NCBI GenBank assembly: GCA_945871915.1
Contig: CAMBXO010000006.1
Coordinates: 1-64,000, forward strand
Length of the DNA: 64,000 nucleotides
DNA from: Singulisphaera sp. GP187
Lineage (GTDB): Bacteria > Planctomycetota > Phycisphaerae > Phycisphaerales > SM1A02
Direction: 5' to 3'
The position numbers and the translations under genes were made by a program. The notes beneath the pieces are model-generated. The model was not told the origin of the DNA, did no database searches, and saw only the letters and a list, made by a program, of their open reading frames with translations. Below, piece after piece: positions 1 through 64,000 of this stretch (within the stretch, counting starts at the first letter, position 1; the number at the start of each line of letters is the position of its first letter).

Positions 1-927
1 TTCTTCACATTTGGTCCAATGGTGACCGAGTTCACGGATGGCTTCGGTGGAGCAACCGTACCCACGCTCCTGGCTTCTGCCGGATTTGTAGTGGACGACG
101 GCGCACCCGTCTTGACCAATGTGCCCGCGGATGTCACGGTTCAAGCGGATGCTGGCATGGGCAGTTTTGCCACTGTCGCGCTGACGCCACCAACCGCTAC
201 CGATGCGTGCTCGCCGATGACAGAGTCTTCTTCTCGCAGTGACGGCGCGTCTTTGGGCGCGGCGTTCCCTGTTGGAACTACAACGGTGACTTGGTCAGCG
301 GCAGATCCATGCGGCAACACCACGACAGCCACCACAAGTGTGACAGTGTCGCCATACAACACGATGGATTTCACCGTGGCGTGGCAGGGTCTCAGTGGGA
401 ATTTCAACCGAAACCTAACGCTGGTGGTCAGAGGCTCATCGGGTGATCAGACCCGAAGTCCGTTTGCGGTCTCGGCTGCCAATGGCACCGCCACCTTCTC
501 GGTGAGCGACTTGTCAGTGGACAACTACAGTTGTGCAACCGTAGAGGACGCGGCCCACACGCTTCGTCGGCAGATGACCGTCTCCGACTCAGGCGAAACC
601 TGGTCAGCTTCGGGCGACCTTGTTTCAGGCGACATCATCAATGACGAAGTGATCGATGTGCTGGACTGGGGGGCGTATGTGGTTCGAAACACCAATGCCG
701 ATCTGAATGCAGATGGTTCCATCAATGCAAACGATGGCAACATCATTCTGGCCAACTTTGGGATGCAGGGTGACTCGGCCTGTGGAGCGGGAACTCCGGG
801 GCGGCCAGGCGTGACTTCGATTTCGGTTTCCGATCTTGTGGCCAGAGGTCTGGGGGACTTGGCCGGTGCGGACCTGAACTCGGATGGATGGCTGGATGAA
901 TTGGACATGGAAATGTTCAACAACTGA
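1..927 (+). CDS. Exported HYR/dockerin-type protein, 5' partial
   Basis: The reading frame is open to the left edge of the window, so only the C-terminal part is present. Counting from the first in-window Met (position 19), residues about 29-110 form a HYR-type immunoglobulin-like domain, recognised by the TDACSP stretch, the FPVGTTTVTW strand and the DPCGN motif. Residues about 203-248 and 267-302 look like dockerin-type calcium-binding repeats (NADLNADGSINANDG and ADLNSDGWLDELD). HYR plus dockerin-like tails are common in large secreted planctomycete proteins and probably mediate adhesion or surface anchoring; that role is inferred. A strong terminator follows, so this is the last gene of its transcript. 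Confidence 0.8.
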   Translation, partial: FFTFGPMVTEFTDGFGGATVPTLLASAGFVVDDGAPVLTNVPADVTVQADAGMGSFATVALTPPTATDACSPMTESSSRSDGASLGAAFPVGTTTVTWSAADPCGNTTTATTSVTVSPYNTMDFTVAWQGLSGNFNRNLTLVVRGSSGDQTRSPFAVSAANGTATFSVSDLSVDNYSCATVEDAAHTLRRQMTVSDSGETWSASGDLVSGDIINDEVIDVLDWGAYVVRNTNADLNADGSINANDGNIILANFGMQGDSACGAGTPGRPGVTSISVSDLVARGLGDLAGADLNSDGWLDELDMEMFNN

Positions 928-957
928 TTAGGGCACGACAACACCCCTCACTTGAAG

Positions 958-996
958 CAACCCCGAGCCTCACCTCCTCGGGGTTGTTTCGTTTTG
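958..996 (+). terminator. Rho-independent terminator after the HYR/dockerin gene
   Basis: Arms at 958-967 (caaccccgag) and 977-986 (ctcggggttg) pair perfectly over 10 bp with a 9-nt loop, followed by a T-rich tract (tttcgttttgt). It sits 30 nt after the stop codon. Confidence 0.85.
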
Positions 997-1103
997 TCTC
1001 GCGTTGTATTGGGTTGTCTTGCGCCCGAAACAGTGCGCCACTCGCAGTCGCGGTCTGGCACGCAAAGCCGCGGGGGGTCACTCCAATTCGCGGCGGGCCC
1101 GGC

Positions 1104-2759
1104 CTATCGCCCACGCCACGAGCGGTACTTTCGGATCAGCGCATTCGTGCTGCCGTCGTGTTTCAAGTCAGGCTTTGCAGCACTCAATTCAGGAATGATC
1201 CGCTGTGCGAGCACCTTGCCCAGTTCCACGCCCCATTGATCAAAGCTGTTGATGCCCCAGATGGCGCCCATGGTAAAAACTTTGTGTTCGTACAGAGCCA
1301 CCAGCCGTCCAAGCATGCGAGGGCTGAGTTTGCGTGCAAGCAGCAAATTGCTTGGGCGATTGCCTTCCATAACTTTGTGCGGTGCAAGCCATGCCGGAAC
1401 GCCATCGGCAATGATTTCATCTTTCGTTTTTCCAAACGCCAATGCCTCGGCTTGCGCCAGCACGTTGGCCGTCAGCAAATCCTGATGCACGCCAAGGTCA
1501 TGCAGACTCTCGGCAAAGGCAATGAAGTCGCAGGGCACGATCTTGGTTCCCTGATGGATCATCTGATAAAAGGCGTGCTGCCCGTTGGTGCCGGGTTGTC
1601 CCCACACAATCGAACTGGTCTCCCATCGCACCCGTTCACCGTCCAGTTGCACATGCTTGCCGTTGGATTCCATTTCAAGTTGCTGCAAGTACGCGCTGAA
1701 TCGATCGAGGTATTGGCAATAGGGCAACACGGCCAGCGTGTCGCAACCCAGAAACTGATTGTTCCACAGATTCATGAGCCCCATCAATGCCGGCATGTTC
1801 TGATGCAGCGGCGCGGTGCGGAAATGCTCGTCCATGTCATGGAATCCGGCGAGCATTTCGCCAAAGGCGTCGGGGCCGACCGCAATCATGTTGCTGAGGC
1901 CGATCGAACTGTCCATGCTGTAGCGGCCACCCACCCAATCCCAGAAGCCGAACATGTTGGCGGGATCAATGCCGAATTTTTTCACTTCGCCAAGCGCCGT
2001 ACTGACCGCTGCAAAATGTTTGGCTACCGCCTTCTCATCTCCGCCTAAACCCTTCAGACTCCAGGCTCGCGCAGTCTGTGCATTGGTCATTGTTTCCAAT
2101 GTGGTGAAGGTCTTGCTGCTAATGATGAACATCGTCTCGGCTGGATCGAGATCGTGCGTCTTGAGATGAAAATCATTTTCATCCACATTGCTGACATAGC
2201 GGCACTCAATTTCTGGCGTACTCCACACACGCAACGAATCCCACGCCATGGCTGGGCCAAGATCACTGCCGCCAATGCCAATGTTGACCACCGTCTTGAT
2301 GCGACGACCCGTGTGACCCTTCCAGTCGCCACTTCGAATCCGATTGGCAAAGACTGCCATCGCCTCAAGCACGCGATGCACTTCGGGCACCACATCCACG
2401 CCATCCAATTGAATCACGGTGCCCTTAGGGGCCCGCAGCGCCACATGCAGCACGGCTCGATTTTCAGCAACATTGATTCGGTCACCGCGAAACATCGCGT
2501 CTCGTTTCGCTTCGACTCCGCACGCCTTGGCCAGCGACAACAACAATTGAAGTGATTGGCGGGTGACTCGCTGCTTGCTGAAATCCAAATGAATGTCCAG
2601 AGCATTGGCAACCAACTCGTCGCCGCGAGTGGGGTCTTGGCGAAAAATGTCCCGAAGATGCAACTGCTTTGTGGCGTCGGCATGGGCCACCAACGCTTTC
2701 CATTCGGGGCGTGTGTCCACGGGGGTAATGGCGGCCATAGCGGGTGCGGCGGTTGTCAT
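1104..2759 (-). CDS. pgi: Glucose-6-phosphate isomerase
   Basis: Interconverts glucose-6-phosphate and fructose-6-phosphate in the cytoplasm. The 551-residue protein has the family signatures [10 protein letters not shown] (about 161-170), SKTFTT (about 215-220) and WVGGRYS (about 275-281), and a C-terminal helix with the catalytic-lysine region (YEHKVF). The length is usual for the family. I chose the ATG at 2759 because upstream in-frame codons run into a 16-bp tandem repeat and are not conserved-looking. A TAGATT hexamer lies 7 nt before this ATG, suggesting a leaderless transcript. It is divergent from tal, so the two sugar-phosphate enzymes share a repeat-containing intergenic region. 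Confidence 0.96.
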
Positions 2760-2838
2760 GGCGGCCAATCTACATGGCGGGCAATCAATATGGCGGGCAA
2801 TCAACATGGCGGGCAATCAATATTGCTTGCATTCAACA
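2759..2838. repeat. 16-bp tandem repeat between pgi and tal
   Basis: Five consecutive 16-bp units start at 2759, 2775, 2791, 2807 and 2823. The core unit is tggcgggcaatcaata; units 2-4 are almost identical, and units 1 and 5 are degenerate. A partial sixth unit starts at 2839. On the minus strand the repeats form the region upstream of pgi, and several copies generate ATG codons in shifting frames because 16 is not a multiple of three. Confidence 0.9.
2767..2772 (-). promoter_or_regulatory. Possible -10 element for leaderless pgi
   Basis: TAGATT on the minus strand ends 7 nt before the pgi ATG. No Shine-Dalgarno sequence is seen. It overlaps the first unit of the 16-bp tandem repeat. Confidence 0.4.
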
Positions 2839-2869
2839 TGGCGGCACTCCCACCAACGCACCGTGATCT

Positions 2870-2899
2870 TTGCAGAGGGCGTGCGGTGTTCGCTAGCAT
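2870..2899 (+). promoter_or_regulatory. Probable tal promoter
   Basis: A -35-like TTGCAG (2870-2875) and a -10-like TAGCAT (2894-2899) are separated by 18 bp. They lie just before an AAGGAG Shine-Dalgarno (2912-2917) and the tal ATG. The same TAGCAT -10 occurs before the SRP RNA. Confidence 0.55.
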
Positions 2900-2926
2900 C
2901 GGTGACTTCCCAAGGAGCCCACGCAC

Positions 2927-4015
2927 ATGCCATCCACCACCGCCACCGCATTCCTTTCCATCGCCGGCCAGAGCATTTGGGTCGACAACATCACTCGCTC
3001 CATGCTTTCCAGCGGGAAATTGGCTCAATACATTCGCGACTGGAGTGTGGTGGGTCTGACCAGCAACCCGACGATTTTTGAAAAAGCGATTACGGGTTCC
3101 AATGACTACGACACGCAGATCGGCGAACTGCTTGCCAAGGGCATCGACGGTGAAAAATTGTTCTTCGAACTTGCCATCTCCGATCTCACCAAGGCTGCCG
3201 ACATGTTCAAGGGAGTGCATGAACGAACCGGCGGAGTGGATGGATGGGTGAGTCTTGAAGTGAGCCCGTTGCTGGCCAGTGACACCGCCACCACCATTGA
3301 GCAGGCCGTTGCGTTGCATGCCAAAGCCAATCGGCCCAACTTGTTTATCAAAGTGCCCGGCACGCCGGAAGGACTTCCCGCGGTTGAGGAACTGACCTAT
3401 CGCGGCATTCCGATCAATGTCACGCTGCTCTTTAGTCCAAAGCAATATCTCGCCGCGGCCGATGCGTATTTGAAAGGTTTGGAGCGTCGCGCTCGAGAAG
3501 GCAAGAATCTGCGTGTGGAGAGCGTGGCTAGCGTGTTCATTAGTCGCTGGGAGAAGAAGGCCAATCCGAAACTTCCTGATGCGCTCAAGAACAAATCAGG
3601 CATTGCCATTGGCGAGTGCTGCTATCAGGCGTATGCCTCGTTCTACGCAAGCGAGCGATTCTTGGCGTTGCAGGAGCACGGCGCACGGCCGCAGCGATTG
3701 TTGATGGCCAGCACCAGCACCAAAGATCCATCTCTTTCGGACACCATGTATGTAAATGCGTTGGCGGGTGCACGCACCGTGAACACCATGCCAGAGGAAA
3801 CACTGCATGCGTTCCATGATCACGGCGTGATGGGTGGATTGCTGCGAGTGGATGGCGGGGCGGGGCCCACCACGCTTGCCGCCATGGAGAAAGCTGGCTG
3901 CAGCGTGAATGGGTGCGCGGGCGAACTGCAGCAGGAAGGTGCGGCCAGCTTTGTGAAAAGTTGGAACGACATGCTTGCCAAGATTCATGCCAAGAGTTCG
4001 GCGATGGTGAAGTGA
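2927..4015 (+). CDS. tal: Transaldolase
   Basis: Pentose-phosphate enzyme that transfers a dihydroxyacetone unit from sedoheptulose-7-phosphate to glyceraldehyde-3-phosphate. The 362-residue protein has the N-terminal TSNPTIFEKAI motif (about 45-55) and the Schiff-base lysine in FIKVPGT (K132), typical of the longer transaldolase class found in cyanobacteria and actinobacteria. The ATG at 2927 has a clear AAGGAG Shine-Dalgarno 9 nt upstream. It is divergent from pgi and followed by tyrS after 41 nt. Confidence 0.95.
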   Translation: MPSTTATAFLSIAGQSIWVDNITRSMLSSGKLAQYIRDWSVVGLTSNPTIFEKAITGSNDYDTQIGELLAKGIDGEKLFFELAISDLTKAADMFKGVHERTGGVDGWVSLEVSPLLASDTATTIEQAVALHAKANRPNLFIKVPGTPEGLPAVEELTYRGIPINVTLLFSPKQYLAAADAYLKGLERRAREGKNLRVESVASVFISRWEKKANPKLPDALKNKSGIAIGECCYQAYASFYASERFLALQEHGARPQRLLMASTSTKDPSLSDTMYVNALAGARTVNTMPEETLHAFHDHGVMGGLLRVDGGAGPTTLAAMEKAGCSVNGCAGELQQEGAASFVKSWNDMLAKIHAKSSAMVK

Positions 4016-4044
4016 GGCAGGCCGTCGCCGAGTGGTGGATGCAT

Positions 4045-4050
4045 TAGACT
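4045..4050 (+). promoter_or_regulatory. Possible -10 element for leaderless tyrS
   Basis: TAGACT ends 6 nt before the tyrS ATG at 4057. There is no Shine-Dalgarno. No convincing -35 is visible. Confidence 0.4.
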
Positions 4051-4056
4051 CATCCC

Positions 4057-5337
4057 ATGGCTCGTGGCGACTTTCTTGGAGAACTGGCTTGGCGGGGCAT
4101 GCTGCATCAGGCGACCGATGGACTTGCTGATCATTTGGCCGGAGGAAGTCGCACCGGCTATTGCGGATTTGATCCAACCGCGGACAGTCTGACTGTTGGC
4201 AATTTGGTGAGCGTGATGTTGCTGGCTCGACTGCAGCGAAGTGGTCACAAACCCGTTGCGGTGGTGGGCGGTGCCACCGGACTTATTGGCGACCCGAGCG
4301 GCAAAGCGAGCGAGCGAACGCTGATGGATCAGGACCGGGTGCAGCACAATGTGAAATGTCAAAAACTGCAGATGCAGCGGCTGCTGGATTTCTCGGGTCC
4401 CACGGCTGCTTCCATTGTGAACAATGCAGATTGGCTCACACCCATCGGCTTTATTGACATGCTTCGCGACATCGGCAAGCACTTCAGCGTGAATCAGATG
4501 ATGGCTCGCGATAGCGTGGCCAATCGGCTTGAAAGTCGAGAGCAGGGGATCAGCTACACCGAATTCAGTTACATGATTTTGCAGGCGTATGACTTTCTGC
4601 ATTTGCATCGGGCCATGGGCTGCACGCTGCAACTGGGAGGCAGCGACCAGTTTGGAAATATTGTCAGCGGCGTGGACCTGATCCGCCGAGTGGCTAGTGC
4701 GCAGGCGTTTGGTGCGACAGCGCCGCTGCTTCTGAAATCTGATGGAACCAAGTTTGGCAAAAGCGAGGCGGGCAATGTGTGGCTTGCGGCCGACCGGACC
4801 ACACCCTATCGCTTTCACCAATTCTTTCTCAACGCCTCGGATGATCAGGTTGGGCAATTGCTTCGATGGTTTACTTTTATGGGGCAAGAACAGATCGAGT
4901 CATTGGAAGTGCAGCAGAAGGAGCGTCCGCAGGCGCGACCGGCCCAGAAGGCACTCGCGGATGCGGTGTGCGATTTGGTGCATGGGGCCAGCGAGACGGC
5001 TGGCGCCAAAGCCGTTGCCGAGGCGCTCTTTAGCGGCGATGTGCGTGCGCTTGATGCCACCAAACTGAAGGATGTTGTGGTGGATCTTCCGTCGAGTGCT
5101 GTTTCAGCGGCGCAACTCAGTGGCGAGGGGCTGTCTCTGATTGACCTGTTGCCAACCACCACACTTGCCGCCAGTAAACGCGAAGCACGGGAGTTTCTCG
5201 CGGCGGGAGCGGTGAGTGTGAACGGCGAAAAAGCAACGATCGAAACCAAGTTGAAGACGGCGCACTTACTCCACGGAGAAGTCGCGCTCCTGAAGCGAGG
5301 CAAGAAATTGTGGCATGCGTTGCGCGTCTCAGTGTGA
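4057..5337 (+). CDS. tyrS: Tyrosyl-tRNA synthetase
   Basis: Class I synthetase that charges tRNA-Tyr. The 426-residue protein has the Rossmann catalytic domain with CGFDPTADSL (about 36-45), GGATGLIGDPSG (about 71-82), the tyrosine-binding ILQAYDFLHL and QLGGSDQFGN stretches, and the KMSKS-equivalent KFGKS (232-236). A C-terminal S4 RNA-binding domain (about 350-420) ends the protein. Oddity: the HIGH-equivalent reads TVGN (46-49), so the first histidine is replaced by threonine. Length is normal and no frameshift is seen, so the enzyme is presumably functional. Confidence 0.95.
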   Translation: MARGDFLGELAWRGMLHQATDGLADHLAGGSRTGYCGFDPTADSLTVGNLVSVMLLARLQRSGHKPVAVVGGATGLIGDPSGKASERTLMDQDRVQHNVKCQKLQMQRLLDFSGPTAASIVNNADWLTPIGFIDMLRDIGKHFSVNQMMARDSVANRLESREQGISYTEFSYMILQAYDFLHLHRAMGCTLQLGGSDQFGNIVSGVDLIRRVASAQAFGATAPLLLKSDGTKFGKSEAGNVWLAADRTTPYRFHQFFLNASDDQVGQLLRWFTFMGQEQIESLEVQQKERPQARPAQKALADAVCDLVHGASETAGAKAVAEALFSGDVRALDATKLKDVVVDLPSSAVSAAQLSGEGLSLIDLLPTTTLAASKREAREFLAAGAVSVNGEKATIETKLKTAHLLHGEVALLKRGKKLWHALRVSV

Positions 5338-5370
5338 TCGAACGCTCAGGCGACTGATCACACGTCGGGT

Positions 5371-6444
5371 TCACGACTCTTTGGGTGGAGTGGATCGGGC
5401 ATCTGGAACCGGCTTTGGCTGTGATTCCGTCGCGGGAACGGTTCGCGGCTCGATCTTCAACGGCACCAGCACTTCACTTGGCCGTTGCCCTGCGGCACTT
5501 TCAACTTGCACACCCGGCGGCACCACCCACGCGCTGATTGTTTTCTGATTGATGCGCTTGCTGAGTTCCTCAGGCGTGAGATGCACAATGGCCACCACTC
5601 GCGTGGTGCCATCCTCGATCGGTTGCAGCGCATCGCCCGGAGCACTCAGCACCACATCTCGAATCAATTCGTCCTTCGCACCGACGCTGATGTCAAACCC
5701 CTTCAAGTCTTCGGGCGCGCCGGCAATCTCCACGCGAACCGTTGGCAGCGTAAAGGTGCGACTTCGAGCCGCGACCGTGAATTGAACTTGCACTCGATCG
5801 GGTGTGAAGATCACTTGGTTTGCAGCAACATTCAAGGAGACCGGCAAGCGAAGCGGTGCCATGACCACATGCGTGGTTCCCTCGGGCAAATCCTTTGCGT
5901 CCACCGTGGCTTCGGCGGACTCTTTGCTGGCCGCTTCGGCAATGGTTTCTGGCACCAGTGCTTGAACTTCTGACGGCGTGATGGTTGCGTCGCCTCGTAG
6001 CAACACCAACGAAGCGGCCGAAACCACCGGCATGCGTACCTGCACCATGGAACCTGATCGCATGTGCAATCGATCGGGTCGTACGGCGATCACGCTGGCA
6101 TCGGTGGAAAGCACTTCGAGAGAATTTTCAATGAGCGGCGCCAAGTCCAGTACGCGCTCACCAGGTTCATCGGTCAGTGTTGCGGAATCCAGAAACAGCA
6201 CCAGTCCCTGTTCAAGAGACAACTGCAACCGACTCATGGTGGCCGGGCTTCCCTTGAGGGTGAGTGAAACGGGTTGCGGGGTCGCGGGTGAGACGAAACG
6301 CTTGAGCGGATCAGTGGGTCGCAAGAGAACCGATCCAACCAGCACACGCACCTCACGCGTTCGATCCGCGGCCCATGTCCAGATAAGAAGCGAGGCAATC
6401 GCCGCAACAACAAGCGTGGACAGTGTGCTCTTCCACGTGCGCAC
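5371..6444 (-). CDS. cdaR: YbbR/CdaR-like regulator of the diadenylate cyclase
   Basis: Single-pass membrane protein with extracytoplasmic YbbR-type repeats, expected to modulate the adjacent c-di-AMP cyclase. After a short cytoplasmic start (MRTWKSTLS) there is one hydrophobic segment (LVVAAIASLLIWTWA), then several beta-rich YbbR-like units of about 80 residues and a Pro-rich tail. I chose the GTG at 6444 (357 aa): it lies 1 nt after the cdaA stop and has AAGGA 9 nt upstream. An in-frame ATG at 6504 would overlap cdaA by 59 nt and has no Shine-Dalgarno. The CdaA-CdaR pairing is known from Firmicutes; function here is inferred from context and architecture. Confidence 0.8.
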   Translation of the reverse strand: MRTWKSTLSTLVVAAIASLLIWTWAADRTREVRVLVGSVLLRPTDPLKRFVSPATPQPVSLTLKGSPATMSRLQLSLEQGLVLFLDSATLTDEPGERVLDLAPLIENSLEVLSTDASVIAVRPDRLHMRSGSMVQVRMPVVSAASLVLLRGDATITPSEVQALVPETIAEAASKESAEATVDAKDLPEGTTHVVMAPLRLPVSLNVAANQVIFTPDRVQVQFTVAARSRTFTLPTVRVEIAGAPEDLKGFDISVGAKDELIRDVVLSAPGDALQPIEDGTTRVVAIVHLTPEELSKRINQKTISAWVVPPGVQVESAAGQRPSEVLVPLKIEPRTVPATESQPKPVPDARSTPPKES

Positions 6445-6445
6445 G

Positions 6446-7441
6446 CTAGGCCGTCCTTCTTTCGTCCGAGGCGTCTTCGTTGCCTGTGCCGTCCGCCGTT
6501 TCATCGTGGTCACGATCGGACAACGGTGCATCGTTGCGTGTCAAGGACTCCGAAGGCAATGGGAAAGAATCTTCTGTGATGCCAGGCGTTGGCAGAACCG
6601 GTGCATCCGCTCCGCCAAGGCTTCCAAAGATTGCGCCAAGCCAAGAACCCTGTCCTCGCCGCTTGGGTCGGCTGAGTTTCTCCCGCAAGACATCGGCAAA
6701 CTGAGCTTGCCCAATGGGGTCCGTCAACCGACCATTTTCCGCAAGGCGAATGGCGCCGTTTTCTTCGCTGACCACAATCACCAGCGCGTCACACTCTTCG
6801 GTCACACCCACGGCAGCGCGATGCCGCGCGCCCAATCGAACCTTTCCGGTTTCCTCGGTCAGCGGCAGTTGAACGCTCGCCGCTGCAATGCGCTCGCCGC
6901 GAATCACCACCGCAAGATCGTGCAGCGGACTGCTGGGCCAAAAGATGCTCTCAAGTGTCGGCGCATTCATGCGAGCATCAATCTCCACACCTTGAGTCGC
7001 AAGGCCTGCCAGACTGGTTCCGCGTTCAATGACCACCAAGGCGCCGAATCGATTGCGGCTGAGAAATTCCACGGCCTCATCGAGCGAGTCCACCAAAGGA
7101 TCCAGATTTCGCCGTTCACTTGGGACAATCGTTTGCCCAATGCGCACCATGGCTTGCCGGAGTTCAGGTTGAAACACCACCAGCAGAAAGATGGCGATTG
7201 CACCAAGCAAACCTTCGCTCAGAAAACGCAGCCGTGAAAAACTTTCGCTAAAAAGACCGGCAAACCGGATGCCCAGCAGCAGCACCGCAACAAGAATGAT
7301 GGCCCCCTTGAACACACCGGCGCCTCGCGTTCCTTGCAGGAATCGAAGCACGATCACCACACCAACAAAGATCACCGCCAACTCCACCGCCACACTGCGT
7401 GGATCGCTTCCTCGGAAGAGTTGAAAGAGACCTTCAAACAC
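6446..7441 (-). CDS. cdaA: Diadenylate cyclase (c-di-AMP synthase)
   Basis: Membrane-bound cyclase that makes c-di-AMP from two ATP. The 331-residue protein has three N-terminal hydrophobic segments (about 17-35, 44-62, 72-92), then a DAC domain (about 110-250) with the RHR motif in GARHRAAVGV (R206-H207-R208) and the VVSEENGAI strand. Oddity: the DGA motif reads DLA (D175-L176-A177); the nucleotide sequence (gat ctt gcg) confirms it. The C-terminus is an acidic, low-complexity tail. The start is the GTG at 7441, with TAGAGT 6 nt upstream and no Shine-Dalgarno. It is followed by cdaR after 1 nt, the usual pairing. Confidence 0.9.
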   Translation of the reverse strand: MFEGLFQLFRGSDPRSVAVELAVIFVGVVIVLRFLQGTRGAGVFKGAIILVAVLLLGIRFAGLFSESFSRLRFLSEGLLGAIAIFLLVVFQPELRQAMVRIGQTIVPSERRNLDPLVDSLDEAVEFLSRNRFGALVVIERGTSLAGLATQGVEIDARMNAPTLESIFWPSSPLHDLAVVIRGERIAAASVQLPLTEETGKVRLGARHRAAVGVTEECDALVIVVSEENGAIRLAENGRLTDPIGQAQFADVLREKLSRPKRRGQGSWLGAIFGSLGGADAPVLPTPGITEDSFPLPSESLTRNDAPLSDRDHDETADGTGNEDASDERRTA

Positions 7442-7447
7442 GAAAGG

Positions 7448-7453
7448 ACTCTA
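7448..7453 (-). promoter_or_regulatory. Possible extended -10 element for leaderless cdaA
   Basis: TAGAGT preceded by TGG (TGn extended -10 form) ends 6 nt before the GTG start of cdaA. No Shine-Dalgarno is present in the 6-nt gap. Confidence 0.4.
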
Positions 7454-7492
7454 CCACGCGCCGATCGTCTGGCTCGCTACGATTCGCTGATC

Positions 7493-8011
7493 ATGAGACG
7501 CGACGTCACTTCACTTCAGGTGGGCAAACCCACCTATCAATGTGCTGCAAGTGGAGAGGTGCTTTCTGCAGGAACGCCATGCGTTGCGGCTGTGCGTGAA
7601 ACCCCGCAAAGCGGTTTTGAACGAGTTGAATTCAGCATGACCGCATGGCTGGCGGGGGCACGGCCCGAAGGACTGGTGTGCTGGTGGAAGACCATCATGC
7701 CGGAATCGGAAGCACGAAAACGCTTGGTCTTGGATGACGAGGCCATCGAGGAGGTCTTCGATCGTTTGGGTGAAGATTTGCAGCCCAATCGAATTGCCGT
7801 GCGATGGTTGCTGGCCATGATTCTGCTTCGCAAGAAGCGGCTGCGTCATCTTCGCATTGAGGATCGAAATGGAGTTGAGACATGGTTGTTCTCCCGTCGC
7901 GGCGAACCGGAGGGCGCGCCGGCCACTGCGGTGGTGCATCCATTGCTGGATGATGAAGCGATCTCGGCGCTCTCGGACGAATTGGCCGCGGTGGTGGCCT
8001 TTGATGCGTAA
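7493..8011 (+). CDS. Conserved-looking small protein with N-terminal Cys pair
   Basis: Not recognised. The 172-residue soluble protein starts at the ATG at 7493. Near the N-terminus it has YQCAASGEVLSAGTPC, a C-x12-C pair (C17 and C30) resembling half of a zinc ribbon. The middle contains a helical region (residues about 70-125) rich in charged residues, with a conserved-looking LLRKKRLRHL stretch. No signal peptide or membrane segment. It is divergent from cdaA with only 51 nt between starts, and its stop overlaps the start of the next gene, so it is probably cotranscribed with the lipoprotein and FliF-like genes. A metal-binding role is only a guess. Confidence 0.75.
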   Translation: MRRDVTSLQVGKPTYQCAASGEVLSAGTPCVAAVRETPQSGFERVEFSMTAWLAGARPEGLVCWWKTIMPESEARKRLVLDDEAIEEVFDRLGEDLQPNRIAVRWLLAMILLRKKRLRHLRIEDRNGVETWLFSRRGEPEGAPATAVVHPLLDDEAISALSDELAAVVAFDA

Positions 8012-8891
8012 CGGGATTGCCGCTTGGTTGGTTGCCGCCGTTGTCAGCGCCTGCGCACCGACTGCCGTTGAAACTCATCCAATACCGGGAGTGGTTTTAA
8101 ATCCGGCGCAGTCACTTCAACCCAATGCGGACGCGTTTGTGCAGGCGCAGCGAAGGCGAATCCAAACTCTTGAACTCTTTGCAAGTCGCGGCAGTGGCGA
8201 ATTGCGGTGGACCGACGAACAGGGGAGCCATTTTGAACAGGCTCAAGTTGAATTGGCGTGGCGTGATGGCGGCCAACGCATGGCATTGCGTGCGGACAAA
8301 TTGGGTGAACGCATTGCATGGGCTGGCGCCGATCCGCAGCAGTGGTGGATCTTTGAACCCAAGGCACAGCCAAGTCGATTGACCACCGGGCCTCGAGGCG
8401 TGCCCGCTCGCAATTCTGCTTTACCGTTTGCAGGACCCGAAAGCATCATGGAACTTCTGGCTGCACGGGAATGGCCTGTGCGAGCCACGCTTGGTGAACA
8501 ATTACCCGATGGATCTCGATGGGTGGAATGGACACTCAGCCAACCTATTGGTGCGTGGACGATTTCTCGAGCAAGGATGGTTCAGCCGGGCGACCTTCCC
8601 GTGGCGGTCGAATTGCTTGATGCACAGCGTCAGGTGCTTGCCAGCAGTGAACTCTCTCGGCCCATTCCGGTGGAAGTGCAGGGTTTGCCGCCGGGTGCGT
8701 GGCCAAATATGGCTGGAACCACCCGTCTGCGAAGGGGTCTCGATGACAAGGCAGCCACATGGGACATTTTCCTGGATGCACCCGGAACCAACCCGGAGCG
8801 ATTGCGGGAACGGCTCTTTGATCTTGCGGTGTTGAAACAAGTCATGCGGCCCGAAGTGGTTCGCGACCTTGGATCCCAGTCCCACGAGTGA
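8004..8891 (+). CDS. Predicted lipoprotein
   Basis: Not recognised as a named family. The 295-residue protein starts with a lipoprotein signal (LVAAVVSACAP, lipobox Cys at residue 17). The rest is beta-strand-rich, with alternating hydrophobic residues and many Trp (RWTDEQG, AWAGADPQQWWIFEP), reminiscent of periplasmic lipid-carrier or LolA/LppX-like folds, but I cannot show homology. The ATG at 8004 overlaps the previous stop by 8 nt, and the neighbouring FliF-like gene follows. Likely a periplasm-facing partner of that membrane protein. Confidence 0.75.
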   Translation: MRNGIAAWLVAAVVSACAPTAVETHPIPGVVLNPAQSLQPNADAFVQAQRRRIQTLELFASRGSGELRWTDEQGSHFEQAQVELAWRDGGQRMALRADKLGERIAWAGADPQQWWIFEPKAQPSRLTTGPRGVPARNSALPFAGPESIMELLAAREWPVRATLGEQLPDGSRWVEWTLSQPIGAWTISRARMVQPGDLPVAVELLDAQRQVLASSELSRPIPVEVQGLPPGAWPNMAGTTRLRRGLDDKAATWDIFLDAPGTNPERLRERLFDLAVLKQVMRPEVVRDLGSQSHE

Positions 8892-9015
8892 CCCGTCGAC
8901 GCACACCGTTCCACCGATTGATGGGGGGGTGGGCACGGCCGAAATTGCACTTCGCGCAGGCATTTGGACGAAACACACGCAGGTCTTTCAACCAAACTGG
9001 TCGATCGGAGTTTCA

Positions 9016-10071
9016 TTGCGCACACCGTTTCAGAACACAGTGATGGATGCCATTCGAGCGGCTCCCCTTGCATGGGCGGGGGCCTTGGGAATCGCTGCCA
9101 TTCCGTTTGCGGTCATGGTGTTCAAACCATCATCATCGAGTGGTGTTCCGACTGCGGCTCAGACGCCAGCGTCCACATCCACCGTCGCCGATTCCCAGAG
9201 TAGCGCCGAGTCGTGGTTTGGCGGAGCAGACAATCCATTTCTGACAGAGGAACAGTCTCGCCAGCAGCGTGTTCGTTCTGCCGTGATGCGAGTGGAGCAA
9301 GTCTTGAGGCGGCGAGCCGATGTGCGAGATGTCACGGTGATTGCCAGCAATCAAAGTTTGGATCGCACGGATGCGTGGCAGGCGGTGGTCACCATTCACA
9401 TGCGGCAGGGTTCGGTCCCGGTGGCGTTGGTGGATGCCACAGGAACGCTGCTCACAGCTGCGATTCCAGGATTGAAGCCTCAAGCGGTTACTGTGATTGA
9501 TGAGTCAACGGGTCTTCGTGCAAGACCGATCGCGCTGGATGACACCGAAGCTGCGGCGGGTCGCACGGCACTTGCAGAGGCCACAGCGCAAGCGAAATTG
9601 CATCCGATTCCGGTGGCGCCCGCGGTCTCGATCGCAAGCCGCAATTCAGTTTCCGGCGACACCAGTCCCATGTGGTTTGGAATCGCGGCGTTCGGCGCCG
9701 CCGCAGCCATTGGAGTGGCGGTGTTCTGGATTCGGGTTCGCCGATTGCCTCAGCAATTGCCAAGCCAAGTAGACGAAGACTCGATTCCTGGAACGCTTTC
9801 CATTGCGCTCCATCGAAGTGTGGCCGAACGAAGTGCGTTGATCAGCACGGCGTTGGTGGAACGGCTTGAGCAGCAGGGGGCGAGCGCCCACGAAGTGGCG
9901 CAATTGTTGTTGAGTCTTGAGCCATGGGCTGCGGAACGATTACTCAAGGGCATGCCGCCCGCATCGCTTGCCAAGGTCGAGGATGCGCTTCGAGATCCCA
10001 GTTCAGATGCGCCCGTTGCCAGTGTTCGTGCGCTGGCCGAGGCGGTTCTAATGGTGCAAGCCGCCGCGTAA
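9016..10071 (+). CDS. Compact FliF/YscJ-like ring protein with FliG-like tail
   Basis: Predicted inner-membrane protein with two membrane segments: one near residues 12-36 (LAWAGALGIAAIPFAVMVF) and one near 218-240 (FGIAAFGAAAAIGVAVFWI). Between them lies a region resembling the FliF ring-building domain, with AVMRVEQVLRRRADVRDV and the hallmark-like IPGLKPQAVTVID. The C-terminal about 110 residues (LLLSLEPWAAERLLKGMPP) resemble the N-terminal domain of FliG. At 351 residues it is much shorter than flagellar FliF (about 550). I chose the TTG at 9016 because GGAG lies 5 nt upstream; a TTG at 8869 or the ATG at 9043 are alternatives. No other flagellar structural genes are nearby. Confidence 0.65.
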   Translation: MRTPFQNTVMDAIRAAPLAWAGALGIAAIPFAVMVFKPSSSSGVPTAAQTPASTSTVADSQSSAESWFGGADNPFLTEEQSRQQRVRSAVMRVEQVLRRRADVRDVTVIASNQSLDRTDAWQAVVTIHMRQGSVPVALVDATGTLLTAAIPGLKPQAVTVIDESTGLRARPIALDDTEAAAGRTALAEATAQAKLHPIPVAPAVSIASRNSVSGDTSPMWFGIAAFGAAAAIGVAVFWIRVRRLPQQLPSQVDEDSIPGTLSIALHRSVAERSALISTALVERLEQQGASAHEVAQLLLSLEPWAAERLLKGMPPASLAKVEDALRDPSSDAPVASVRALAEAVLMVQAAA

Positions 10072-10154
10072 TTCGCACGGTTGGAAACGGTTTCGTAACC
10101 GGCGGGAAACGTAATCGTGCACGGCGAGAATTTTATTCGTGCCCGGCAGGGAAA

Positions 10155-11414
10155 TTATTCGTGCCGATTGGGAGGCTGACCAGTGTGGCGAGGTTGCTTG
10201 GTGGCCGCATCCGCCATGGAGTCACGCGTGGCAGGTGGTTGGCCTTCGATCTTGGCAAAGTGAAGGCGCCCCGCGCTGGTTTGCACGGTGTTCACAAGAC
10301 TCACTTGCACCGTTGAACCGATCCGCGTGTGCGCATCGTCCACCACCACCATGGTTCCATCAGGCAAATACCCAACGCCCTGTCGTTCGTTTTCGCCTCG
10401 CTTCACCAAAGCAATAGTCAGAGAATCGCCCGGCCCGATCGCAGGTCGCAGCGTCTCGGCCAGATCATGCATGTTCAGAGCGGTGACGCCATGAATTCGA
10501 GCCACGGAGATCAAATTGGAATCAATGGTGAGCAATCGCATGTTGTCGCTGCGAGCGGCCTCAATCAACATTCGATCCACGCCCATGCCGCTCACTCGGA
10601 AATCCTGAATCGTGACATCGGCGTAGGCGGTCTCACGCAATCGTGCAAGCAAGTCAAGCCCCCGTCGACCACGCGTGCGTTTGGTGCGGTCGCCGCTATC
10701 GGCGAGCGCCTGAAGTTCATCCACCACAAAATGCGGCACCACCAGAGGAGCATCAATGAATCCAGTCGCCGCCATGGTTTGCAATCGACCGTCAATCAGC
10801 ACGCTGGTGTCCACAAGCCACGGCCGCATGCCGCGACGCGTTCGAGAGAATTCCACATACGGAATCACCAGTCGCAGATCATCCTTGGTGGTCAGCACAA
10901 CGCTGATGCTCAGATAGCAGAACACCAACCCGACAATGGCCTTGGTGAGCGTGAGATAAATTTCGATAGATTCTTTCAGTTCCCATGCTTTGGCAATGGT
11001 GTCTAACAGCGCACCGAACGCCACAGCGCCGACCAATCCAAGGCACACGCCCAGGTACACACCCACCACGCCGGCGAGTCGCTTGTTTGGCGTGAGCGCA
11101 TCAATGGCCACCACCAGGAGTCCGACCGCTGTGGCTGAGATCACCAGTCCAGCGATCGTGGAAAATCCAAAATCCGCTGTGGTGCGAGTGCTGCTGACCG
11201 TGAGCAGCGTCACGCTAATCAGCAAGATCATGAAGAGCGCGCGAATGACCAGCATCATTAATCGACCGGCGCGAGCGTCGGAACCCTCGTGGAATGAACT
11301 GTTCCGCCGCACCGGAAGCGAGGGATTGGAAGTCTCTGAGTTGCCGATCGCCGCCGCCGAATCGGTTGGCGTGGCAGTGGTGGGTGTTGCATCATCTAAA
11401 CCAGACGGCATCAT
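10155..11414 (-). CDS. Membrane PIN/TRAM-domain protein (YacL-like)
   Basis: The 419-residue protein has about four hydrophobic segments in the first 180 residues, then a PIN nuclease domain starting at WLVDTSVLIDGR (D202), with later acidic residues in VVDELQALAD and LLTIDSNL, and a C-terminal TRAM-like region (about 330-395, GVGYLPDGTMVVVDDA). This matches the Bacillus YacL architecture. The substrate is unknown; PIN domains are usually metal-dependent RNases. The N-terminus is a long Ser/Thr-rich stretch and the tail is polar. The ATG at 11414 is preceded by TACAAT at 7 nt, which overlaps the -35 of the divergent SRP RNA gene. Confidence 0.85.
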   Translation of the reverse strand: MMPSGLDDATPTTATPTDSAAAIGNSETSNPSLPVRRNSSFHEGSDARAGRLMMLVIRALFMILLISVTLLTVSSTRTTADFGFSTIAGLVISATAVGLLVVAIDALTPNKRLAGVVGVYLGVCLGLVGAVAFGALLDTIAKAWELKESIEIYLTLTKAIVGLVFCYLSISVVLTTKDDLRLVIPYVEFSRTRRGMRPWLVDTSVLIDGRLQTMAATGFIDAPLVVPHFVVDELQALADSGDRTKRTRGRRGLDLLARLRETAYADVTIQDFRVSGMGVDRMLIEAARSDNMRLLTIDSNLISVARIHGVTALNMHDLAETLRPAIGPGDSLTIALVKRGENERQGVGYLPDGTMVVVDDAHTRIGSTVQVSLVNTVQTSAGRLHFAKIEGQPPATRDSMADAATKQPRHTGQPPNRHE

Positions 11415-11421
11415 GCGATCG

Positions 11422-11427
11422 ATTGTA
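11422..11427 (-). promoter_or_regulatory. Possible -10 element for the leaderless PIN/TRAM gene
   Basis: TACAAT on the minus strand ends 7 nt before the ATG at 11414. The same bases read as the TTGTAC -35 of the SRP RNA promoter on the plus strand, shifted by one position. Confidence 0.45.
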
Positions 11428-11452
11428 CGAGTGCAACCCTGCCCGCTAGCAT
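11423..11452 (+). promoter_or_regulatory. SRP RNA promoter
   Basis: TTGTAC (11423-11428) and TAGCAT (11447-11452) are spaced by 18 bp. The -10 ends 5 nt before the predicted 5' end of the RNA at 11458, as expected for a sigma-70-type promoter. Confidence 0.6.
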
Positions 11453-11457
11453 CCGAT

Positions 11458-11590
11458 GTTCGACGACGTCGGAGGACGGTCGGGCCCGTCAGGTGGACGG
11501 CTCGTGAACCTGGTCAGGGCTTGACCGCAGCAGCCATAAGCGGCGTCGCCCATGCCGACGCAAGCCTGGCCGTCCTCCGCGTCGTTGAAC
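11458..11590 (+). ncRNA. ffs: Bacterial small SRP RNA
   Basis: RNA component of the signal recognition particle, partner of Ffh. The two ends pair as a long stem: 5' gttcgacgacgtcggagg against 3' cctccgcgtcgttgaac. The conserved core CTGGTCAGG ... AGCAGCCATAAGCG, which forms the Ffh-binding asymmetric loop, is at about 11509-11542. It lies directly before dnaX, a position known for ffs in many bacteria. Length is about 133 nt. Oddity: the ten bases between CAGG and AGCAGCC read gcttgaccgc instead of a GNRA-capped helix such as tccggaagga. Confidence 0.85.
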
Positions 11591-11606
11591 AAACCCTGGA
11601 GATGGT

Positions 11607-13391
11607 GTGGCCCGAAAGAAACTGGACAATGCAACGACTGAACCAGAAGCCGACGGGCTTTTGATTCGTGGCGCGCCGGCGGAACCTGCCAAGTCATCCA
11701 CGGGTTACACCGTATTGGCCCGTCGCTATCGCAGCCGAAGTTTTGACGAACTCATCGGGCAGGAATCCATTTCGCGAACGCTCAAAAACGCCATCACCAT
11801 GGGGCGAACGGCTCACGCGTATTTGTTCTGCGGTACGCGTGGCGTGGGCAAGACCAGCATGGCCCGCATCTTTGCACGTTCGCTCAATGCGACGGAAAAT
11901 CTCTCACAGTCAGAGGAAATTGCCGCAAGCATTCTGCGTGGCGAGGACTTGGATGTCATTGAAATCGACGGTGCCAGCAACCGAGGCGTGGATGACGCGC
12001 GAGATCTTATTTCCAAGGCCGGCATTGCTCCGGCTCGCAGCCCGTATCGCATTTACATCATTGATGAAGTGCACATGCTTACCACGCCGGCATTCAATGC
12101 CATGTTGAAGACCATGGAGGAGCCGCCGGCGCATGTGAAATTTATTCTGTGCACCACGGAACCGCACAAAGTGCCGGCCACCATTCAGAGTCGCTGCCAG
12201 CGATTCGATTTTCGACCGATTCCCACCAGTCGAATTGCGGAGCATCTGCGAAGTGTGCTGACACAAGAGCGGCTTCAAGCCGAGGATGAGGCGCTGCAAC
12301 TGGTCGCTCGCATGGGCAATGGAAGCATGCGAGACGCTTTGAGTTTGCTGGATCGACTGATTGCCGCAGCCGATGGAGTGATCACCACTCAATTGGCAGA
12401 AGAAGTGATGGGTCTTCCACATGCAACGCTTCTTGGCGCGGTCACCAAGGCGGTGGTTGCGGGGGATGCCAAAGCGGGGCTGCTGGCGGGTGCTGCGTTA
12501 CTTGAAAGTGGTTGCCCAGTTGAGCAAGCCATGGAACTTCTGGCGGGTCGGCTTCGAGATTTGTTGGTGCTGCGTACATGCGGACTGCCATGCGACTTGG
12601 TTGACTTGGCTCCCGAAGCCAAGGCGATCGCAAGCAGTGAGGCGGCTCACTTTCAAAGTGAGGAGTTGGTGCATCTGATTGCCGTTTGCGAAGCGGCGCA
12701 TCGAGCCTTACGCAATACCGGTACGCCTCGAACGATTTTTGATGCCACGCTTGCACGATTGTGTTTGCACCGAGGCTTTGAGGCGATTGAGTCCAGCCGC
12801 TCGGTTGGTGCTGCGGACGAAAAAAAAAAGGTAGGTGACTTTGCGGCACCCGCTGCGCCGGTTGCGCCCGTTTTCAAAGGTGCAATGCCCCGTGAATCGC
12901 CCTCGCATCCACCAGTCGTGGCGGCTCCTGCCGCGCGACCTTCTCATGTGGCCGCCACACAGCAGCAACCCGCACCTCGCACCGTTCACGAAGCGTGGCA
13001 GCGCGTAATCGATGTGGCGACCGCACCTCGTGAGGCGGCCATTGTGGAATCCGTGGAACCGGTCAGTATGGAAGACAACTGCTTGCGACTGCGTGTTGCA
13101 CGCGATGCAGGACCCGGTGCAGCGTTTGCGGCGCGACGCATGGACCCGCTTATGGATCTTGTTTGTAAAGCGCTCGGAGCTTCATGGAAAGTGACTGTGG
13201 AGCCATTGCCAGAGAGCGCACCGGTAGTTGCCTTGACACCTCATGGACTCGATGCCGACATTGCTTCACACCCATTGGTTCGAGAGGCGATGGAAGCGTT
13301 TGATGCCGTGATCATCAAGGTGCAGCATCGCAGCGAGGTCACCGTTGATCCAGAGCATGCTGCGTTGCCGGATGCGCAGGCTGGGGCGTAG
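11607..13391 (+). CDS. dnaX: DNA polymerase III subunits gamma/tau
   Basis: Clamp-loader ATPase of the replisome. The 594-residue protein has an AAA+ domain with Walker A GTRGVGKT (76-83), Walker B DEVH (153-156), the ATIQSRCQRFDF region and a C-terminal tau-like part. Start is the GTG at 11607 with GGAG 5 nt upstream, 16 nt after the SRP RNA. The four-Cys zinc module normally found after ARSLN is missing: residues 91-115 contain no cysteine. At residues 405-408 the codons gaa aaa aaa aag form a run of ten A, with a stop immediately downstream in both the -1 frame (TGA 12836-12838) and the +1 frame (TAG 12832-12834), suggesting that a short gamma form of about 410 residues is made by slippage. 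Confidence 0.95.
   Translation: MARKKLDNATTEPEADGLLIRGAPAEPAKSSTGYTVLARRYRSRSFDELIGQESISRTLKNAITMGRTAHAYLFCGTRGVGKTSMARIFARSLNATENLSQSEEIAASILRGEDLDVIEIDGASNRGVDDARDLISKAGIAPARSPYRIYIIDEVHMLTTPAFNAMLKTMEEPPAHVKFILCTTEPHKVPATIQSRCQRFDFRPIPTSRIAEHLRSVLTQERLQAEDEALQLVARMGNGSMRDALSLLDRLIAAADGVITTQLAEEVMGLPHATLLGAVTKAVVAGDAKAGLLAGAALLESGCPVEQAMELLAGRLRDLLVLRTCGLPCDLVDLAPEAKAIASSEAAHFQSEELVHLIAVCEAAHRALRNTGTPRTIFDATLARLCLHRGFEAIESSRSVGAADEKKKVGDFAAPAAPVAPVFKGAMPRESPSHPPVVAAPAARPSHVAATQQQPAPRTVHEAWQRVIDVATAPREAAIVESVEPVSMEDNCLRLRVARDAGPGAAFAARRMDPLMDLVCKALGASWKVTVEPLPESAPVVALTPHGLDADIASHPLVREAMEAFDAVIIKVQHRSEVTVDPEHAALPDAQAGA
12820..12829 (+). other. A10 slippage/frameshift site in dnaX
   Basis: Ten consecutive A residues precede ggtaggtga. 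In the zero frame translation continues; in -1 it reads GGT AGG TGA and in +1 it reads TAG. Loss or gain of one base therefore ends the protein within three codons, just after the AAA+ and collar region. Confidence 0.7.
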
Positions 13392-13400
13392 CATTTGCGT

Positions 13401-14078
13401 ATGCGTTCGCCACAACAAGGGGCCGAGTCTGCGTCCAATGCTCGTCCGCAACAGGGCGGGCACCCGGAACCTGTTCAGAAATTGATCGAAGCATTCTCGC
13501 GACTCCCCGGGATTGGCCGGCGCACGGCGGAGCGGCTGGCCTTTCATGTGCTCAAAAATTCTCCGGCCGATGCGCATGCTTTGTCGCACGCCATCAACAC
13601 CGTCAAAGAACAAGTGAAAAATTGCCGCATTTGCTTCAACCTCACCGATCTGGAAACCTGTTCCATTTGCAGCGATCCAAGGCGAGACGCTGCGGTGGTG
13701 ATGGTGGTGGAGCAGCCAAAGGACTTATGGACTCTGGAACGAACCGGTGCGCACCGCGGCGTTTTTCACTGCCTGATGGGGCGATTGGAACCGCTCGATG
13801 GTGTTGGCCCCGAAGCGATTACCGTGCGTGAATTGCTGCGGCGCGTGGAGCATCCAGAACACAATGCTCGCGGGATCAAGGTGACGGAAGTGATTCTGGC
13901 AACCAATCCAGACTTGGAGGGGGACAGCACCGGCTTGTACCTAGCGGATCGGCTCAGCCATCTTGGTGTCACGGTCACGCGATTGGCTCGAGGCCTTCCC
14001 GCGGGAAGTCAGATTGAGTTTGCGCAGCGAGGCGCGCTGGCTGATGCCATTGCAGGTCGCCATCGCATGCCAGGATGA
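13401..14078 (+). CDS. recR: Recombination mediator protein RecR
   Basis: Works with RecO/RecF in loading RecA at gaps. The 225-residue protein has an N-terminal helix-hairpin-helix (SRLPGIGRRTAERLAFHV), a C4 zinc finger (CRIC ... CSICSD), a Toprim domain (VVMVVEQPKDLW) and the C-terminal TRLARGLPAGSQIEFA motif. The ATG at 13401 lies 9 nt after the dnaX stop. The ybaB gene that usually sits between dnaX and recR is absent. The stop abuts an in-frame ATG of rpoN. Confidence 0.95.
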   Translation: MRSPQQGAESASNARPQQGGHPEPVQKLIEAFSRLPGIGRRTAERLAFHVLKNSPADAHALSHAINTVKEQVKNCRICFNLTDLETCSICSDPRRDAAVVMVVEQPKDLWTLERTGAHRGVFHCLMGRLEPLDGVGPEAITVRELLRRVEHPEHNARGIKVTEVILATNPDLEGDSTGLYLADRLSHLGVTVTRLARGLPAGSQIEFAQRGALADAIAGRHRMPG

Positions 14079-14096
14079 ATGAAGCCGGTCTGCCCG

Positions 14097-14102
14097 TACT
14101 AT
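14097..14102 (+). promoter_or_regulatory. Possible internal -10 element for leaderless rpoN
   Basis: TACTAT ends 6 nt before the GTG at 14109, the homology-favoured rpoN start. If active it would give rpoN-hpnCDE-queG their own promoter. Confidence 0.35.
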
Positions 14103-14108
14103 GGGCGC

Positions 14109-15638
14109 GTGCGTTTTGAAACCTCCCAGAAACTGAGAACCAGCCAGAGCCTGCGTCTTGCCCCTCGCATGATTCAGAGCATGGAAGTGCTGCAAATGCC
14201 GCTGGCTCAACTTCAGGAAAGGGTCGAACAGGAACTGGAGCGAAATGTCGCGCTCGAACAGATTGAACCTGATGCGGGAAGCACGCCGGTGACTTCATCG
14301 GAGGATCCCCCAGAGGAAGAGCCGGTCGGTCGCCCGCTGAAGGTTGGCGAGTCGGGCGAGGACTTTGAGCGAGCCAGAGCCTTTGAGCGTGAGATGGACG
14401 AGAGTTCGTGGCATCGACCGACTCGTCGAAACGATCACGATCGCAACACCAAAATGGAAATGCTGGATGGAGCTCCCGCGCGTCGGCAGCGTTTGAGCGA
14501 GCAATTGCGGAGACAGTGGGACCTTGCCGACCTTCCAGAGCCGGGGCTGTCTGCAGGAAAGTGGCTGGTGGATTTTATTGATGATGACGGCTTGCTTTCA
14601 TCAGAGGTGGCCGCCATCGCGCAGCAGAGTGATGCAGCGGAAGGAGGGCCATTCACGGAAGCCCAACTCCTTGCGGCCCTGCCGGAAGTGCAGCTGTATC
14701 TTGAGCCCGCGGGTGTGGGTGCGAGAGGGATTCAGGAAAGTCTGGTGTTGCAACTCGAAGCAAAATTGGACCCAGATCGAGGCGCCGAGGCGGTGAGTAA
14801 TGAAGATCGAGCCGCCATTCTGGACGCCACAGAGATTGTCCGAAATCACTACGAAGATCTTCTCGAGAATCGGTTGCCCCGCATTGCGCAGAAAAGCGGC
14901 TTCACGCTGGAGCGTGTGGATGCGGCGCGCGAACGATTGCGCCGCCTCACCACGTCACCCGGTCGAGATTTGGTGGACGGCGATCCGGAGCGCATCATTC
15001 CAGATGTCATGATTGAGTATCACGCGGAAGACGATCGGTATGTCGCTGCATTGTGGGATGGCGGCATTCCGCCGCTTCGCGTAAGCCCCGTGTACTCCGC
15101 AATGGCAGACCGAGATGGAACGGATGCAGCCACGCGAACATTTCTTCAAGAGGGAATTCGTTCAGCGACCTGGTTGATTGATGCCATCACGCAGCGGCGA
15201 AATACGCTGCTGCGTGTGGTGGAAGTGGTCTTGGTGCGTCAGCGAGAATGGTTCGATCAGGGCCCCGGCCATCTTCGACCATTACCCATGACCGAGGTGG
15301 CTGATGTTTTAGGAGTGCATGTGGCAACGGTCAGCCGCGCCGTCAGTGGCAAGTGGATGCAGACGCCGCGCGGCATTGTGGAACTGCGGAAATTCTTTAC
15401 CGGTGGAACGGAAACCGAGGATGGTCAGAGTGTGAGTTGGGAATCGGTTCGCACCATGCTGCAAGAAGAGGTGGATGCCGAAGACAAGGCTCAGCCGCTC
15501 AGCGATGAGGCTCTCACCGCTCGCCTGAAGAATCGCGGCATCACGATTGCGCGCCGAACGGTTGTCAAGTATCGCGAGCAAATGGGCATCCCACCAGCGA
15601 GACGTCGGCGCAAACACAGCCGAGGGCCCAGCGCATGA
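14109..15638 (+). CDS. rpoN: RNA polymerase sigma-54 factor
   Basis: Alternative sigma factor that needs AAA+ activators. The 509-residue protein has the region I motif LAPRMIQSMEVLQMPLAQLQ near the N-terminus, an acidic linker, the core-binding domain, the HTH (LGVHVATVSRAVSGKWM) and the RpoN box ARRTVVKYREQMGIP close to the C-terminus. The GTG at 14109 gives MRFETSQ, matching the usual sigma-54 N-terminus; the ATG at 14079 directly after recR would add ten residues. The stop overlaps the hpnC start (ATGA). A GAFTGA-type activator is encoded at 47456. Confidence 0.93.
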   Translation: MRFETSQKLRTSQSLRLAPRMIQSMEVLQMPLAQLQERVEQELERNVALEQIEPDAGSTPVTSSEDPPEEEPVGRPLKVGESGEDFERARAFEREMDESSWHRPTRRNDHDRNTKMEMLDGAPARRQRLSEQLRRQWDLADLPEPGLSAGKWLVDFIDDDGLLSSEVAAIAQQSDAAEGGPFTEAQLLAALPEVQLYLEPAGVGARGIQESLVLQLEAKLDPDRGAEAVSNEDRAAILDATEIVRNHYEDLLENRLPRIAQKSGFTLERVDAARERLRRLTTSPGRDLVDGDPERIIPDVMIEYHAEDDRYVAALWDGGIPPLRVSPVYSAMADRDGTDAATRTFLQEGIRSATWLIDAITQRRNTLLRVVEVVLVRQREWFDQGPGHLRPLPMTEVADVLGVHVATVSRAVSGKWMQTPRGIVELRKFFTGGTETEDGQSVSWESVRTMLQEEVDAEDKAQPLSDEALTARLKNRGITIARRTVVKYREQMGIPPARRRRKHSRGPSA

Positions 15639-16591
15639 CGGTTTCGGAAACTCCCATCACACATTTGCTTCACACATGGGGGCCGGAGCACTGTCAAGCC
15701 ATGGACTCCGCACAGGCGGCGGCGTGGTGCGATCAACTGGCTCGGCGGCGGTACGAAAATTTTCCGGTTCTGACGTTTCTGGTTCCACACGCCGCGCGAA
15801 AAGATTTTTCCGCTCTTTATGCTTTCTGCCGTTGGGCCGATGACCTTGGCGACGAAGCGGGCGATGCGGCGAGAGCCTTGGAACTGCTGGCGTGGTGGAG
15901 GCGAGAACTGCAGGCATGCTTTGCGGGCGAACCTCGCCATCCGGTGTTTGTTGCGTTGCAATCCACCATCGAGCGGCACGATCTGCCTATGGAACCGTTC
16001 GATCGTCTGATTCAGGCCTTTGAGTGGGACAATCGTGCAAGTCGCTGGGCCACTATGAAGGATCTGCGGGCCAGTTGTGCTTTGAGTGCCAACCCCGTTG
16101 GGCAGTTGGTGCTGATGACACTCGGAGAGTCTCGCCAAGAGAAAGTGTTTGAACAGTCCGATGCCATCTGCACCGCACTGCAATTGGTGAATCATTGGCA
16201 GGATGTGCGACGAGATTTGCTCGAACGAAATCGGATTTACATTCCCACCGAGTGCTCACAACACATGCCCGACTTTGAGTCGCGACTGCGACTCACAGCA
16301 CAGCGGGGATGGGCTTCGGATCACGACTTTCTGACTGGTTACCGCACGATGCTGCGAGGCCTTTGCGATGACGCGGAACAGTTGTTCGAGTTTGGCCAGC
16401 CGCTGGTGCGCAGCCTTGGGCCGCAGTCCCGACCCGTTGTCGGATTGTTTGCTGATGGCGGCCGCGCGGTGCTGGGGTTGATTCGATCGTGGAACTTTGA
16501 AACATGTATCCGACGACCCCGCCTTGGTGCGGCACACAAATTGTTTCTGGTGGCGCATGCATGGTGGCAGTCACGCGGAGGGCGTGCGTGA
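15635..16591 (+). CDS. hpnC: Squalene synthase-like HpnC (hydroxysqualene synthase)
   Basis: Trans-isoprenyl diphosphate synthase family. In the bacterial three-enzyme squalene route, HpnD makes presqualene diphosphate, HpnC converts it to hydroxysqualene and HpnE reduces this to squalene. The 318-residue protein has the first Asp-rich motif in CRWADDLGDE (about 65-74), the second in NHWQDVRRD (186-194) and LSANPVGQLVL. The ATG at 15635 overlaps the rpoN stop by 4 nt, and its own stop overlaps hpnD (GTGA), showing translational coupling. Assignment to HpnC rather than HpnD rests on the ENFPV start, the NPVGQ segment and the gene order. Confidence 0.9.
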   Translation: MTVSETPITHLLHTWGPEHCQAMDSAQAAAWCDQLARRRYENFPVLTFLVPHAARKDFSALYAFCRWADDLGDEAGDAARALELLAWWRRELQACFAGEPRHPVFVALQSTIERHDLPMEPFDRLIQAFEWDNRASRWATMKDLRASCALSANPVGQLVLMTLGESRQEKVFEQSDAICTALQLVNHWQDVRRDLLERNRIYIPTECSQHMPDFESRLRLTAQRGWASDHDFLTGYRTMLRGLCDDAEQLFEFGQPLVRSLGPQSRPVVGLFADGGRAVLGLIRSWNFETCIRRPRLGAAHKLFLVAHAWWQSRGGRA

Positions 16592-17463
16592 ATCCTCAGG
16601 TCGCCGCGGCGGTCAAGGCGTGTGAAACGGTGACGCGTTTACGGGCTCGCAACTTCTATTATGGTTTGCGCCTCACGCCATTGGACCGTCGGTGGGCGAT
16701 GTATGCGGTGTATGCGTGGATGCGGCAGGCGGACGATCTGGCCGATGAGCATGGCCCGTCTCGCAGCGAACGTGCACAACGAATGCAAATCTTTCGAGAA
16801 GACACGGAACAAGCTCTCGCTGGTCACGCCGATCCATCGCAACCAGCCATGGTGGCTCTTGCCGAAGCCGTTCAACAATTTCAATTGAAACCCGAAGAAT
16901 TCCGAGAGATGTTGCTGGGTCAGTGGGGCGATCTGGATGCGGCGGCCTTTCAATCGTGGGAGGACTTGCGCACCTTTTGCTACCGGGTCGCAGGAACCGT
17001 AGGCCTGATCTGCATTCGCATTTGGGGGTTTTCAAATCCGGAGGCGCCGCGTCTGGCCATCGAGCGCGGCATTGCCTTTCAGCTCACCAATGTTCTGCGA
17101 GATCTGCGAGAAGACCTTGACGCCGGTCGCTGCTACGTGCCGCTACGAGAATTCGCTGCGATGGAATTGACTCCAGCAGAATTGCGGGACTGGAAACAGA
17201 GCGACCGATGTGTGGAGTTCATTCGAGCGCAGACGCAACGGGCTCGGTTGCACTATGAACGCAGCCAGCCACTGGATGCAATGATCGATCCGGCGTGTCG
17301 ACCCACCCTGTGGGCTATGACGCAGATTTATTCTGGCATTCTCGATCGCATCGAAGCGAACCCGCAGATTGTGGTGGCTGGTCGGGCCAGATTGTCCAAC
17401 TTTCGCAAAGCGTGGATCGCTTGGCGGGCCACCCGTTTGTCGTCGCAGGGACTCGCCGTATGA
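16588..17463 (+). CDS. hpnD: Presqualene diphosphate synthase HpnD
   Basis: Condenses two farnesyl diphosphates to presqualene diphosphate. The 291-residue protein has RARNFYYGLRLTP near the N-terminus, QADDLADE (47-54), FCYRVAGTVGL and the second Asp-rich motif NVLRDLREDLDAGRCYVP. The GTG at 16588 overlaps the hpnC stop and has GGAGG upstream. The stop overlaps the hpnE start (ATGA). Confidence 0.92.
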   Translation: MNPQVAAAVKACETVTRLRARNFYYGLRLTPLDRRWAMYAVYAWMRQADDLADEHGPSRSERAQRMQIFREDTEQALAGHADPSQPAMVALAEAVQQFQLKPEEFREMLLGQWGDLDAAAFQSWEDLRTFCYRVAGTVGLICIRIWGFSNPEAPRLAIERGIAFQLTNVLRDLREDLDAGRCYVPLREFAAMELTPAELRDWKQSDRCVEFIRAQTQRARLHYERSQPLDAMIDPACRPTLWAMTQIYSGILDRIEANPQIVVAGRARLSNFRKAWIAWRATRLSSQGLAV

Positions 17464-18845
17464 GTCGAGTGGTCATTGTGGGCGGAGGGCTTGCAGGTAT
17501 CGCCGCGGCCATGCGTCTTGCACGCAACGGGTTGAAGCCGATTCTCATTGAGAGTCGAAAGAAACTTGGCGGGCGTGCCACCAGTTTCATCGACCCGCGA
17601 ACCAACGAAGTTCTTGACAATTGCCAGCATGTGGTGATGGGGTGCTGCACCAACTTGCTTGCGCTGTACAGCGAGCTGGGAGTTCTTGACCGCATCCAAT
17701 GGCATGGCGCAACGTATTGGGCCAATCCGCCGCATGCACACGACAGACTTCAAGCCGGATGGTTTCCGGCGCCGACGCACTTTACAGAGTCGTTTCTGAA
17801 ACTTCGCATGCTCTCTGTTGGTGACAAGGTTTCGATTGCGCGCGCCATGTGGCGGTTGATTCGCATGGGTCGTGCGGGGCGGTTGGCGTGGCGCGGGCGC
17901 ACCTTCTTGGAGTTTCTCATCGAGACGCGTCAGACTCAACGAGCCTGCGAATTGTTCTGGGAACCGATTGTGGTGAGTTCGTGCAACCTTCCATGCAGCC
18001 GCGTTGATGCGCCGTGTGCCATGCAGGTGATGCAGGAGGGATTTCTTTCACACCGGTTTGCAAGCGCCATGGGTCTCAGTACCGTACCGCTGCTGTCGCT
18101 GTACGACGCGGCGCAATCCAAAATTGAAGCAGCAGGCGGAAGCGTGCGACTGGGTGTCAGTGCACAGAGTCTTGCGTTTGATGGCCGCCGCGTGACCGGC
18201 GTTGTCACGGATGAGGGCCTTGTGGAAGGCGCGTCCTTTGTGATCGCCGTTCCATGTGATCGACTTGATCGACTTTGTTCCGAGTCGATGAAGAAAGCAG
18301 ATCGTCGGCTGCAGCATCTTGCAGAGATCCGGCACAGTCCCATTCTCGGCGTGCATCTGGTGTATGCATCGCCTGTTCTGAACACGCCGCACCTTGTGCT
18401 TCCGGGTCGCCCAACGCAGTGGCTCTTCAACAAGGGAACGGATTCCAACGGACGGCAAATGATTCATGCCGTGATTTCGGCTGCGGACGATTGGATGGAA
18501 TTCAGCGAGTCAGAGATCGCTCGTCGCGTGCACGAAGATGTTCAATGGGCCTGTCCCAAAGCCGTCGGGCTACCACCGCACAGTGTTCGAAGCGTGAAGG
18601 AACGGCGGGCAACGTTTGCGGCTATTCCCGGATGCCATGACTTGCGACCCAGTGCCAGAGCCGATGCGCTGGGTGGTATTGACAATTTGGTTTTAGCCGG
18701 TGATTGGTGCGACACCGGTTGGCCGGCGACCATGGAGGGTGCGGTTCGAAGCGGCTTTACCGCGGCGGCCGTTTGCATTGGGCATGGAGGGCAGGAGCCT
18801 GACTTACCGATTGCGCCGCTTGCCCGATGGATGGGATTGCGTTGA
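17460..18845 (+). CDS. hpnE: Hydroxysqualene dehydroxylase / squalene-forming FAD enzyme HpnE
   Basis: FAD-dependent amine-oxidase/phytoene-desaturase-like enzyme that completes squalene synthesis. The 461-residue protein opens with the dinucleotide-binding motif VVIVGGGLAGIAAAMRLA, followed by ESRKKLGGRATSF, and ends with the typical LVLAGDWCDTGWPATMEGAV, which closes the FAD site. Start overlaps hpnD by 4 nt; the end overlaps queG by 19 nt. Confidence 0.92.
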   Translation: MSRVVIVGGGLAGIAAAMRLARNGLKPILIESRKKLGGRATSFIDPRTNEVLDNCQHVVMGCCTNLLALYSELGVLDRIQWHGATYWANPPHAHDRLQAGWFPAPTHFTESFLKLRMLSVGDKVSIARAMWRLIRMGRAGRLAWRGRTFLEFLIETRQTQRACELFWEPIVVSSCNLPCSRVDAPCAMQVMQEGFLSHRFASAMGLSTVPLLSLYDAAQSKIEAAGGSVRLGVSAQSLAFDGRRVTGVVTDEGLVEGASFVIAVPCDRLDRLCSESMKKADRRLQHLAEIRHSPILGVHLVYASPVLNTPHLVLPGRPTQWLFNKGTDSNGRQMIHAVISAADDWMEFSESEIARRVHEDVQWACPKAVGLPPHSVRSVKERRATFAAIPGCHDLRPSARADALGGIDNLVLAGDWCDTGWPATMEGAVRSGFTAAAVCIGHGGQEPDLPIAPLARWMGLR

Positions 18846-19801
18846 AGAGTGCTGAACGCGATTCGGTGACGGCTGAAATACTTTCGCAACTTGCCGATGC
18901 CGGGTTTGCACTCGCTGGCATTTGCGATGCAAAGCCAATCGATCGACCGCACGCATTTGCGGCGTGGCTTGCAGAAGGGCATCACGGCCAGATGCACTAT
19001 CTGGCAAAGCATGTCAGCAAGCGTGTCGATCCATCACAGTTGGTCGAAGACGCCAAGTCCATCATCTGTGTCGCGGATTGCTATAGCGATGGAAAGCCAG
19101 ACGAGCGGCGGGTCGATCACGAAAGGCATGGGCGCATCGCTCGGTATGCACGCGGCCGCGATTACCACCGTGTGCTGCGGGAGCGGCTCGAGCCGATCGC
19201 TCAATCGCTTCGGCTTCGATTTCCGGGCGAGCGATTTCGAGTCTGCGTGGATACGGCGCCCATTGCCGAGCGAGACCATGCAGTACGAGCCGGACTTGGT
19301 CGCATCGGCAAACACACCTTGTTGATTGGAGATCACGGCGTTGGCAGTTGGTTGGTGCTGGGTGAAATTGTGACCACCTTGCATCTCACACCAACACCGT
19401 CTCGTGATGGTGATCCCTGCGGCTCCTGTACGCGGTGCATTGATGCGTGCCCCACGCAAGCGATCGAGCCGTGGAAGGTCAAGGCCGAGCGGTGCATTAG
19501 TTACCTCACGATCGAACACGAGGGCGAGCCGGCGGAATGGTTTCGAAATAGGGCCGATGACTGGCTCTTTGGATGTGATGCGTGCATTGAAGCCTGTCCG
19601 CATTCGCAATGGACGCTGCGAGCGCGAGAAACCCCGATTCGCAGTGACTACGCCGCAACACACGGTTCATTTGAGTTGGATGCCGTCGCTCGGTGGACCG
19701 AAGAAGAGCGGATCAACCTTGGGTTGTCCGAGGTGCTGCTGCGAGCAAGTCTTGCATCATGGAAGCGGAATGCGGAGTTGTTGGTACGCAAGCAGGCGTA
19801 A
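18827..19801 (+). CDS. queG: Epoxyqueuosine reductase
   Basis: Last step of queuosine synthesis in tRNA, a cobalamin and iron-sulfur enzyme. The 324-residue protein shows VDTAPIAERDHAVRAGLG, GKHTLLI, the ferredoxin-like CGSCTRCIDACPTQAI, then CISYLTIEH and CDACIEACPHS, giving two 4Fe-4S sites. The ATG at 18827 lies inside the 3' end of hpnE, so it is the last gene of the dnaX-to-queG string. No other queuosine gene is nearby. It converges with the lipoprotein gene 33 nt downstream. Confidence 0.93.
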   Translation: MDGIALKSAERDSVTAEILSQLADAGFALAGICDAKPIDRPHAFAAWLAEGHHGQMHYLAKHVSKRVDPSQLVEDAKSIICVADCYSDGKPDERRVDHERHGRIARYARGRDYHRVLRERLEPIAQSLRLRFPGERFRVCVDTAPIAERDHAVRAGLGRIGKHTLLIGDHGVGSWLVLGEIVTTLHLTPTPSRDGDPCGSCTRCIDACPTQAIEPWKVKAERCISYLTIEHEGEPAEWFRNRADDWLFGCDACIEACPHSQWTLRARETPIRSDYAATHGSFELDAVARWTEEERINLGLSEVLLRASLASWKRNAELLVRKQA

Positions 19802-19834
19802 GTCTGAGCCGAAGAGCGCACCGACAAGAATGAA

Positions 19835-21340
19835 TCAGACCGCGTGACTCGCGGGCGGAGGACTTGCAGGTGGTTCGCTTGCAGGTGGTTCACTTGCAGG
19901 TGGTTCACTTGTGGGCTGTTCACTCGCTGGCGGCGCATCACTCACGGGCGTATCGCTCGCAGGGGTTTCACTCGCTGGAGCATCACTCGGCGTCGCATCA
20001 CTTGCCGCAGGCGCATCCGCGGCGGCGGCCGCTGGAAGCATTGGGCTCAGACGAGCCTTCGTTTCCGTCGCTCGCAACTTCAGATTGCCTGGAACTTCTG
20101 AATCTGCAAGTGATTGAATGGCCACATCCAGTGACTCAACAGCCTTGGTCAAGCAGGAATTTCGTTCCGTTTGAGCGTTGGTGGCGGCAGAACCCCAGTT
20201 GCCCGCCGAATCCAGTACAGCCATGGCACCAAATGCACGCGACTCCAATTCAACACCCATCGCTCGCCGTTCAAACATGGTGGCTTTGCTCAACTGAGCC
20301 GAGGCGATCGAGAGTCGCGCCGATTCACCTAACGCCCCAGAAACCGATTGCCCAGCCTGCGCATCACTGGCGGCTCGGTCGAAGGACTCACTCGCTCGTT
20401 CAAGCAGTGTCTTCAACGGCCCGGCACTTGTTTCCATAAGTGTCTTGGCTTGCAGCCCTGCATCCTGTTGCAACGCTTGCAGCCGCTGTGCCAGTGCAGC
20501 AACAGCCTGTTGTCGATCCTGCATGATCGCCTCGACATCCGCTTGAGAGGCCGCGAGGTGCGTCGCCTCATTCTGAAGGTGACTTTGGCGAGCCGCAATC
20601 AAGGAACGATTGAATTCCTGCGTTCCGTAGTCGAGTTCCAACAGCGACATTTGCGACCTCCACTGCACAGACTGCTTCACTTCGCCGTCGGACTGCCGGG
20701 CCAGCGTTGTGGCGTGGGCTGGAGTCGCTTTCATGGCTTGCTGATGGAGAGCCATTTGATTGGCCGCGCTGGCATCAATGCGTTGACGGAGTTCCGTGAT
20801 GCGAATCTTGGTTTCGCCCGCCTCCTTGGTGGCCACATCCACCAATTGCGAAAGAGCCATGCTCTGACTCTCGATTTCTTTCTGACGAGCGGCCAAGGTC
20901 TCGATCGCCGCAACCGTTTCTGATTCCTGAGTTTTGCCAGCCTCAGCCAATTGGGCCATGGCTCCAATGTTGGCCAACACGGCATCGCAGCGGTGCCGTT
21001 GCGAAGTTTCCAGTTGCTCCGCAGCGGCAGCGTCCAACCGTCCCGCCTCGCGATGAAGTTGACTGGCCATCATTTTTAATGAAAGTTTTTGTCCCGCGGT
21101 GGCACCAGCAGGAGGTGTCATGGAAGTCGCGGCGTTTCGAAGTGCTTCGGCCGTTTTCTCGCAGTCCTCTGGTGTCACGATGGCGGCTTCGGCAAGAACT
21201 CGTCGAGAGCGAACAATCATCGCGTCGATCGATCGAGCGGCCGCGATCCCTTGGTCACCAGAACTCAGCTGCTCGCAACCAACGGAAAGCACTCCGCACA
21301 GCAGCGCAACAAGAAAAGCCTTGGGTCGATGGATGAACAT
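19835..21340 (-). CDS. Coiled-coil lipoprotein with Pro/Ser/Glu repeat tail
   Basis: Not recognised. The 501-residue protein starts with a signal peptide and lipobox (LCGVLSVGC, Cys 22). Residues about 60-330 are Ala/Gln/Glu/Leu-rich helices with heptad-like patterning (QRLQALQQDAGLQAKTLME), predicted to be coiled coil. The last about 70 residues are low-complexity Ala/Ser/Pro/Glu, ending in near-perfect SEPPA repeats encoded by 15-bp tandem DNA repeats. Such a form suggests a periplasmic or cell-surface spacer or structural lipoprotein, which is an inference. Start ATG 21340; it is divergent from nothing and lies 15 nt downstream of the stop of the next minus-strand gene. Confidence 0.8.
   Translation of the reverse strand: MFIHRPKAFLVALLCGVLSVGCEQLSSGDQGIAAARSIDAMIVRSRRVLAEAAIVTPEDCEKTAEALRNAATSMTPPAGATAGQKLSLKMMASQLHREAGRLDAAAAEQLETSQRHRCDAVLANIGAMAQLAEAGKTQESETVAAIETLAARQKEIESQSMALSQLVDVATKEAGETKIRITELRQRIDASAANQMALHQQAMKATPAHATTLARQSDGEVKQSVQWRSQMSLLELDYGTQEFNRSLIAARQSHLQNEATHLAASQADVEAIMQDRQQAVAALAQRLQALQQDAGLQAKTLMETSAGPLKTLLERASESFDRAASDAQAGQSVSGALGESARLSIASAQLSKATMFERRAMGVELESRAFGAMAVLDSAGNWGSAATNAQTERNSCLTKAVESLDVAIQSLADSEVPGNLKLRATETKARLSPMLPAAAAADAPAASDATPSDAPASETPASDTPVSDAPPASEQPTSEPPASEPPASEPPASPPPASHAV
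19863..19922. repeat. 15-bp tandem repeats in the lipoprotein tail
   Basis: Four units of 15 bp start at 19863, 19878, 19893 and 19908 (core cttgcaggtggttca). They encode five-residue PASEP-type repeats on the minus strand. The fourth unit is diverged. Confidence 0.85.
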
Positions 21341-21355
21341 AAGGGGCGGAGTTTA

Positions 21356-22786
21356 CTACCGCTCGTCGGACGCCGTTGGCGGGCGTTCAGCACAAGGCGG
21401 CGGAGTTTTCAGCGTGTACGAAATCGGATAACTCGGGCGAGGCCGATGCATTCCCCGAATCCACGCGATGGCATCGGTGAGTTTGCTTTTTCGGGATTCC
21501 TCAATCGCTGGGGTATAGCCCGGTACCGCAGGGTGGGGATGACCAACACCTGAGGCCGATTGAGCGTGTCCAAGAAGAACCGATTCCTCAGGCTTGTCAA
21601 AGTCAATCATCGGCCGTCCATCCGCAGTCTTAAAATTCAACAGGATCCAAAGATTGGTGTAGGCCGTGGTGGGATCCCGCGAATCTGTGGTGGCCAGAAG
21701 AAATCGACCGCTTCGATCGCCGCCATGGCAACGACTCGTTGCACAATTTGGAATCAGCCATCCACTCTGCACATCGCGTCGAAAGGTCTGCAGGTGTTCT
21801 GGGTCCTGCATCACGTTCACCCGTTCGTACAGATCACGGGCCTTCAATTCAAAGAGCAGCTTCACAATGCGATCAGACGACCAGTGATTCATGCGCTCGC
21901 GTTCCTGAGGCGTGGCAGGCAACAACGGGCTGTCGGCATAGTTGGTGCGAATGTCTTGGACAAGATCCGGAGGCAATTCAATCCGTGGTGGATTGGCGAG
22001 ATCAATTTCCATCAGCCGAATAAGATTCACATCGCGAGCACTCAATCGTGGCACTTGATCGTCGGCCACCGCAGACGGACGATCGGGTGAAGCCGGCGTT
22101 GTGATCTCACCGGCCCGGCGTTGGCGAGACTCCTTCATTCGTAATTCAGATTCGGCAAGCGATTGCAGCCTGCGTGCCTCTTCAGAATCAAAATCGCGTC
22201 GAATCGGTTTCAGTTCCTCCAGTGCAATGTCCGGATGGCCCTCTTGCATGATCCACCGAATCATGGTGAGCCGAAGTTCAATGGCATCTTTGGGAATGCC
22301 TTGACGATATTCCTGAAGTCGTTGCTCAAAGGGCGGATCGACTTCTAAGCCAAGAATCTGCCGCCGTAGCAATTCGGTTCGAACACCCGCAATCCGCACG
22401 GTGGCCGATTGAAAGTCATCCTTCTCCAAAATCGCTGCAATCTTTCGGCCATCCCGCCGAAGGACATGCACCTTGGTTCCTGGCGGATCGTCCAACAATG
22501 AAACGATGGACACGATCGAGTTGCGGTCGACGGTTCGTTCTTCTCCTTCAGGGGTGCGAACCACCAACACTGCTTCATCCTCTCGAAGAACGGTGCCTCC
22601 AAACTCCTTATAAAAATCCAGAATGATCCACACGCGTCGAGGCTTGGTTGTCGCTGGAGTCTCCGATGGAATGGAGGTGCTACTTGCCGCGGGCGGTGCC
22701 ACGGTGGAACCCGAATCGCTCGGTGGTGGAGCGGTTTGCAGAAGGGTGGTGCACAGGATGCAATGGAGGACAAGCACGGAACGCAC
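21356..22786 (-). CDS. Exported protein with CX4CH site
   Basis: Not a named family. From the GTG at 22786 the 476-residue protein starts with a hydrophobic signal-like segment (VLVLHCILCTTLLQ) and a Pro/Ser/Thr-rich linker. A beta-rich part follows (GGTVLREDEAVLVVRTPEGEE), then a helical middle. The C-terminal third holds NCATSRCHGG, a C-x4-C-H site, followed by YTNLWILLNF, HPHPAVPGYTP and a helix with WIRGMH. This resembles planctomycete cytochrome-type domains with variant heme c sites. GTG 22777 is an alternative start. It is divergent from the TIM-barrel gene, sharing a 104-bp region. Confidence 0.7.
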   Translation of the reverse strand: MRSVLVLHCILCTTLLQTAPPPSDSGSTVAPPAASSTSIPSETPATTKPRRVWIILDFYKEFGGTVLREDEAVLVVRTPEGEERTVDRNSIVSIVSLLDDPPGTKVHVLRRDGRKIAAILEKDDFQSATVRIAGVRTELLRRQILGLEVDPPFEQRLQEYRQGIPKDAIELRLTMIRWIMQEGHPDIALEELKPIRRDFDSEEARRLQSLAESELRMKESRQRRAGEITTPASPDRPSAVADDQVPRLSARDVNLIRLMEIDLANPPRIELPPDLVQDIRTNYADSPLLPATPQERERMNHWSSDRIVKLLFELKARDLYERVNVMQDPEHLQTFRRDVQSGWLIPNCATSRCHGGDRSGRFLLATTDSRDPTTAYTNLWILLNFKTADGRPMIDFDKPEESVLLGHAQSASGVGHPHPAVPGYTPAIEESRKSKLTDAIAWIRGMHRPRPSYPISYTLKTPPPCAERPPTASDER

Positions 22787-22890
22787 GATTGTGCCACAAG
22801 CGCACGACTTGTGTCGCCAAGGGCTCTCCCTGTGTGAAGGGCTCTGCGGCGAACGAATCGGGTAGCGTGTGCTGCACAAGGAGCCCGTGC

Positions 22891-23883
22891 ATGAAACTTG
22901 GCTTGATGAGCGCGCTGTTTTCCGATCGATCGCTTGAGGATGCATGTCTGTTCTGCGCACGCAATGGCCTTGAAGCCATTGAATTGCCGGTGGGTGCATA
23001 CCCCGGTTCGCCATTTTTCAACGCGGCCAAGGTGTTCGGAAGCGTTCGTGAACAGAATCGGATCAAGGGCCTGTTGCGTGACTATGGACTCACGCTCAGC
23101 GCGTTGTCCGTGCACGGAAATCCCATTCATCCCAATCGTTCGATCGCTCGCGAGCACCATGCAGCGTGGGAAACAGCGGTGAAACTTGCTCCCAAATTGG
23201 GGACCGACATTGTGATTTCATTTAGTGGTTGTCCCGGTGGAAGTCGAACCGACCAGCAACCCAATTGGGTGACGTGTCCGTGGCCTGATGATTTTCGTCA
23301 AGTGCTGAAATATCAATGGGACAAAGTTCTGGTTCCGTATTGGAGTGCCGCTGTCAAAACACTTTCGAAACATGGTGTTCGTTGCGCATGGGAGCCGCAT
23401 CCTGGATTCTGTGTGTACAACCCGGGCACGCTCATCCAACTCAGTGAGAAGGCCATGAAGGCCAGCGGTCACAAGGGCAAGCCCGTGCTTGGAGCCAACT
23501 TGGATCCGTCACATTTATTTTGGCAGGGCATCAATCCGGTGATTGCGGCCAAGACCCTTGGTGAGGCCGGCTTGCTCTTTCATGTGCACGCCAAGGACAC
23601 CGAACTTATTCAACACGAAGCCGACCGCAATGGGTATCTCGATGGTCGCTCCTATGACCGCCACGCCGAGCGAAGTTGGAACTTTCGATCGTGCGGTTGG
23701 GGGCACGGCACCGAATTCTGGCGACCCTTTGTCAGCATGCTCCGCAGGCAGGGCTACGACCATGTTCTCAGCATCGAACATGAAGATCCGCTGATGAGTT
23801 CTGAGGAGGGTGTGATCCGCGCGATCGAATTTCTTCAGGGATGCATGATTGAACAAGCGGTTCCGAAGACCTCTCGTCCGTAA
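22891..23883 (+). CDS. Sugar phosphate isomerase/epimerase-like TIM-barrel protein
   Basis: Xylose isomerase-like/AP-endonuclease-2 superfamily barrel, 330 residues. Recognisable strands include MKLGLMSALF, GLEAIELPVG, the metal-ligand-bearing CAWEPHPGF, GANLDPSHLFWQG, FHVHAKDTE and VLSIEHEDP, whose Glu, Asp and His residues fit the divalent-metal site of the family. The ATG at 22891 has AAGGAG 7 nt upstream. Substrate is unknown; myo-inositol or hydroxypyruvate-type sugar isomers are typical of the family. It stands alone, followed by the convergent glutamate dehydrogenase gene. Confidence 0.88.
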   Translation: MKLGLMSALFSDRSLEDACLFCARNGLEAIELPVGAYPGSPFFNAAKVFGSVREQNRIKGLLRDYGLTLSALSVHGNPIHPNRSIAREHHAAWETAVKLAPKLGTDIVISFSGCPGGSRTDQQPNWVTCPWPDDFRQVLKYQWDKVLVPYWSAAVKTLSKHGVRCAWEPHPGFCVYNPGTLIQLSEKAMKASGHKGKPVLGANLDPSHLFWQGINPVIAAKTLGEAGLLFHVHAKDTELIQHEADRNGYLDGRSYDRHAERSWNFRSCGWGHGTEFWRPFVSMLRRQGYDHVLSIEHEDPLMSSEEGVIRAIEFLQGCMIEQAVPKTSRP

Positions 23884-23925
23884 TGGTGGTGCGAACTCGG
23901 CGAAGCGCCGAATTGTGGCAACCCA

Positions 23926-26874
23926 TCAATCGAGTAAACCACCACGCGTGCCGCTGCGGGCCAGCAATTTGGCAATGTCCGCGCGATCGGCCTCGTTCAA
24001 TCCACCACTCTGAAGGGCCGCCACAAGACGGCGGGTTTCTTGCTCTCGCTTCATGTAGGCAAGAGAAGTCGCGGCGGCGGCCTGCGGTTCCATTCCACTA
24101 AGAAACGCAACACCCTCTCGATACACAATCGTGCTGGCCAGCCGCTTACTAATGAGCCAGTCCACATACGCACGGGGAAGTTTGGTCCACAGCCGATCGC
24201 CTGCTGCACGCACAAGCGTGGCGGGCAGATGCTCAAGCACAAGCGTGCGGGCGATGAGGCGATCCGATTCGCTCCATCGAGACATGCTCTCGTGAATGGT
24301 GTCGGCCGTGGCATTGATTGCCTTCGAAATTCGAGTGCTGAGTTCCGGCAACGACACGGTCGGATGCCTGCGGCCTTCGGCCATCAACAGCTCTGCTTCG
24401 GCGCGCGCAAACTCACGAAGTTTTGCAAGCACCTCCTGCACATACGCATCCTTGATCGTCAGAAATTCCGCATCGCTTAGAAGCATGCACGCCTGAATTT
24501 CATAACTGCTGCAAATCACGCCGCACTTGTTGGCGGTGCTGTCCTTGATAATGATGGCGCCGCGATCACTCAATTGGTGTCGTGCTTCCGCCGTCAGAAA
24601 GAGATTGGCCCCCTCCACAATCACTTTGCTCGAAGGCAGGCCATCCGAGGTCATGAACTCCGCCCAATTGTGATCATGCAGGGTGGCAGGCCGACCGCCG
24701 CCAGGAACGAACGCATCGGTGATCAAGCGATTGTGCATGGTGTTGCGAAGCCGCACGCCATCCGGTGCATCCACGCTGACCACCACACCACGACTACTGA
24801 GCCGCTTGGGATTGAATTGTGCGATCGGCAGACCTTCCTGAAACAGCCGCAACAATTCCGCATGGTTCAAACCCTCCGGATCTTCGCCCACGCCACTTCC
24901 GTCGGCCACGCCGACAATGCGTGCATTGGCTCCGTAATCGCGATCCAGAATCCGCATCATGTTTCCGGCCACATCGCCGTCGGGTCCACCAGTGATCTTG
25001 ACCGTGAATGGTTGGCGGCGAGGGTTCATGCCCACGGACTTGAGCGCGACCTCCAGGAACACATTCACACCTTCGCTTGTGACACCGTACACCTTGTGAT
25101 TGATCCCAGCGCCGGGTTTGCTGCTCATGAACGCCGTGGGCTGCGGGTATTGCCTGCGCCGTGCGCGGTCCACGATCCATTCGATATGCGCGGGCGTAAT
25201 GTTTTCATCTGGCCCGAGGTAAATGAATTCTTGTCGGCCGAAATGATCCACGATGCGAGACATGGTTGCCGGATCAGTGGTGATCAGGTCAAGAACACTG
25301 TCAACGAAACTCTTGACACAGCGAGTGGGATCGGCCACCGGCTCAATCAGAATGGCGCACTTGGCACCACCCTCTGGAATGTCCTTGTTTTTCTGCTGCT
25401 GCGCAAAGGCCAGCCCATACACCTCGTCGTACAGGCGATCCACTTCGCGAGCATGTTGCGCCGTGTCACGCGGGCGAATCACCCGCAGGCCACCACGGGC
25501 AATTTCCTTAAAGCGGACATGAAATCCGTTGTAGCCACGGCCATGCACAAAGAACACGCCATAGGGAAGTTCAGGACGCTGGGCATCCTGCAACAGGTGC
25601 GGGTCCAAGCGAAGCGACAATCCGCAGCGGAGAGACAAGTGGTAGTTCGTTCGTAGCGTGGCTTCCACGGCAGCCAACATGCGATTCAGAATCACACTTC
25701 CGCCATCCACGGAGGGGCGTTGTTCAATTTCACTTCGCAGAAGAATGGTTCGTTTGGAAAACGACGCCTCATCCAACGGCTGATCCGGATTGAATCGATC
25801 CGAAAAGAGATCCACCACCTTGGTGGTCAGATCCATGGCAGCCTCGAACGCCGCCAGAATGCGCGTAAAGCTGTAGGCAAGGGGGTCGGTATGCACCAGC
25901 GTCTGATGCACCAGGTGCCCCAACGCCATCACGGCTTCGGCACGCTCAAGTCCAAGCCCTTCATGCCTCGCTGCCAGATGCAAAATGTCAAAGTTGAGCC
26001 ACTTCACGCGGCGAAGTTCACTGCTGATTCGCTTCCACATGTCGCCCTTGGGATCGATCGCCTTTCCTTCCGAGGTCTGCACCACAAATCCGATAAAGGT
26101 CACGCTTCCATGAGGCGGATCCTTCACTTGATCCAGATAGGCCCGCAGAATGCTGACCTTGGCCGCGCCGAGTAACACGGCGGTTCGCTCCAGCATGGTG
26201 CGCGTTCGAGCATTTGAAAATGCAAGCGTGATGCGGCTCTGATTGGGCTCAGCTTCCGCCTCGAGTTCCACTTCGGTGCCGTCCGTTCCGCTGACGCGTT
26301 GAAACAACGAGAGTTGTTTACTTAATCGCAATGGCGTCAGCGTCGCAATGTAATCAGCCGGCGCGTTGGCAGCGTAGGAGCGGATTTCCGATTCCTTCCA
26401 GTCCAGTCCATGCTCTCGAGACCAGCGGATGGCTTGATCCACTTTGGCACTCTGCACCGGATCATTTGGATCAAAGGGAGTTCGCTCTCCAAACTCAAAT
26501 GAGTCCAACACGATCGCTCCATCGGCGCTGGCATGAATCTTGGCGGCGCGAAGCGACGGCTCCATGGGAAGCGATCCAACAATTTCCGCCAGCACGCCAA
26601 CTCGGTTGCCGGGTCGAATACTTGTCCACTCACGCCCATCTTCACTCCGCACGGTCAAATCCAACGGTGAACCGCTGGCCTTGGCCGCGATGATGGCGCG
26701 AAGGTGCGCTCGCACCGCGTCAGCGGCGGTGTCTTGGAAATACATCTTGGGCATTTGCAGCATGAACCACGGAACGACTTGTTCGGCGGTCTCGCGAAAT
26801 TCGTGACTCAACTCCGAAATCAGGTCTTGGGTGGTGGGCGGAGTCGAGGTCGACGGCGTTGCAGCGATGCGCAT
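23926..26874 (-). CDS. Large NAD-specific glutamate dehydrogenase
   Basis: Oxidative deamination of glutamate to 2-oxoglutarate. The 982-residue protein has a long N-terminal regulatory region (about 1-400), the catalytic part with EIARGGLRVI and AFAQQQKNKDIPEGGAK (substrate-binding lysines), and an NAD-binding Rossmann segment ITGGPDGDVAGNMM. The KNKDIPEGG form and the length match the 115-kDa class known from fungal Gdh2 rather than the 180-kDa bacterial class. I chose the ATG at 26874; further upstream ATG-like codons would run into ribF. GATATT lies 6 nt before this ATG. Confidence 0.88.
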   Translation of the reverse strand: MRIAATPSTSTPPTTQDLISELSHEFRETAEQVVPWFMLQMPKMYFQDTAADAVRAHLRAIIAAKASGSPLDLTVRSEDGREWTSIRPGNRVGVLAEIVGSLPMEPSLRAAKIHASADGAIVLDSFEFGERTPFDPNDPVQSAKVDQAIRWSREHGLDWKESEIRSYAANAPADYIATLTPLRLSKQLSLFQRVSGTDGTEVELEAEAEPNQSRITLAFSNARTRTMLERTAVLLGAAKVSILRAYLDQVKDPPHGSVTFIGFVVQTSEGKAIDPKGDMWKRISSELRRVKWLNFDILHLAARHEGLGLERAEAVMALGHLVHQTLVHTDPLAYSFTRILAAFEAAMDLTTKVVDLFSDRFNPDQPLDEASFSKRTILLRSEIEQRPSVDGGSVILNRMLAAVEATLRTNYHLSLRCGLSLRLDPHLLQDAQRPELPYGVFFVHGRGYNGFHVRFKEIARGGLRVIRPRDTAQHAREVDRLYDEVYGLAFAQQQKNKDIPEGGAKCAILIEPVADPTRCVKSFVDSVLDLITTDPATMSRIVDHFGRQEFIYLGPDENITPAHIEWIVDRARRRQYPQPTAFMSSKPGAGINHKVYGVTSEGVNVFLEVALKSVGMNPRRQPFTVKITGGPDGDVAGNMMRILDRDYGANARIVGVADGSGVGEDPEGLNHAELLRLFQEGLPIAQFNPKRLSSRGVVVSVDAPDGVRLRNTMHNRLITDAFVPGGGRPATLHDHNWAEFMTSDGLPSSKVIVEGANLFLTAEARHQLSDRGAIIIKDSTANKCGVICSSYEIQACMLLSDAEFLTIKDAYVQEVLAKLREFARAEAELLMAEGRRHPTVSLPELSTRISKAINATADTIHESMSRWSESDRLIARTLVLEHLPATLVRAAGDRLWTKLPRAYVDWLISKRLASTIVYREGVAFLSGMEPQAAAATSLAYMKREQETRRLVAALQSGGLNEADRADIAKLLARSGTRGGLLD

Positions 26875-26880
26875 TTGTGC

Positions 26881-26886
26881 AATATC
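26881..26886 (-). promoter_or_regulatory. Possible -10 element for leaderless glutamate dehydrogenase gene
   Basis: GATATT (minus strand) ends 6 nt before the ATG at 26874; TTGTGG lies 17 bp further upstream (26904-26909) as a weak -35. Confidence 0.35.
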
Positions 26887-26974
26887 CCCAAATGCCCTGC
26901 CCGCCACAAGCGAGGAACTGGCAAGTCCGGTAATACAAATCAAGTTCTTTGTTGGGCCAGTCCATTCATGCCGA

Positions 26975-26980
26975 TACGAT
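26975..26980 (+). promoter_or_regulatory. Possible -10 element for leaderless ribF
   Basis: TACGAT ends 7 nt before an in-frame TTG at 26988, which directly precedes the conserved VTIGNFDG motif. Confidence 0.35.
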
Positions 26981-26987
26981 TTCCTGC

Positions 26988-27899
26988 TTGCGCTGCGTAA
27001 CCATTGGCAATTTTGACGGTGTCCACATTGGCCACCAAGCGCTGCTTCGAGCAGCACGAAATGTGGCAGGCCCCTCGGGAACTGTTGTGGCGGTCACATT
27101 TCACCCACATCCACTTCGATTGCTTAGGCCGGAGGCCGCGCCCCAAACGCTTCAGCCTCCAGCCGAGCGAGAGCACTACCTTCGATTGGCTGGCGCTGAT
27201 GAGGTCAGGGTGATGGCTGTTGATCGAGAGTTGCTTGCCATGACGGCGCTGGAGTTCATCGATCGCCTGCATCAGGATCTCAAATTTGATTGCATTGTGG
27301 AGGGGCCCGACTTTCAATTTGGCAAGGGGCGGCAAGGGGATGTTGAGTTTCTTCGCCGTCAGGGAAAGCACAATCACTTCACGGTGCAAGTGGTCGAGCC
27401 GATTCAGGTGCAGTTGTGTGACGGCGCGACTGCCGCCGCAAGCAGTTCATTGCTGCGATGGTTGGTGGCGCATGGTCGAGTGGAGGACATGGTGCGGGTC
27501 ATGGGTCGCCCGATGACGCTGACTGGCAAAGTGGTTCGCGGCGACCAGCGAGGTCGAGAGATCGGGTGGCCAACGGCCAACCTTGACTACGGCGATCGCA
27601 TGGTTCCTGCAGACGGTGTCTACGCCGGCCGAGCCACGCTGCCAGATGGCACGCGTCGTCGAGCGGCCATCAGTATTGGAACCAAGCCCACCTTTGGTTT
27701 GGCCGAACGCACGGTGGAGGCGTTCTTGATCGATCACACATCCCCGGTGGATCACTATGGATGGACGCTTTCGCTCACCTTTGATCGGTGGTTGCGAGAA
27801 CAGAGCCGATTTGATGCGATCGACGCACTGGTGGAGCAGATGCACCGAGATGTGGGTCGCACGCGGCTTGAAGTTCTTGAGGAGGTTCTGGCTCAATGA
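26988..27899 (+). CDS. ribF: Bifunctional riboflavin kinase/FMN adenylyltransferase
   Basis: Makes FMN and FAD from riboflavin. The N-terminal adenylyltransferase domain has TIGNFDGVHIGH, VTFHPHPL and GPDFQFGKGRQG; the C-terminal kinase domain has GREIGWPTANL and the GVYAGRA strand. From the TTG at 26988 the protein has 303 residues; TTG codons at 26949 or 26952 would add 12-13 residues. Neither option has a Shine-Dalgarno; the TACGAT 7 nt upstream favours 26988. The stop overlaps the nrnA start (ATGA). Confidence 0.9.
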   Translation: MRCVTIGNFDGVHIGHQALLRAARNVAGPSGTVVAVTFHPHPLRLLRPEAAPQTLQPPAEREHYLRLAGADEVRVMAVDRELLAMTALEFIDRLHQDLKFDCIVEGPDFQFGKGRQGDVEFLRRQGKHNHFTVQVVEPIQVQLCDGATAAASSSLLRWLVAHGRVEDMVRVMGRPMTLTGKVVRGDQRGREIGWPTANLDYGDRMVPADGVYAGRATLPDGTRRRAAISIGTKPTFGLAERTVEAFLIDHTSPVDHYGWTLSLTFDRWLREQSRFDAIDALVEQMHRDVGRTRLEVLEEVLAQ

Positions 27900-28951
27900 C
27901 CATGACAACTCGCACGGTTGAGAAGTATGAGACAACGGCCACAGCTCAACGGATTGCCGATCGTGTGCACGGCGCGCGTCACCTGTTGGTGGTGACCCAC
28001 GACCGGCCGGATGGTGATGCAATCGGTAGCACGCTGGCGTTCGCTCGAGCGGCACGATCGCGTGGCGTCCACGCAACCATCATGCTCACGGGTCCATTCG
28101 ATCCATCGTTACGAACGTTGTTGGTCGACGAACAGCCATTGTTTGCGCCGGGCTCCAACCCGCCAGAGGATGTTGATCTGATTGCGGTTCTTGACACGGG
28201 CGCGTGGAGTCAACTTGAGCATCTTGGATCGTGGTTACGCACTCGCATCGATCAATGCGTTGGCGTGGATCACCATCGAACTGGTGACACGGGATTTGCA
28301 GACCGCATTGTTGATGTCTCTTCGGCAAGTTGCACGCAAGTGCTGATCCCCATCATTCAGGCGATGGGTGTTCGTTTGGATACGCCCGGAACGGGTGGCG
28401 CGGGATCGATTGCCGAAGCACTCTTTGCCGGACTTGCAACCGATACGGGATGGTTTCGCTTCAGTAGCGCCGATGCAGCGGTGTTCTCCCTTGCATCGCG
28501 TCTGATTGGTGCGGGTGTGCAGAAAGATCGCCTCTACCGGCAACTAGAGGAAACGGCTCGACCGCAGCGAATGGGTTTGTTGGCTCGGGCCTTAGGCAAC
28601 ATGAAATGGGTGGCCAATGGACGTGCGGCGGTCATGATTCTCTCGCCAGAAGATTTCACGCAGTCCAGCGGAAGTGCCGAGGATTTGGCGGGGGTGGTCA
28701 ATGCTCCGATGACCATTGGGCAAGTGGAAGTGAGTGCGTTGCTTTCTCTCAACGAGCCTGGCCCCACAATCAAATTCAGTCTTCGAAGCAAGCCGCCAGC
28801 GATCGCTGGAGGTTTCTTTGTGGATGTGAATCGCCTCGCCAATGAATTTGGTGGTGGGGGACATGTGCATGCGGCTGGTGCAAAATTCAAAGGCACCATG
28901 GCCGAAGCCTCCGCCGCGATCACCAAAGCACTTGAGCGAGCCCTGCCCTAA
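27896..28951 (+). CDS. nrnA: DHH/DHHA1 phosphoesterase (NrnA-like)
   Basis: Expected to degrade nano-RNA/oligoribonucleotides and pAp, or c-di-nucleotide breakdown products. The 351-residue protein has the DHH-family motifs HDRPDGDAIGS (about 35-45), LIAVLDTGAW, VGVDHHRTGD and a C-terminal DHHA1 domain with FGGGGHVHAAGAKF. It starts inside the ribF stop, so the two are translationally coupled. In many bacteria nrnA and ribF occur together with rbfA and truB; those are absent here. Given cdaA in the same window, pApA hydrolysis is a possible role. Confidence 0.9.
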   Translation: MTMTTRTVEKYETTATAQRIADRVHGARHLLVVTHDRPDGDAIGSTLAFARAARSRGVHATIMLTGPFDPSLRTLLVDEQPLFAPGSNPPEDVDLIAVLDTGAWSQLEHLGSWLRTRIDQCVGVDHHRTGDTGFADRIVDVSSASCTQVLIPIIQAMGVRLDTPGTGGAGSIAEALFAGLATDTGWFRFSSADAAVFSLASRLIGAGVQKDRLYRQLEETARPQRMGLLARALGNMKWVANGRAAVMILSPEDFTQSSGSAEDLAGVVNAPMTIGQVEVSALLSLNEPGPTIKFSLRSKPPAIAGGFFVDVNRLANEFGGGGHVHAAGAKFKGTMAEASAAITKALERALP

Positions 28952-29032
28952 TTCGGCGAACACTTTCTTTCGTTAGCGCACATCGCCTTCATTCAGCGAG
29001 CGCTCCCTTCATTCAATAAGCATCGCCTTCAA

Positions 29033-29371
29033 TCATGGAGCCGTGACTGCCGGCATTGCTGGCGTCACTTTGTAACCAAGTCGTTCGATGGCCTGTTGCA
29101 CCGCCGCTGCAGAACTGGCTTCACGAACCGCAACATTCGCCTGACGGGTTTCAAGGCTCACCCGACAGTCGACCACGCCATCGATCTTGGTCACCTTTTC
29201 CGTGATGGCTTGCACGCATCCATCGCAATGCATTCCCTCAATTTGATATCGAAGTGCCACCGGAGCAACGGGTGTTATGCGAGGTTGCGCCGATTCGCCA
29301 TCACACCGTGCAAGCCCACTGGCAAGAAGCACCACGCCCGCCATCCGTATGAAGCGAATCATGTGCACCAT
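29033..29371 (-). CDS. Exported HMA (heavy-metal-associated) domain protein
   Basis: Small metal-binding protein, 112 residues. A signal-like N-terminus (MAGVVLLASGLARC) may be a lipoprotein signal, although Arg before the Cys is unusual. The HMA domain carries the GMHCDGCV metal-binding pair, followed by VDCRVSLETRQANVAVRE and IERLGYKV, as in copper chaperones and MerP. The ATG at 29371 lies 1 nt after the stop of the RND transporter gene; the ATG at 29362 is preceded by TAGCAT at 7 nt. Periplasmic copper or mercury capture is likely but the metal is not shown. Confidence 0.85.
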   Translation of the reverse strand: MVHMIRFIRMAGVVLLASGLARCDGESAQPRITPVAPVALRYQIEGMHCDGCVQAITEKVTKIDGVVDCRVSLETRQANVAVREASSAAAVQQAIERLGYKVTPAMPAVTAP

Positions 29372-29372
29372 G

Positions 29373-31994
29373 CTAGGGGGCAATCGAAACCGGACGAAGT
29401 TGGCAACGGCCGAGGCCGGCAATTCGAAGCAGTGCAGGCAACACCCACACGCTGCTGACAAGGCACAAAAGGCTCGCAAGAACCATCACCTGTCCAAGGC
29501 TTCTTAGCCCTCGGTGCTGAGCCCACAGCAGCATTCCAAAACCGATCGTGGTGGTGAGCGCCGTCACAATCACCGCTCGCCGCGTACTTCCAAAGCCCAC
29601 TTGCAGCCCGCCGTCAATCGCCCGATGGGTGACATGAATGCAACTATCGATGGACAGTCCAATCATGATCGGAATAGCAAAGAAATTTGCAAGATTGAAA
29701 GCGATTCCAAACAATCCCATGGCGCCAACGGTGCAACTCATTCCAATCATCATGCTCAACATGGAGAGCGAAGTCAGTTTCCAGCAGCGGAAATCGACAA
29801 ACAACAGAAGTGCCACCCAAAGACTTGCGAGCAGGCCCTGCACAAAGAAGGATCGCTCCATCAGGATCATGGATTCGTAGACGGTAATGGGAACACCGGT
29901 CACCAGTGGATCCACGCGGCGCAGCGAGGCCACGAATCGGTTCATGGCTTCGGCCGCCCACACATCTTCGACTGGATGAAGCAGAACCGCGAAACCGCCG
30001 TCGTTACTGGTGAGTGTGTCACGCACAGCAAGTGGAAGTGCTTCACGCAGGGAATGTCGCGCACCCTGCCCGATGGCTTCTGCCGCAGCCCCGGCGCGAG
30101 CGACCGCACTTTCAGAAGCGCGAACTCCTTGATCGGGTGACCGACGCAACATGGTGTTCAGGCGACCGACATCTTTGCGCAGCCCGTCGAACGCCGCACG
30201 ATCCGCATCGCTCATCGAGGCGAGCGATGACACCGCAAGAATTTCTGCAAGTGCCGACTCCACTCTGCTGGCCGACTCCGGTGTTGCAATGTGCCGTTGG
30301 GTGGCAGGTTCGGCCAGCGATGCCGTGCCAATGTTGGATCTCATTTCGGCTCGAGCGGGCGAATCCACTGGCACAAGGTCGAGCACGCTTCGAACATTCC
30401 CAATCAGCGGCTGCTGTTTCGCCGTCGCAACCAGCGGAGCAATTTCGTTAAGCGAGTCCACCATACAGGCGCCAAACCATGTTTCAGGACTCCCGGCAGC
30501 TTGAAGCCGATGCTGCCACTCCACGCTTTCAAGTCCGTCGGCCTGCAAACGCAACAAATTATTTTCAAATCGAATCTGTCGCCATCCCACCCAACCACCC
30601 GCGATCGCCAACACAAGGCTTGCGATCACCAACGCCCAATGCGGCGTTCCGGCTCGCCCGTCATACCGATCCACTCGGCCTTCCAGTGGATTCTCAAAGA
30701 AGCCACGACGCAAACTTTCTCGCCGCGCATTTCGATCGGTCAGCAGAAGCAGGGCCGGCAACGCCACCGTCATGGTGAGCGCACAGAGCAACAAGCCGAC
30801 GCCACTGATCAATCCCAATTCGCGAAGCCCCTGCATCGGAGCCACCATGGCAATCAGAAAAGTGCCCGCGCTCGTAGCAGCTCCAGCCAGCACGCTTGGC
30901 ACCGCTCGCCTGACCATGTGTCGCACGCTTGCTGCGCATCCAAGATGTCGCAACCCCTCCAGATACCGAGCCACCATGTGAATACCGTAATCAAGACCCA
31001 CTCCCACCAGCACCAACATGAAGACCACACTGAGAAGATTGAGCCGACCCACGAGCAGCGTGGCGGCTCCGCAGGTCAGAGCCGCACCGGCCATGAAGAC
31101 GCTGACCGCCAAGAGTGGCCGTTTCACGCCTCGAAACACCACCATGAATAGCGTGGCACACAAACCCAAGGCTGTGGCGCTTGCAAGATTCATGTCGCGG
31201 CTGGTGGTGGACATTTCGTCTGCCTGCAGCACCGGTCGACCGGTGAGACCCATTTCAACAGACGGATGTCTTCGCCGCACCCGTTCCATCACAGATCGAA
31301 TCGCCTGAACCGGTTTTTCAATCACGGCAAGCGTGTCATAGTTTTTCATTGGCATCACTAGCACCAGTCGCAAAGATCCGCCATGCGTTTGCAACCATTC
31401 TTCGTGGCGTGGTGTTGCCAAGCTTTCCGGCGCATCGTCAAGACCACCCAGAACGCAGCGAGCGAGCAAGAACGCTTCAGCGGCCAGCGAGTGTTGCCGG
31501 TCTGGCGTCATGCTTTCGCCCTCGCGTCGTAATTGCTCAAGTCGTTGAGCACTGGCCTGCAACACACCGCCCGCACCAGGCCGAGATGCGAGCACGCCAA
31601 GAGCACCGCGAGACAGGTGAAGGTCGTTCAAGGCGGCGTCGGTTGCTGACCATGCAGTCAGACGAAATTGTTCGATGGGCGTCACGGATCCAACCACGGC
31701 GGGAAGGTCGGGAATCGCACGCAGTTCAACTTCCAATTCCTTGACAACAGAATCCGCGGCAAGTTCATCACCCTTGGGATCGATCACCACCATAAGAAAT
31801 TCCAGATCGCCAAATTCGCGATTGAATTTCCGGTACTGCTGCATGAATGGCTGGTTGTCGCCAATCAGCGAGTTGGTATCCGCGTCCAACCGAAGGCTCT
31901 GCCAACTCCAGAGGGCGCATGCAATGGAAAGCACCACTGTTGAGACAACGATCGCCACTGGGTGACGAGCAATCCACCCCACCAGACGATCCAT
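29373..31994 (-). CDS. hpnN: RND-family transporter, HpnN-like
   Basis: Large membrane transporter of 873 residues with duplicated topology: one N-terminal segment (AIVVSTVVLSIACALW), a periplasmic loop with TNSLIGDNQPFMQQYR, five membrane segments (about 250-420), a second single segment, a second periplasmic loop and five final segments. GLDYGIHMVARYLEG and GLSIDSCIHVTHRA are MMPL/HpnN-type motifs. HpnN moves hopanoids to the outer membrane in known species; hpnCDE and hpnH in this window support that. The GTG at 32027 overlapping the pyrC stop is an alternative start. The HMA gene follows after 1 nt. Confidence 0.8.
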   Translation of the reverse strand: MDRLVGWIARHPVAIVVSTVVLSIACALWSWQSLRLDADTNSLIGDNQPFMQQYRKFNREFGDLEFLMVVIDPKGDELAADSVVKELEVELRAIPDLPAVVGSVTPIEQFRLTAWSATDAALNDLHLSRGALGVLASRPGAGGVLQASAQRLEQLRREGESMTPDRQHSLAAEAFLLARCVLGGLDDAPESLATPRHEEWLQTHGGSLRLVLVMPMKNYDTLAVIEKPVQAIRSVMERVRRRHPSVEMGLTGRPVLQADEMSTTSRDMNLASATALGLCATLFMVVFRGVKRPLLAVSVFMAGAALTCGAATLLVGRLNLLSVVFMLVLVGVGLDYGIHMVARYLEGLRHLGCAASVRHMVRRAVPSVLAGAATSAGTFLIAMVAPMQGLRELGLISGVGLLLCALTMTVALPALLLLTDRNARRESLRRGFFENPLEGRVDRYDGRAGTPHWALVIASLVLAIAGGWVGWRQIRFENNLLRLQADGLESVEWQHRLQAAGSPETWFGACMVDSLNEIAPLVATAKQQPLIGNVRSVLDLVPVDSPARAEMRSNIGTASLAEPATQRHIATPESASRVESALAEILAVSSLASMSDADRAAFDGLRKDVGRLNTMLRRSPDQGVRASESAVARAGAAAEAIGQGARHSLREALPLAVRDTLTSNDGGFAVLLHPVEDVWAAEAMNRFVASLRRVDPLVTGVPITVYESMILMERSFFVQGLLASLWVALLLFVDFRCWKLTSLSMLSMMIGMSCTVGAMGLFGIAFNLANFFAIPIMIGLSIDSCIHVTHRAIDGGLQVGFGSTRRAVIVTALTTTIGFGMLLWAQHRGLRSLGQVMVLASLLCLVSSVWVLPALLRIAGLGRCQLRPVSIAP

Positions 31995-32023
31995 CGCCTG
32001 CCGGCGCAGACTGCCGGAGGAAC

Positions 32024-33352
32024 TCACGGTTGGCCGGCCTCGCTCCACCACGAAGTTTGAAGGTCAAACACACGACCACCAACAATGGTTGCGATCGGTC
32101 GTCCATAGCCCGTGAAGTCTGTGAAGGGGCAGTTTCGGCTGCGGCTACGAAAGGTTTGAACATCCACTTTCCATTCTGAACTCGGATTCAGAATGGTGAT
32201 GTCCGCCGGCCCACCTTCAAAGAGCCTTCCAAACCCCTCTTCAAGCAGACCAAGAAGCCGAGCCGGGCCAACCGTCATGCGTTCAATGACACTCGGCCAC
32301 TGCATGGCGCCACTCTTGACGAGCGCGAGCCCATACATGCCCACAGCGGTCTCAAGACCAATGCACCCGAAAGGCGCGCTTCCAAAATCCATGCTCTTCT
32401 CACTCTCCGTGTGCGGAGCATGGTCCGTTGCAAGCACTGCAATGGTTCCATCCGCCACGGCTTCTCGCAAACTCTGCACATCGGATGCGCTGCGAAGCGG
32501 CGGATTTATTTTTGCCACGGTGTTCCATCCATCGCAAGCCGCATCAGTGAGGAGAAGGTGGTGGGGGCTCGCTTCAGCACTCACCGAGTAACCCTTGGCC
32601 AGTGCGGCCCGCAGGATTTCCACACTTCCACCGCTGGACAAATGCTGCGCGTGGTACCGGCAGCCAATGTCAGCATTCAACTGCACATCACGAGCCAACA
32701 TGATTTCCTCGGCCACTGCCGGCCAACCTGTCAGACCAAGTTTGGCCGCCATGGATCCCTCATGCATCACGGCTCCAACGGTTAGTGTGGGTTCTTGGCA
32801 ATGTTGCATGAACGGGCGGTGAATGGACTGACAGGTTTGCAACACACTTCGCATCATGGCGGCACTGGCAATACCAACACCGTCATCGCTAAATCCAACC
32901 GCTCCCGCGCGAGCCATGGCTCCCATTGGAGCCAGTCGTTCTCCGGCTCGGCCCACCGTAGCCGCACCCACCACACGCACACGAGCCAATCCAGCTTCGG
33001 CAGCCTTCAGCCGAACAAAATCCACAAGGCTTGCAAGATCCAGGGCCGGAACGGTATTCGGCATGCACGCGATGGTGGTGAATCCACCAGCAATCGCTGC
33101 CTCGGCACCAGTTCGAATGGATTCCTTTCGCTCGCCACCTGGTTCTCGAAGATGAACATGCGGATCGATCAAGCCAGGACAGACGATGCATCCACTGGCA
33201 TCAACAACGCGCGTGCCCTTCTGTGGCAGAGGCGTGTCACTGATGCATGCCACGCGATCACCTCGAACCAACACATCTCCAACGGCATCCAAGGATCGAA
33301 TCGGGTCGATCACTCGACCGCCTCGAATCAGAATGGGAATCGGAAGATCCAC
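32024..33352 (-). CDS. pyrC: Dihydroorotase
   Basis: Third step of pyrimidine synthesis. The 442-residue protein is of the amidohydrolase class I type with DPHVHLREPGGE (metal ligands), the lysine-bearing region, ASPHHLLLTD, and the catalytic ATDHAPHTESEK. Start is the GTG at 33352, with TACCAT 7 nt upstream and no Shine-Dalgarno. The stop lies close to or overlaps the start of the HpnN-like gene. No pyrB neighbour is present. Confidence 0.95.
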   Translation of the reverse strand: MDLPIPILIRGGRVIDPIRSLDAVGDVLVRGDRVACISDTPLPQKGTRVVDASGCIVCPGLIDPHVHLREPGGERKESIRTGAEAAIAGGFTTIACMPNTVPALDLASLVDFVRLKAAEAGLARVRVVGAATVGRAGERLAPMGAMARAGAVGFSDDGVGIASAAMMRSVLQTCQSIHRPFMQHCQEPTLTVGAVMHEGSMAAKLGLTGWPAVAEEIMLARDVQLNADIGCRYHAQHLSSGGSVEILRAALAKGYSVSAEASPHHLLLTDAACDGWNTVAKINPPLRSASDVQSLREAVADGTIAVLATDHAPHTESEKSMDFGSAPFGCIGLETAVGMYGLALVKSGAMQWPSVIERMTVGPARLLGLLEEGFGRLFEGGPADITILNPSSEWKVDVQTFRSRSRNCPFTDFTGYGRPIATIVGGRVFDLQTSWWSEAGQP

Positions 33353-33359
33353 GGCGGTG

Positions 33360-33365
33360 ATGGTA
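33360..33365 (-). promoter_or_regulatory. Possible -10 element for leaderless pyrC
   Basis: TACCAT (minus strand) ends 7 nt before the GTG start of pyrC, 7 nt downstream of the T-run of the preceding terminator. Confidence 0.4.
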
Positions 33366-33372
33366 ACGGAGC

Positions 33373-33409
33373 AAAAAAAAGATGACCCGTCACTGGTGGA
33401 CGGGTCATC
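33373..33409 (-). terminator. Rho-independent terminator of the Cys-repeat lipoprotein gene
   Basis: Read on the minus strand, arms at 33409-33399 and 33391-33381 (gatgacccgtc / gacgggtcatc) pair perfectly over 11 bp with a 7-nt loop, followed by eight T (A run 33373-33380). Confidence 0.9.
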
Positions 33410-33448
33410 GAATCGTCTTTATTCGATTCTAAAGTGAATCGCTGCGAT

Positions 33449-33925
33449 TCAGTTGTCCTTCGCACCCGAGAACGGGCAGCCCGTGCCGGAACCGGTCTTC
33501 GTGCAGCCTGACTTCTTCTCGCTGACAGCACCTGGGGCGGCGGCACCCTTGTCCGTGCAAGTCTTGGCGCAGCCAGCGGTCTTCTCACTCACAGCACCTG
33601 GGGCGGCGGCACCCTTGTCCGTGCAGGTCTTGGCGCAGCCAGCGGATTTCTCACTCACAGCACCTGGGGCGGCGGCACCCTTGTCCGTGCAGGTCTTGGC
33701 GCACTCGGCCGCATTGGCCTTGTCTTTGCACGCCGCGGTGCAGGCGGCGGTCTTATCGCTCACAGCACCAGCTGAGGTATTGGCCTTGTCCTTGCAGCAG
33801 CCGGACTTGGTTTCATTGACAGCACCTGGGCTGGCCTTGGCCGCCGCTGGGGCAGTCTTGTTGTTATTGCAACCGGCAACACCCAGAACCAAACTCGCCG
33901 CTGCGAGAATCGCGAAAAGCTTCAT
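33449..33925 (-). CDS. Cys-rich repeat lipoprotein
   Basis: Not a named family. The 158-residue protein starts with a lipoprotein signal (LVLGVAGC, Cys 19). The mature part is built of about five units of the form GAVSEKxAGCAKTCTDKGAAAP (22 residues in the most regular ones) and has 17 further Cys, mostly as C-x3-C or CC pairs. This suggests a surface-anchored metal or redox buffer, which is inference. The ATG at 33925 has AAGGAG 8 nt upstream, and a strong terminator ends the transcript, consistent with a well-expressed single gene. The DNA repeats are near-identical, so copy number may vary between strains. Confidence 0.85.
   Translation of the reverse strand: MKLFAILAAASLVLGVAGCNNNKTAPAAAKASPGAVNETKSGCCKDKANTSAGAVSDKTAACTAACKDKANAAECAKTCTDKGAAAPGAVSEKSAGCAKTCTDKGAAAPGAVSEKTAGCAKTCTDKGAAAPGAVSEKKSGCTKTGSGTGCPFSGAKDN
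33521..33712. repeat. 66-bp tandem repeats in the Cys-rich lipoprotein gene
   Basis: Three near-identical 66-bp units; the landmark cctggggcggcggcaccc recurs at 33531, 33597 and 33663. They differ by only a few bases, indicating recent duplication. Confidence 0.9.
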
Positions 33926-34048
33926 AAAAGTGACTCCTTCGATGAGCTGCGGATGGTTCAGAAGCCGGCGGCAGCCTTCGCCAAGCCAAAGGAGTGTACC
34001 TGCAAGTTCTACAGAAGGTGCATAAGAATCCCTAGAGTTTACGGAGAA

Positions 34049-35434
34049 GTGGCGATCGACGACCAACCATCCGTGACTCCGGCCTCACAGGAGGTCATCC
34101 TGAAGGCTCTCCTCGAGAAAGCCCGCTCACTGCCAGCCGTTGCCGGGGTGTACCTCATGAAAGATGCAGCCGGGGTGGTGGTGTATATCGGCAAGGCGAA
34201 CAACCTTCCGGACCGAGTGGCCAGTTACTTTCTTCCCAGCACGGATCTTGGAGTTCGCAAGCAGCCGCTCGTTTCGTTGGTGCGAGACCTTGATGTGATT
34301 CCATGCGAGGGGGAATGGGAGGCCTTGCTTCTTGAGGCTCGACTGGTCAAGGATTTGAAGCCTCGATTCAACGCGGCACTTCTGGATGACAAAACTTTTC
34401 CCTACCTCGCGGTCACGATTCGCGAGGCATTCCCCGCGGTGGTGATCACGCGCGACCCGTCGCATGCTCGCTTCAAGGGCGCTCGCATCTATGGCCCATT
34501 TACCAGCGGAGGCAGTTTGCGGCATGCGGTGCAGTTGTTGCAGCGTGTGTTTCAATATCGCACCTGCGATCTGAACATTGTTGCGGATGATCCAAAGAAC
34601 AGAAACTTTCGCCCATGCCTTCTTGCATCGATTGATCAGTGCACCGCTCCGTGTGCGGGACGCATTTCGGCGACTCGTTACCGAGAAGACATTGAGCGAT
34701 TCTGCCGATTCCTCGAGAGTCAACGAAGCGTGATGCTGAAAGAGTTGCGTTGTGAAATGGACGCCGCCTCGGCGGAGCAGCGCTATGAGGCCGCAGCAGT
34801 GCTTCGCAATCAGATTCAAGCGATCGAGAAACTGGATGAGCGTGAGCGACGCGGGCAAGAAGGTGAATATGACTGGCAACCGGAGGTGACCATTTCGGCA
34901 TCGGATCCCAAAGTTGGATGTCGCAGTTTGCAACGTGTGCTTGGAATGGAGCAAGAGATTCGTTGTGTTGAGGCGGTGGACATCGCACATCTTGGTGGAG
35001 AGGAAACGGTTGGAAGTCTTGTGTGTTTTATGGATGGTCGGCCTTGGAAGGAGCGCTACCGTCGCTACCAAGTGCGACGTGTGACCAATGATGATTACGA
35101 AGCCATTCGTGAGGTGGTCAGCCGCCGATTTCGGGAAGGCTCAACTGACCCAACGCTATTGCCCGACGTGCTTCTGATTGATGGAGGTGCCGGGCAACTC
35201 GCCGCCGCGGTGGAAGTTCTTGAGCATTGTTCCGCCAAGCCGGCCATGGTGATCGGGCTTTCCAAGCGAGACGAACTGCTTCACCTTCCGCATGACAGCG
35301 AGCCGATTCGGCTCAGCAGAAACCACGCGGGGTTGCAGTTGTGTCAGGCGATTCGGGATGAAGCTCATCGTTTCGCGCAGCATTACCACCACCTGCTTCG
35401 AAAAAAGCGAATGCTTCCTCCGCTCGAACCGTAA
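34049..35434 (+). CDS. uvrC: UvrC-type excinuclease subunit lacking the C-terminal HhH domain
   Basis: Nucleotide excision repair nuclease. The protein has a GIY-YIG domain (GVYLMKDAAGVVVYIGKANN, about 33-52), the Cys-containing linker, a UVR motif (AEQRYEAAAVLRNQIQAIEK) and the RNase H-like endonuclease domain (VDIAHLGGEETVGSLVCF, LLIDGGAGQL). It ends at RKKRMLPPLEP, exactly where other UvrC proteins continue into the tandem helix-hairpin-helix domain. The 461 residues compare with about 600 normally. The downstream sequence does not encode the missing part. The start is probably the GTG at 34049; there is no ATG close by, and TAGAGT lies 10 nt upstream. Confidence 0.88.
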   Translation: MAIDDQPSVTPASQEVILKALLEKARSLPAVAGVYLMKDAAGVVVYIGKANNLPDRVASYFLPSTDLGVRKQPLVSLVRDLDVIPCEGEWEALLLEARLVKDLKPRFNAALLDDKTFPYLAVTIREAFPAVVITRDPSHARFKGARIYGPFTSGGSLRHAVQLLQRVFQYRTCDLNIVADDPKNRNFRPCLLASIDQCTAPCAGRISATRYREDIERFCRFLESQRSVMLKELRCEMDAASAEQRYEAAAVLRNQIQAIEKLDERERRGQEGEYDWQPEVTISASDPKVGCRSLQRVLGMEQEIRCVEAVDIAHLGGEETVGSLVCFMDGRPWKERYRRYQVRRVTNDDYEAIREVVSRRFREGSTDPTLLPDVLLIDGGAGQLAAAVEVLEHCSAKPAMVIGLSKRDELLHLPHDSEPIRLSRNHAGLQLCQAIRDEAHRFAQHYHHLLRKKRMLPPLEP

Positions 35435-35482
35435 GCCGCAGTCGCTACGCTTGATCACTCCTTCCTTTGGACCAATCCCTCC

Positions 35483-36784
35483 GTGAACCATCGACGCCGT
35501 CAGCGAGCCCGCCATCATGAATCCGCCGAGCGCACCCATGGCGATCAGGTTCGCGGTCCGCGACTGACGCATCCGCTGGTGCCTCAAGGTGAACATGAAT
35601 TGTTGACCAGCGGCGAGGCGGTTGCCGAGTTTGCGGCGCATGCTCGCTCGATGGGGGTCTTGGCCTTTGATACAGAGTTCATCGGCGAAGAAAGTTTCCG
35701 TCCGCGGATCTGTTTGGTGCAGGTGGCCACGGCTGAGCGCGTCGCGCTGATTGATCCGTTACAGGGTGTCGATCCCCGGCCGATGTATGAAGTGACTGCC
35801 GATCCGACGGTGCTCACACTGGTCCACGCAGGGGAGCAGGACATTGGTGCGGTGCGGGATTCCATTGGCCGTTCCATCGAACATGTTGTGGACACGCAGA
35901 TCGCCGTGAGCATGATTGGTCTTCCGTGGCCCAGCAGTCTTGGAACAACGTTGGAGCGATTCACCGGGCTGCGTCTGGAGAAGGCGCATACATTTTCAGA
36001 GTGGGATTTGCGTCCGTTGACCAGCAGTCAACTTCACTATGCCGCGGATGATGTTCGGTACTTGCCGATGGCATGGGAGGGAATTCGGCAAGCGTTGCAA
36101 AGCCGAGATCGCCTGAAGTGGGCTATGCAAGAGAGTGCGGCGCAGTTGGCGGGCGACCTTGAATTTGATCCCGATCGACAAATGCGACGAGCCAGTCGCG
36201 GGGAGCCGCTTCGGCCTGCAGCCACCACGCTGTTGCGAGAACTGGTGCTGCTTCGACGGGCGTTGGCACAAGAGATGGATCAGCCGCAACGCGTCGTCGT
36301 GCCTGACATCGCGCTCATGGAATTGGTTCGACGAAAGCCGGAAAGTGCTGAAGCGGTTCGGGACATTCGGTTCATGCCGCGTGGGGTGGCCACGTCGTAT
36401 GGCGATCGCATTGCCGCGTGTGTTCGGAGTGCACGCGAATTGCCGCCGACCCGCGACGAGCACGCCAAACTGCTGGAGGATCCAACGGTTCGCGCCAGCA
36501 TCGACGCGCAGTGGCTTGCGCTGCAAGCCAAGTGCCTTGCTGAGGATTTGGCTCCCAACCTCATTTGCAGTCGCAGTGAGTTCACCGACTGGTGTGCTCG
36601 ACGCACCGCCGCTGACCTTCGGAAAAAGCGAGGCGAAGTTACGGCGCCGGTTGACCCACCCTTTGCGGCCAACGATTGGCGCATGGGAGCTGCCGGCCAG
36701 TGGTTGCAGGCATTTGTCGAGGGCCACGACGAACTGCGTCTTCGATGGGATCCACAGGTTGGAGCGATCCGACTTATTCCATAA
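35483..36784 (+). CDS. rnd: Ribonuclease D
   Basis: 3'-5' exoribonuclease acting on tRNA and other stable RNA. The 433-residue protein has the DEDD exonuclease domain: LAFDTEFIGEE (D63, E65), LVHAGEQDIGAV, VDTQIAVSMIG and the YAADDVRYL motif, followed by an HRDC-like region (about 230-310) and a less typical C-terminal part with a second HRDC-like stretch. The start is uncertain: the GTG at 35483 is used, but the first about 35 residues are basic and not domain-like, so a GTG further in is possible. It follows uvrC in the same direction by 48 nt. Confidence 0.9.
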   Translation: MNHRRRQRARHHESAERTHGDQVRGPRLTHPLVPQGEHELLTSGEAVAEFAAHARSMGVLAFDTEFIGEESFRPRICLVQVATAERVALIDPLQGVDPRPMYEVTADPTVLTLVHAGEQDIGAVRDSIGRSIEHVVDTQIAVSMIGLPWPSSLGTTLERFTGLRLEKAHTFSEWDLRPLTSSQLHYAADDVRYLPMAWEGIRQALQSRDRLKWAMQESAAQLAGDLEFDPDRQMRRASRGEPLRPAATTLLRELVLLRRALAQEMDQPQRVVVPDIALMELVRRKPESAEAVRDIRFMPRGVATSYGDRIAACVRSARELPPTRDEHAKLLEDPTVRASIDAQWLALQAKCLAEDLAPNLICSRSEFTDWCARRTAADLRKKRGEVTAPVDPPFAANDWRMGAAGQWLQAFVEGHDELRLRWDPQVGAIRLIP

Positions 36785-36828
36785 ATGCATTTCACTTTTT
36801 TCACCCACTCCCTACGATGACACCTCCC

Positions 36829-37878
36829 ATGCCCGAACGCCAGATTGATCGTCGTGACCTTCTCGCCTATGTGCCCGCATTTCTTGTGGCACCTCAGGCT
36901 CTTGCCAATGCCGTTGCACCGCAGTCGGTTCCTGCGCCGGCCCCCGCGGCGGGTGGTGTGAAGCCTCGGCCCGCTGGTGGAAAGGTTCAAGGCGAAGGCG
37001 TCACGATCCCGTTTGCCATGGCCGGATGTTGGGCTGATGACTTTGGTGCACGGGATGAAATTCGATTGTTGGCCAAGTTGGATTCCAAGATCATTGTCAG
37101 TTGTGACAAGGCTCCCACCAACGATGACCATTCGCTTGCCATTCTTGTGAGCGCCGGGGCCGTGGTGCAATCCATGCTCATGCTTGCATCGGCGAGTATG
37201 GCCAGCGCCACCATGGAGCATCCTCGGGCACTGGACATGGCGGAATTGATTCAAGTCAACATTTCGGCAGGCACGGTGAAAAAGAAACCTCACCCGGCCG
37301 CCATTGCGAGCGCGGTAGGAATTTTTGCACGACCGGACGCCACAACGGCGTTTGACCCCAACTGGAAACCCGATGCCGAAACGCTGGAGAGAATTCGGGC
37401 AAGTTTGATCGACACCAATATCACAGCGGTTGTTATTCCTGAAGAGGCCAAGGCTGGTTTGCTCAAAGATCTGCAATTCCTTGCAAGCGTTTCGCCTGAA
37501 CTGGCTCGATCCATCGGTCCATCTGAACTCTGGGGTGAAGGCAGCACCGTCTTTTTGTTGGGGAGGGGTTCAAATGCCGGGCCGCAAACGGCCTTGATGG
37601 CCGGCCGAGTGATGCAGAAAGCCATTCTGTTTTCCTTTCAAGTCGCTGCATCGCTCGATGCTCGGCTGCTGTTGCCAGGCCCTATGGAAGCGGCTGCGGC
37701 GACAAGCCCTGAACACGGCATGGCTGCACAGCGAATTGCCGCCATGCTTCTTGGAGTCGGATTCGAACCGCTTGCCATGCTGCGAATGGGACGGGTGCTC
37801 CAACCGATGGCTCGGGCGATTCCGCCGGTTCTCCAGATGCTGACTCCGAGTATGGATTCCATTCCAGTTGCCAAGTAA
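36829..37878 (+). CDS. Unknown exported protein with Tat-like signal
   Basis: Not recognised. The 349-residue protein begins with a twin-arginine-like signal (IDRRDLLAYVPAFLVAP) and a Pro/Ala-rich segment. The body is helical, with KIIVSCDKAPTNDDHSLAIL, a stretch rich in Met and Ala (LMLASASMASATME), and FLLGRGSNAGPQTALM. No metal or catalytic motif is evident. An ATG at 36817 (12 nt upstream) is an alternative start. TACGAT lies 10 nt before 36829. It is followed by another unknown gene after 24 nt that seems to have its own promoter. Confidence 0.75.
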   Translation: MPERQIDRRDLLAYVPAFLVAPQALANAVAPQSVPAPAPAAGGVKPRPAGGKVQGEGVTIPFAMAGCWADDFGARDEIRLLAKLDSKIIVSCDKAPTNDDHSLAILVSAGAVVQSMLMLASASMASATMEHPRALDMAELIQVNISAGTVKKKPHPAAIASAVGIFARPDATTAFDPNWKPDAETLERIRASLIDTNITAVVIPEEAKAGLLKDLQFLASVSPELARSIGPSELWGEGSTVFLLGRGSNAGPQTALMAGRVMQKAILFSFQVAASLDARLLLPGPMEAAAATSPEHGMAAQRIAAMLLGVGFEPLAMLRMGRVLQPMARAIPPVLQMLTPSMDSIPVAK

Positions 37879-37896
37879 GGTGGTTGCGGTCATGCT
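37868..37896 (+). promoter_or_regulatory. Promoter for leaderless gene at 37903
   Basis: TTGCCA (37868-37873), 17-bp spacer, CATGCT (37891-37896), then 6 nt to the ATG. The -35 lies in the 3' end of the preceding gene. Confidence 0.45.
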
Positions 37897-37902
37897 TCCC
37901 GC

Positions 37903-38601
37903 ATGAATCGGACGCGCATCTACAACGGCGATGGTGACAGTCTGGTTGAAGCGCCGCATAGCGGACCCAGGATCACGCTGGTGCCCAGTGGAAATCCTCG
38001 CACCGTGAACGGTTCTCGCGGAATTCGTTTGTTGTGGGGGCAGCATCTCCTGAATGATTTGGTGGAAGGTCGCTATCGAACGGTGATCTGCGGGATCAAT
38101 GAAGTTGACAATGCGCATGGCGTGCTTGGGGAATTGCTCCAACTTATTCCAACAAGTCAATGGACTCTTTCGAGTGCCACCAGTTTTGCCAAAGTGTTTC
38201 GAAGTGCCATCAGCCTGCATGCCAAAGATGATCGGGAGCCCTATGTGCTGAAGTTTGATCTCGATCGCCTGCTCATCTTTGCCTTGCTTCGGCCCGTTGA
38301 CCGGACGCACTTCACCCTTGAAGATATTTTCCGCGGCTTTCGCACCATTAGTCGCATGCTTGAGGGCCGCCGCGATCGGCAGCCGGTGTGCAGCGTTTCG
38401 TTTCTTGGTGCAAAGTCCAATCGCCTGCTCCACGACAATGAGGAGCCATCGCTCGAAGCCGTTCTGCATGCCATGCATCAGGCGGGTTTCACCGGCGATG
38501 TGTATCCACCCGTTGCCTTGTGGGATGTTCCCAACACTGCGGTGTTTGCCAACTATCCCTTTCCTGAGGGTGTGCAACGAATGCGTGAGGGAAGCAGTTA
38601 G
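37903..38601 (+). CDS. Unknown soluble protein
   Basis: Not recognised. The 232-residue protein has no signal peptide or membrane segment. It has an alternating alpha/beta pattern, with GIRLLWGQHLLNDLVEG, RTVICGINEVDNAHGVLGELLQ and a C-terminal PPVALWDVPNTAVFANYPFP. The central LKFDLDRLLIFALLRP and Leu/His-rich stretches give no clear family. It converges with rlmN, 12 nt downstream. Confidence 0.75.
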   Translation: MNRTRIYNGDGDSLVEAPHSGPRITLVPSGNPRTVNGSRGIRLLWGQHLLNDLVEGRYRTVICGINEVDNAHGVLGELLQLIPTSQWTLSSATSFAKVFRSAISLHAKDDREPYVLKFDLDRLLIFALLRPVDRTHFTLEDIFRGFRTISRMLEGRRDRQPVCSVSFLGAKSNRLLHDNEEPSLEAVLHAMHQAGFTGDVYPPVALWDVPNTAVFANYPFPEGVQRMREGSS

Positions 38602-38613
38602 GCCGGCACTGCG

Positions 38614-39669
38614 TCACCCAGCAATGCGCACCGGAACAAAAGTGCGCCGACGAATGTTGGCATTGCCAAGTTGTCCGCAGGCGGCCATGGCATTGCGACC
38701 TTTGGTTCCGCGTCGTTTGCAAAATTGCCCATTGGCAATCGCCCGCGTGACAAACGCCGTAATTTCTTCTTCGGTCGGTGCCCGCCACGGGCTCTCTCTG
38801 CGTGGGTTGTAGGGAATCACATTCAATGAACAGAGGATTCCTTTCAGCAGGGCACAGGTTTCATCGCAGTGTTCCGGAGCATCATTCACGCCCGGAATGA
38901 GGACATATTCCATGCAGAAAGCGGCCGATCGCTGAATCGGCCAATCTCGCAGGGCTCCAAGAATTCGAGCAATGGGTTCGGCTCGTGTAATCGGCATGAT
39001 TTCACCTCGAATGCGATCGTTGGGGGCATTCAGGCTGAAAGCGATGTTGAGTTTTCGAAATCCGCGAGCCGTGGCGAATCGAGCCAGCGTTCGAATGCCT
39101 TCGGTGCGACCAACCGTACTCACCGTTATCCGTGAGGCCGGCACGGCAGGCCCGTGATGATCCGCTAAAACCCGAATGGATTGCAAAACGGCTGGCAGAT
39201 TGTCGGTGGGTTCGCCCATGCCCATGAACACAATATTTTTGATTGGAAATCCACGGCCACCGTCAAAGGGATTGTCCACTCGATGGCGTGCGGCATGCCA
39301 TTGTGCAACGATTTCCGAAGCAGTCAGACTTCGTAGCAATCCCATCTGAGCGGTCTCGCAGAATCCGCACCCCATGGCGCATCCAATCTGACTGCTCACG
39401 CACAAAGTGCGAGTCACTCGCCCATCTCGGTGCATCGGAATGATCACGCTTTCGGTTTCCAATCCATCGCCCAAAGACAGCGTGAACTTCACGGTTTCCT
39501 CGTCGATGGTGGTGGTGCGAATGGGGGGCATGCAATCCTCCACCCACGGTTCCGTGCAGCGATCCGTGCGAAAGAAATCGGCATACGCCGCCGCGGCTCG
39601 ATGACGGGACACCCCCAAAGCCTTGGCGGCTTCGACGGTTTCCTGAAGTGTGTTGCCAAGCAAATCCAC
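38614..39669 (-). CDS. rlmN: Dual-specificity RNA methyltransferase RlmN
   Basis: Radical-SAM enzyme that makes 2-methyladenosine at 23S rRNA A2503 and tRNA A37. The 351-residue protein has the cluster motif CAMGCGFC (C97, C101, C104), VFMGMGEPTDN, the SAM-binding TVSTVGRTEGI, the SLNAPNDRIRGEIMP motif and the C-terminal methyl-carrying Cys in AMAACGQLG. Start is the GTG at 39669, preceded by TACGCT at 6 nt. Confidence 0.94.
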   Translation of the reverse strand: MDLLGNTLQETVEAAKALGVSRHRAAAAYADFFRTDRCTEPWVEDCMPPIRTTTIDEETVKFTLSLGDGLETESVIIPMHRDGRVTRTLCVSSQIGCAMGCGFCETAQMGLLRSLTASEIVAQWHAARHRVDNPFDGGRGFPIKNIVFMGMGEPTDNLPAVLQSIRVLADHHGPAVPASRITVSTVGRTEGIRTLARFATARGFRKLNIAFSLNAPNDRIRGEIMPITRAEPIARILGALRDWPIQRSAAFCMEYVLIPGVNDAPEHCDETCALLKGILCSLNVIPYNPRRESPWRAPTEEEITAFVTRAIANGQFCKRRGTKGRNAMAACGQLGNANIRRRTFVPVRIAG

Positions 39670-39675
39670 GGTTCA

Positions 39676-39681
39676 AGCGTA
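39676..39681 (-). promoter_or_regulatory. Possible -10 element for leaderless rlmN
   Basis: TACGCT (minus strand) ends 6 nt before the GTG start; there is no Shine-Dalgarno. Confidence 0.4.
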
Positions 39682-39780
39682 GCGAACGCACTGTGAATTG
39701 CCGAACGCCGTGTCCGGAATTCGATCCATGCCAAACACATGCCGCATCGGTGCGCGTGAAGTTCCTACCATGAACCATCC

Positions 39781-40179
39781 ATGCATCTCAAACGCGGCGA
39801 GCACGAACACGGTCCACCAATTGTTCCCATCACCTTTGTGTTGGAGGAGCCTGAGTCGCTCACAGGAACCAAGCAGACCGAATGGCAGTTGATGGGAGGC
39901 AAGGGTGAAAGCCTGCTCGAAGTGGCGATGGATCACGGAATCAATATCGAGCATGCCTGCGGCGGAGTGTGCGCCTGTAGCACGTGTCATGTGTGTGTGG
40001 AGCAGGGCATGTCGCAACTTTCGGAATCCACCGAAACCGAAGACGATCGCGTGGAAGAGGCTCCCGGCATTCAACGCAACAGCAGGCTTGCGTGCCAATG
40101 CGAAATTCAAGGCACGGGTCCGATCATTGTTCGGGTTCCCGCATGGAATCGAAATGCCATCAAGGAAGTTCCGCACTGA
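39781..40179 (+). CDS. fdx: ISC-type [2Fe-2S] ferredoxin
   Basis: Adrenodoxin-family ferredoxin that supplies electrons to Fe-S assembly. The 132-residue protein carries CGGVCACSTCHVCV plus a later Cys in SRLACQCEI, giving the usual four ligands, and the acidic STETEDDRVEEA helix. It is about 20 residues longer than typical Fdx at the N-terminus. It is followed after 14 nt by iscX, a known partner, although the rest of the isc cluster is not here. TACCAT lies 9 nt before the ATG. Confidence 0.93.
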   Translation: MHLKRGEHEHGPPIVPITFVLEEPESLTGTKQTEWQLMGGKGESLLEVAMDHGINIEHACGGVCACSTCHVCVEQGMSQLSESTETEDDRVEEAPGIQRNSRLACQCEIQGTGPIIVRVPAWNRNAIKEVPH

Positions 40180-40193
40180 TCGCGGTGTGATGC

Positions 40194-40409
40194 ATGCCAC
40201 CCACGGATTCCATCCACTGGCTTGACATCGATCGCATTGCAGAAACGCTGCAGGAAACACAAGCCGACATCGATCCGGTGTCGATCTCATTTCCCCGATT
40301 GAAAGCACTCGTGCAAGGTTTGCCCGGATTCTGTGAACAACAGGGGCATCCGTGCAATGAGCGAATTCTGGAAGCGATTCAGCGTGCGTGGATGGACGAA
40401 CGCTCGTAA
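40194..40409 (+). CDS. iscX: Fe-S assembly protein IscX
   Basis: Small acidic protein that binds IscS and iron and tunes Fe-S assembly. The 71-residue protein matches the IscX pattern: HWLDIDRIAETL at the start, DIDPVSISFPRL in the middle and NERILEAIQRAWMDE at the end. It is the downstream partner of fdx, 14 nt apart, so cotranscription is likely. Confidence 0.88.
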   Translation: MPPTDSIHWLDIDRIAETLQETQADIDPVSISFPRLKALVQGLPGFCEQQGHPCNERILEAIQRAWMDERS

Positions 40410-40415
40410 CGCCCT

Positions 40416-41852
40416 TTAGAGCAACGGACTCAAGATTCCCGCGGCGCCCTCCAGCACATGCCTCCACATAGGCCGCTGTCTCCACGCGTGCAAGTCCACA
40501 TGCACACTTGAATCCATGTAGCCCTGCTGTAAGGCACGCAGCCGCTGCGCAAATGGGGTGTCGTAGACCAACACACCCAACTCGAAATTGATTTCAAAAC
40601 TGCGACGGTCCAGATTCGCGCTGGTAATGATGCTGGCAAAGCGATCAATCAGAATCGTTTTCGCGTGGAGCAGTCCGCCGGTGAATTCGTGAATGTGAAC
40701 ACCAGCATCCAGCAGGTCATCGTAGAGCGAGCGGCTGGCTCGTTGCACCAGCCACGAGTCATTTCGGTGCGGCACAACCAGGTGTACGTGAACCCCGCGT
40801 CGTGCGGCCACCACCAGCGCCGCCTGCATGGGAAGATCTGGAACAAAGTAGGGCGTGGTCAAAACAATTTCATCGCGAGCCAGTTGAATCGCCGCCTGAA
40901 TCAGCAGCGGCATCGTCTCATTTCCAAAATTGGGGCCAGTCGCAACGGCTTGCGCCGCCACGCCACCAGAATGAAATTCCGCCTCGACTGCGAGTTCCGA
41001 ATCAAGGTCTTCCTCTCGTTCCATGAACCAGTCTTCAACAAAGATGACCTGCAGTTCGCGCACCAAGGGTCCCTCCACCCGCAACATGCAATCCACCCAT
41101 GGGGCAAACTTGGCTTTGGGCGCAAAGTTGGCTTCCGCAATATTCTGGCTGCCAACCCACGCAACCGTTCCATCCACAACCAAAAGTTTGCGGTGGTTGC
41201 GAATGTCCAGTCGCGAGATCATGAGTCGAAGCATGGTGACCGGAAGAGCCTCGGAAACCAGAACGCCGGCATCCTCGAGTGATTGTCGAAGAGGACTCTG
41301 CAAGAACTCTTTGCTTCCCACGCCATCCACCAGCAATCGCACCTTGATGCCTCGACGAGCCGCGCGGCAGAGGGCTTCCGTGATGGTTTGCCCACTGGTG
41401 TCACACAGAAAGATGTAACTCAACAGGTGCACATGGCGGCGGGCGGCATCGATGTCGCGTGCCATGGTGCGAATGTTGTCGGCACTGTCTCCGCACAAAT
41501 CGACTTGATTTCCACACAGAACCGGCGAATGGCTGACCGTGGTCGCCATCGCCGCCAGTTGCGTTTGATCGGTCGAGAGGTTTGATTGGCTGCAACGGGG
41601 GTCGCTATGCGTGTGCACTGCCGGCACATCTACTTCGCTCAGAATGCGAGCGTGGCGGGCGGCGCGTCTGGAACCGAACCTATTTTCCCCCACAAGAAAA
41701 TACGCCGCCATGCCAACGATTGGGAGCGACATCACCGCAAGAATCCATGCGGTGGAAACAGCTGGACGATGCCCCTTTCTTACCAGCACGACACCGGCAA
41801 CAAAAACTTGGAGAAGAAATTCTCCAATCACCAAGGTGAGATGAATCGTCAC
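40416..41852 (-). CDS. cls: Cardiolipin synthase-type phospholipase D family protein
   Basis: Makes cardiolipin from phosphatidylglycerol at the membrane. The 478-residue protein has two N-terminal membrane segments (LVIGEFLLQVFVAGVVLV and AWILAVMSLPIVGMAAYFLV) and two HKD motifs, HRKLLVVDGTVAWVGSQN and HAKTILIDRFASIITSAN. The C-terminus has the FEINFELGVLVYD stretch usual for the family. Start is the GTG at 41852, 19 nt after greA; it ends the murC-to-cls string. Confidence 0.92.
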   Translation of the reverse strand: MTIHLTLVIGEFLLQVFVAGVVLVRKGHRPAVSTAWILAVMSLPIVGMAAYFLVGENRFGSRRAARHARILSEVDVPAVHTHSDPRCSQSNLSTDQTQLAAMATTVSHSPVLCGNQVDLCGDSADNIRTMARDIDAARRHVHLLSYIFLCDTSGQTITEALCRAARRGIKVRLLVDGVGSKEFLQSPLRQSLEDAGVLVSEALPVTMLRLMISRLDIRNHRKLLVVDGTVAWVGSQNIAEANFAPKAKFAPWVDCMLRVEGPLVRELQVIFVEDWFMEREEDLDSELAVEAEFHSGGVAAQAVATGPNFGNETMPLLIQAAIQLARDEIVLTTPYFVPDLPMQAALVVAARRGVHVHLVVPHRNDSWLVQRASRSLYDDLLDAGVHIHEFTGGLLHAKTILIDRFASIITSANLDRRSFEINFELGVLVYDTPFAQRLRALQQGYMDSSVHVDLHAWRQRPMWRHVLEGAAGILSPLL

Positions 41853-41871
41853 TTCTGGGACCCCGATCGGG

Positions 41872-42342
41872 TCAACCCAGAATCGCCACGATCAGAAATC
41901 GTCGCTCCCCGCGAGGCAGGTCCACTCGCACGGTTTCATTGATGCGAGCCTTCATCAAGGCAGTCCCCATCGGGCTTGTGGCCGTGACTTCAATCACGGA
42001 GTCGTCTCCACCGTCGTCTGAGACATGTCCCACCAATCGAAACATTTCTTCGCGACCGTTGCCGACATCTTTCAGTTTGACCGTGGCACCAAGGAAAACC
42101 ATGTCGCTTGGCACATCGACTTCACCAGCCACCTGCACCCGCTGCAGTTTGGCCTCCAGATCACGGATTTTGGCCTCATTCATTCCCTGATCCTCTCGAG
42201 CGGCGTGGTAATCAGCGTTTTCCTTGAGATCGCCTTGCAATCGAGCTTCGGCAATGCGCCCAGCGACCACTGGTCGGAACTGAATCAGTTCCGCCAATTG
42301 AGCCTCGAGCCTTTCCTTATCCGATTGAGAGATCAATTCCAT
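41872..42342 (-). CDS. greA: Transcription elongation factor GreA
   Basis: Rescues backtracked RNA polymerase by stimulating transcript cleavage. The 156-residue protein has the N-terminal coiled coil with the acidic tip [16 protein letters not shown] and the C-terminal FKBP-like globule ([18 protein letters not shown]). The ATG at 42342 overlaps the 3' end of the membrane-protein gene by 10 nt. Confidence 0.95.
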
Positions 42343-43031
42343 GGGGGGCCTATCCCGCTCAATTTATCCGTGGAGTGCTGGACGGGCAACTCCGCACTTG
42401 GCAGTCGGAGCCACCACCATGCGGTCGTCCATGAAACGATTCCTCCAATGCAAATCGCCGCAACGCCTGCCCATCCACCGGCGGTCGGTGCGGCGCCACC
42501 CTCTGCGCCAAGAATAAGCGTGTTCATCACAGGTCCTTGCAGCCATGCAGGTGGTGGTGCAAGGCCAAGACTTGCCGCCCCAACCAGGAGTGGAAGCCCC
42601 AGTGCCGTGATGAGGACGCACATGATCATGGCGAGCGTGCGCGAACGGCGATCATTGGTGTGAATGGCAACCGCGATGATGGCTCCAGTGATCACCGCCC
42701 ATGCAAAGATGGTGGCATCCATGACAGCCAGTCGCGAGGGCGGCCATGAGGTGGTCAATCGAAGTGGCCACAGCACCACATGCACAATGGCTGCAAGCGT
42801 GAGATAGTCGATGACCACGCGGCGAACGGGCCATCGCTCTCGCGGGCCGCTCAGACGCAAGAGTGGCCATCCAGCCGAAACTCCAACGGCCAAACAGGCG
42901 ACCATCAGGCGAACGCCCGGTGAATAACTGGCCAGCGACGGATTGGCCGGTGGTTGCAAACCAATGCAGAGCACCCATGATCCAAAGATCCATAGGGATG
43001 CCAGCACCACGAACCCTCTCGGCAATTCCAT
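42333..43031 (-). CDS. Multi-pass membrane protein
   Basis: Not recognised. The 232-residue protein has about six hydrophobic segments, including [65 protein letters not shown] and [19 protein letters not shown], with short loops. The C-terminal 35 residues are polar. It lies between ftsQ (20 nt upstream) and greA (overlapping), so it may belong to the cell-envelope operon. Confidence 0.75.
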
Positions 43032-43051
43032 GATGCAGTGCAGGCTATCGG

Positions 43052-43909
43052 TTAGCGGGCGCCAACATAGTCAGAGAGCAAGTCGAGTTGCTCCTCACAT
43101 CCTGAATCGATGCGACCGTAATGGTCATGCAGCCATCCAAGGTAATCCAACTTCTGTCTGGCGGGAACTTCTGCTGCGCCTTCTTGGCCAGGGGCGCGGC
43201 CCCATTTCACCGTGCAATCTCGAAAAGTTTTCATGCGCAAACAGCCGTCCATCGGCATGCTGGAAAGATCAATCCATGCCACTTGCGATCGCCACGGTCG
43301 TTCGTCGATCAATCGTGCAAGTGCCATGGCAGACTTGATGTCTTCGCCGGGCCATCGAGTGCCATATCGAGTCGGTCGTGGCGTGGACACACCTTCGATG
43401 CGAATAAATCCGCGAGGTGCCGTTCCAGGGCGGTAGCAACGGGGAAGCAATCGGGCCTCGCTGTCCACCAGATGGTCGTAGCCACCGTCACGCACGACGG
43501 CGAATGGAACCGTCCACTCTGCATGCACCGTGACATCATCCATGCCGCTTCGACGAACCTGCGAAATCTCTTGAAACCAACCTGTTTCCTGGAGTGCCTC
43601 TTGCACGCGAGCGAGACCGCTTCGGTCCATCGGTGAGGCGCTGAGTTGGTTGGCAACCAGATCCGCCAAGGGGCTGAGTTCGCCATCGGTCATCCATGCC
43701 GGTCGGTTTTCAAATCGAACTCGTAAGGGCGAATCGGAGTGGGTCGTCATGGCTTGGGCTCGGAGGGCAGGCACGCCAACCGCCAGTGCAGCCATGGCTC
43801 CAAGAAGTGCAACCGCCCAACCTCCAGCAATCAATGCGGGTCGAAAGGCGCTCCAGCGTTGCGAGAGCGTGTGGGTGGTTGCGCGTTTGGTGGATCGTCG
43901 TCGTGCCAT
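43052..43909 (-). CDS. ftsQ: FtsQ-like cell division protein
   Basis: Bitopic division protein. A basic N-terminus (MARRRSTKRAT) is followed by one membrane segment (ALLGAMAALAVGVPAL, about 32-50) and an extracytoplasmic region with a POTRA-like part (QLSASPMDRSGLARVQEALQETGWFQEI) and a beta domain. The 285 residues fit FtsQ. Sequence similarity is weak, but its place directly after murC-murB-ddl, as in many bacteria, supports the call. There are 92 nt between ddl and this gene with no obvious feature. Confidence 0.75.
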   Translation of the reverse strand: MARRRSTKRATTHTLSQRWSAFRPALIAGGWAVALLGAMAALAVGVPALRAQAMTTHSDSPLRVRFENRPAWMTDGELSPLADLVANQLSASPMDRSGLARVQEALQETGWFQEISQVRRSGMDDVTVHAEWTVPFAVVRDGGYDHLVDSEARLLPRCYRPGTAPRGFIRIEGVSTPRPTRYGTRWPGEDIKSAMALARLIDERPWRSQVAWIDLSSMPMDGCLRMKTFRDCTVKWGRAPGQEGAAEVPARQKLDYLGWLHDHYGRIDSGCEEQLDLLSDYVGAR

Positions 43910-44001
43910 GACCTTTCAGTATCGGCGCGTGGCAACCGGAAAATGGAAATTCGGCGGCAACGATTCCTCTGAAAGATTTCATACCGGTCCACGGGCCTTC
44001 T

Positions 44002-44919
44002 TCAGGCGCACGCGTGGCGGTGATCACGCCCCATCGACCTTCGGGAAAATGCCGCTTCGGCTAAGCCTTTGACAAGCGATTCCATGGTGATGCCCGCGTG
44101 CAATGCCGCCTTGGGAACCAGCGAGTGGTCGGTAAATCCCGGCATGGTGTTGGCTTCCAGAAACCATGCTCCGCGGTCATCCACCATAAAGTCCATGCGA
44201 GCCACATCTCGAATGCCCAGCACCTGCCACGCTTTCTGGGAATAGGCCCGGATGGACTCCGCGACTCCGGGTGGCAAGTCCGGATCGAGCAGATATTCGG
44301 TGTCGTCTCGCGTGTACTTGGCCTCGTAGTCATACAAACCGGATTTGGCTCGCACTTCAATCAATGGAAGTTGCCGATCGTTGAGCATTCCAAGAGTCAA
44401 TTCGCGCCCCTGAATAAAACTCTCCGCCATCATCGTGGGGCGGTGCGATTGAAGTTCTTGGCGACCCTGATGAACTTCGCGTTCATTGCGACACACACGC
44501 AGGTGCACACTGCTGCCTTCATCACACGGCTTGAGAACCAATGGCGGTTTGAGCCGCAGGGTGTCGGTGGGACCAATGACTTGACTTGGTGGCGTGGGAA
44601 TTCCGGCCGCTTCACAGATTCGTTTACTGGCCGGCTTGTCCATGCACAGTCGAGCGGCATCTGCCAGGCAGCCCACAAAGGGTCGCCCGTCCTGCATCAG
44701 CAATTCCTGCAGTGGACCACCCTCGCCCCACGGACCGTGCAGCACCGGAAAGATGACATCACCGGCAAGGTCTCGCAGTTGGGCACCCGTTGCTCGATCA
44801 ATGGCAACTTCGGTCACGGTCACGCCTGCTCTACGCAGAGCATCGGCAACGCGAGATCCACTGTTCAGACTGACTTCGCGTTCCGCGTCAGGGCCACCCT
44901 TCAGAACAAGAACATTCAT
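44002..44919 (-). CDS. ddl: D-alanine-D-alanine ligase
   Basis: ATP-grasp enzyme that makes the D-Ala-D-Ala dipeptide of peptidoglycan. The 305-residue protein has the N-terminal VLKGGPDAEREVSLNSG motif, HGPWGEGGPLQELL, KPASKRICEAAGIPTP, the ATP-binding KPCDEGSSVHL and EANTMPGFTDHSLVP. The ATG at 44919 overlaps the murB stop (ATGA). The C-terminus carries a short basic extension. Confidence 0.94.
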   Translation of the reverse strand: MNVLVLKGGPDAEREVSLNSGSRVADALRRAGVTVTEVAIDRATGAQLRDLAGDVIFPVLHGPWGEGGPLQELLMQDGRPFVGCLADAARLCMDKPASKRICEAAGIPTPPSQVIGPTDTLRLKPPLVLKPCDEGSSVHLRVCRNEREVHQGRQELQSHRPTMMAESFIQGRELTLGMLNDRQLPLIEVRAKSGLYDYEAKYTRDDTEYLLDPDLPPGVAESIRAYSQKAWQVLGIRDVARMDFMVDDRGAWFLEANTMPGFTDHSLVPKAALHAGITMESLVKGLAEAAFSRRSMGRDHRHACA

Positions 44920-45881
44920 TGCAAGGCTCCAGTTCGATCGCCTCGCTGCCAGTGCACCACTTCCATGTGCAGGGAAACTCCATGGGTGTCTTTGACCTGT
45001 TGCTGCACGCGTTGGGCAAGGCGAAACAAATCGTTCGCACGGCCGCCGGTTTGCACGCAGAGAAAGTTGGCGTGCTGCGTACTCACTTTGGCAGAACCCT
45101 CCGTCACGCCTTTGAGGCCGGCCTGATCGATCAACATGCCGGCGCTGATGCGTTCTCCAGTTGGAAGGAGTGGATTTCGAAACATGCACCCGGCGGAATT
45201 TTCAGGCAAGGGCTGCGTGGTCTTTTTGTATTCCATGATTTCAAGCACGCGCTCTCGCAATCGTTGCGGATCGTCGGGGGTCAACCGCAAGTGGCACTCC
45301 AGAAACAATCCAGTGGGCAAATTGGAGTGGCGGTAGTCAAAGTGCATCGCCGCACGCGACACATGCACGGTGCCACCTGTGACATCCATCACCGTCACGC
45401 TCTCCACCACATCACCGATGGCTCCATACCGCCCGCCTGCATTCATGCGAAGGGCGCCACCAACGCTTGCAGGAATTCCCGCCATTGGACAAAGGCCGTC
45501 CAGACCAACTCGCACCGCCGCATTCATCAAGGTGGTCATGTTGGCGCCGCCGCCTGCCACCACCCATCGCTTGGAACCATCCTCACAAAAATTCCAACCG
45601 GCGAAGCAGGGCAGATCGAGTTTCAACACCACACCGTCCACGCCGCCATCACTCACGAGGAGATTGGCGCCCGATCCAAGCACGCGGACTGGAATGTGTT
45701 CAAGGTGGCACGCGGTCACGACGCGTTCGAGTGCAATGATGGATCGAGGCTTGACCAGTGCATCGCAGGATCCGCCGACGCCAAACCATGTGTGCTTGGC
45801 CAGCGGCGCATCCAAGGTCACCTCGGCATCCACACCCGCGAGCATTCGCTCCAAAGACGGTGACATCACATTAGGAGTCAT
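44916..45881 (-). CDS. murB: UDP-N-acetylenolpyruvoylglucosamine reductase
   Basis: FAD enzyme that reduces the enolpyruvyl group to make UDP-MurNAc. The 321-residue protein has HTWFGVGGSCDALVKP, LGSGANLLVSD, the GIPASVGGALRMNAG motif, YRHSNLP and the catalytic-region NPLLPTGERISAGMLIDQAGL. The ATG at 45881 overlaps the murC 3' end by 11 nt and the end overlaps ddl by 4 nt. Confidence 0.95.
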   Translation of the reverse strand: MTPNVMSPSLERMLAGVDAEVTLDAPLAKHTWFGVGGSCDALVKPRSIIALERVVTACHLEHIPVRVLGSGANLLVSDGGVDGVVLKLDLPCFAGWNFCEDGSKRWVVAGGGANMTTLMNAAVRVGLDGLCPMAGIPASVGGALRMNAGGRYGAIGDVVESVTVMDVTGGTVHVSRAAMHFDYRHSNLPTGLFLECHLRLTPDDPQRLRERVLEIMEYKKTTQPLPENSAGCMFRNPLLPTGERISAGMLIDQAGLKGVTEGSAKVSTQHANFLCVQTGGRANDLFRLAQRVQQQVKDTHGVSLHMEVVHWQRGDRTGALQ

Positions 45882-47331
45882 GATTGGACACGTTTCCGGC
45901 AACCATCGCCCTGGCAATGCGCCACACCGGGCCAGCCCCCATGGTGACCACCACATCACCCGGTTGTAGCGTGGTGCGAAGACGCCCGATCACTGCATCG
46001 AATGTTGGAAACGCTTCGGCATCGACTCCCTGTTTAACAATTCGCTTGGCCAGCATCTGACTATTCACTCGGTCTCGTTCTGTTTCTGGGTCTCGAACAA
46101 AATAAATTTCCGGCAGCAACACGTGGTCCGCGTCGCAAAAACTTGTCGCAAAATCATCCAGCAACAGTCGCGTCCGGCTGTGTTGATGGGGTTGAAAAAC
46201 GCAAATCAAACGGCGAGCAGCCATGGACTGGCGGAGAGCCTTCAAGGTGACCCGGATTTCCGTTGGGTGGTGTGCGTAGTCATCCATGATGCGCACATCA
46301 CCAAAGGGCATGCGCGCACAGCCCACAAATTGCTGTCGCCGCTCGAGCCCGGCAAAGTCTGCAAGGGCCTCTTGGACGGCGTGGGCCTTTGCACCGAAGT
46401 GCAGCGCCATGATTCCTGCGGCAGCGCCGTTCAGTGCGTTAAAGGAACCAATAAGCCGTGGTTTCCATTGCAAGGTTTCGCCATCCTTATGGATTACTCG
46501 CACGGTGCCGTCGTCAGAAATCTCCACTCGATGGGTTGCGTTGGCGTGCAGTCCAAATGTTTCAATCTTTGCCGAAACGCCCTCCGTCACGGCCTCGCGG
46601 TGCGCACCTTCGTGAGCCAAGAGCAAGTACCCACCCTCGGTTGCACTGGGCAACTGACAGGCGAAGGACGAAAAACTTTCGACCACTTCTTCCAGCGAAC
46701 CGTAACAATCCAAATGATCCGCTTCAATGTTGGTCACGATCGCGGCCACCGGATGCAACTGATGAAACGAGCGGTCAAATTCGCAACTCTCCGTAACCAG
46801 AAGACCGGGCTGACCGGCCAACGGACCCACGGGAACGCGAAGGGCACCGGCGCGTGCATTGCCACCAAGGGCATCGCACGTGGCACCCGCAATAAATCCG
46901 GGATCAAGACCGGCTCGCAGCAGGCACCATGTCAACAGGCAGGTGGTTGTGCTTTTGCCATGCGTGCCAGCAACCGAAATACCAGTGCGCGTTTGATGCA
47001 ACAGCCCCAACATGTGTGCATAGGTATGAATCGGAATGCCGCGAGCCCGCGCCGCAAGAAGCGTGGGGTGGTTCGAAGGCGCCGCAGCGGTTGCCACCAC
47101 ACGCTGCACATCGTTTGGCAGCGTGCAGGCGTGGCCAATCGTGACCGCCATTCCATCCGTCCGTAATCGATCGATCGCTTCGCTGTCTTCCACATCTTCA
47201 CCACACACCACGGCTCCTGCAGCGTGAAGCAATTGAGCCAGTCCGCACATTCCAGTTCCGCCCGCACCCACCAGCCACACGCGCATTCCCTGCAGGCTTG
47301 GAAGGAGTGCTTCAGCGGTTGGATGGGACAT
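45871..47331 (-). CDS. murC: UDP-N-acetylmuramate-L-alanine ligase
   Basis: Adds L-Ala to UDP-MurNAc. The 486-residue protein has the N-terminal Rossmann motif VWLVGAGGTGMCGLA, the ATP site VAGTHGKSTTT, ESCEFDRSFHQLHP, TNIEADHLDCYGS and the C-terminal DDYAHHPTEI and FQPHQHSRT motifs. The ATG at 47331 has TACGAT 7 nt upstream; it is divergent from the sigma-54 regulator gene. First gene of the murC-murB-ddl-ftsQ string. Confidence 0.95.
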   Translation of the reverse strand: MSHPTAEALLPSLQGMRVWLVGAGGTGMCGLAQLLHAAGAVVCGEDVEDSEAIDRLRTDGMAVTIGHACTLPNDVQRVVATAAAPSNHPTLLAARARGIPIHTYAHMLGLLHQTRTGISVAGTHGKSTTTCLLTWCLLRAGLDPGFIAGATCDALGGNARAGALRVPVGPLAGQPGLLVTESCEFDRSFHQLHPVAAIVTNIEADHLDCYGSLEEVVESFSSFACQLPSATEGGYLLLAHEGAHREAVTEGVSAKIETFGLHANATHRVEISDDGTVRVIHKDGETLQWKPRLIGSFNALNGAAAGIMALHFGAKAHAVQEALADFAGLERRQQFVGCARMPFGDVRIMDDYAHHPTEIRVTLKALRQSMAARRLICVFQPHQHSRTRLLLDDFATSFCDADHVLLPEIYFVRDPETERDRVNSQMLAKRIVKQGVDAEAFPTFDAVIGRLRTTLQPGDVVVTMGAGPVWRIARAMVAGNVSNHDS

Positions 47332-47338
47332 GCAATGC

Positions 47339-47344
47339 ATCGTA
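47339..47344 (-). promoter_or_regulatory. Possible -10 element for leaderless murC
   Basis: TACGAT (minus strand) ends 7 nt before the murC ATG; a weak TTCGTC lies 18 bp upstream of it. Confidence 0.45.
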
Positions 47345-47443
47345 TGGGGGAAGCGTGTCATGGACGAAATCTGGTTCAATGTCTGAGACCATCGGCAGGC
47401 CAGATGCGTTGGCGTGAATGCCAATGCTTTCGCGTGGGAACCC

Positions 47444-47449
47444 TACAAT
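47444..47449 (+). promoter_or_regulatory. Possible -10 element for the leaderless response regulator gene
   Basis: TACAAT ends 6 nt before the ATG at 47456. No Shine-Dalgarno is present. Confidence 0.45.
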
Positions 47450-47455
47450 CGGTGG

Positions 47456-48835
47456 ATGACCCATGCGGCTGGGAATGTCAGGGCTCAAGTCCTTCTGATT
47501 GATGATGAAGTGGAACATGCGCAGACCATGGCGGATGCCCTGCGTAAGCCGGGTCACATTTGCACGGTCATTCACTCCCTTGAAACTGCCGAGAACGAAC
47601 TTCGAAATGGCAATTTCGATGTGATTGTTACGGACCTCGTCATGGGCAGCCCGACGGCGGGTCTGGAGGTGCTGAAACTGGCCAAAGCACATCAGCCCGA
47701 TGCGGAAACAATTCTGGTGACCGCACACGGCGATGTGCCTACCGCCAAAGCCGCACTGCAAGGGGGGGCCTACGACTTTATTGAGAAGCCCCTCGATGTG
47801 ATTGTGTTTCGCAACATTGTGCAGCGGGCCGCCGACACCGTGATGCTGCGTCACCACAATGCATCCTTACGGGGCCAGGTCGATGCCGCGTACGGATTTG
47901 AAGGAATCATTGGTGATTCCGCGGCCATGCGGCATGTGATCGACACCATTCGGCAGGTGAGTCCAAGCACCATTCCTGTTTTGATTACAGGCGAAAGCGG
48001 TACCGGCAAGGAACTTGTTGCGCAAGCGATTCATCGTCACTCCAAAAGGCGTGAGCGGCGTTTCGCAACCTTTAATGCAGCTGGTCAGAGTGAGAGTCTG
48101 CTTGAGGATCAACTCTTTGGCCATGTTCGCGGCGCCTTTACTGGAGCCGATCGAGATCGCGAAGGCGTCTTTGAATTTGCTGACAAGGGCACGCTCTTTC
48201 TTGACGAAATTGGTGACATGCCTTTGTCGATGCAGCCCAAGTTGCTGCGTGTGCTTGAAACCGGCGAGGTGATTCGCCTTGGATCAAACGAGCCTCGCAA
48301 ATCCGATGTCCGTTACATCTGCGCCACCAATCAAGATCTCAAGGCGGCCAGTACGCAGGGTCGTTTCAGGCAGGATCTTTATTTTCGTCTCAAGGGAGTC
48401 GAGGTTCACTTGCCGTCGCTTCGCGAACGGCGAGAGGATGTGCCCTCATTGGTTCGTCATGCGGTAGGGCGGTGGTGTGCTGATCTTTCGCGGCCGCGGG
48501 TTGAAGTGAGTGATCCGGCCATGATGCGGTTGATCGCCTACAACTGGCCCGGCAATGTGCGTGAACTGTTGAATGTGATTCATCGCATGGTGGTCACCTG
48601 CAGCGGAACCACCCTTGCCCTGCAAGATGTTCCACCAGAAATTCGCGAGAGTGAAGGGGATCAAGCCTCTGAAGGCGTTGGCAGTCTCGCTGGGATCGGC
48701 CTCGACCGCCTGGAAAAAGAGGCCATGCGGCAAACGCTGGCCATGACCAACGGCAACCGTGAACAGACGGCGGAATTGCTTGGAATCGGAGAACGGACGC
48801 TGTATCGCAAACTGAAGGAGTACGGCCTGCGCTAA
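47456..48835 (+). CDS. Sigma-54-dependent response regulator (NtrC family)
   Basis: Two-component transcription activator of 459 residues. The receiver domain (about 10-125) has the acidic pair at 16-17 and phospho-acceptor Asp in VIVTDLVMG (D60), with lysine in FIEKPLD. The AAA+ domain has Walker A GESGTGKE (180-187), GAFTGA (227-232, the sigma-54 contact loop) and TLFLDEIGDMP. The C-terminal Fis-type HTH is NREQTAELLGIGERTLYRKL. No histidine kinase gene is adjacent. It should activate RpoN-dependent promoters; rpoN is in the same window. Start chosen at 47456 on the basis of the preceding TACAAT. Confidence 0.92.
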   Translation: MTHAAGNVRAQVLLIDDEVEHAQTMADALRKPGHICTVIHSLETAENELRNGNFDVIVTDLVMGSPTAGLEVLKLAKAHQPDAETILVTAHGDVPTAKAALQGGAYDFIEKPLDVIVFRNIVQRAADTVMLRHHNASLRGQVDAAYGFEGIIGDSAAMRHVIDTIRQVSPSTIPVLITGESGTGKELVAQAIHRHSKRRERRFATFNAAGQSESLLEDQLFGHVRGAFTGADRDREGVFEFADKGTLFLDEIGDMPLSMQPKLLRVLETGEVIRLGSNEPRKSDVRYICATNQDLKAASTQGRFRQDLYFRLKGVEVHLPSLRERREDVPSLVRHAVGRWCADLSRPRVEVSDPAMMRLIAYNWPGNVRELLNVIHRMVVTCSGTTLALQDVPPEIRESEGDQASEGVGSLAGIGLDRLEKEAMRQTLAMTNGNREQTAELLGIGERTLYRKLKEYGLR

Positions 48836-48842
48836 CCGCGTG

Positions 48843-48870
48843 CGGTTGGCTCATCGCTGAACACCAACCG
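48843..48870 (+). promoter_or_regulatory. Hairpin just before the LptF-like start codon
   Basis: CGGTTGG (48843-48849) and CCAACCG (48864-48870) form a perfect 7-bp stem with a 14-nt loop, ending 4 nt before the ATG at 48875. It is not followed by a T-run, so it is not a standard terminator; it may affect translation initiation. Confidence 0.45.
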
Positions 48871-48874
48871 ACTT

Positions 48875-50500
48875 ATGCCCTGGATTCTTTGGAGGCATCT
48901 TGCGTTTGAAGTGGTCAAGGTTCTGATGCTCACGGCGTCAGTGATCGTTGTGGTCGTCGCGTTTGGCGCAGCCATCAAGCCGTTGGCGGACAATTCGCTT
49001 GGTGCTGGCAGTGTGATGAAGTATGTCGGGCTTGCCATGATTCCCATGCTTCAGTTCGCTCTTCCGTTTGCGGCGGGATTTGCAGCCACCATCGTGATGC
49101 ATCGATTTGCCAATGACAATGAGTTGGTGGCGATGGCAGCCAGCGGCCTGAAGCACCGGGTCATTCTTGCGCCACTCGCCATGATCGGCGGCGTGAGTGT
49201 GGTGTTGATGTTGTGGTTGGTGCATGCACTGGTTCCGCAGTTCTGGGGCTTGATGCGAGATACCGTGGCTCAAGATGCCGCAGCTGTTTTTGTTGCGGCG
49301 GTGGATCGAGGCGAGGCGCTGGATGCGGGTGATTTGACTTTGTATGCCGATCGCGTGGAGGTGGAGCAGGCACCGGCCGATACGGGTGCCGTTCAAAGGT
49401 TGCGACTCACTGGTGTGGCGGCCGTGCAAAAAGCGAAGGGGACCTCTGGCTCTGCAGAATTTCTAGGCGAAAGCGCCGTGGTGGATGTGCATCATCGAGA
49501 TGGAACCACGGTGATGAAACTTTCCATGAATAATGGAACTGGCTTCCGTGCCTCCGAAGGAACCGTTGCCTACATTCCTCACGCCGCGCCGGATGCCGTC
49601 GAAATCGGGCGAGCCTCTGAACGAGATGCCCGAAGCACCAGCACGATCGAACTGATGCGATTGCTTTCCAATTTGGATGGAGAGGTCGCAATGCAAGATT
49701 CCGTTTCGAAAGCGGCCAACATGCTTGAACGAGTGGACTCTCTGCAATGTGCCCAGCAGACACTGGCCACCACAGGAACCATCACCTTGCTTGATGATGT
49801 CACGCGGCGCCGGTATCAGGTGCAGGACGCTGTGTTGACTGGCGACAATTTCTCCGCGCTGAATTCCTCAAAACCGATACGGGTTTCGGAATTGGATGGG
49901 ACTCGGCCGATGCGTCGAGCGAATGCGACAACCGCTTCGTTGCCAGTGGCCAGCGGAGGCCAAGGAAACCGAGTGGATCTTGCTGTCGTTGCGGCTTCGG
50001 CGATGGATGTTGCGGGCAGCGAGCCGATGCCCACCCGATGGCCGCCTCGACTTCGGGATTTGCGGCTGGTGGAGTGCCCGTCCACGCAACGCTCAAGTTC
50101 CTCCATTGCCGAATTGCTTGCAGCGCTCGATGAATTGTCGGCGACCGCGGGAGCCAATGCCACGCAAGCAGCCTCGGCGGCTCACACCCTGCGGTCCCGT
50201 CAACACTCGATTGAGCGAGATCTTCGCTCGAATATTTTTCAGCGAGCGGCTCTGGCGGTCTCAGCCCCCTTGGTGTTATTGCTTGGCGGCGTGCTTGCGG
50301 CATGGCGGCGGGACAGTCTTCCGCTCACGATTTATTTGCTGGCGTTTCTTCCAGCCATTCTGAACATGGTCACCATCGCCGGTGGCCAACAAGTCATGCG
50401 GTCTGAAGCCGACGGACTCGGCGTGCTCATCATGTGGTCGGGCAATGCGTTGTTGGGGGTCTTGCTCTGGTTTGCCTACAGAGAGTGGGCGAGGCATTGA
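48875..50500 (+). CDS. LptF/LptG-family permease (first of pair)
   Basis: YjgP/YjgQ-type inner-membrane protein, likely one half of the LPS transport permease. It has three N-terminal membrane segments (LMLTASVIVVVVAFGAAI, MIPMLQFALPFAAGFAA, MIGGVSVVLMLWLVHAL), a large soluble periplasmic domain of about 300 residues, then three C-terminal segments (LVLLLGGVLAAW and following). At 541 residues it is longer than E. coli LptF (366), mainly in the periplasmic part. NDNELVAMAASGL is the coupling-helix-like motif that would contact the ATPase LptB. The stop overlaps the next gene (TGATG). Confidence 0.85.
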   Translation: MPWILWRHLAFEVVKVLMLTASVIVVVVAFGAAIKPLADNSLGAGSVMKYVGLAMIPMLQFALPFAAGFAATIVMHRFANDNELVAMAASGLKHRVILAPLAMIGGVSVVLMLWLVHALVPQFWGLMRDTVAQDAAAVFVAAVDRGEALDAGDLTLYADRVEVEQAPADTGAVQRLRLTGVAAVQKAKGTSGSAEFLGESAVVDVHHRDGTTVMKLSMNNGTGFRASEGTVAYIPHAAPDAVEIGRASERDARSTSTIELMRLLSNLDGEVAMQDSVSKAANMLERVDSLQCAQQTLATTGTITLLDDVTRRRYQVQDAVLTGDNFSALNSSKPIRVSELDGTRPMRRANATTASLPVASGGQGNRVDLAVVAASAMDVAGSEPMPTRWPPRLRDLRLVECPSTQRSSSSIAELLAALDELSATAGANATQAASAAHTLRSRQHSIERDLRSNIFQRAALAVSAPLVLLLGGVLAAWRRDSLPLTIYLLAFLPAILNMVTIAGGQQVMRSEADGLGVLIMWSGNALLGVLLWFAYREWARH

Positions 50501-51627
50501 TGGCGATCATCGACCGGTATGTCATCAGTCGGTTCCTTTGGAACTTTCTTGCGCTCTTCGGGGCGCTCTATCTGTTTGGGATTGCGGTTGATGTGGTGTT
50601 GAACACTTCAAAGTTTCTCGAGGCTGCCGATCTGGCCGTGCGAAGCGGCAGAGTCGCAAGCCGTTGGAGTGGCGTGTTTGTGATGTTGGCGGATTTCCAC
50701 GGGCCTCGCGTCTTTCAGTTTTATCAATTCATGGTGGGCATGGTCGCGGTGGGCGCGATGGGGTTCACTTTTGCGCAGATGCACAAGTCGCGGGAGTTAA
50801 CCGCGCTCATGGCCGCCGGAATCAATCTTCGTCGTCCCGCGATGGCTTTGGTGGTTGCGGCAATCGGGCTGCAAGTGATCCAACTTGTCAATCAGGAATG
50901 GATTCTTCCACAGCTGGCTCCAAAACTTGTACGCCTTCATTCAGATCTTGTCGCCAATCGGGGAGCTGCATTTCCATTGCCGCTCACACGAGATGCCAAT
51001 GGGTTGCTTCTGCAGGCCGATTCGTTCGATCCAGAAAGTGGCGAGTTGCGAGGTGTGGTGGCGCTGGAGCGAGATGCAAAGGGGCAGGCGCGAAGTCGAA
51101 TGAGTGCACCGATTGCTACCTGGGATGCTGACCGCGAAGCATGGATTTTGCAGCAAGGCCAGATCATTCGGCTGCCAGCCCGAACGGAAGTTGGATCAAG
51201 CACAGCGGTCGATACTGCTGAGGAATCGCTGGACGAAATTGCCACCAACCTTGGTCCAGAGTCCATTCTCTCCCGCCGTTTCCGCCTATACGGGCAGATG
51301 CTTTCCACACCTCAGTTGCTGGAATTGCGGGACGGTGGAAGCAGCGATCGAATGCTCTCCAATCGTTTGCTGGCGGCACGGCTGCTTGGACCGATTGTCA
51401 ATCTGCTCATCCTCATCGCTGCGATTCCGTTTTTCCTGCTTCGTGATCCCTGCAACTTACTTCAGCAAAGTCTCAGGGCGGCCAGTTTCGCCGTGCCGGT
51501 TTCCATTGCGGCGCTCACACTCACCACGGTTCCGCTCGCCACGCTTCCGCCTGCATTGGCCGCAGCCATTCCAACGGCAGCGCTGCTTCCGATTGCAGTC
51601 TGGCGATTTACTTCGATGCGTTCTTGA
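50500..51627 (+). CDS. LptF/LptG-family permease (second of pair)
   Basis: The 375-residue protein begins IIDRYVISRFLWNFLALFGALYLFG, typical of LptG/YjgQ, has the motif KSRELTALMAAGI, a periplasmic beta domain (about 140-270) and three final membrane segments (LLGPIVNLLILIAAIPFFLL and following). Start overlaps the LptF-like gene and the C-terminus overlaps the convergent PpiC-like gene by 20 nt. Together they would move a lipid such as LPS or a glycolipid to the outer membrane. Confidence 0.85.
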   Translation: MAIIDRYVISRFLWNFLALFGALYLFGIAVDVVLNTSKFLEAADLAVRSGRVASRWSGVFVMLADFHGPRVFQFYQFMVGMVAVGAMGFTFAQMHKSRELTALMAAGINLRRPAMALVVAAIGLQVIQLVNQEWILPQLAPKLVRLHSDLVANRGAAFPLPLTRDANGLLLQADSFDPESGELRGVVALERDAKGQARSRMSAPIATWDADREAWILQQGQIIRLPARTEVGSSTAVDTAEESLDEIATNLGPESILSRRFRLYGQMLSTPQLLELRDGGSSDRMLSNRLLAARLLGPIVNLLILIAAIPFFLLRDPCNLLQQSLRAASFAVPVSIAALTLTTVPLATLPPALAAAIPTAALLPIAVWRFTSMRS

Positions 51628-52573
51628 CTCGGTCCCAGCCATCTTGCAACGACGCATCGAATAACACCACGTCATGTTGAGCCTGCCGTAAGCCACTCAA
51701 CAGTGCTTCCATCTGCACGCGTTCCTGTCCACGTCGAACATCTCGTTCGGCTTTGACTCTGGCCATCGCAGCATCCATCGTTGAAGCGGGCAGTTCTTCT
51801 TCCAACTGAATCAGGACATACCCCGAGTCCACCAGCACGGGCGAACTGACTCCATGTGGTTGAAGACTCCAGAGCGTCTGTCGGAACGCAGAGGGCCAGG
51901 TTGGATCCAGTCGACTCACGGGATTCACCAAACCACCTCGTGCGGCGGATCGATCAGTGCTGACCGAAGCGGCCACTTCACCAAAGGGCTCGCCACTCTC
52001 GATGCGCCGCTTTGCCTCTGCACATTGTCGTAAATCCGGAAGCGCCATCACTCGGCAGCGACGGCGAGCCCCATGACTGGCATCCAGCGCAGCCTCAATC
52101 GCGTCATGGGTCACATGCACCTGATCCGCCACCAGTCGGCGCGCCGCAGCATTTCGACGAAGCAGGTTGTTCCACCGGCGTTCGCCCAGACCCTGCACCG
52201 CACGCAACTCCAGCAGAAGCCGCTCCGACCGATCCGCATTATCGCTCAGACTGTCTAAAACTTGCTGCTGTTCGGCACGCAACAGCGCATCATCGATGAC
52301 CAGATTGCGCTCTTTCAGCAACGCATCCAATTGGCGACCAAGCATCACCTCTTCAATGGTTGACGCGCCAGCCCGTTCCGAGAGCAGGGGTTGAAGTTCC
52401 GACCATTCGATCGCTTGCCCCTTCCACAATGCAGCCGGGCGCACGGCGACTGGTGCCGCTGGTTGCTCAGCGATCGCTGGCGTGGTGGACGGCAACACGG
52501 GATCAGGTTCTCGCTGCGAAATCGTTCCGCACGACGCCATCGCCAGCACACTCACAAGATGCAGTCGTCGCAT
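51608..52573 (-). CDS. Parvulin/SurA-like lipoprotein
   Basis: The 321-residue protein has a lipoprotein signal with lipobox LAMASC (Cys 15). An N-terminal helical SurA-like part (LLKERNLVIDDALLRAEQQQ) precedes a parvulin-like domain with RRIESGEPFGEVAASVSTD, ARGGLVNPV and SSPVLVDSGYVLIQLEEE. It is likely a periplasmic chaperone/prolyl isomerase for exported proteins. It converges with the LptG-like gene and is followed upstream, on the same strand, by the glycosyltransferase-like gene 16 nt away. Confidence 0.8.
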   Translation of the reverse strand: MRRLHLVSVLAMASCGTISQREPDPVLPSTTPAIAEQPAAPVAVRPAALWKGQAIEWSELQPLLSERAGASTIEEVMLGRQLDALLKERNLVIDDALLRAEQQQVLDSLSDNADRSERLLLELRAVQGLGERRWNNLLRRNAAARRLVADQVHVTHDAIEAALDASHGARRRCRVMALPDLRQCAEAKRRIESGEPFGEVAASVSTDRSAARGGLVNPVSRLDPTWPSAFRQTLWSLQPHGVSSPVLVDSGYVLIQLEEELPASTMDAAMARVKAERDVRRGQERVQMEALLSGLRQAQHDVVLFDASLQDGWDRVKNASK

Positions 52574-52588
52574 GGGGTCAGTATGGCA

Positions 52589-54664
52589 TCACTCTGGCAT
52601 CGCTGGCGAATCGTTGGGCGTGGCGGTGGATTTGAATTGAATGCGATCATTCAGCAGGTACAAACGTCGACCACCCAGCAGCAACTGAAATGGTTGTGAG
52701 GCCAGCACTTCCTCGACGCGAGAACATGAAAAATCCGCTGGCACGTAGCGACTTCGCTCCCACACCTTCAGCATGTCGCCATCCACCACCACCACATCAA
52801 ACCTCTCGCGGAGCCATTCCAACGGGTTGTCGCTTCGAAGCGCACGCTCAAAGGGATTCTCGTCCCATGGATTGGACCATGCCAGCGAAATCGCGGGGTC
52901 AATCCAAAACGGAGTGCTCCAGCCGATGCACAGCACCCGGCAATGTGGGCACCATCCATTCAGCACCGCCTCCACGCTCGGCTGCTCACGCACGCTCTGC
53001 GCTAATTCGGCGTCCGAACCAGCTTCAAGTGCAAGGTCTAATCGGCCATCCGCCAAATCCACTCTGCCTAAAGCAAGTAATTGACGAGGTGCGTCCAGCA
53101 CCACCGCAATCGGTGCGCTGGCAACCCACAACACGGAGACCACCATCACAAGTGCATGGCCACCGCTGAATTGTTTTTGCAGAGTGCGCACCCACATCGC
53201 GATCGCCAGCGCACATGGCACAACCATCGGAATCAGGAATCTGGATTGCAAGTGCGTCAACAGCATCCATCCGAGCAGCGTGACTACCACGATTGAAAGC
53301 ATCGCTACGCCAAGTCGCCGCGTGGATGCCTTTGCAACAAGCGAAATTGTCGCCAGAGTTCCGACCCAGGGCAGGGCACCCCAGAAAATTCTCCACGGTT
53401 CGCCGGGACGTGGATTGTCTCCCCATCCAAACGCCAACCATTGCCACCACGCAACGCGCCATCGATCCATGAAGGGCACATCACTGGAGTGCGCTCGGTC
53501 AAATCGTGCGGCTCGTGCCGTGTCCCACCACCCGTTCTCAATGATCCCTCCTAGCAACGGGAATATCGGTGAGCCGGCAACAACCACATTGCGAACAAGC
53601 CACGGTGCCCACGCCACCGCGCAAGCGGCGATCGCGGCGATCAGCCACTTCGCTTTCCACCATTGGGTTCCAAGTACCGTGGCGAAGAGCAAGACTCCGG
53701 GAACAACAATCGCCAGCGAACTTGCCTTGCTGCCTACGGCCAATGCCACGCCCAATCCGAAGGTGAAACCGTCATGGATCGGCGATGGGATCTTGGTGCG
53801 TCGCATGGCAAGAGCCATACCCACCAGCACGCCTGCTTCGGAATAGGCCAGCGAACCGGTCACAATCAGCCACGGAGTTCCCAGCATGGCGGCTGCGGCC
53901 AATCGTTGCGAAGGCGCGTCTCCGCCGAGGTCCGTCACCACATCCATCACTACCAGAACCGCCGCCACCATCATGAATGCGTGAAGGCTCTGGCAGGCCA
54001 ATGCCGCATCGCGTGGGTCAGCTCGAAGGCTCATCAGATGAAGAAATGCTCCCTCCATGAAATTCGGAAATCCAGAGTTTGCAATGTGAGGGAGCGGTCG
54101 AATGGCCCCCATCTGCAGCCACTCCTTTGGAAGTTGCAAGTGATAGTTCACCACGTCGTAGCCACCGAACTCGGTACTCCAGAAGAACCCCGGCGGCACC
54201 ATGGCTGCCGTCAGCATGGCGCCGAGGCCGATGCCGATGACCACACATGTGCACTTGGAAATGTGGGTCGACTGATGCAAGTCGGCCCGACAACGAACCA
54301 GTCCAATCCATCCCGGCATCAGTGCGGCCAACGCCACCACCGTTCTAGGAAACACGTGCGAAGGGAGCGCAAGAGTTCCCATCCACTGATCCACAATGCA
54401 CATCAGAGCGATGCCAAGCCCCAGGGCCGTCCCGAGCCCTTGCAGCCGCAGGAATCGCGCCGCCATAAGGCCGAGCCCCGCAGCAGAAAGCAGCCAGATC
54501 CCTGCAAGTGGAACCGCTTGCACAATGGCCGCAGTCCATGCGGCCATGGTCTCTATTCCATTGCCACACCATGCAATAGCCAAAGCCGTTGCAAATGCAG
54601 CAGCTCCCCCAACCAACCACCCGTTGAGCCACGGCGGATGAAATCGAGTCTGTAAAACAGGCAT
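52589..54664 (-). CDS. Large membrane glycosyltransferase-like (GT-39/ArnT-type) protein
   Basis: The 691-residue protein has 12 or more hydrophobic segments, including LAGIWLLSAAGLGLMAARFL, VVALAALMPGWIGLV, VVIGIGLGAMLTAAM and MLSIVVVTLLGWMLL. The first periplasmic loop contains STEFGGYDVVNYHLQLPKEW, with Asp and His residues placed as in lipid-linked sugar transferases. A soluble C-terminal part (about 560-690) follows. Likely transfers a sugar from a polyprenyl carrier, but the substrate cannot be read from the sequence. Start ATG 54664. Confidence 0.75.
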   Translation of the reverse strand: MPVLQTRFHPPWLNGWLVGGAAAFATALAIAWCGNGIETMAAWTAAIVQAVPLAGIWLLSAAGLGLMAARFLRLQGLGTALGLGIALMCIVDQWMGTLALPSHVFPRTVVALAALMPGWIGLVRCRADLHQSTHISKCTCVVIGIGLGAMLTAAMVPPGFFWSTEFGGYDVVNYHLQLPKEWLQMGAIRPLPHIANSGFPNFMEGAFLHLMSLRADPRDAALACQSLHAFMMVAAVLVVMDVVTDLGGDAPSQRLAAAAMLGTPWLIVTGSLAYSEAGVLVGMALAMRRTKIPSPIHDGFTFGLGVALAVGSKASSLAIVVPGVLLFATVLGTQWWKAKWLIAAIAACAVAWAPWLVRNVVVAGSPIFPLLGGIIENGWWDTARAARFDRAHSSDVPFMDRWRVAWWQWLAFGWGDNPRPGEPWRIFWGALPWVGTLATISLVAKASTRRLGVAMLSIVVVTLLGWMLLTHLQSRFLIPMVVPCALAIAMWVRTLQKQFSGGHALVMVVSVLWVASAPIAVVLDAPRQLLALGRVDLADGRLDLALEAGSDAELAQSVREQPSVEAVLNGWCPHCRVLCIGWSTPFWIDPAISLAWSNPWDENPFERALRSDNPLEWLRERFDVVVVDGDMLKVWERSRYVPADFSCSRVEEVLASQPFQLLLGGRRLYLLNDRIQFKSTATPNDSPAMPE

Positions 54665-54742
54665 CCGGCTTCAAATATCGCAGAAATTGGAAACCCATGC
54701 CGGGTTCACTCATGCCGCGACCCTCACTGTGCCGATGCCTTG

Positions 54743-54806
54743 CGGCAGCCATGGAGGGCTGCCGTCGACCACGCTTCCGTGTGGCCGCCGCCAGAAAGCC
54801 AGGAGG
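54743..54806 (+). promoter_or_regulatory. fliW leader with CsrA-type hairpin and GGA-containing Shine-Dalgarno
   Basis: Arms 54743-54750 (cggcagcc) and 54757-54764 (ggctgccg) form a perfect 8-bp stem with the loop ATGGAG (54751-54756), the classic CsrA pattern of GGA in a hairpin loop. A second hairpin follows at 54769-54784 (CCACGC ttcc GTGTGG). The fliW Shine-Dalgarno aggagg (54801-54806) provides another GGA about 45 nt downstream. Confidence 0.6.
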
Positions 54807-54810
54807 TTGA

Positions 54811-55257
54811 ATGCTTATTCAAACCACACGATTTGGACCCGTCGAAGTCGACGAATCAAGGCTCCTGCAATTCCCGGCGGGCTTACTTGGATTTTCTCGC
54901 GCTCGCCAGTTCGCATTGCTGCAACCAGATGATCGCGGAGTGTTCTTCTGGCTTCAAAGTACAGAAAGCGCAGATGTGGCATTCGTCGTGACGGATCCTT
55001 GCCTGTGGAACTCAGAATTCTCAGTGACCCTTCGCCGCGAACAATCCGCAGAGATTGGGCTGGTCGAAGGCGGCGCGATGCAACTGCTTGTCATTGTCAA
55101 TCGTCGCGACCATGGAATCACCGCCAACATGCAGGGCCCGCTTGTCATAAACCCTCTCACGCGAGTGGCGCTGCAAGTGGTTATTGCGGACCGTCGCTGG
55201 ACCACACGCCACGAACTTGTTTCGGTCACACCGGCCGCTCGCGCCGTCACAGCCTAA
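54811..55257 (+). CDS. fliW: Flagellar assembly factor FliW
   Basis: Binds and antagonises CsrA and binds flagellin in known systems. The 148-residue protein has [40 protein letters not shown] and [19 protein letters not shown], all typical. The ATG at 54811 has AGGAGG 4 nt upstream. It is followed by csrA after 10 nt, the usual order. Confidence 0.95.
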
Positions 55258-55267
55258 AAGGAATTTG

Positions 55268-55558
55268 ATGCTCGTCCTCACGCGCCAACGAGATGAACGA
55301 ATTGTGATCGGCGATGATGTCGAAATTGTGGTCGTGGATATTCGCGGCGATAAAGTGAGACTTGGAGTCGTGGCGCCTCACACGGTGTCCGTTCACCGCA
55401 AAGAAATCTACGAAGCGATTCGCCGCGAAAACCAAGATGCATCGGGAATGCAGGGCGAATTGCCCGGTTTCAACCTACCTGCACAGGGTTCTGATGCGGT
55501 GCGTCGCTTGGCAAATCGGCGCAATGATTCCGGTGAGGAACGGCGCGAAATCGCCTAA
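55268..55558 (+). CDS. csrA: Carbon storage regulator CsrA with C-terminal extension
   Basis: RNA-binding dimer that represses translation by binding GGA motifs. Residues 1-60 ([37 protein letters not shown]) are standard CsrA, including the Arg in VHRKEIY. The total of 96 residues exceeds the usual 60-70; the last about 35 residues ([18 protein letters not shown]) are a polar extension. AAGGA lies 5 nt before the ATG. It converges with rplT, 9 nt downstream. Confidence 0.95.
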
Positions 55559-55567
55559 CGACGCGGT

Positions 55568-55933
55568 TCAGGCTGCTTTGGCCAAACGGTTTCGTGCCAT
55601 GTCCACCAGCACATCAAAGCTGGCTGGGTCCTGAATAGCCATTTCGCTGAGCATCTTGCGATTCAGCAAAACGCCGGAACGTGACAGGCCACCGATCAAA
55701 AGGCTGTAACGAAAGTCTCGCATTCTGCATGCGGCGGTCAATCGTGCAATCCACAGCGAACGCATATCGCGCCGACGCAGTCGGCGATGTCGCCATGCAT
55801 TGCGGCCTGCTCGCATCAAGGCGACCTTGGCCTGTTGCTTGTGCCGACTCTTGGTTCCAAAGTAACCGCGGGCCTCGCGAAGAACGCGTCGGCGTGCCTG
55901 AGTTCGTGCTGCTCCCTTTCGTGCTCGTGGCAT
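55568..55933 (-). CDS. rplT: 50S ribosomal protein L20
   Basis: Early assembly protein of the large subunit. The 121-residue protein has the basic N-terminus MPRARKGAARTQARRRVL and the conserved RDMRSLWIARLTAACR, YSLLIGGLSRSGVLLNRKML. It follows rpmI by 20 nt; infC, which usually heads the group, is not found upstream. Confidence 0.96.
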   Translation of the reverse strand: MPRARKGAARTQARRRVLREARGYFGTKSRHKQQAKVALMRAGRNAWRHRRLRRRDMRSLWIARLTAACRMRDFRYSLLIGGLSRSGVLLNRKMLSEMAIQDPASFDVLVDMARNRLAKAA

Positions 55934-55953
55934 GGTTCGGTCCTTTCAGGTGC

Positions 55954-56160
55954 TCAGCGGGCCAGGCTTCTATTTAAAACCTTGGCCAGCATTCGGTTTT
56001 CGCTCTTGGAAAGCATGCGTGCCCGGCGGTAACTGCGAACGGCGGCACCGGTCTTGTTGCTCTTCAGGTGGCGTGAATTGGGAGAATGAAATGAGATCTT
56101 CCCGGTGGCGGAGACCTTGATTCGCTTGGACAAACCTTTATGTGTTTTGTGCTTTGGCAT
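55954..56160 (-). CDS. rpmI: 50S ribosomal protein L35
   Basis: The 68-residue protein reads MPKHKTHKGLSKRIKVSATG at the start, with SRHLKSNKT and RSYRRARML, as in L35. The ATG at 56160 is followed by the usual basic residues. It is 81 nt downstream of the stop of the membrane protein gene at 56242, and a TATCCT lies further upstream on the same strand. Confidence 0.95.
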   Translation of the reverse strand: MPKHKTHKGLSKRIKVSATGKISFHSPNSRHLKSNKTGAAVRSYRRARMLSKSENRMLAKVLNRSLAR

Positions 56161-56241
56161 GGCAAGGCTCGATGGCGGGTCGCCAAGGATACAAAACCCA
56201 TCGATTCGGTCAAGTTGGTGTTCAATCAGCAACTGGCGGCG

Positions 56242-57171
56242 TCACTGTGCAAGGAACGCGTCATCGCCCTTGGAGAGCTCAACCAGAGTCGGAAGCCGCT
56301 CGTCCGCACGGGCGCCCCGTTGCAAATACAGGTTGTCACCCTCCACTTCGGGGCGAGTTAGCCAGAGCAAGGCCCCATCGCCAAACAGCACATTTTGCCC
56401 TCGCTGGTCATGACTTGCGCTGGAATCGCCTGTTCCAAATGGTTTCCCCATGCGATGCAATTCCAAGGCCGGATTGGCATCCCCAATCAATGCACCACGA
56501 CCAATGACCGTAAGCCGAAAGGCACGGTCACTTGCGGGCATTCGAAAGGAAATATGCCGGTGCGGCGATTTCGCGGCACACCCGGGGCATTGCATTTGGT
56601 CTGTGGAGCAATACCCATGGTGAATCAGCATCACAAGATTGCCGCCATGTTCATAGGTGTTCCAGTCGAGCATCGAGGGTTTGGGCGAAGTCAGGCTGTT
56701 CAATCCTGCGGTCATGGGCAAATAGTCCCGATGATCTGTTGCGTAACTGGTCAGTCCCGCACCCATCGCTCGCATATTGCTTGCACATCCTGCCTGCAGC
56801 GCGGCTGAACGCATGCGAGCCATCACGGGCCATGCAACGCCGGCTGCCAGAAGCACAACGGCGGCAATTCCACCAAGATCCGCCCATCGGGCAAACCGAC
56901 GCGGTCGCTGTTCCAGTTTCAAGCGGTTCGCTTGTTCTCGATCATTCGCTTGAATGCGAGCCAGCGTGGCATCGATCAGTGAGGGATCTGAGTCCTGCAC
57001 TGGATACTGTTCAAGAAGTCGGATCACATCCAGCACACGCCGCTCGTCAGCCGCATCGGTGGAGTCATCCGTTGCAGCGTGCCAGCCACGCTCAACCAAG
57101 CGATCAAGTGCTCGCTGTTCGGCGTCGCTCAGGCTGGGGCCCGAATCCGGTTGTTGTGGAATGTCGTTCAT
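56242..57171 (-). CDS. Membrane partner of the ECF sigma factor, with pseudopilin-like tail
   Basis: The 309-residue protein has a cytoplasmic N-terminus of about 95 residues (Asp-rich helical, LVERGWHAATDD), one membrane segment (LGGIAAVVLLAAGVAWPVMA, about 99-118), then a periplasmic domain with CASNMRAMGAGLTSYATDH, two CPGC-type Cys, and SHDQRGQNVLFGDGALLWL. The last part is an H-x10-DG version of the H-x9-DG tail of planctomycete pilin-like proteins (DUF1559-type). It starts inside the stop of the sigma factor gene (ATGA), so it probably acts as its anti-sigma factor. That role is inferred from position and topology. Confidence 0.75.
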   Translation of the reverse strand: MNDIPQQPDSGPSLSDAEQRALDRLVERGWHAATDDSTDAADERRVLDVIRLLEQYPVQDSDPSLIDATLARIQANDREQANRLKLEQRPRRFARWADLGGIAAVVLLAAGVAWPVMARMRSAALQAGCASNMRAMGAGLTSYATDHRDYLPMTAGLNSLTSPKPSMLDWNTYEHGGNLVMLIHHGYCSTDQMQCPGCAAKSPHRHISFRMPASDRAFRLTVIGRGALIGDANPALELHRMGKPFGTGDSSASHDQRGQNVLFGDGALLWLTRPEVEGDNLYLQRGARADERLPTLVELSKGDDAFLAQ

Positions 57172-57863
57172 TCGAGTGGATTGTCCTTGTCGCGGCGGCC
57201 GCGGCGCCAGCGATCGGCGAACACGGCCACCGCGGAATGGAGGCGACTCTTCACGGTGCCAAGCGGAATCTCTAACGCATCTGCCATCTGCTGGTAATTC
57301 AATTTCTGGAAGTAGGCCATCACCAAGATCTCCCGATGCATGTGTGGCATGGCATCCACAGCAACTTTCACCAAGGCACCTTCCTCGTGCATGGTTGCTG
57401 GACGCGAAGGGGACTGAACATTGGAGGCGAACAGGTCAATGAGTTCGCCATCTCCATGTTCGCCGATCGGGGTCTGCAAACTGATGCCGCGTCGTCTGCG
57501 ATCCTTGCGGTACCAATCGCGTGCCTTGTTGGCCGCAATCGTGTAGAGCCACGGTCGAAAAGCACGCGTGGAATCAAAACTTGCCGCTGAAATATGGATT
57601 TGCAGAAAGGTGTCCTGAAAGACATCTTCCGCCGCGGCGCGTGATCCGATAAACCGCTGAAGAAATCCATGAAGTTCGGGGCGATAACGTTCCATCAGAA
57701 TAGGAAACGCCTGGGGGTGACCGTTCAGGTGAGCAGACACCAGCGCTTCATCGGTTGATTGATCTCCCACCGTTTCCACAGGGCCAATGATAGGAAATTC
57801 CGCGTTCTTCAAGGTGTTTTGAAGCCATTCAAGGGGGGTAAGACTTCGGGCAATCGAACGCAT
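57168..57863 (-). CDS. ECF-type RNA polymerase sigma factor
   Basis: The 231-residue protein has sigma region 2 (AEDVFQDTFLQIHISAASFD, WLYTIAANKARDWYRKDRRR) and region 4 (MADALEIPLGTVKSRLHSAV). An N-terminal stretch of about 35 residues precedes region 2. It is divergent from hpnH and coupled to the membrane protein gene by a 4-nt overlap. Target promoters are unknown. Confidence 0.92.
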   Translation of the reverse strand: MRSIARSLTPLEWLQNTLKNAEFPIIGPVETVGDQSTDEALVSAHLNGHPQAFPILMERYRPELHGFLQRFIGSRAAAEDVFQDTFLQIHISAASFDSTRAFRPWLYTIAANKARDWYRKDRRRRGISLQTPIGEHGDGELIDLFASNVQSPSRPATMHEEGALVKVAVDAMPHMHREILVMAYFQKLNYQQMADALEIPLGTVKSRLHSAVAVFADRWRRGRRDKDNPLE

Positions 57864-57933
57864 ACTTCTTGTTACGATTGGGAATTGGCGTGTGTTTGTG
57901 ACGAAGGCAACTTTTTTGGAGATCGCATCGCAG

Positions 57934-59070
57934 ATGGGTGTGCCAGTCAGTCAAATGTGGACCGTTGCCACCTATGTGCTCAAGCAGCGACTATCCGGTC
58001 GGCGGCAGTATCCGCTTGTCTTGATGCTGGAACCTCTCTTTCGTTGCAATCTGGCATGTGCAGGGTGCGGAAAAATCCAATATCCGGCGCATGTGCTCAA
58101 GCGGCAACTCACACCTCAAGAATGCTTTGCGGCGGCGGATGAGTGTGGCGCTCCCATGGTCAGCATTCCAGGCGGCGAGCCGCTCCTTCACCCGGACATT
58201 GGTGACATTGTCAAGGGATTGGTGGCTCGCAAGAAATACATTTACCTCTGCACGAACGCTCTCCTGCTCAAAGAGAAACTTCAGCAGGGACTCTTTGCTC
58301 CAAGCAAGTACCTCACCTTCAGTGTGCACATGGACGGGCAAGAGGAGAACCACGACTTTGCGGTGTGCCGTGAAGGCACGTACAAAAAGGCTGTGGAAGG
58401 CATTCGCCTTGCCGTTCAAATGGGTTTCCGTGTGACCACCAACACCACGCTGTTTCAAGGGGCCGATCCGAATTCGGTGCGAGCATTCTTTGACGAGATG
58501 ATGCAACTCGGCGTGGAAGGCATGATGATCAGCCCCGGCTATGCGTACGACAAGGCGCCAGATCAGACCGGGTTTCTGCAGCGAAGGGGCACGAACGAAC
58601 TCTTTGAAATGATTCTCTCCAATCGCAAAAAGGGTTGGCGATTCAATCAGAGCCCGCTCTTTTTGGAGTACCTCATGGGCCGCCGGGAATATGACTGCAC
58701 GCCGTGGGGCATGCCCTGTTTCAATGTGTTTGGTTGGCAGAAGCCCTGCTACCTCTTGCAAGAGGGGTATGCGGATACCTATCAGGAGTTGCTCGATGAA
58801 GTGGACTGGAGTCACTACGGTCACGCAAGCGGAAATCCCAAGTGCGAGAATTGCATGGTGCATTCCGGTTATGAAGCCACCGCAGTGGATCAGACCTTCA
58901 GTGGGTTTGGCGGCATTTGGGCCAATGTGAAGGCGATTCTTTTCAACAGCTATGCCAATCCGGCTTCGGCGGCCCGGCTCCAACAGGAGAAGGGCAAGCC
59001 GCATGGTCCATTGGCCCACTTGGTGCAACTTGGTTTGGCAAGGGATGTCGCTGAAAAAACTGCGGCGTGA
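57934..59070 (+). CDS. hpnH: Adenosylhopane synthase, radical SAM protein HpnH
   Basis: Adds adenosine to diploptene to make adenosylhopane, the precursor of extended hopanoids. The 378-residue protein has VLMLEPLFRCNLACAGCGKI with the cluster Cys (C38, C42, C45), GAPMVSIPGGEPLLHPDI, and a C-terminal Cys set (CENCMVHSGYE). I chose the ATG at 57934 (MGVPVSQMW), which matches the usual HpnH start; the GTG at 57892 would add 14 residues. It is divergent from the ECF sigma gene. hpnCDE lie 40 kb away, so hopanoid genes are dispersed. Confidence 0.93.
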   Translation: MGVPVSQMWTVATYVLKQRLSGRRQYPLVLMLEPLFRCNLACAGCGKIQYPAHVLKRQLTPQECFAAADECGAPMVSIPGGEPLLHPDIGDIVKGLVARKKYIYLCTNALLLKEKLQQGLFAPSKYLTFSVHMDGQEENHDFAVCREGTYKKAVEGIRLAVQMGFRVTTNTTLFQGADPNSVRAFFDEMMQLGVEGMMISPGYAYDKAPDQTGFLQRRGTNELFEMILSNRKKGWRFNQSPLFLEYLMGRREYDCTPWGMPCFNVFGWQKPCYLLQEGYADTYQELLDEVDWSHYGHASGNPKCENCMVHSGYEATAVDQTFSGFGGIWANVKAILFNSYANPASAARLQQEKGKPHGPLAHLVQLGLARDVAEKTAA

Positions 59071-59121
59071 ACAACCTGTCAATTCGTAACGGCGAGGGGG
59101 CATTGAAGGCATTCTTGGGTG

Positions 59122-60291
59122 ATGCCTTTTGATCGCGGAGCCATTTCGTACAGCCGGTTCGCTCTTGAGAGTTGGAAAGCGACGCCGTTGCAAAAATTGC
59201 TCAAGGCTTTGCAGGAGTCTTCGTTCATTGATGAAGGCGAAGGTGCCGGCGTGGGATGGACTGCGGGCGAGCACCTCTTTGATGCTGGGTTCACTGATGA
59301 ACGGATGCTGTTTCATCGTGATGTGCTTGCGGCCATTCGAATCGACAGTGATCGCGTTCCGCCAGAGGTTCGGCGGGCCTACTTGCTTTCAGCCATGGCG
59401 GAAGAAATGGCCGATGCAGATCGTTCGAGTCGCCGTCGTGCAAGAGAGAGGGCGTTGCGCCGGTGTGATGCGGAAGTTGCAGAGGGGCGATGGAGGCGAC
59501 GCGCTTTGGTTCCGTTGCTCATTCGGACACACGACGCTGTCGTTCTTGCGCCCACCAAGAGTGATGCCGTCACCACGGCCATCCGATCATTGATTGAACG
59601 AACACTGGATTGCACGGTCACGCCGCAGACTTCCGGAACGCTTGCATTATTGATCGCAGGCCAATGCGGACGAGAAGGGGCCGCAGCAGATGCGGAACCG
59701 GAATCGTTCGGTCCAGTTCCAGGTGCAACCGCAGATCGTTCCGGTCGACCCGATCCTGCGTGGTGTGAAGCAAGCCACCCGATGGATTTTTTGGGCAACG
59801 CTTTCGTGTTGTGGGCGTGGTGGAGGTCAGAGCAAGCCGGTCAACAAACCGATTGCGGAACGATTGTCCTGCGAAAGTCCATCGAACTCGCCTGTCCATG
59901 GGATTCGACAGGTTCCATCGTCGTTCGATCAGATGATCCGGCCGCCCGCAGCGAAGTACGGGCTGCCCTTCGGTGTGGGAAGTGGCCCCGTCGTGTTGGG
60001 TTGATTCTTTCGAACGAAGGTGAAGCGTGGGAATTCACATTGCAAGCCGATCGCTGGGAAGTGTCGGGGCTTCGCCTTGATCCACCCTCAGGGATTCCGG
60101 GAACTCGGCGAGAAGCGATTGAAGTGAGGTTGGCTTCGCTGCAATCATTCGATCAGGCGCTCATTGCGCTCTACAGCGAATTTCTCCGCGAGCGATTCGG
60201 AAACGGCTGGAAGACAGCTCGAGCGAATGTGGTGCGGTGGATGCGGGAGAGCGAGCCTCGGATCACACGCGTGGCAGAACTAGCGGAGTGA
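59122..60291 (+). CDS. RdgC-like protein
   Basis: The 389-residue protein shows the layout of planctomycete/deltaproteobacterial RdgC-like proteins: MPFDRGAISYSRFAL at the start, a helix of the type IRIDSDRVPPEVRRAY, a basic RRRARERALRRCD helix, and DAVVLAPTKSDAVTTAIRSL. E. coli RdgC is a ring-forming DNA-binding inhibitor of RecA; similarity here is only to the general pattern, so function is uncertain. No signal peptide. It follows hpnH after 51 nt and converges with trpF. Confidence 0.55.
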   Translation: MPFDRGAISYSRFALESWKATPLQKLLKALQESSFIDEGEGAGVGWTAGEHLFDAGFTDERMLFHRDVLAAIRIDSDRVPPEVRRAYLLSAMAEEMADADRSSRRRARERALRRCDAEVAEGRWRRRALVPLLIRTHDAVVLAPTKSDAVTTAIRSLIERTLDCTVTPQTSGTLALLIAGQCGREGAAADAEPESFGPVPGATADRSGRPDPAWCEASHPMDFLGNAFVLWAWWRSEQAGQQTDCGTIVLRKSIELACPWDSTGSIVVRSDDPAARSEVRAALRCGKWPRRVGLILSNEGEAWEFTLQADRWEVSGLRLDPPSGIPGTRREAIEVRLASLQSFDQALIALYSEFLRERFGNGWKTARANVVRWMRESEPRITRVAELAE

Positions 60292-60295
60292 GTGT

Positions 60296-60946
60296 CTAGA
60301 CGAGCCAACGAAATCCGTTTGGGGTCGGGGTCAGTAAACGACCAGCTTCCACGTCACACGTTCGCACGGCCGCAATGAACGCTGCGACGAGTTCCAAATC
60401 CTTGACCCCTCGGGTGCGTTCCACACCACTTGAAACATCGACGCCCCATGGCATGACGATCGAAATTGCTGATGCCACATTGTCTGCAGTCAGCCCACCA
60501 GCAAGGATGATGGGCAACTCACACGCGTGATCTGTTGCAGCAGACCAATTCCACGCGGTGCCCGAACCTGCGGTCGGAGCGTCGAGAAGGCGGGCGCATG
60601 GCTGACCGATCCACTGTGACGGCGGCTTGGCCATGCTTAGGTGACCTGCATGAATGAAGCGGCGACCTAGATCGACAGCCGGGTCATGCAATTGCACGGG
60701 ACCAGCCCAACTCTGGATATCAGCTCTGAAATCCGATTCACCACCACGAAGAACCAAGACCGCACGGCCGTCACAGACTGCCGCAATGGACCTCGCAGTG
60801 GCGGGGGAGACTCTTCGCGGAGAATCTGCGGCAACCACCACCCCCACGGCATCCGCGCCAAGGTCCAGGACAGCACATGCCTCGGCCGGGCTCTGAACGC
60901 CGCAGATTTTGACCATGGTTTGAGAGCGTTTTTCCATTGAGGCCAT
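60296..60946 (-). CDS. trpF: Phosphoribosylanthranilate isomerase
   Basis: Third step of tryptophan synthesis. The 216-residue TIM-barrel protein has VKICGVQSPAEACAV with the catalytic Cys, LLDAPTAGSGTAWNW, IILAGGLTADNV and PWGVDVSSGVE. The ATG at 60946 is preceded by TAGTCT at 7 nt; an ATG at 60937 would have AGGGAGG at a 9-nt spacing. No other trp gene is adjacent. Confidence 0.93.
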   Translation of the reverse strand: MASMEKRSQTMVKICGVQSPAEACAVLDLGADAVGVVVAADSPRRVSPATARSIAAVCDGRAVLVLRGGESDFRADIQSWAGPVQLHDPAVDLGRRFIHAGHLSMAKPPSQWIGQPCARLLDAPTAGSGTAWNWSAATDHACELPIILAGGLTADNVASAISIVMPWGVDVSSGVERTRGVKDLELVAAFIAAVRTCDVEAGRLLTPTPNGFRWLV

Positions 60947-60953
60947 CCTCCCT

Positions 60954-60959
60954 AGACTA
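60954..60959 (-). promoter_or_regulatory. Possible -10 element for trpF
   Basis: TAGTCT (minus strand) ends 7 nt before the ATG at 60946; the intervening agggagg could instead serve as a Shine-Dalgarno for the ATG at 60937. Confidence 0.35.
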
Positions 60960-60969
60960 AACGACCCAC

Positions 60970-60995
60970 GAGGAGTTATTCAGAGGAGTTATTCA
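60970..60995 (+). promoter_or_regulatory. Tandem 13-bp duplication carrying the citrate synthase Shine-Dalgarno
   Basis: gaggagttattca occurs twice without gap (60970-60982 and 60983-60995). The second copy ends on the A of the start codon. Each copy contains a GAGGAG ribosome-binding site. Confidence 0.7.
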
Positions 60996-62146
60996 TGAGC
61001 ATCGCCACGCCACCAGCACCAATCTTTGACAAGGGTCTTGCCAACACCATCGTTGCCGAAACGCAGATGAGTTTCATTGATGGCGGCAAGGGGGTGCTTG
61101 AGTATGTCGGCATTGACATCGATTCGTTAGCCCGCAAGAGCACCTTTGAAGAGTGCGTCTACCTGTTGTGGAATCGCAAACTGCCAACGACGCCCGAACT
61201 CAATTCGTTTACCGAGTCGCTCCGGGCGCACTACGCACTCCCACCGGGCATGACGGACCTGATCCGATCGATCCCTCGAGACGCAACACCGATGCATGCC
61301 CTTCGCACCTTGATCAGTGCGTTGTCGCTCTTTGACCCCGAGGCGGATGCCGAAGGCGAGGAACCGAATGCTCGCAAAGCGCTTCGAATGCTGGCTCAGA
61401 CGCCGGCGCTGATCGCCGGGTTTGATCGGTACAGAAAAGGAAAGTCGATCGTTGAACCCGATCCAACACTTTCCATGGCTTCCAATTTCTTGTGGATGCT
61501 CAATGGCGCCGTACCGACTGCGGCGGTGGCCCGAGCCCTCGACGTGTGTCTGATTCTGCACGCAGACCATGGTTTGAATGCGAGCACCTTTGCAGCTCGC
61601 GTCACCATGAGCACGCTCAGCGATCTGTATTCCGCAATCGTGACTGCGATTGGAACGCTGAAGGGTCCGCTGCACGGCGGCGCGAACGAAGAAGTGATGG
61701 TGATGCTGAAAGAAATCGGCTCGCTTGATCGAGTCGAGGACTATGTCATGGAGCGTTTGGCACGCAAGGATCGAATCATGGGCTTCGGACACCGCGTCTA
61801 TAAGGCCTTTGACCCGCGAGCCACCTACTTGAAGACTTTTGCTAGGCAAGTGTCCGCTGACACCGGCAATCTGGCGTTGTATGAAATGAGTCGCCGGATT
61901 GAAGACATCATGGCGCGTGAGGTGGCGGCGAAAGGCATATATCCCAATGTGGATTTCTATTCCGCGACCACCTATCACTCCATTGGGATTGATCTCGATT
62001 TGTTCACCTGCATGTTCGCCATGAGTCGTATTGCCGGGTGGGCCGGTCACTGCCTTGAACAACTCGAAGGCAATCGGCTCATTCGCCCTGGTGCGGCCTA
62101 CATCGGGCCTCACGCGCAGCCGTACATCGATATCGCCAACCGTTGA
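60995..62146 (+). CDS. gltA: Citrate synthase
   Basis: Condenses acetyl-CoA and oxaloacetate. The 383-residue protein is of the shorter (type I) class with HADHGLNAST, the catalytic-His-containing GPLHGGANEEV, GFGHRVYKAFDPRA and catalytic Asp in NVDFYSATTYHSIG. The ATG at 60995 follows a duplicated GAGGAG ribosome-binding site. It is divergent from trpF and converges with the MBL-fold gene. Confidence 0.95.
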   Translation: MSIATPPAPIFDKGLANTIVAETQMSFIDGGKGVLEYVGIDIDSLARKSTFEECVYLLWNRKLPTTPELNSFTESLRAHYALPPGMTDLIRSIPRDATPMHALRTLISALSLFDPEADAEGEEPNARKALRMLAQTPALIAGFDRYRKGKSIVEPDPTLSMASNFLWMLNGAVPTAAVARALDVCLILHADHGLNASTFAARVTMSTLSDLYSAIVTAIGTLKGPLHGGANEEVMVMLKEIGSLDRVEDYVMERLARKDRIMGFGHRVYKAFDPRATYLKTFARQVSADTGNLALYEMSRRIEDIMAREVAAKGIYPNVDFYSATTYHSIGIDLDLFTCMFAMSRIAGWAGHCLEQLEGNRLIRPGAAYIGPHAQPYIDIANR

Positions 62147-62188
62147 TCCTGAACTCTCGCGTCCACTCGTCCGGAAGTGGATGGAGAA

Positions 62189-62920
62189 TCAAATCGTGAT
62201 CACCTCGCCTTGCATAAGGCGAGGGATGGTTGTGGTGGATGGATCAAACCCATCGGGCATGTGGATGAGTCGCATGCGAGACCGGATCGATTCAGGCAGA
62301 GCATTCAAAGGCTCGATCGGCGTGTGCGTGGGCGGCGGACTGGTCTCATGCACAATCAGCGTTGCACCCACTTCAAGCCAATGAATCAGGTCCGGATCAA
62401 ATGGAGTGTCGGAACTCCACGCTAAAACTTTTCCAGCATGTTGAAAGCGGAGCGCAATCGTTGGAACCGAGTGATCGGTCGGTCGACAACGAACGCTGAT
62501 GCCTGCAATGTGGGCCTCCCGATCTGGATCCAACAGATGCACTTCGAAATAATCCTTCAAGACCGCCTTGCCACCTTGGTCCATGGCAGGAGCCAGTCGC
62601 TCCCAGAGCCGATTGGCCACCGGCTTCCAGCAATGCAGCCGAGGCAGGGGCGTGCCGTGATTGCGATGCAGCAACCAGCGGGCGAATCCAATGCTTTCCA
62701 GTCCATTGCAATGGTCACCATGAAGGTGCGTCACGATCAAATCTTGCAGTGACGGGATGCTTAACTTCCAGCCGCTTTGGTCGCTTGCGCATTGAAGCGC
62801 GCGGTGGATTGAATCAGGGCAATCGACCAGCACCTGCCCCTTGGAGCCTTCAACAACACAGCAGGATCCGAAGAGCTTTGTGCTGAACGCGTCGCCTGTA
62901 CCGACAACGAGCATCCGCAT
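62189..62920 (-). CDS. Metallo-beta-lactamase-fold hydrolase (RNase Z-like)
   Basis: The 243-residue protein has VVGTGDAFSTKLFGSCC at the N-terminus and the zinc motif THLHGDHCNG, then RPTDHSVPTIALRF and LAWSSDTPFDPDL, typical of the RNase Z/PqqB-like subfamily. It is shorter than true RNase Z (about 300) and lacks the clear flexible arm, so tRNA 3' processing is possible but not certain. TACGAT lies 6 nt before the ATG. Confidence 0.85.
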   Translation of the reverse strand: MRMLVVGTGDAFSTKLFGSCCVVEGSKGQVLVDCPDSIHRALQCASDQSGWKLSIPSLQDLIVTHLHGDHCNGLESIGFARWLLHRNHGTPLPRLHCWKPVANRLWERLAPAMDQGGKAVLKDYFEVHLLDPDREAHIAGISVRCRPTDHSVPTIALRFQHAGKVLAWSSDTPFDPDLIHWLEVGATLIVHETSPPPTHTPIEPLNALPESIRSRMRLIHMPDGFDPSTTTIPRLMQGEVITI

Positions 62921-62926
62921 AGGGCG

Positions 62927-62932
62927 ATCGTA
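62927..62932 (-). promoter_or_regulatory. Possible extended -10 element for the leaderless MBL gene
   Basis: TACGAT preceded by TGT (TGn form) ends 6 nt before the ATG at 62920. No Shine-Dalgarno is present. Confidence 0.45.
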
Positions 62933-63065
62933 ACAAAGCGAGAGACAAGCATGTGCAACACGCTCAAGACTCCGGGTTTCCTAGTCGCTGGACATTCCGT
63001 GTTGTCCAAATGCTGGATCGTCGGTCTTGCTCAAACGCCGGGTTGCGGCAATACTTGATTCGTCG

Positions 63066-64000
63066 ATGCGGCCAGTGCTCCTCATCAGCGTTCTCGTTGC
63101 TTTCTCCATGTGGGAATCGGTCGCGTACGCGCAGAACGCATCGGTTGTTGCGCAGAATCTTCAACGCCAACTCAATGTCGAAGATGCGGAGTATCGCCAG
63201 GCATTTTTTGCAGCGACTCCCATTGCCGATCGCGTCCTTTTCGATGCTGGAGGAACCTATCGATTCGGTTTTAGTTTGATTGATAACGCTCGAAGTCAGG
63301 AGCAGTTGCTCTACACCAATGATCTGCGATTGTTCCTGCGAGCCGAACTGGATGGCGGCTTTCGATTCTTCGGTCGCCTTCGATTTCTGTACAACGATTG
63401 GGATTACACCGGTACGCTGGGTCTTGGTCCAGATCCTCGTGAAGACGGATGGCAGTGGCCCGTAGGGGAAATCTATTGGGGCGAGTTTGATCTGGGTGGG
63501 TACAACGAAAGCAAGCGAGGGCAGCGACCCACGGATTTCAATATTGTGGTTCGGGGCGGACGGAACTATGTGATCTGGGCTCAAGGCCTCGTTCTGAGCA
63601 ACTATGTCTATGCCGGTGAACTTGAAGTGACGATTGGCGACTTGGTGGCCACAGGTGTGGTGGCGCAGTCGGCTGGTTATGACACGGTTGACTGGGATAC
63701 TTCGCGACCGGGTTACGACACGGATACCTCGCGTCTTTTCTCCGGCGGCAAGGTGGAATGGCGAGGCATCACAGGTCATCGACCCTATGCCTACTACTTA
63801 TGGCAAAACGATCAGAACGGAGGCCAGCAGGCAACGACTCCGGTTCCAACCACCTTCCGTTACAACAGCGGATATGTGGGGCTTGGATCCGTGGGAAACA
63901 TCGGTCCAGATATCGTCTATCGATCGGAGTTTGCGTATGAGTACGGGACAACGCTGAGCGATCCACTGGATCCACTGAATCCTCCATCACTTTCGCGGCC
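63066..64000 (+). CDS. Outer-membrane beta-barrel protein (alginate-export-like), 3' partial
   Basis: The frame is open to the right edge. The ATG at 63066 starts a signal peptide (LLISVLVAFSMWESVAYAQ, cleavage likely after AYA). The body (over 280 residues visible) is made of alternating amphipathic strands rich in aromatic residues: RFGFSLIDNARSQEQLLYTN, DLRLFLRAELDGGFRFFGRL, NYVYAGELEVTIGD, HRPYAYYLWQNDQN. This fits an outer-membrane porin, close in pattern to alginate-export barrels seen in planctomycetes. Substrate unknown. Confidence 0.8.
   Translation, partial: MRPVLLISVLVAFSMWESVAYAQNASVVAQNLQRQLNVEDAEYRQAFFAATPIADRVLFDAGGTYRFGFSLIDNARSQEQLLYTNDLRLFLRAELDGGFRFFGRLRFLYNDWDYTGTLGLGPDPREDGWQWPVGEIYWGEFDLGGYNESKRGQRPTDFNIVVRGGRNYVIWAQGLVLSNYVYAGELEVTIGDLVATGVVAQSAGYDTVDWDTSRPGYDTDTSRLFSGGKVEWRGITGHRPYAYYLWQNDQNGGQQATTPVPTTFRYNSGYVGLGSVGNIGPDIVYRSEFAYEYGTTLSDPLDPLNPPSLSR

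Follow-up and report, generated by a model that had tools for sequence, protein, structure and literature searches.

Background

The dnaX gene of Singulisphaera sp. GP187 carries ten consecutive A's within its coding sequence, with stop codons shortly afterwards in both alternative frames. This raises the question of whether a single gene gives two proteins, the long tau and a short, gamma-like DnaX, and whether it is RNA polymerase or the ribosome that would slip. Both mechanisms are established for dnaX: transcriptional slippage at a run of nine A's (A9) in Thermus thermophilus, and a programmed -1 ribosomal frameshift in Escherichia coli (PMC1088944, PMC5009743). Orthologues of the gene are described as differing in mechanism, and orthologues that need shifts in both directions serve as a criterion for transcriptional slippage (PMC3711429).

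In this report, we follow up an original prediction, made from the DNA of this locus, that the run is a site of RNA-polymerase slippage. We describe the site and its gene, and compare them with dnaX loci from the same order, from other orders of the class and from named bacteria.

The dnaX gene and its run of ten A's

The window, that is, the whole stretch of DNA analyzed, comprises 64,000 nucleotides and has a GC content of 57.5%. Its dnaX gene, delimited from the open reading frame list and profile matches, lies on the forward strand, as do all features below unless stated otherwise; in the tau frame it extends from a predicted GTG start to the stop codon included (11607 to 13391) and encodes 594 amino acids. 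NCBIfam profile searches matched TIGR02397 (dnaX_nterm, E 1.7e-113) and PRK05563, the Pfam domains DNA_pol3_delta2 and DNAX_ATPase_lid were matched as well, and a PDB sequence match to the solved E. coli gamma/tau chains had an E value of 1.7e-68; these matches identify the gene as dnaX and include its AAA+ clamp-loader core. The clamp-loader part, common to tau and gamma, corresponds to residues 34 to 386 (11706 to 12764, TIGR02397 match). The tau-specific linker and C-terminal domain, which would be missing from the short form, occupy 12831 to 13388; this C-terminal part is matched in relatives, the longest matches reaching query residue 586 or so. In E. coli, the tau tail is the part that binds polymerase and helicase. 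Directly 3' of dnaX lies recR (13395 to 14078; TIGR00615, E 8.2e-66). The best eight named dnaX matches (L053 to L060) are all labelled Planctomycetota, Planctomycetaceae, Phycisphaerales or Phycisphaeraceae.

A separate observation concerns the core. Residues 81 to 124 of the window DnaX (11847 to 11978), between the Walker A GKT and the EIDGAS motif, contain no cysteine. The same was read by eye in 20 loci of the order, and nine more of its loci have none or one there (locus ranges L003 to L232 and L284 to L368); other orders of the class mostly have four to six, the exceptions being two f11 loci (none) and one f20 locus (two). We take the cysteine-bearing stretch between these motifs to be the DnaX zinc module, and the comparison suggests that the module may have been lost in the window's order.

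The run lies just past the clamp-loader core, the dnaX_nterm profile ending at residue 386. As the original prediction had it, an exact A10 falls on codons 405 to 408; it occupies 12820 to 12829, between ...GCGGACG on its 5' side and GGTAGGTGAC on its 3' side, and this predicted slippage site has run phase 1, the in-frame reading being GAA AAA AAA AAG GTA GGT GAC. The two stops that had been announced were also found in place. Past the run, the +1 frame reads AGG TAG, and transcripts with nine or twelve A's would end at this TAG (12832 to 12834), with translated products of 408 and 409 amino acids, respectively. The -1 frame reads GGT AGG TGA, and transcripts with eleven or eight A's, or a ribosomal -1 slip, would end at the TGA (12836 to 12838), with 410 amino acids for A11 and 409 for A8. 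The predicted masses are about 44 kDa for the short products and 63.5 kDa for tau. Both non-tau frames are thus closed within three codons of the run, while none of 115 control codons further downstream in the window dnaX has equally close stops in both wrong frames.

An A_AAA_AAG heptamer (12824 to 12830), partly within the run and in the same frame as in the E. coli control, is a possible ribosomal -1 site. None of the Shine-Dalgarno (SD)-like tetramers GGAG, AGGA, GAGG, AGGG and GGGG occurs within 18 nt 5' of the run, in keeping with the original prediction, which had noted that an upstream SD-like stimulator is absent. The downstream fold has a minimum free energy (MFE) of -13.9 and a z-score of +0.8.

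Searched on both strands, the window's assembly (2.24 Mb in 20 contigs) contains two A10, no exact A9 and 20 exact A8. The other A10 (L001, 1501 to 1510, that is, G000:C1:24353-24362, minus strand) lies at or just past a stop codon, and the gene that precedes it is read as a putative cytochrome-c-peroxidase-like gene. The dnaX run is the sole A10 well inside a gene in this assembly. One chance A10 per genome is unremarkable; what exceeds chance is the place of this one, its conservation and its stops.

Genomes and loci compared

For the order, very probably Phycisphaerales, 201 genomes were searched, and 197 gave matches at E <= 0.001, a number that includes fragments and paralogues; among the matches listed, 150 dnaX loci, one per genome, were analyzed, three of which are cut by contig ends, leaving 147 uncut. 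Nine more loci of the order lie outside these 150 and outside the statistics, except for three that enter one count of tau frames below. The class survey covered 198 genomes, 164 of them from other orders, and 76 other-order loci were hand-picked to spread over families (71 genera, 16 families). A further 80 named loci were looked through by eye only.

The frame called tau was judged by open length rather than by homology of the tail. G_GGA_AAA sites were searched in frame only, and A7 runs were found without a frame filter. Folding z-scores compare the 50 nt downstream with dinucleotide shuffles, per genus, and stop distances are also ranked, as quantiles, against the gene's remaining codons to allow for base composition. 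Kinship makes the sequences statistically dependent, an effect that tests at the genus level reduce without removing.

Conservation of the run

Slip sites in the 150 loci fall into a few types: 91 loci have a run of A9 to A11 (hereafter A>=9), three have A8 and 50 an in-frame heptamer, while three loci are cut and three have no site. Within the A>=9 class, A10 is by far the commonest length (75 loci, with 15 A9 and one A11). The original prediction had proposed aligning the run across related genomes, and in the window's genus the expectation held for 15 of the 16 analyzed genomes, which have A10; the remaining one has A8 (L050, the other A8 loci of the order being L202 and L212). Codon 405 in this genus is GAA or CAA (E to Q) and codon 408 is AAG or AAC (K to N), the run being kept. 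Upstream in the genes, AAG accounts for 65% of Lys codons in the window's genus and for 76% over all A>=9 loci, and elsewhere in the 526,093 bases of the order's dnaX loci (63% GC) there is one A run of nine or more and no such T run. The comparison shows that, at the level of DNA, the run is conserved as a run rather than as lysines.

Relatives in which synonymous AAG codons interrupt the run had been named beforehand as evidence against a slippage site. Most of the 147 uncut loci keep a long run, but 50 have a heptamer instead and three are without a site. Among the siteless loci, L145 indeed encodes its linker lysines as AAG AAG AAG. All three (L145, L156 and L171) belong to genus g35, where no slip site of any kind was found in them and where the sister locus L154 keeps A10; if confirmed, they would represent a natural loss of dual coding.

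Beyond the order, 63 of the 76 loci have A9 or A10, in all phases, 12 have no site that we could find and one has a chance-like heptamer. Tau is in frame 0 in 49 of the 63, in -1 in ten and in +1 in two, with two unclear, and both remaining frames are mostly closed. Elsewhere in 245,822 bases of these loci there are two A8 runs and none longer. Among the named loci, inspection by eye found A9 or A10, with both wrong frames closed within 10 codons, in Gemmata sp. IIL30 (A9) and Aporhodopirellula aestuarii (A10), and the same pattern in one bin each of Schlesneria, Taibaiella and Ignavibacteria; in many of the remaining named loci, a number of Bacillota among them, no such run was seen by eye.

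Long runs and heptamers as two classes of site

The 50 heptamers comprise 39 A7 sites, all of them A_AAA_AAA and none A_AAA_AAG, together with ten G_GGA_AAA and one G_GGA_AAG. Long runs and A7 sites differ in codon phase. The 91 A>=9 runs occur in phases 1, 2 and 0 at 48, 26 and 17 loci (20, 20 and 8 genera), whereas loci whose longest run is A7 are in phase 2 in 39 of 39 cases, as a ribosomal heptamer requires.

The surrounding stops differ as well. Where tau is in frame 0, both wrong frames are closed within 15 codons at 75 of 81 A>=9 loci, compared to 1167 of 8771 control positions (13.3%); the six exceptions are four g44 loci, with a -1 stop at 17 codons, and L203 and L204. At the corresponding heptamer loci, the -1 frame is closed within this distance in 13 of 14 and the +1 frame in 3 of 14. 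The median distance to the +1 stop, taken per genus, is 3 codons for A>=9 (45 genera) versus 56 for heptamers (27 genera; p = 6e-11). Expressed as mean quantiles for loci with tau in frame 0, the contrast resides in the +1 frame (0.13 for A>=9 versus 0.57 for heptamers) and not in the -1 frame (0.17 versus 0.11).

Downstream folding separates the classes in the same way, with a z-score per genus of -0.11 for A>=9 (46 genera) versus -2.17 for heptamers (27 genera; p = 4e-8); for the 63 other-order A9/A10 loci the mean is 0.05. Consensus stems are strong in the heptamer genera g17, g18, g29, g45 and g46 (-15.5 to -30.4 kcal/mol) and weaker in g26 (-10.2 kcal/mol), and the consensus folds of seven A>=9 control genera range from 0 to -10.5 kcal/mol. 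SD-like tetramers precede 26 of 91 A>=9 runs versus 37 of 50 heptamers (p = 2e-7), or 18 of 91 versus 24 of 50 in a stricter window (p = 9e-4); both counts are uncorrected for base composition and are used in support only. With their hairpins and unconstrained +1 frame, the heptamer loci look as expected for ribosomal -1 frameshifting.

Folding and stops tell the classes apart as populations but not gene by gene, because the proven E. coli site itself has a z-score of 0.13 (MFE -19.1) and a +1 stop 11 codons away; with this control score, folding z was dropped as a single-gene test. Two-sided base-pair changes were likewise rejected as proof of the heptamer stems, since they are seen in both groups and are therefore indecisive: heptamer genera g17, g26, g29, g45, g46 and g18 have 2, 3, 2, 1, 3 and 0, respectively, while among the seven A>=9 control folds tried, which are weak, g34 has 3, g83 has 3 and g8 has 2. 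In the g46 consensus stem, 20 of 70 cells are broken.

Ten loci (L193, L201, L206, L208, L214, L184, L185, L165, L180 and L142) have an in-frame G_GGA_AAA followed by GC-rich sequence that is predicted to fold; in nine of them frame 0 runs into a stop within 6 codons and the tau frame is -1. G_GGA_AAA in these relatives would be a ribosomal slip motif different from that of E. coli.

Two tRNA-Lys have been noted for Thermus and may favor polymerase slippage (PMC5009743). In the window's genome, tRNA-Lys(TTT) and tRNA-Lys(CTT) are both present (30 of 47 tRNA matches scanned). As a marker of mode, the pair was rejected: tRNA-Lys(CTT) is also matched in the A_AAA_AAA genera g17, g18, g26 and g45, and the search pattern is insensitive, its TTT version matching 120 of 201 genomes, so that absences carry no weight. 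At the two ends of contig C17 (1 to 275 and 21652 to 21926), tRNA gene pairs of equal score stand in opposite orientation, which suggests a terminal inverted repeat or an assembly artefact.

Changes of frame and of mode

Tau is not always in the frame that the DNA keeps open. In the flipped arrangement (ARRANGEMENTS), found at 22 A>=9 loci, the frame of the DNA meets a stop a short way past the run and the tau frame is -1; nine of these loci belong to the 150 and ten to other orders, the others being L285, L351 and L353. Three A>=9 loci have the long frame in +1 (L223, L284 and L298), L223 coming from a two-contig assembly in which a homopolymer error is conceivable, and the frame of L298 continuing open as far as its contig reaches. 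Barring sequencing errors, such flipped relatives would need a shift to make tau at all. Relatives would need shifts in opposite directions, which is the criterion of PMC3711429 for slippage in transcription. Among heptamer loci, tau is in -1 in 36 of 50.

These states were placed on a quick maximum-likelihood tree of the DnaX core with 93 rows, one per genus and state, five of them from other orders. The tree requires at least eight changes between A>=9 and heptamer (88 rows) and at least 17 changes of tau frame (89 rows), with at least five mode changes in family f1 alone, the window's family (44 rows); all these counts are minima, on a tree with no inferred root and 31 of 90 inner branches weakly supported. 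A single clade of all f1 heptamer users was rejected (AU test p = 0.0006, run post hoc on the quick tree). The window's genus groups with the heptamer users g26, g16, g29, g45, g17 and g27 (SH-aLRT 89), as an open fork.

A phase-2 A10 that loses one Lys codon is exactly A_AAA_AAA. Within a single order, polymerase slippage on A9 to A11 and ribosomal -1 frameshifting on A_AAA_AAA or G_GGA_AAA with stem-loops have probably interchanged repeatedly at the same spot, with the frame-0 product flipping between tau and gamma and with phase-2 A10 as the bridge between the two modes.

Transcriptional slippage and the alternatives

The A10 of the window is very probably a programmed transcriptional-slippage (realignment) site that yields two DnaX proteins from one gene. 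RNA polymerase would add or skip A's on the run and produce a mixed population of mRNAs; those with 10 (or 10+3n) A's would give tau, and those with other counts would be terminated a few codons on, as a gamma-like subunit of 408 to 410 amino acids that is devoid of the tau tail. Our comparison documents the anatomy of the site, the conservation of the run, its free codon phase, the closing of both wrong frames and the lack of ribosomal stimulators at the population level, all of them as properties of sequences; that slippage is frequent enough to be useful, and that the cell makes and uses both proteins, we infer. The window itself has nine or more A's and close stops in both non-tau frames, as in Thermus-type sites, while independence from phase and from stimulators comes from the relatives and holds for the population. 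Since the run is phase-free, both wrong frames are closed and there is no population-level hairpin, slippage by RNA polymerase would be the most likely mechanism. The comparison, including the lower frequency of SD-like tetramers, thereby lends support to the mechanism of the original prediction, as well as to the short DnaX of about 410 residues that it had placed beside the 594-residue tau. Counting against slippage are the 26 of 91 runs with SD-like tetramers, the A8 of L050, the three of four g35 loci without a run and the 12 of 76 siteless loci in other orders.

Because any A10, whatever its phase, includes an in-frame A_AAA_AAA or A_AAA_AAG, ribosomal -1 slippage is possible at the same place. 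It appears unlikely to act alone, with ribosomes slipping on A_AAA_AAG, reading GGT AGG and stopping at the TGA at 12836 to make the same 410-residue product. The heptamer at 12824 to 12830 is in the correct phase with a -1 stop close by, and in sister genera of its family the slip sites are 7-base heptamers accompanied by hairpins and SD-like sequences, but the window lacks an SD-like tetramer within 18 nt upstream, its downstream fold has a z-score of +0.8, and its A>=9 relatives are phase-free, with a closed +1 frame for which -1 slippage has no need, and in L284, L298 and L223 with tau in +1. Somewhat less doubtful, and still on the improbable side, is a combination on one run, polymerase slippage being the main process and some ribosomal -1 shifting being added; this is a sub-case of the transcriptional reading, and its probability overlaps with that given above. 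The run does present both signals at once, the relation of phase-2 A10 to A_AAA_AAA is such that one process could shade into the other, and A8 sites exist (L050, L202 and L212), although the A>=9 sites as a group are without stimulators.

Two further explanations were considered. It is very unlikely that the run is a by-product of a Lys-rich linker, without recoding and with tau as the only product. The linker is variable, the site is missing from 12 of 76 other-order loci and from three of four in g35, and lysines in g35 can persist without slippage because the PKKKP of L145 is encoded by AAG AAG AAG. Nevertheless, the residues encoded differ between the three phases in which the run persists, AAG outnumbers AAA among upstream Lys codons (in the genus as over all A>=9 loci), 91 long runs at the site face a single one elsewhere, stops are close in both wrong frames, and the 22 relatives with tau in -1 and three with tau in +1 would need a shift, sequencing errors aside. 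Phase variation at the DNA level, in which the length of the run would vary between cells and switch tau on and off, is hardly credible: a run as long as A10 can mutate in DNA, but 75 of the 91 A>=9 loci, and 15 of the 16 genomes analyzed in the genus, have A10 exactly, and the bacteria in which DnaX has been studied cannot do without it.

Significance and comparison with known systems

If transcriptional slippage is the mechanism, these loci add a large and little-studied bacterial group whose dnaX, a replication gene, seems to rely on slippage by the polymerase. They also offer a natural experiment, as 91 analyzed loci look polymerase-slipped and 50 ribosome-slipped in the same codon region within one order. 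That the signal for a short DnaX persists is relevant to a long-standing question, whether gamma matters, and the contrasts suggest that slippage in transcription may be told from slippage in translation by statistics over many relatives, namely codon phase, +1-frame stops and hairpins. The kind of site is already known, from Thermus and from the A10 dnaX genes of a 2013 survey, and the repeated switching of mode is more interesting than the site itself. A literature search, mostly without subscription papers, returned no description of such a site in Planctomycetota, nor of repeated switching within one order.

The 2013 GeneTack survey reported 17 two-ORF dnaX genes in 12 genera, nine of them with 10 A's, which were read as transcriptional slippage (PMC3711429). 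Planctomycetota may be among these nine. The Planctomycetes row of the genome table in that paper starts with '2 2', which we read as two species or genomes. The window shares the A10 in dnaX with these genes, but in the survey's description gamma occupies frame 0 and tau requires -1, whereas in the window tau is in frame 0; its relatives show both arrangements, with 22 A>=9 loci in -1 and three in +1.

With E. coli dnaX (L369), the window has in common the gene, a similar place in it, the same kind of short product and an A_AAA_AAG in the same phase. E. coli differs in having A6G with an SD-like sequence and a stem-loop, where the window has A10 and no SD-like sequence, and the +1 stop is one codon after the run in the window versus 11 codons in E. 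coli. The likeness to Thermus, drawn from published descriptions rather than from its sequence, comprises an A run within the coding part of dnaX, a single open reading frame for tau, near stops in both non-zero frames and two tRNA-Lys. The two differ in that Thermus has A9 and the window A10, and in that slippage has been demonstrated in Thermus, while in the window it is deduced from the comparison of relatives.
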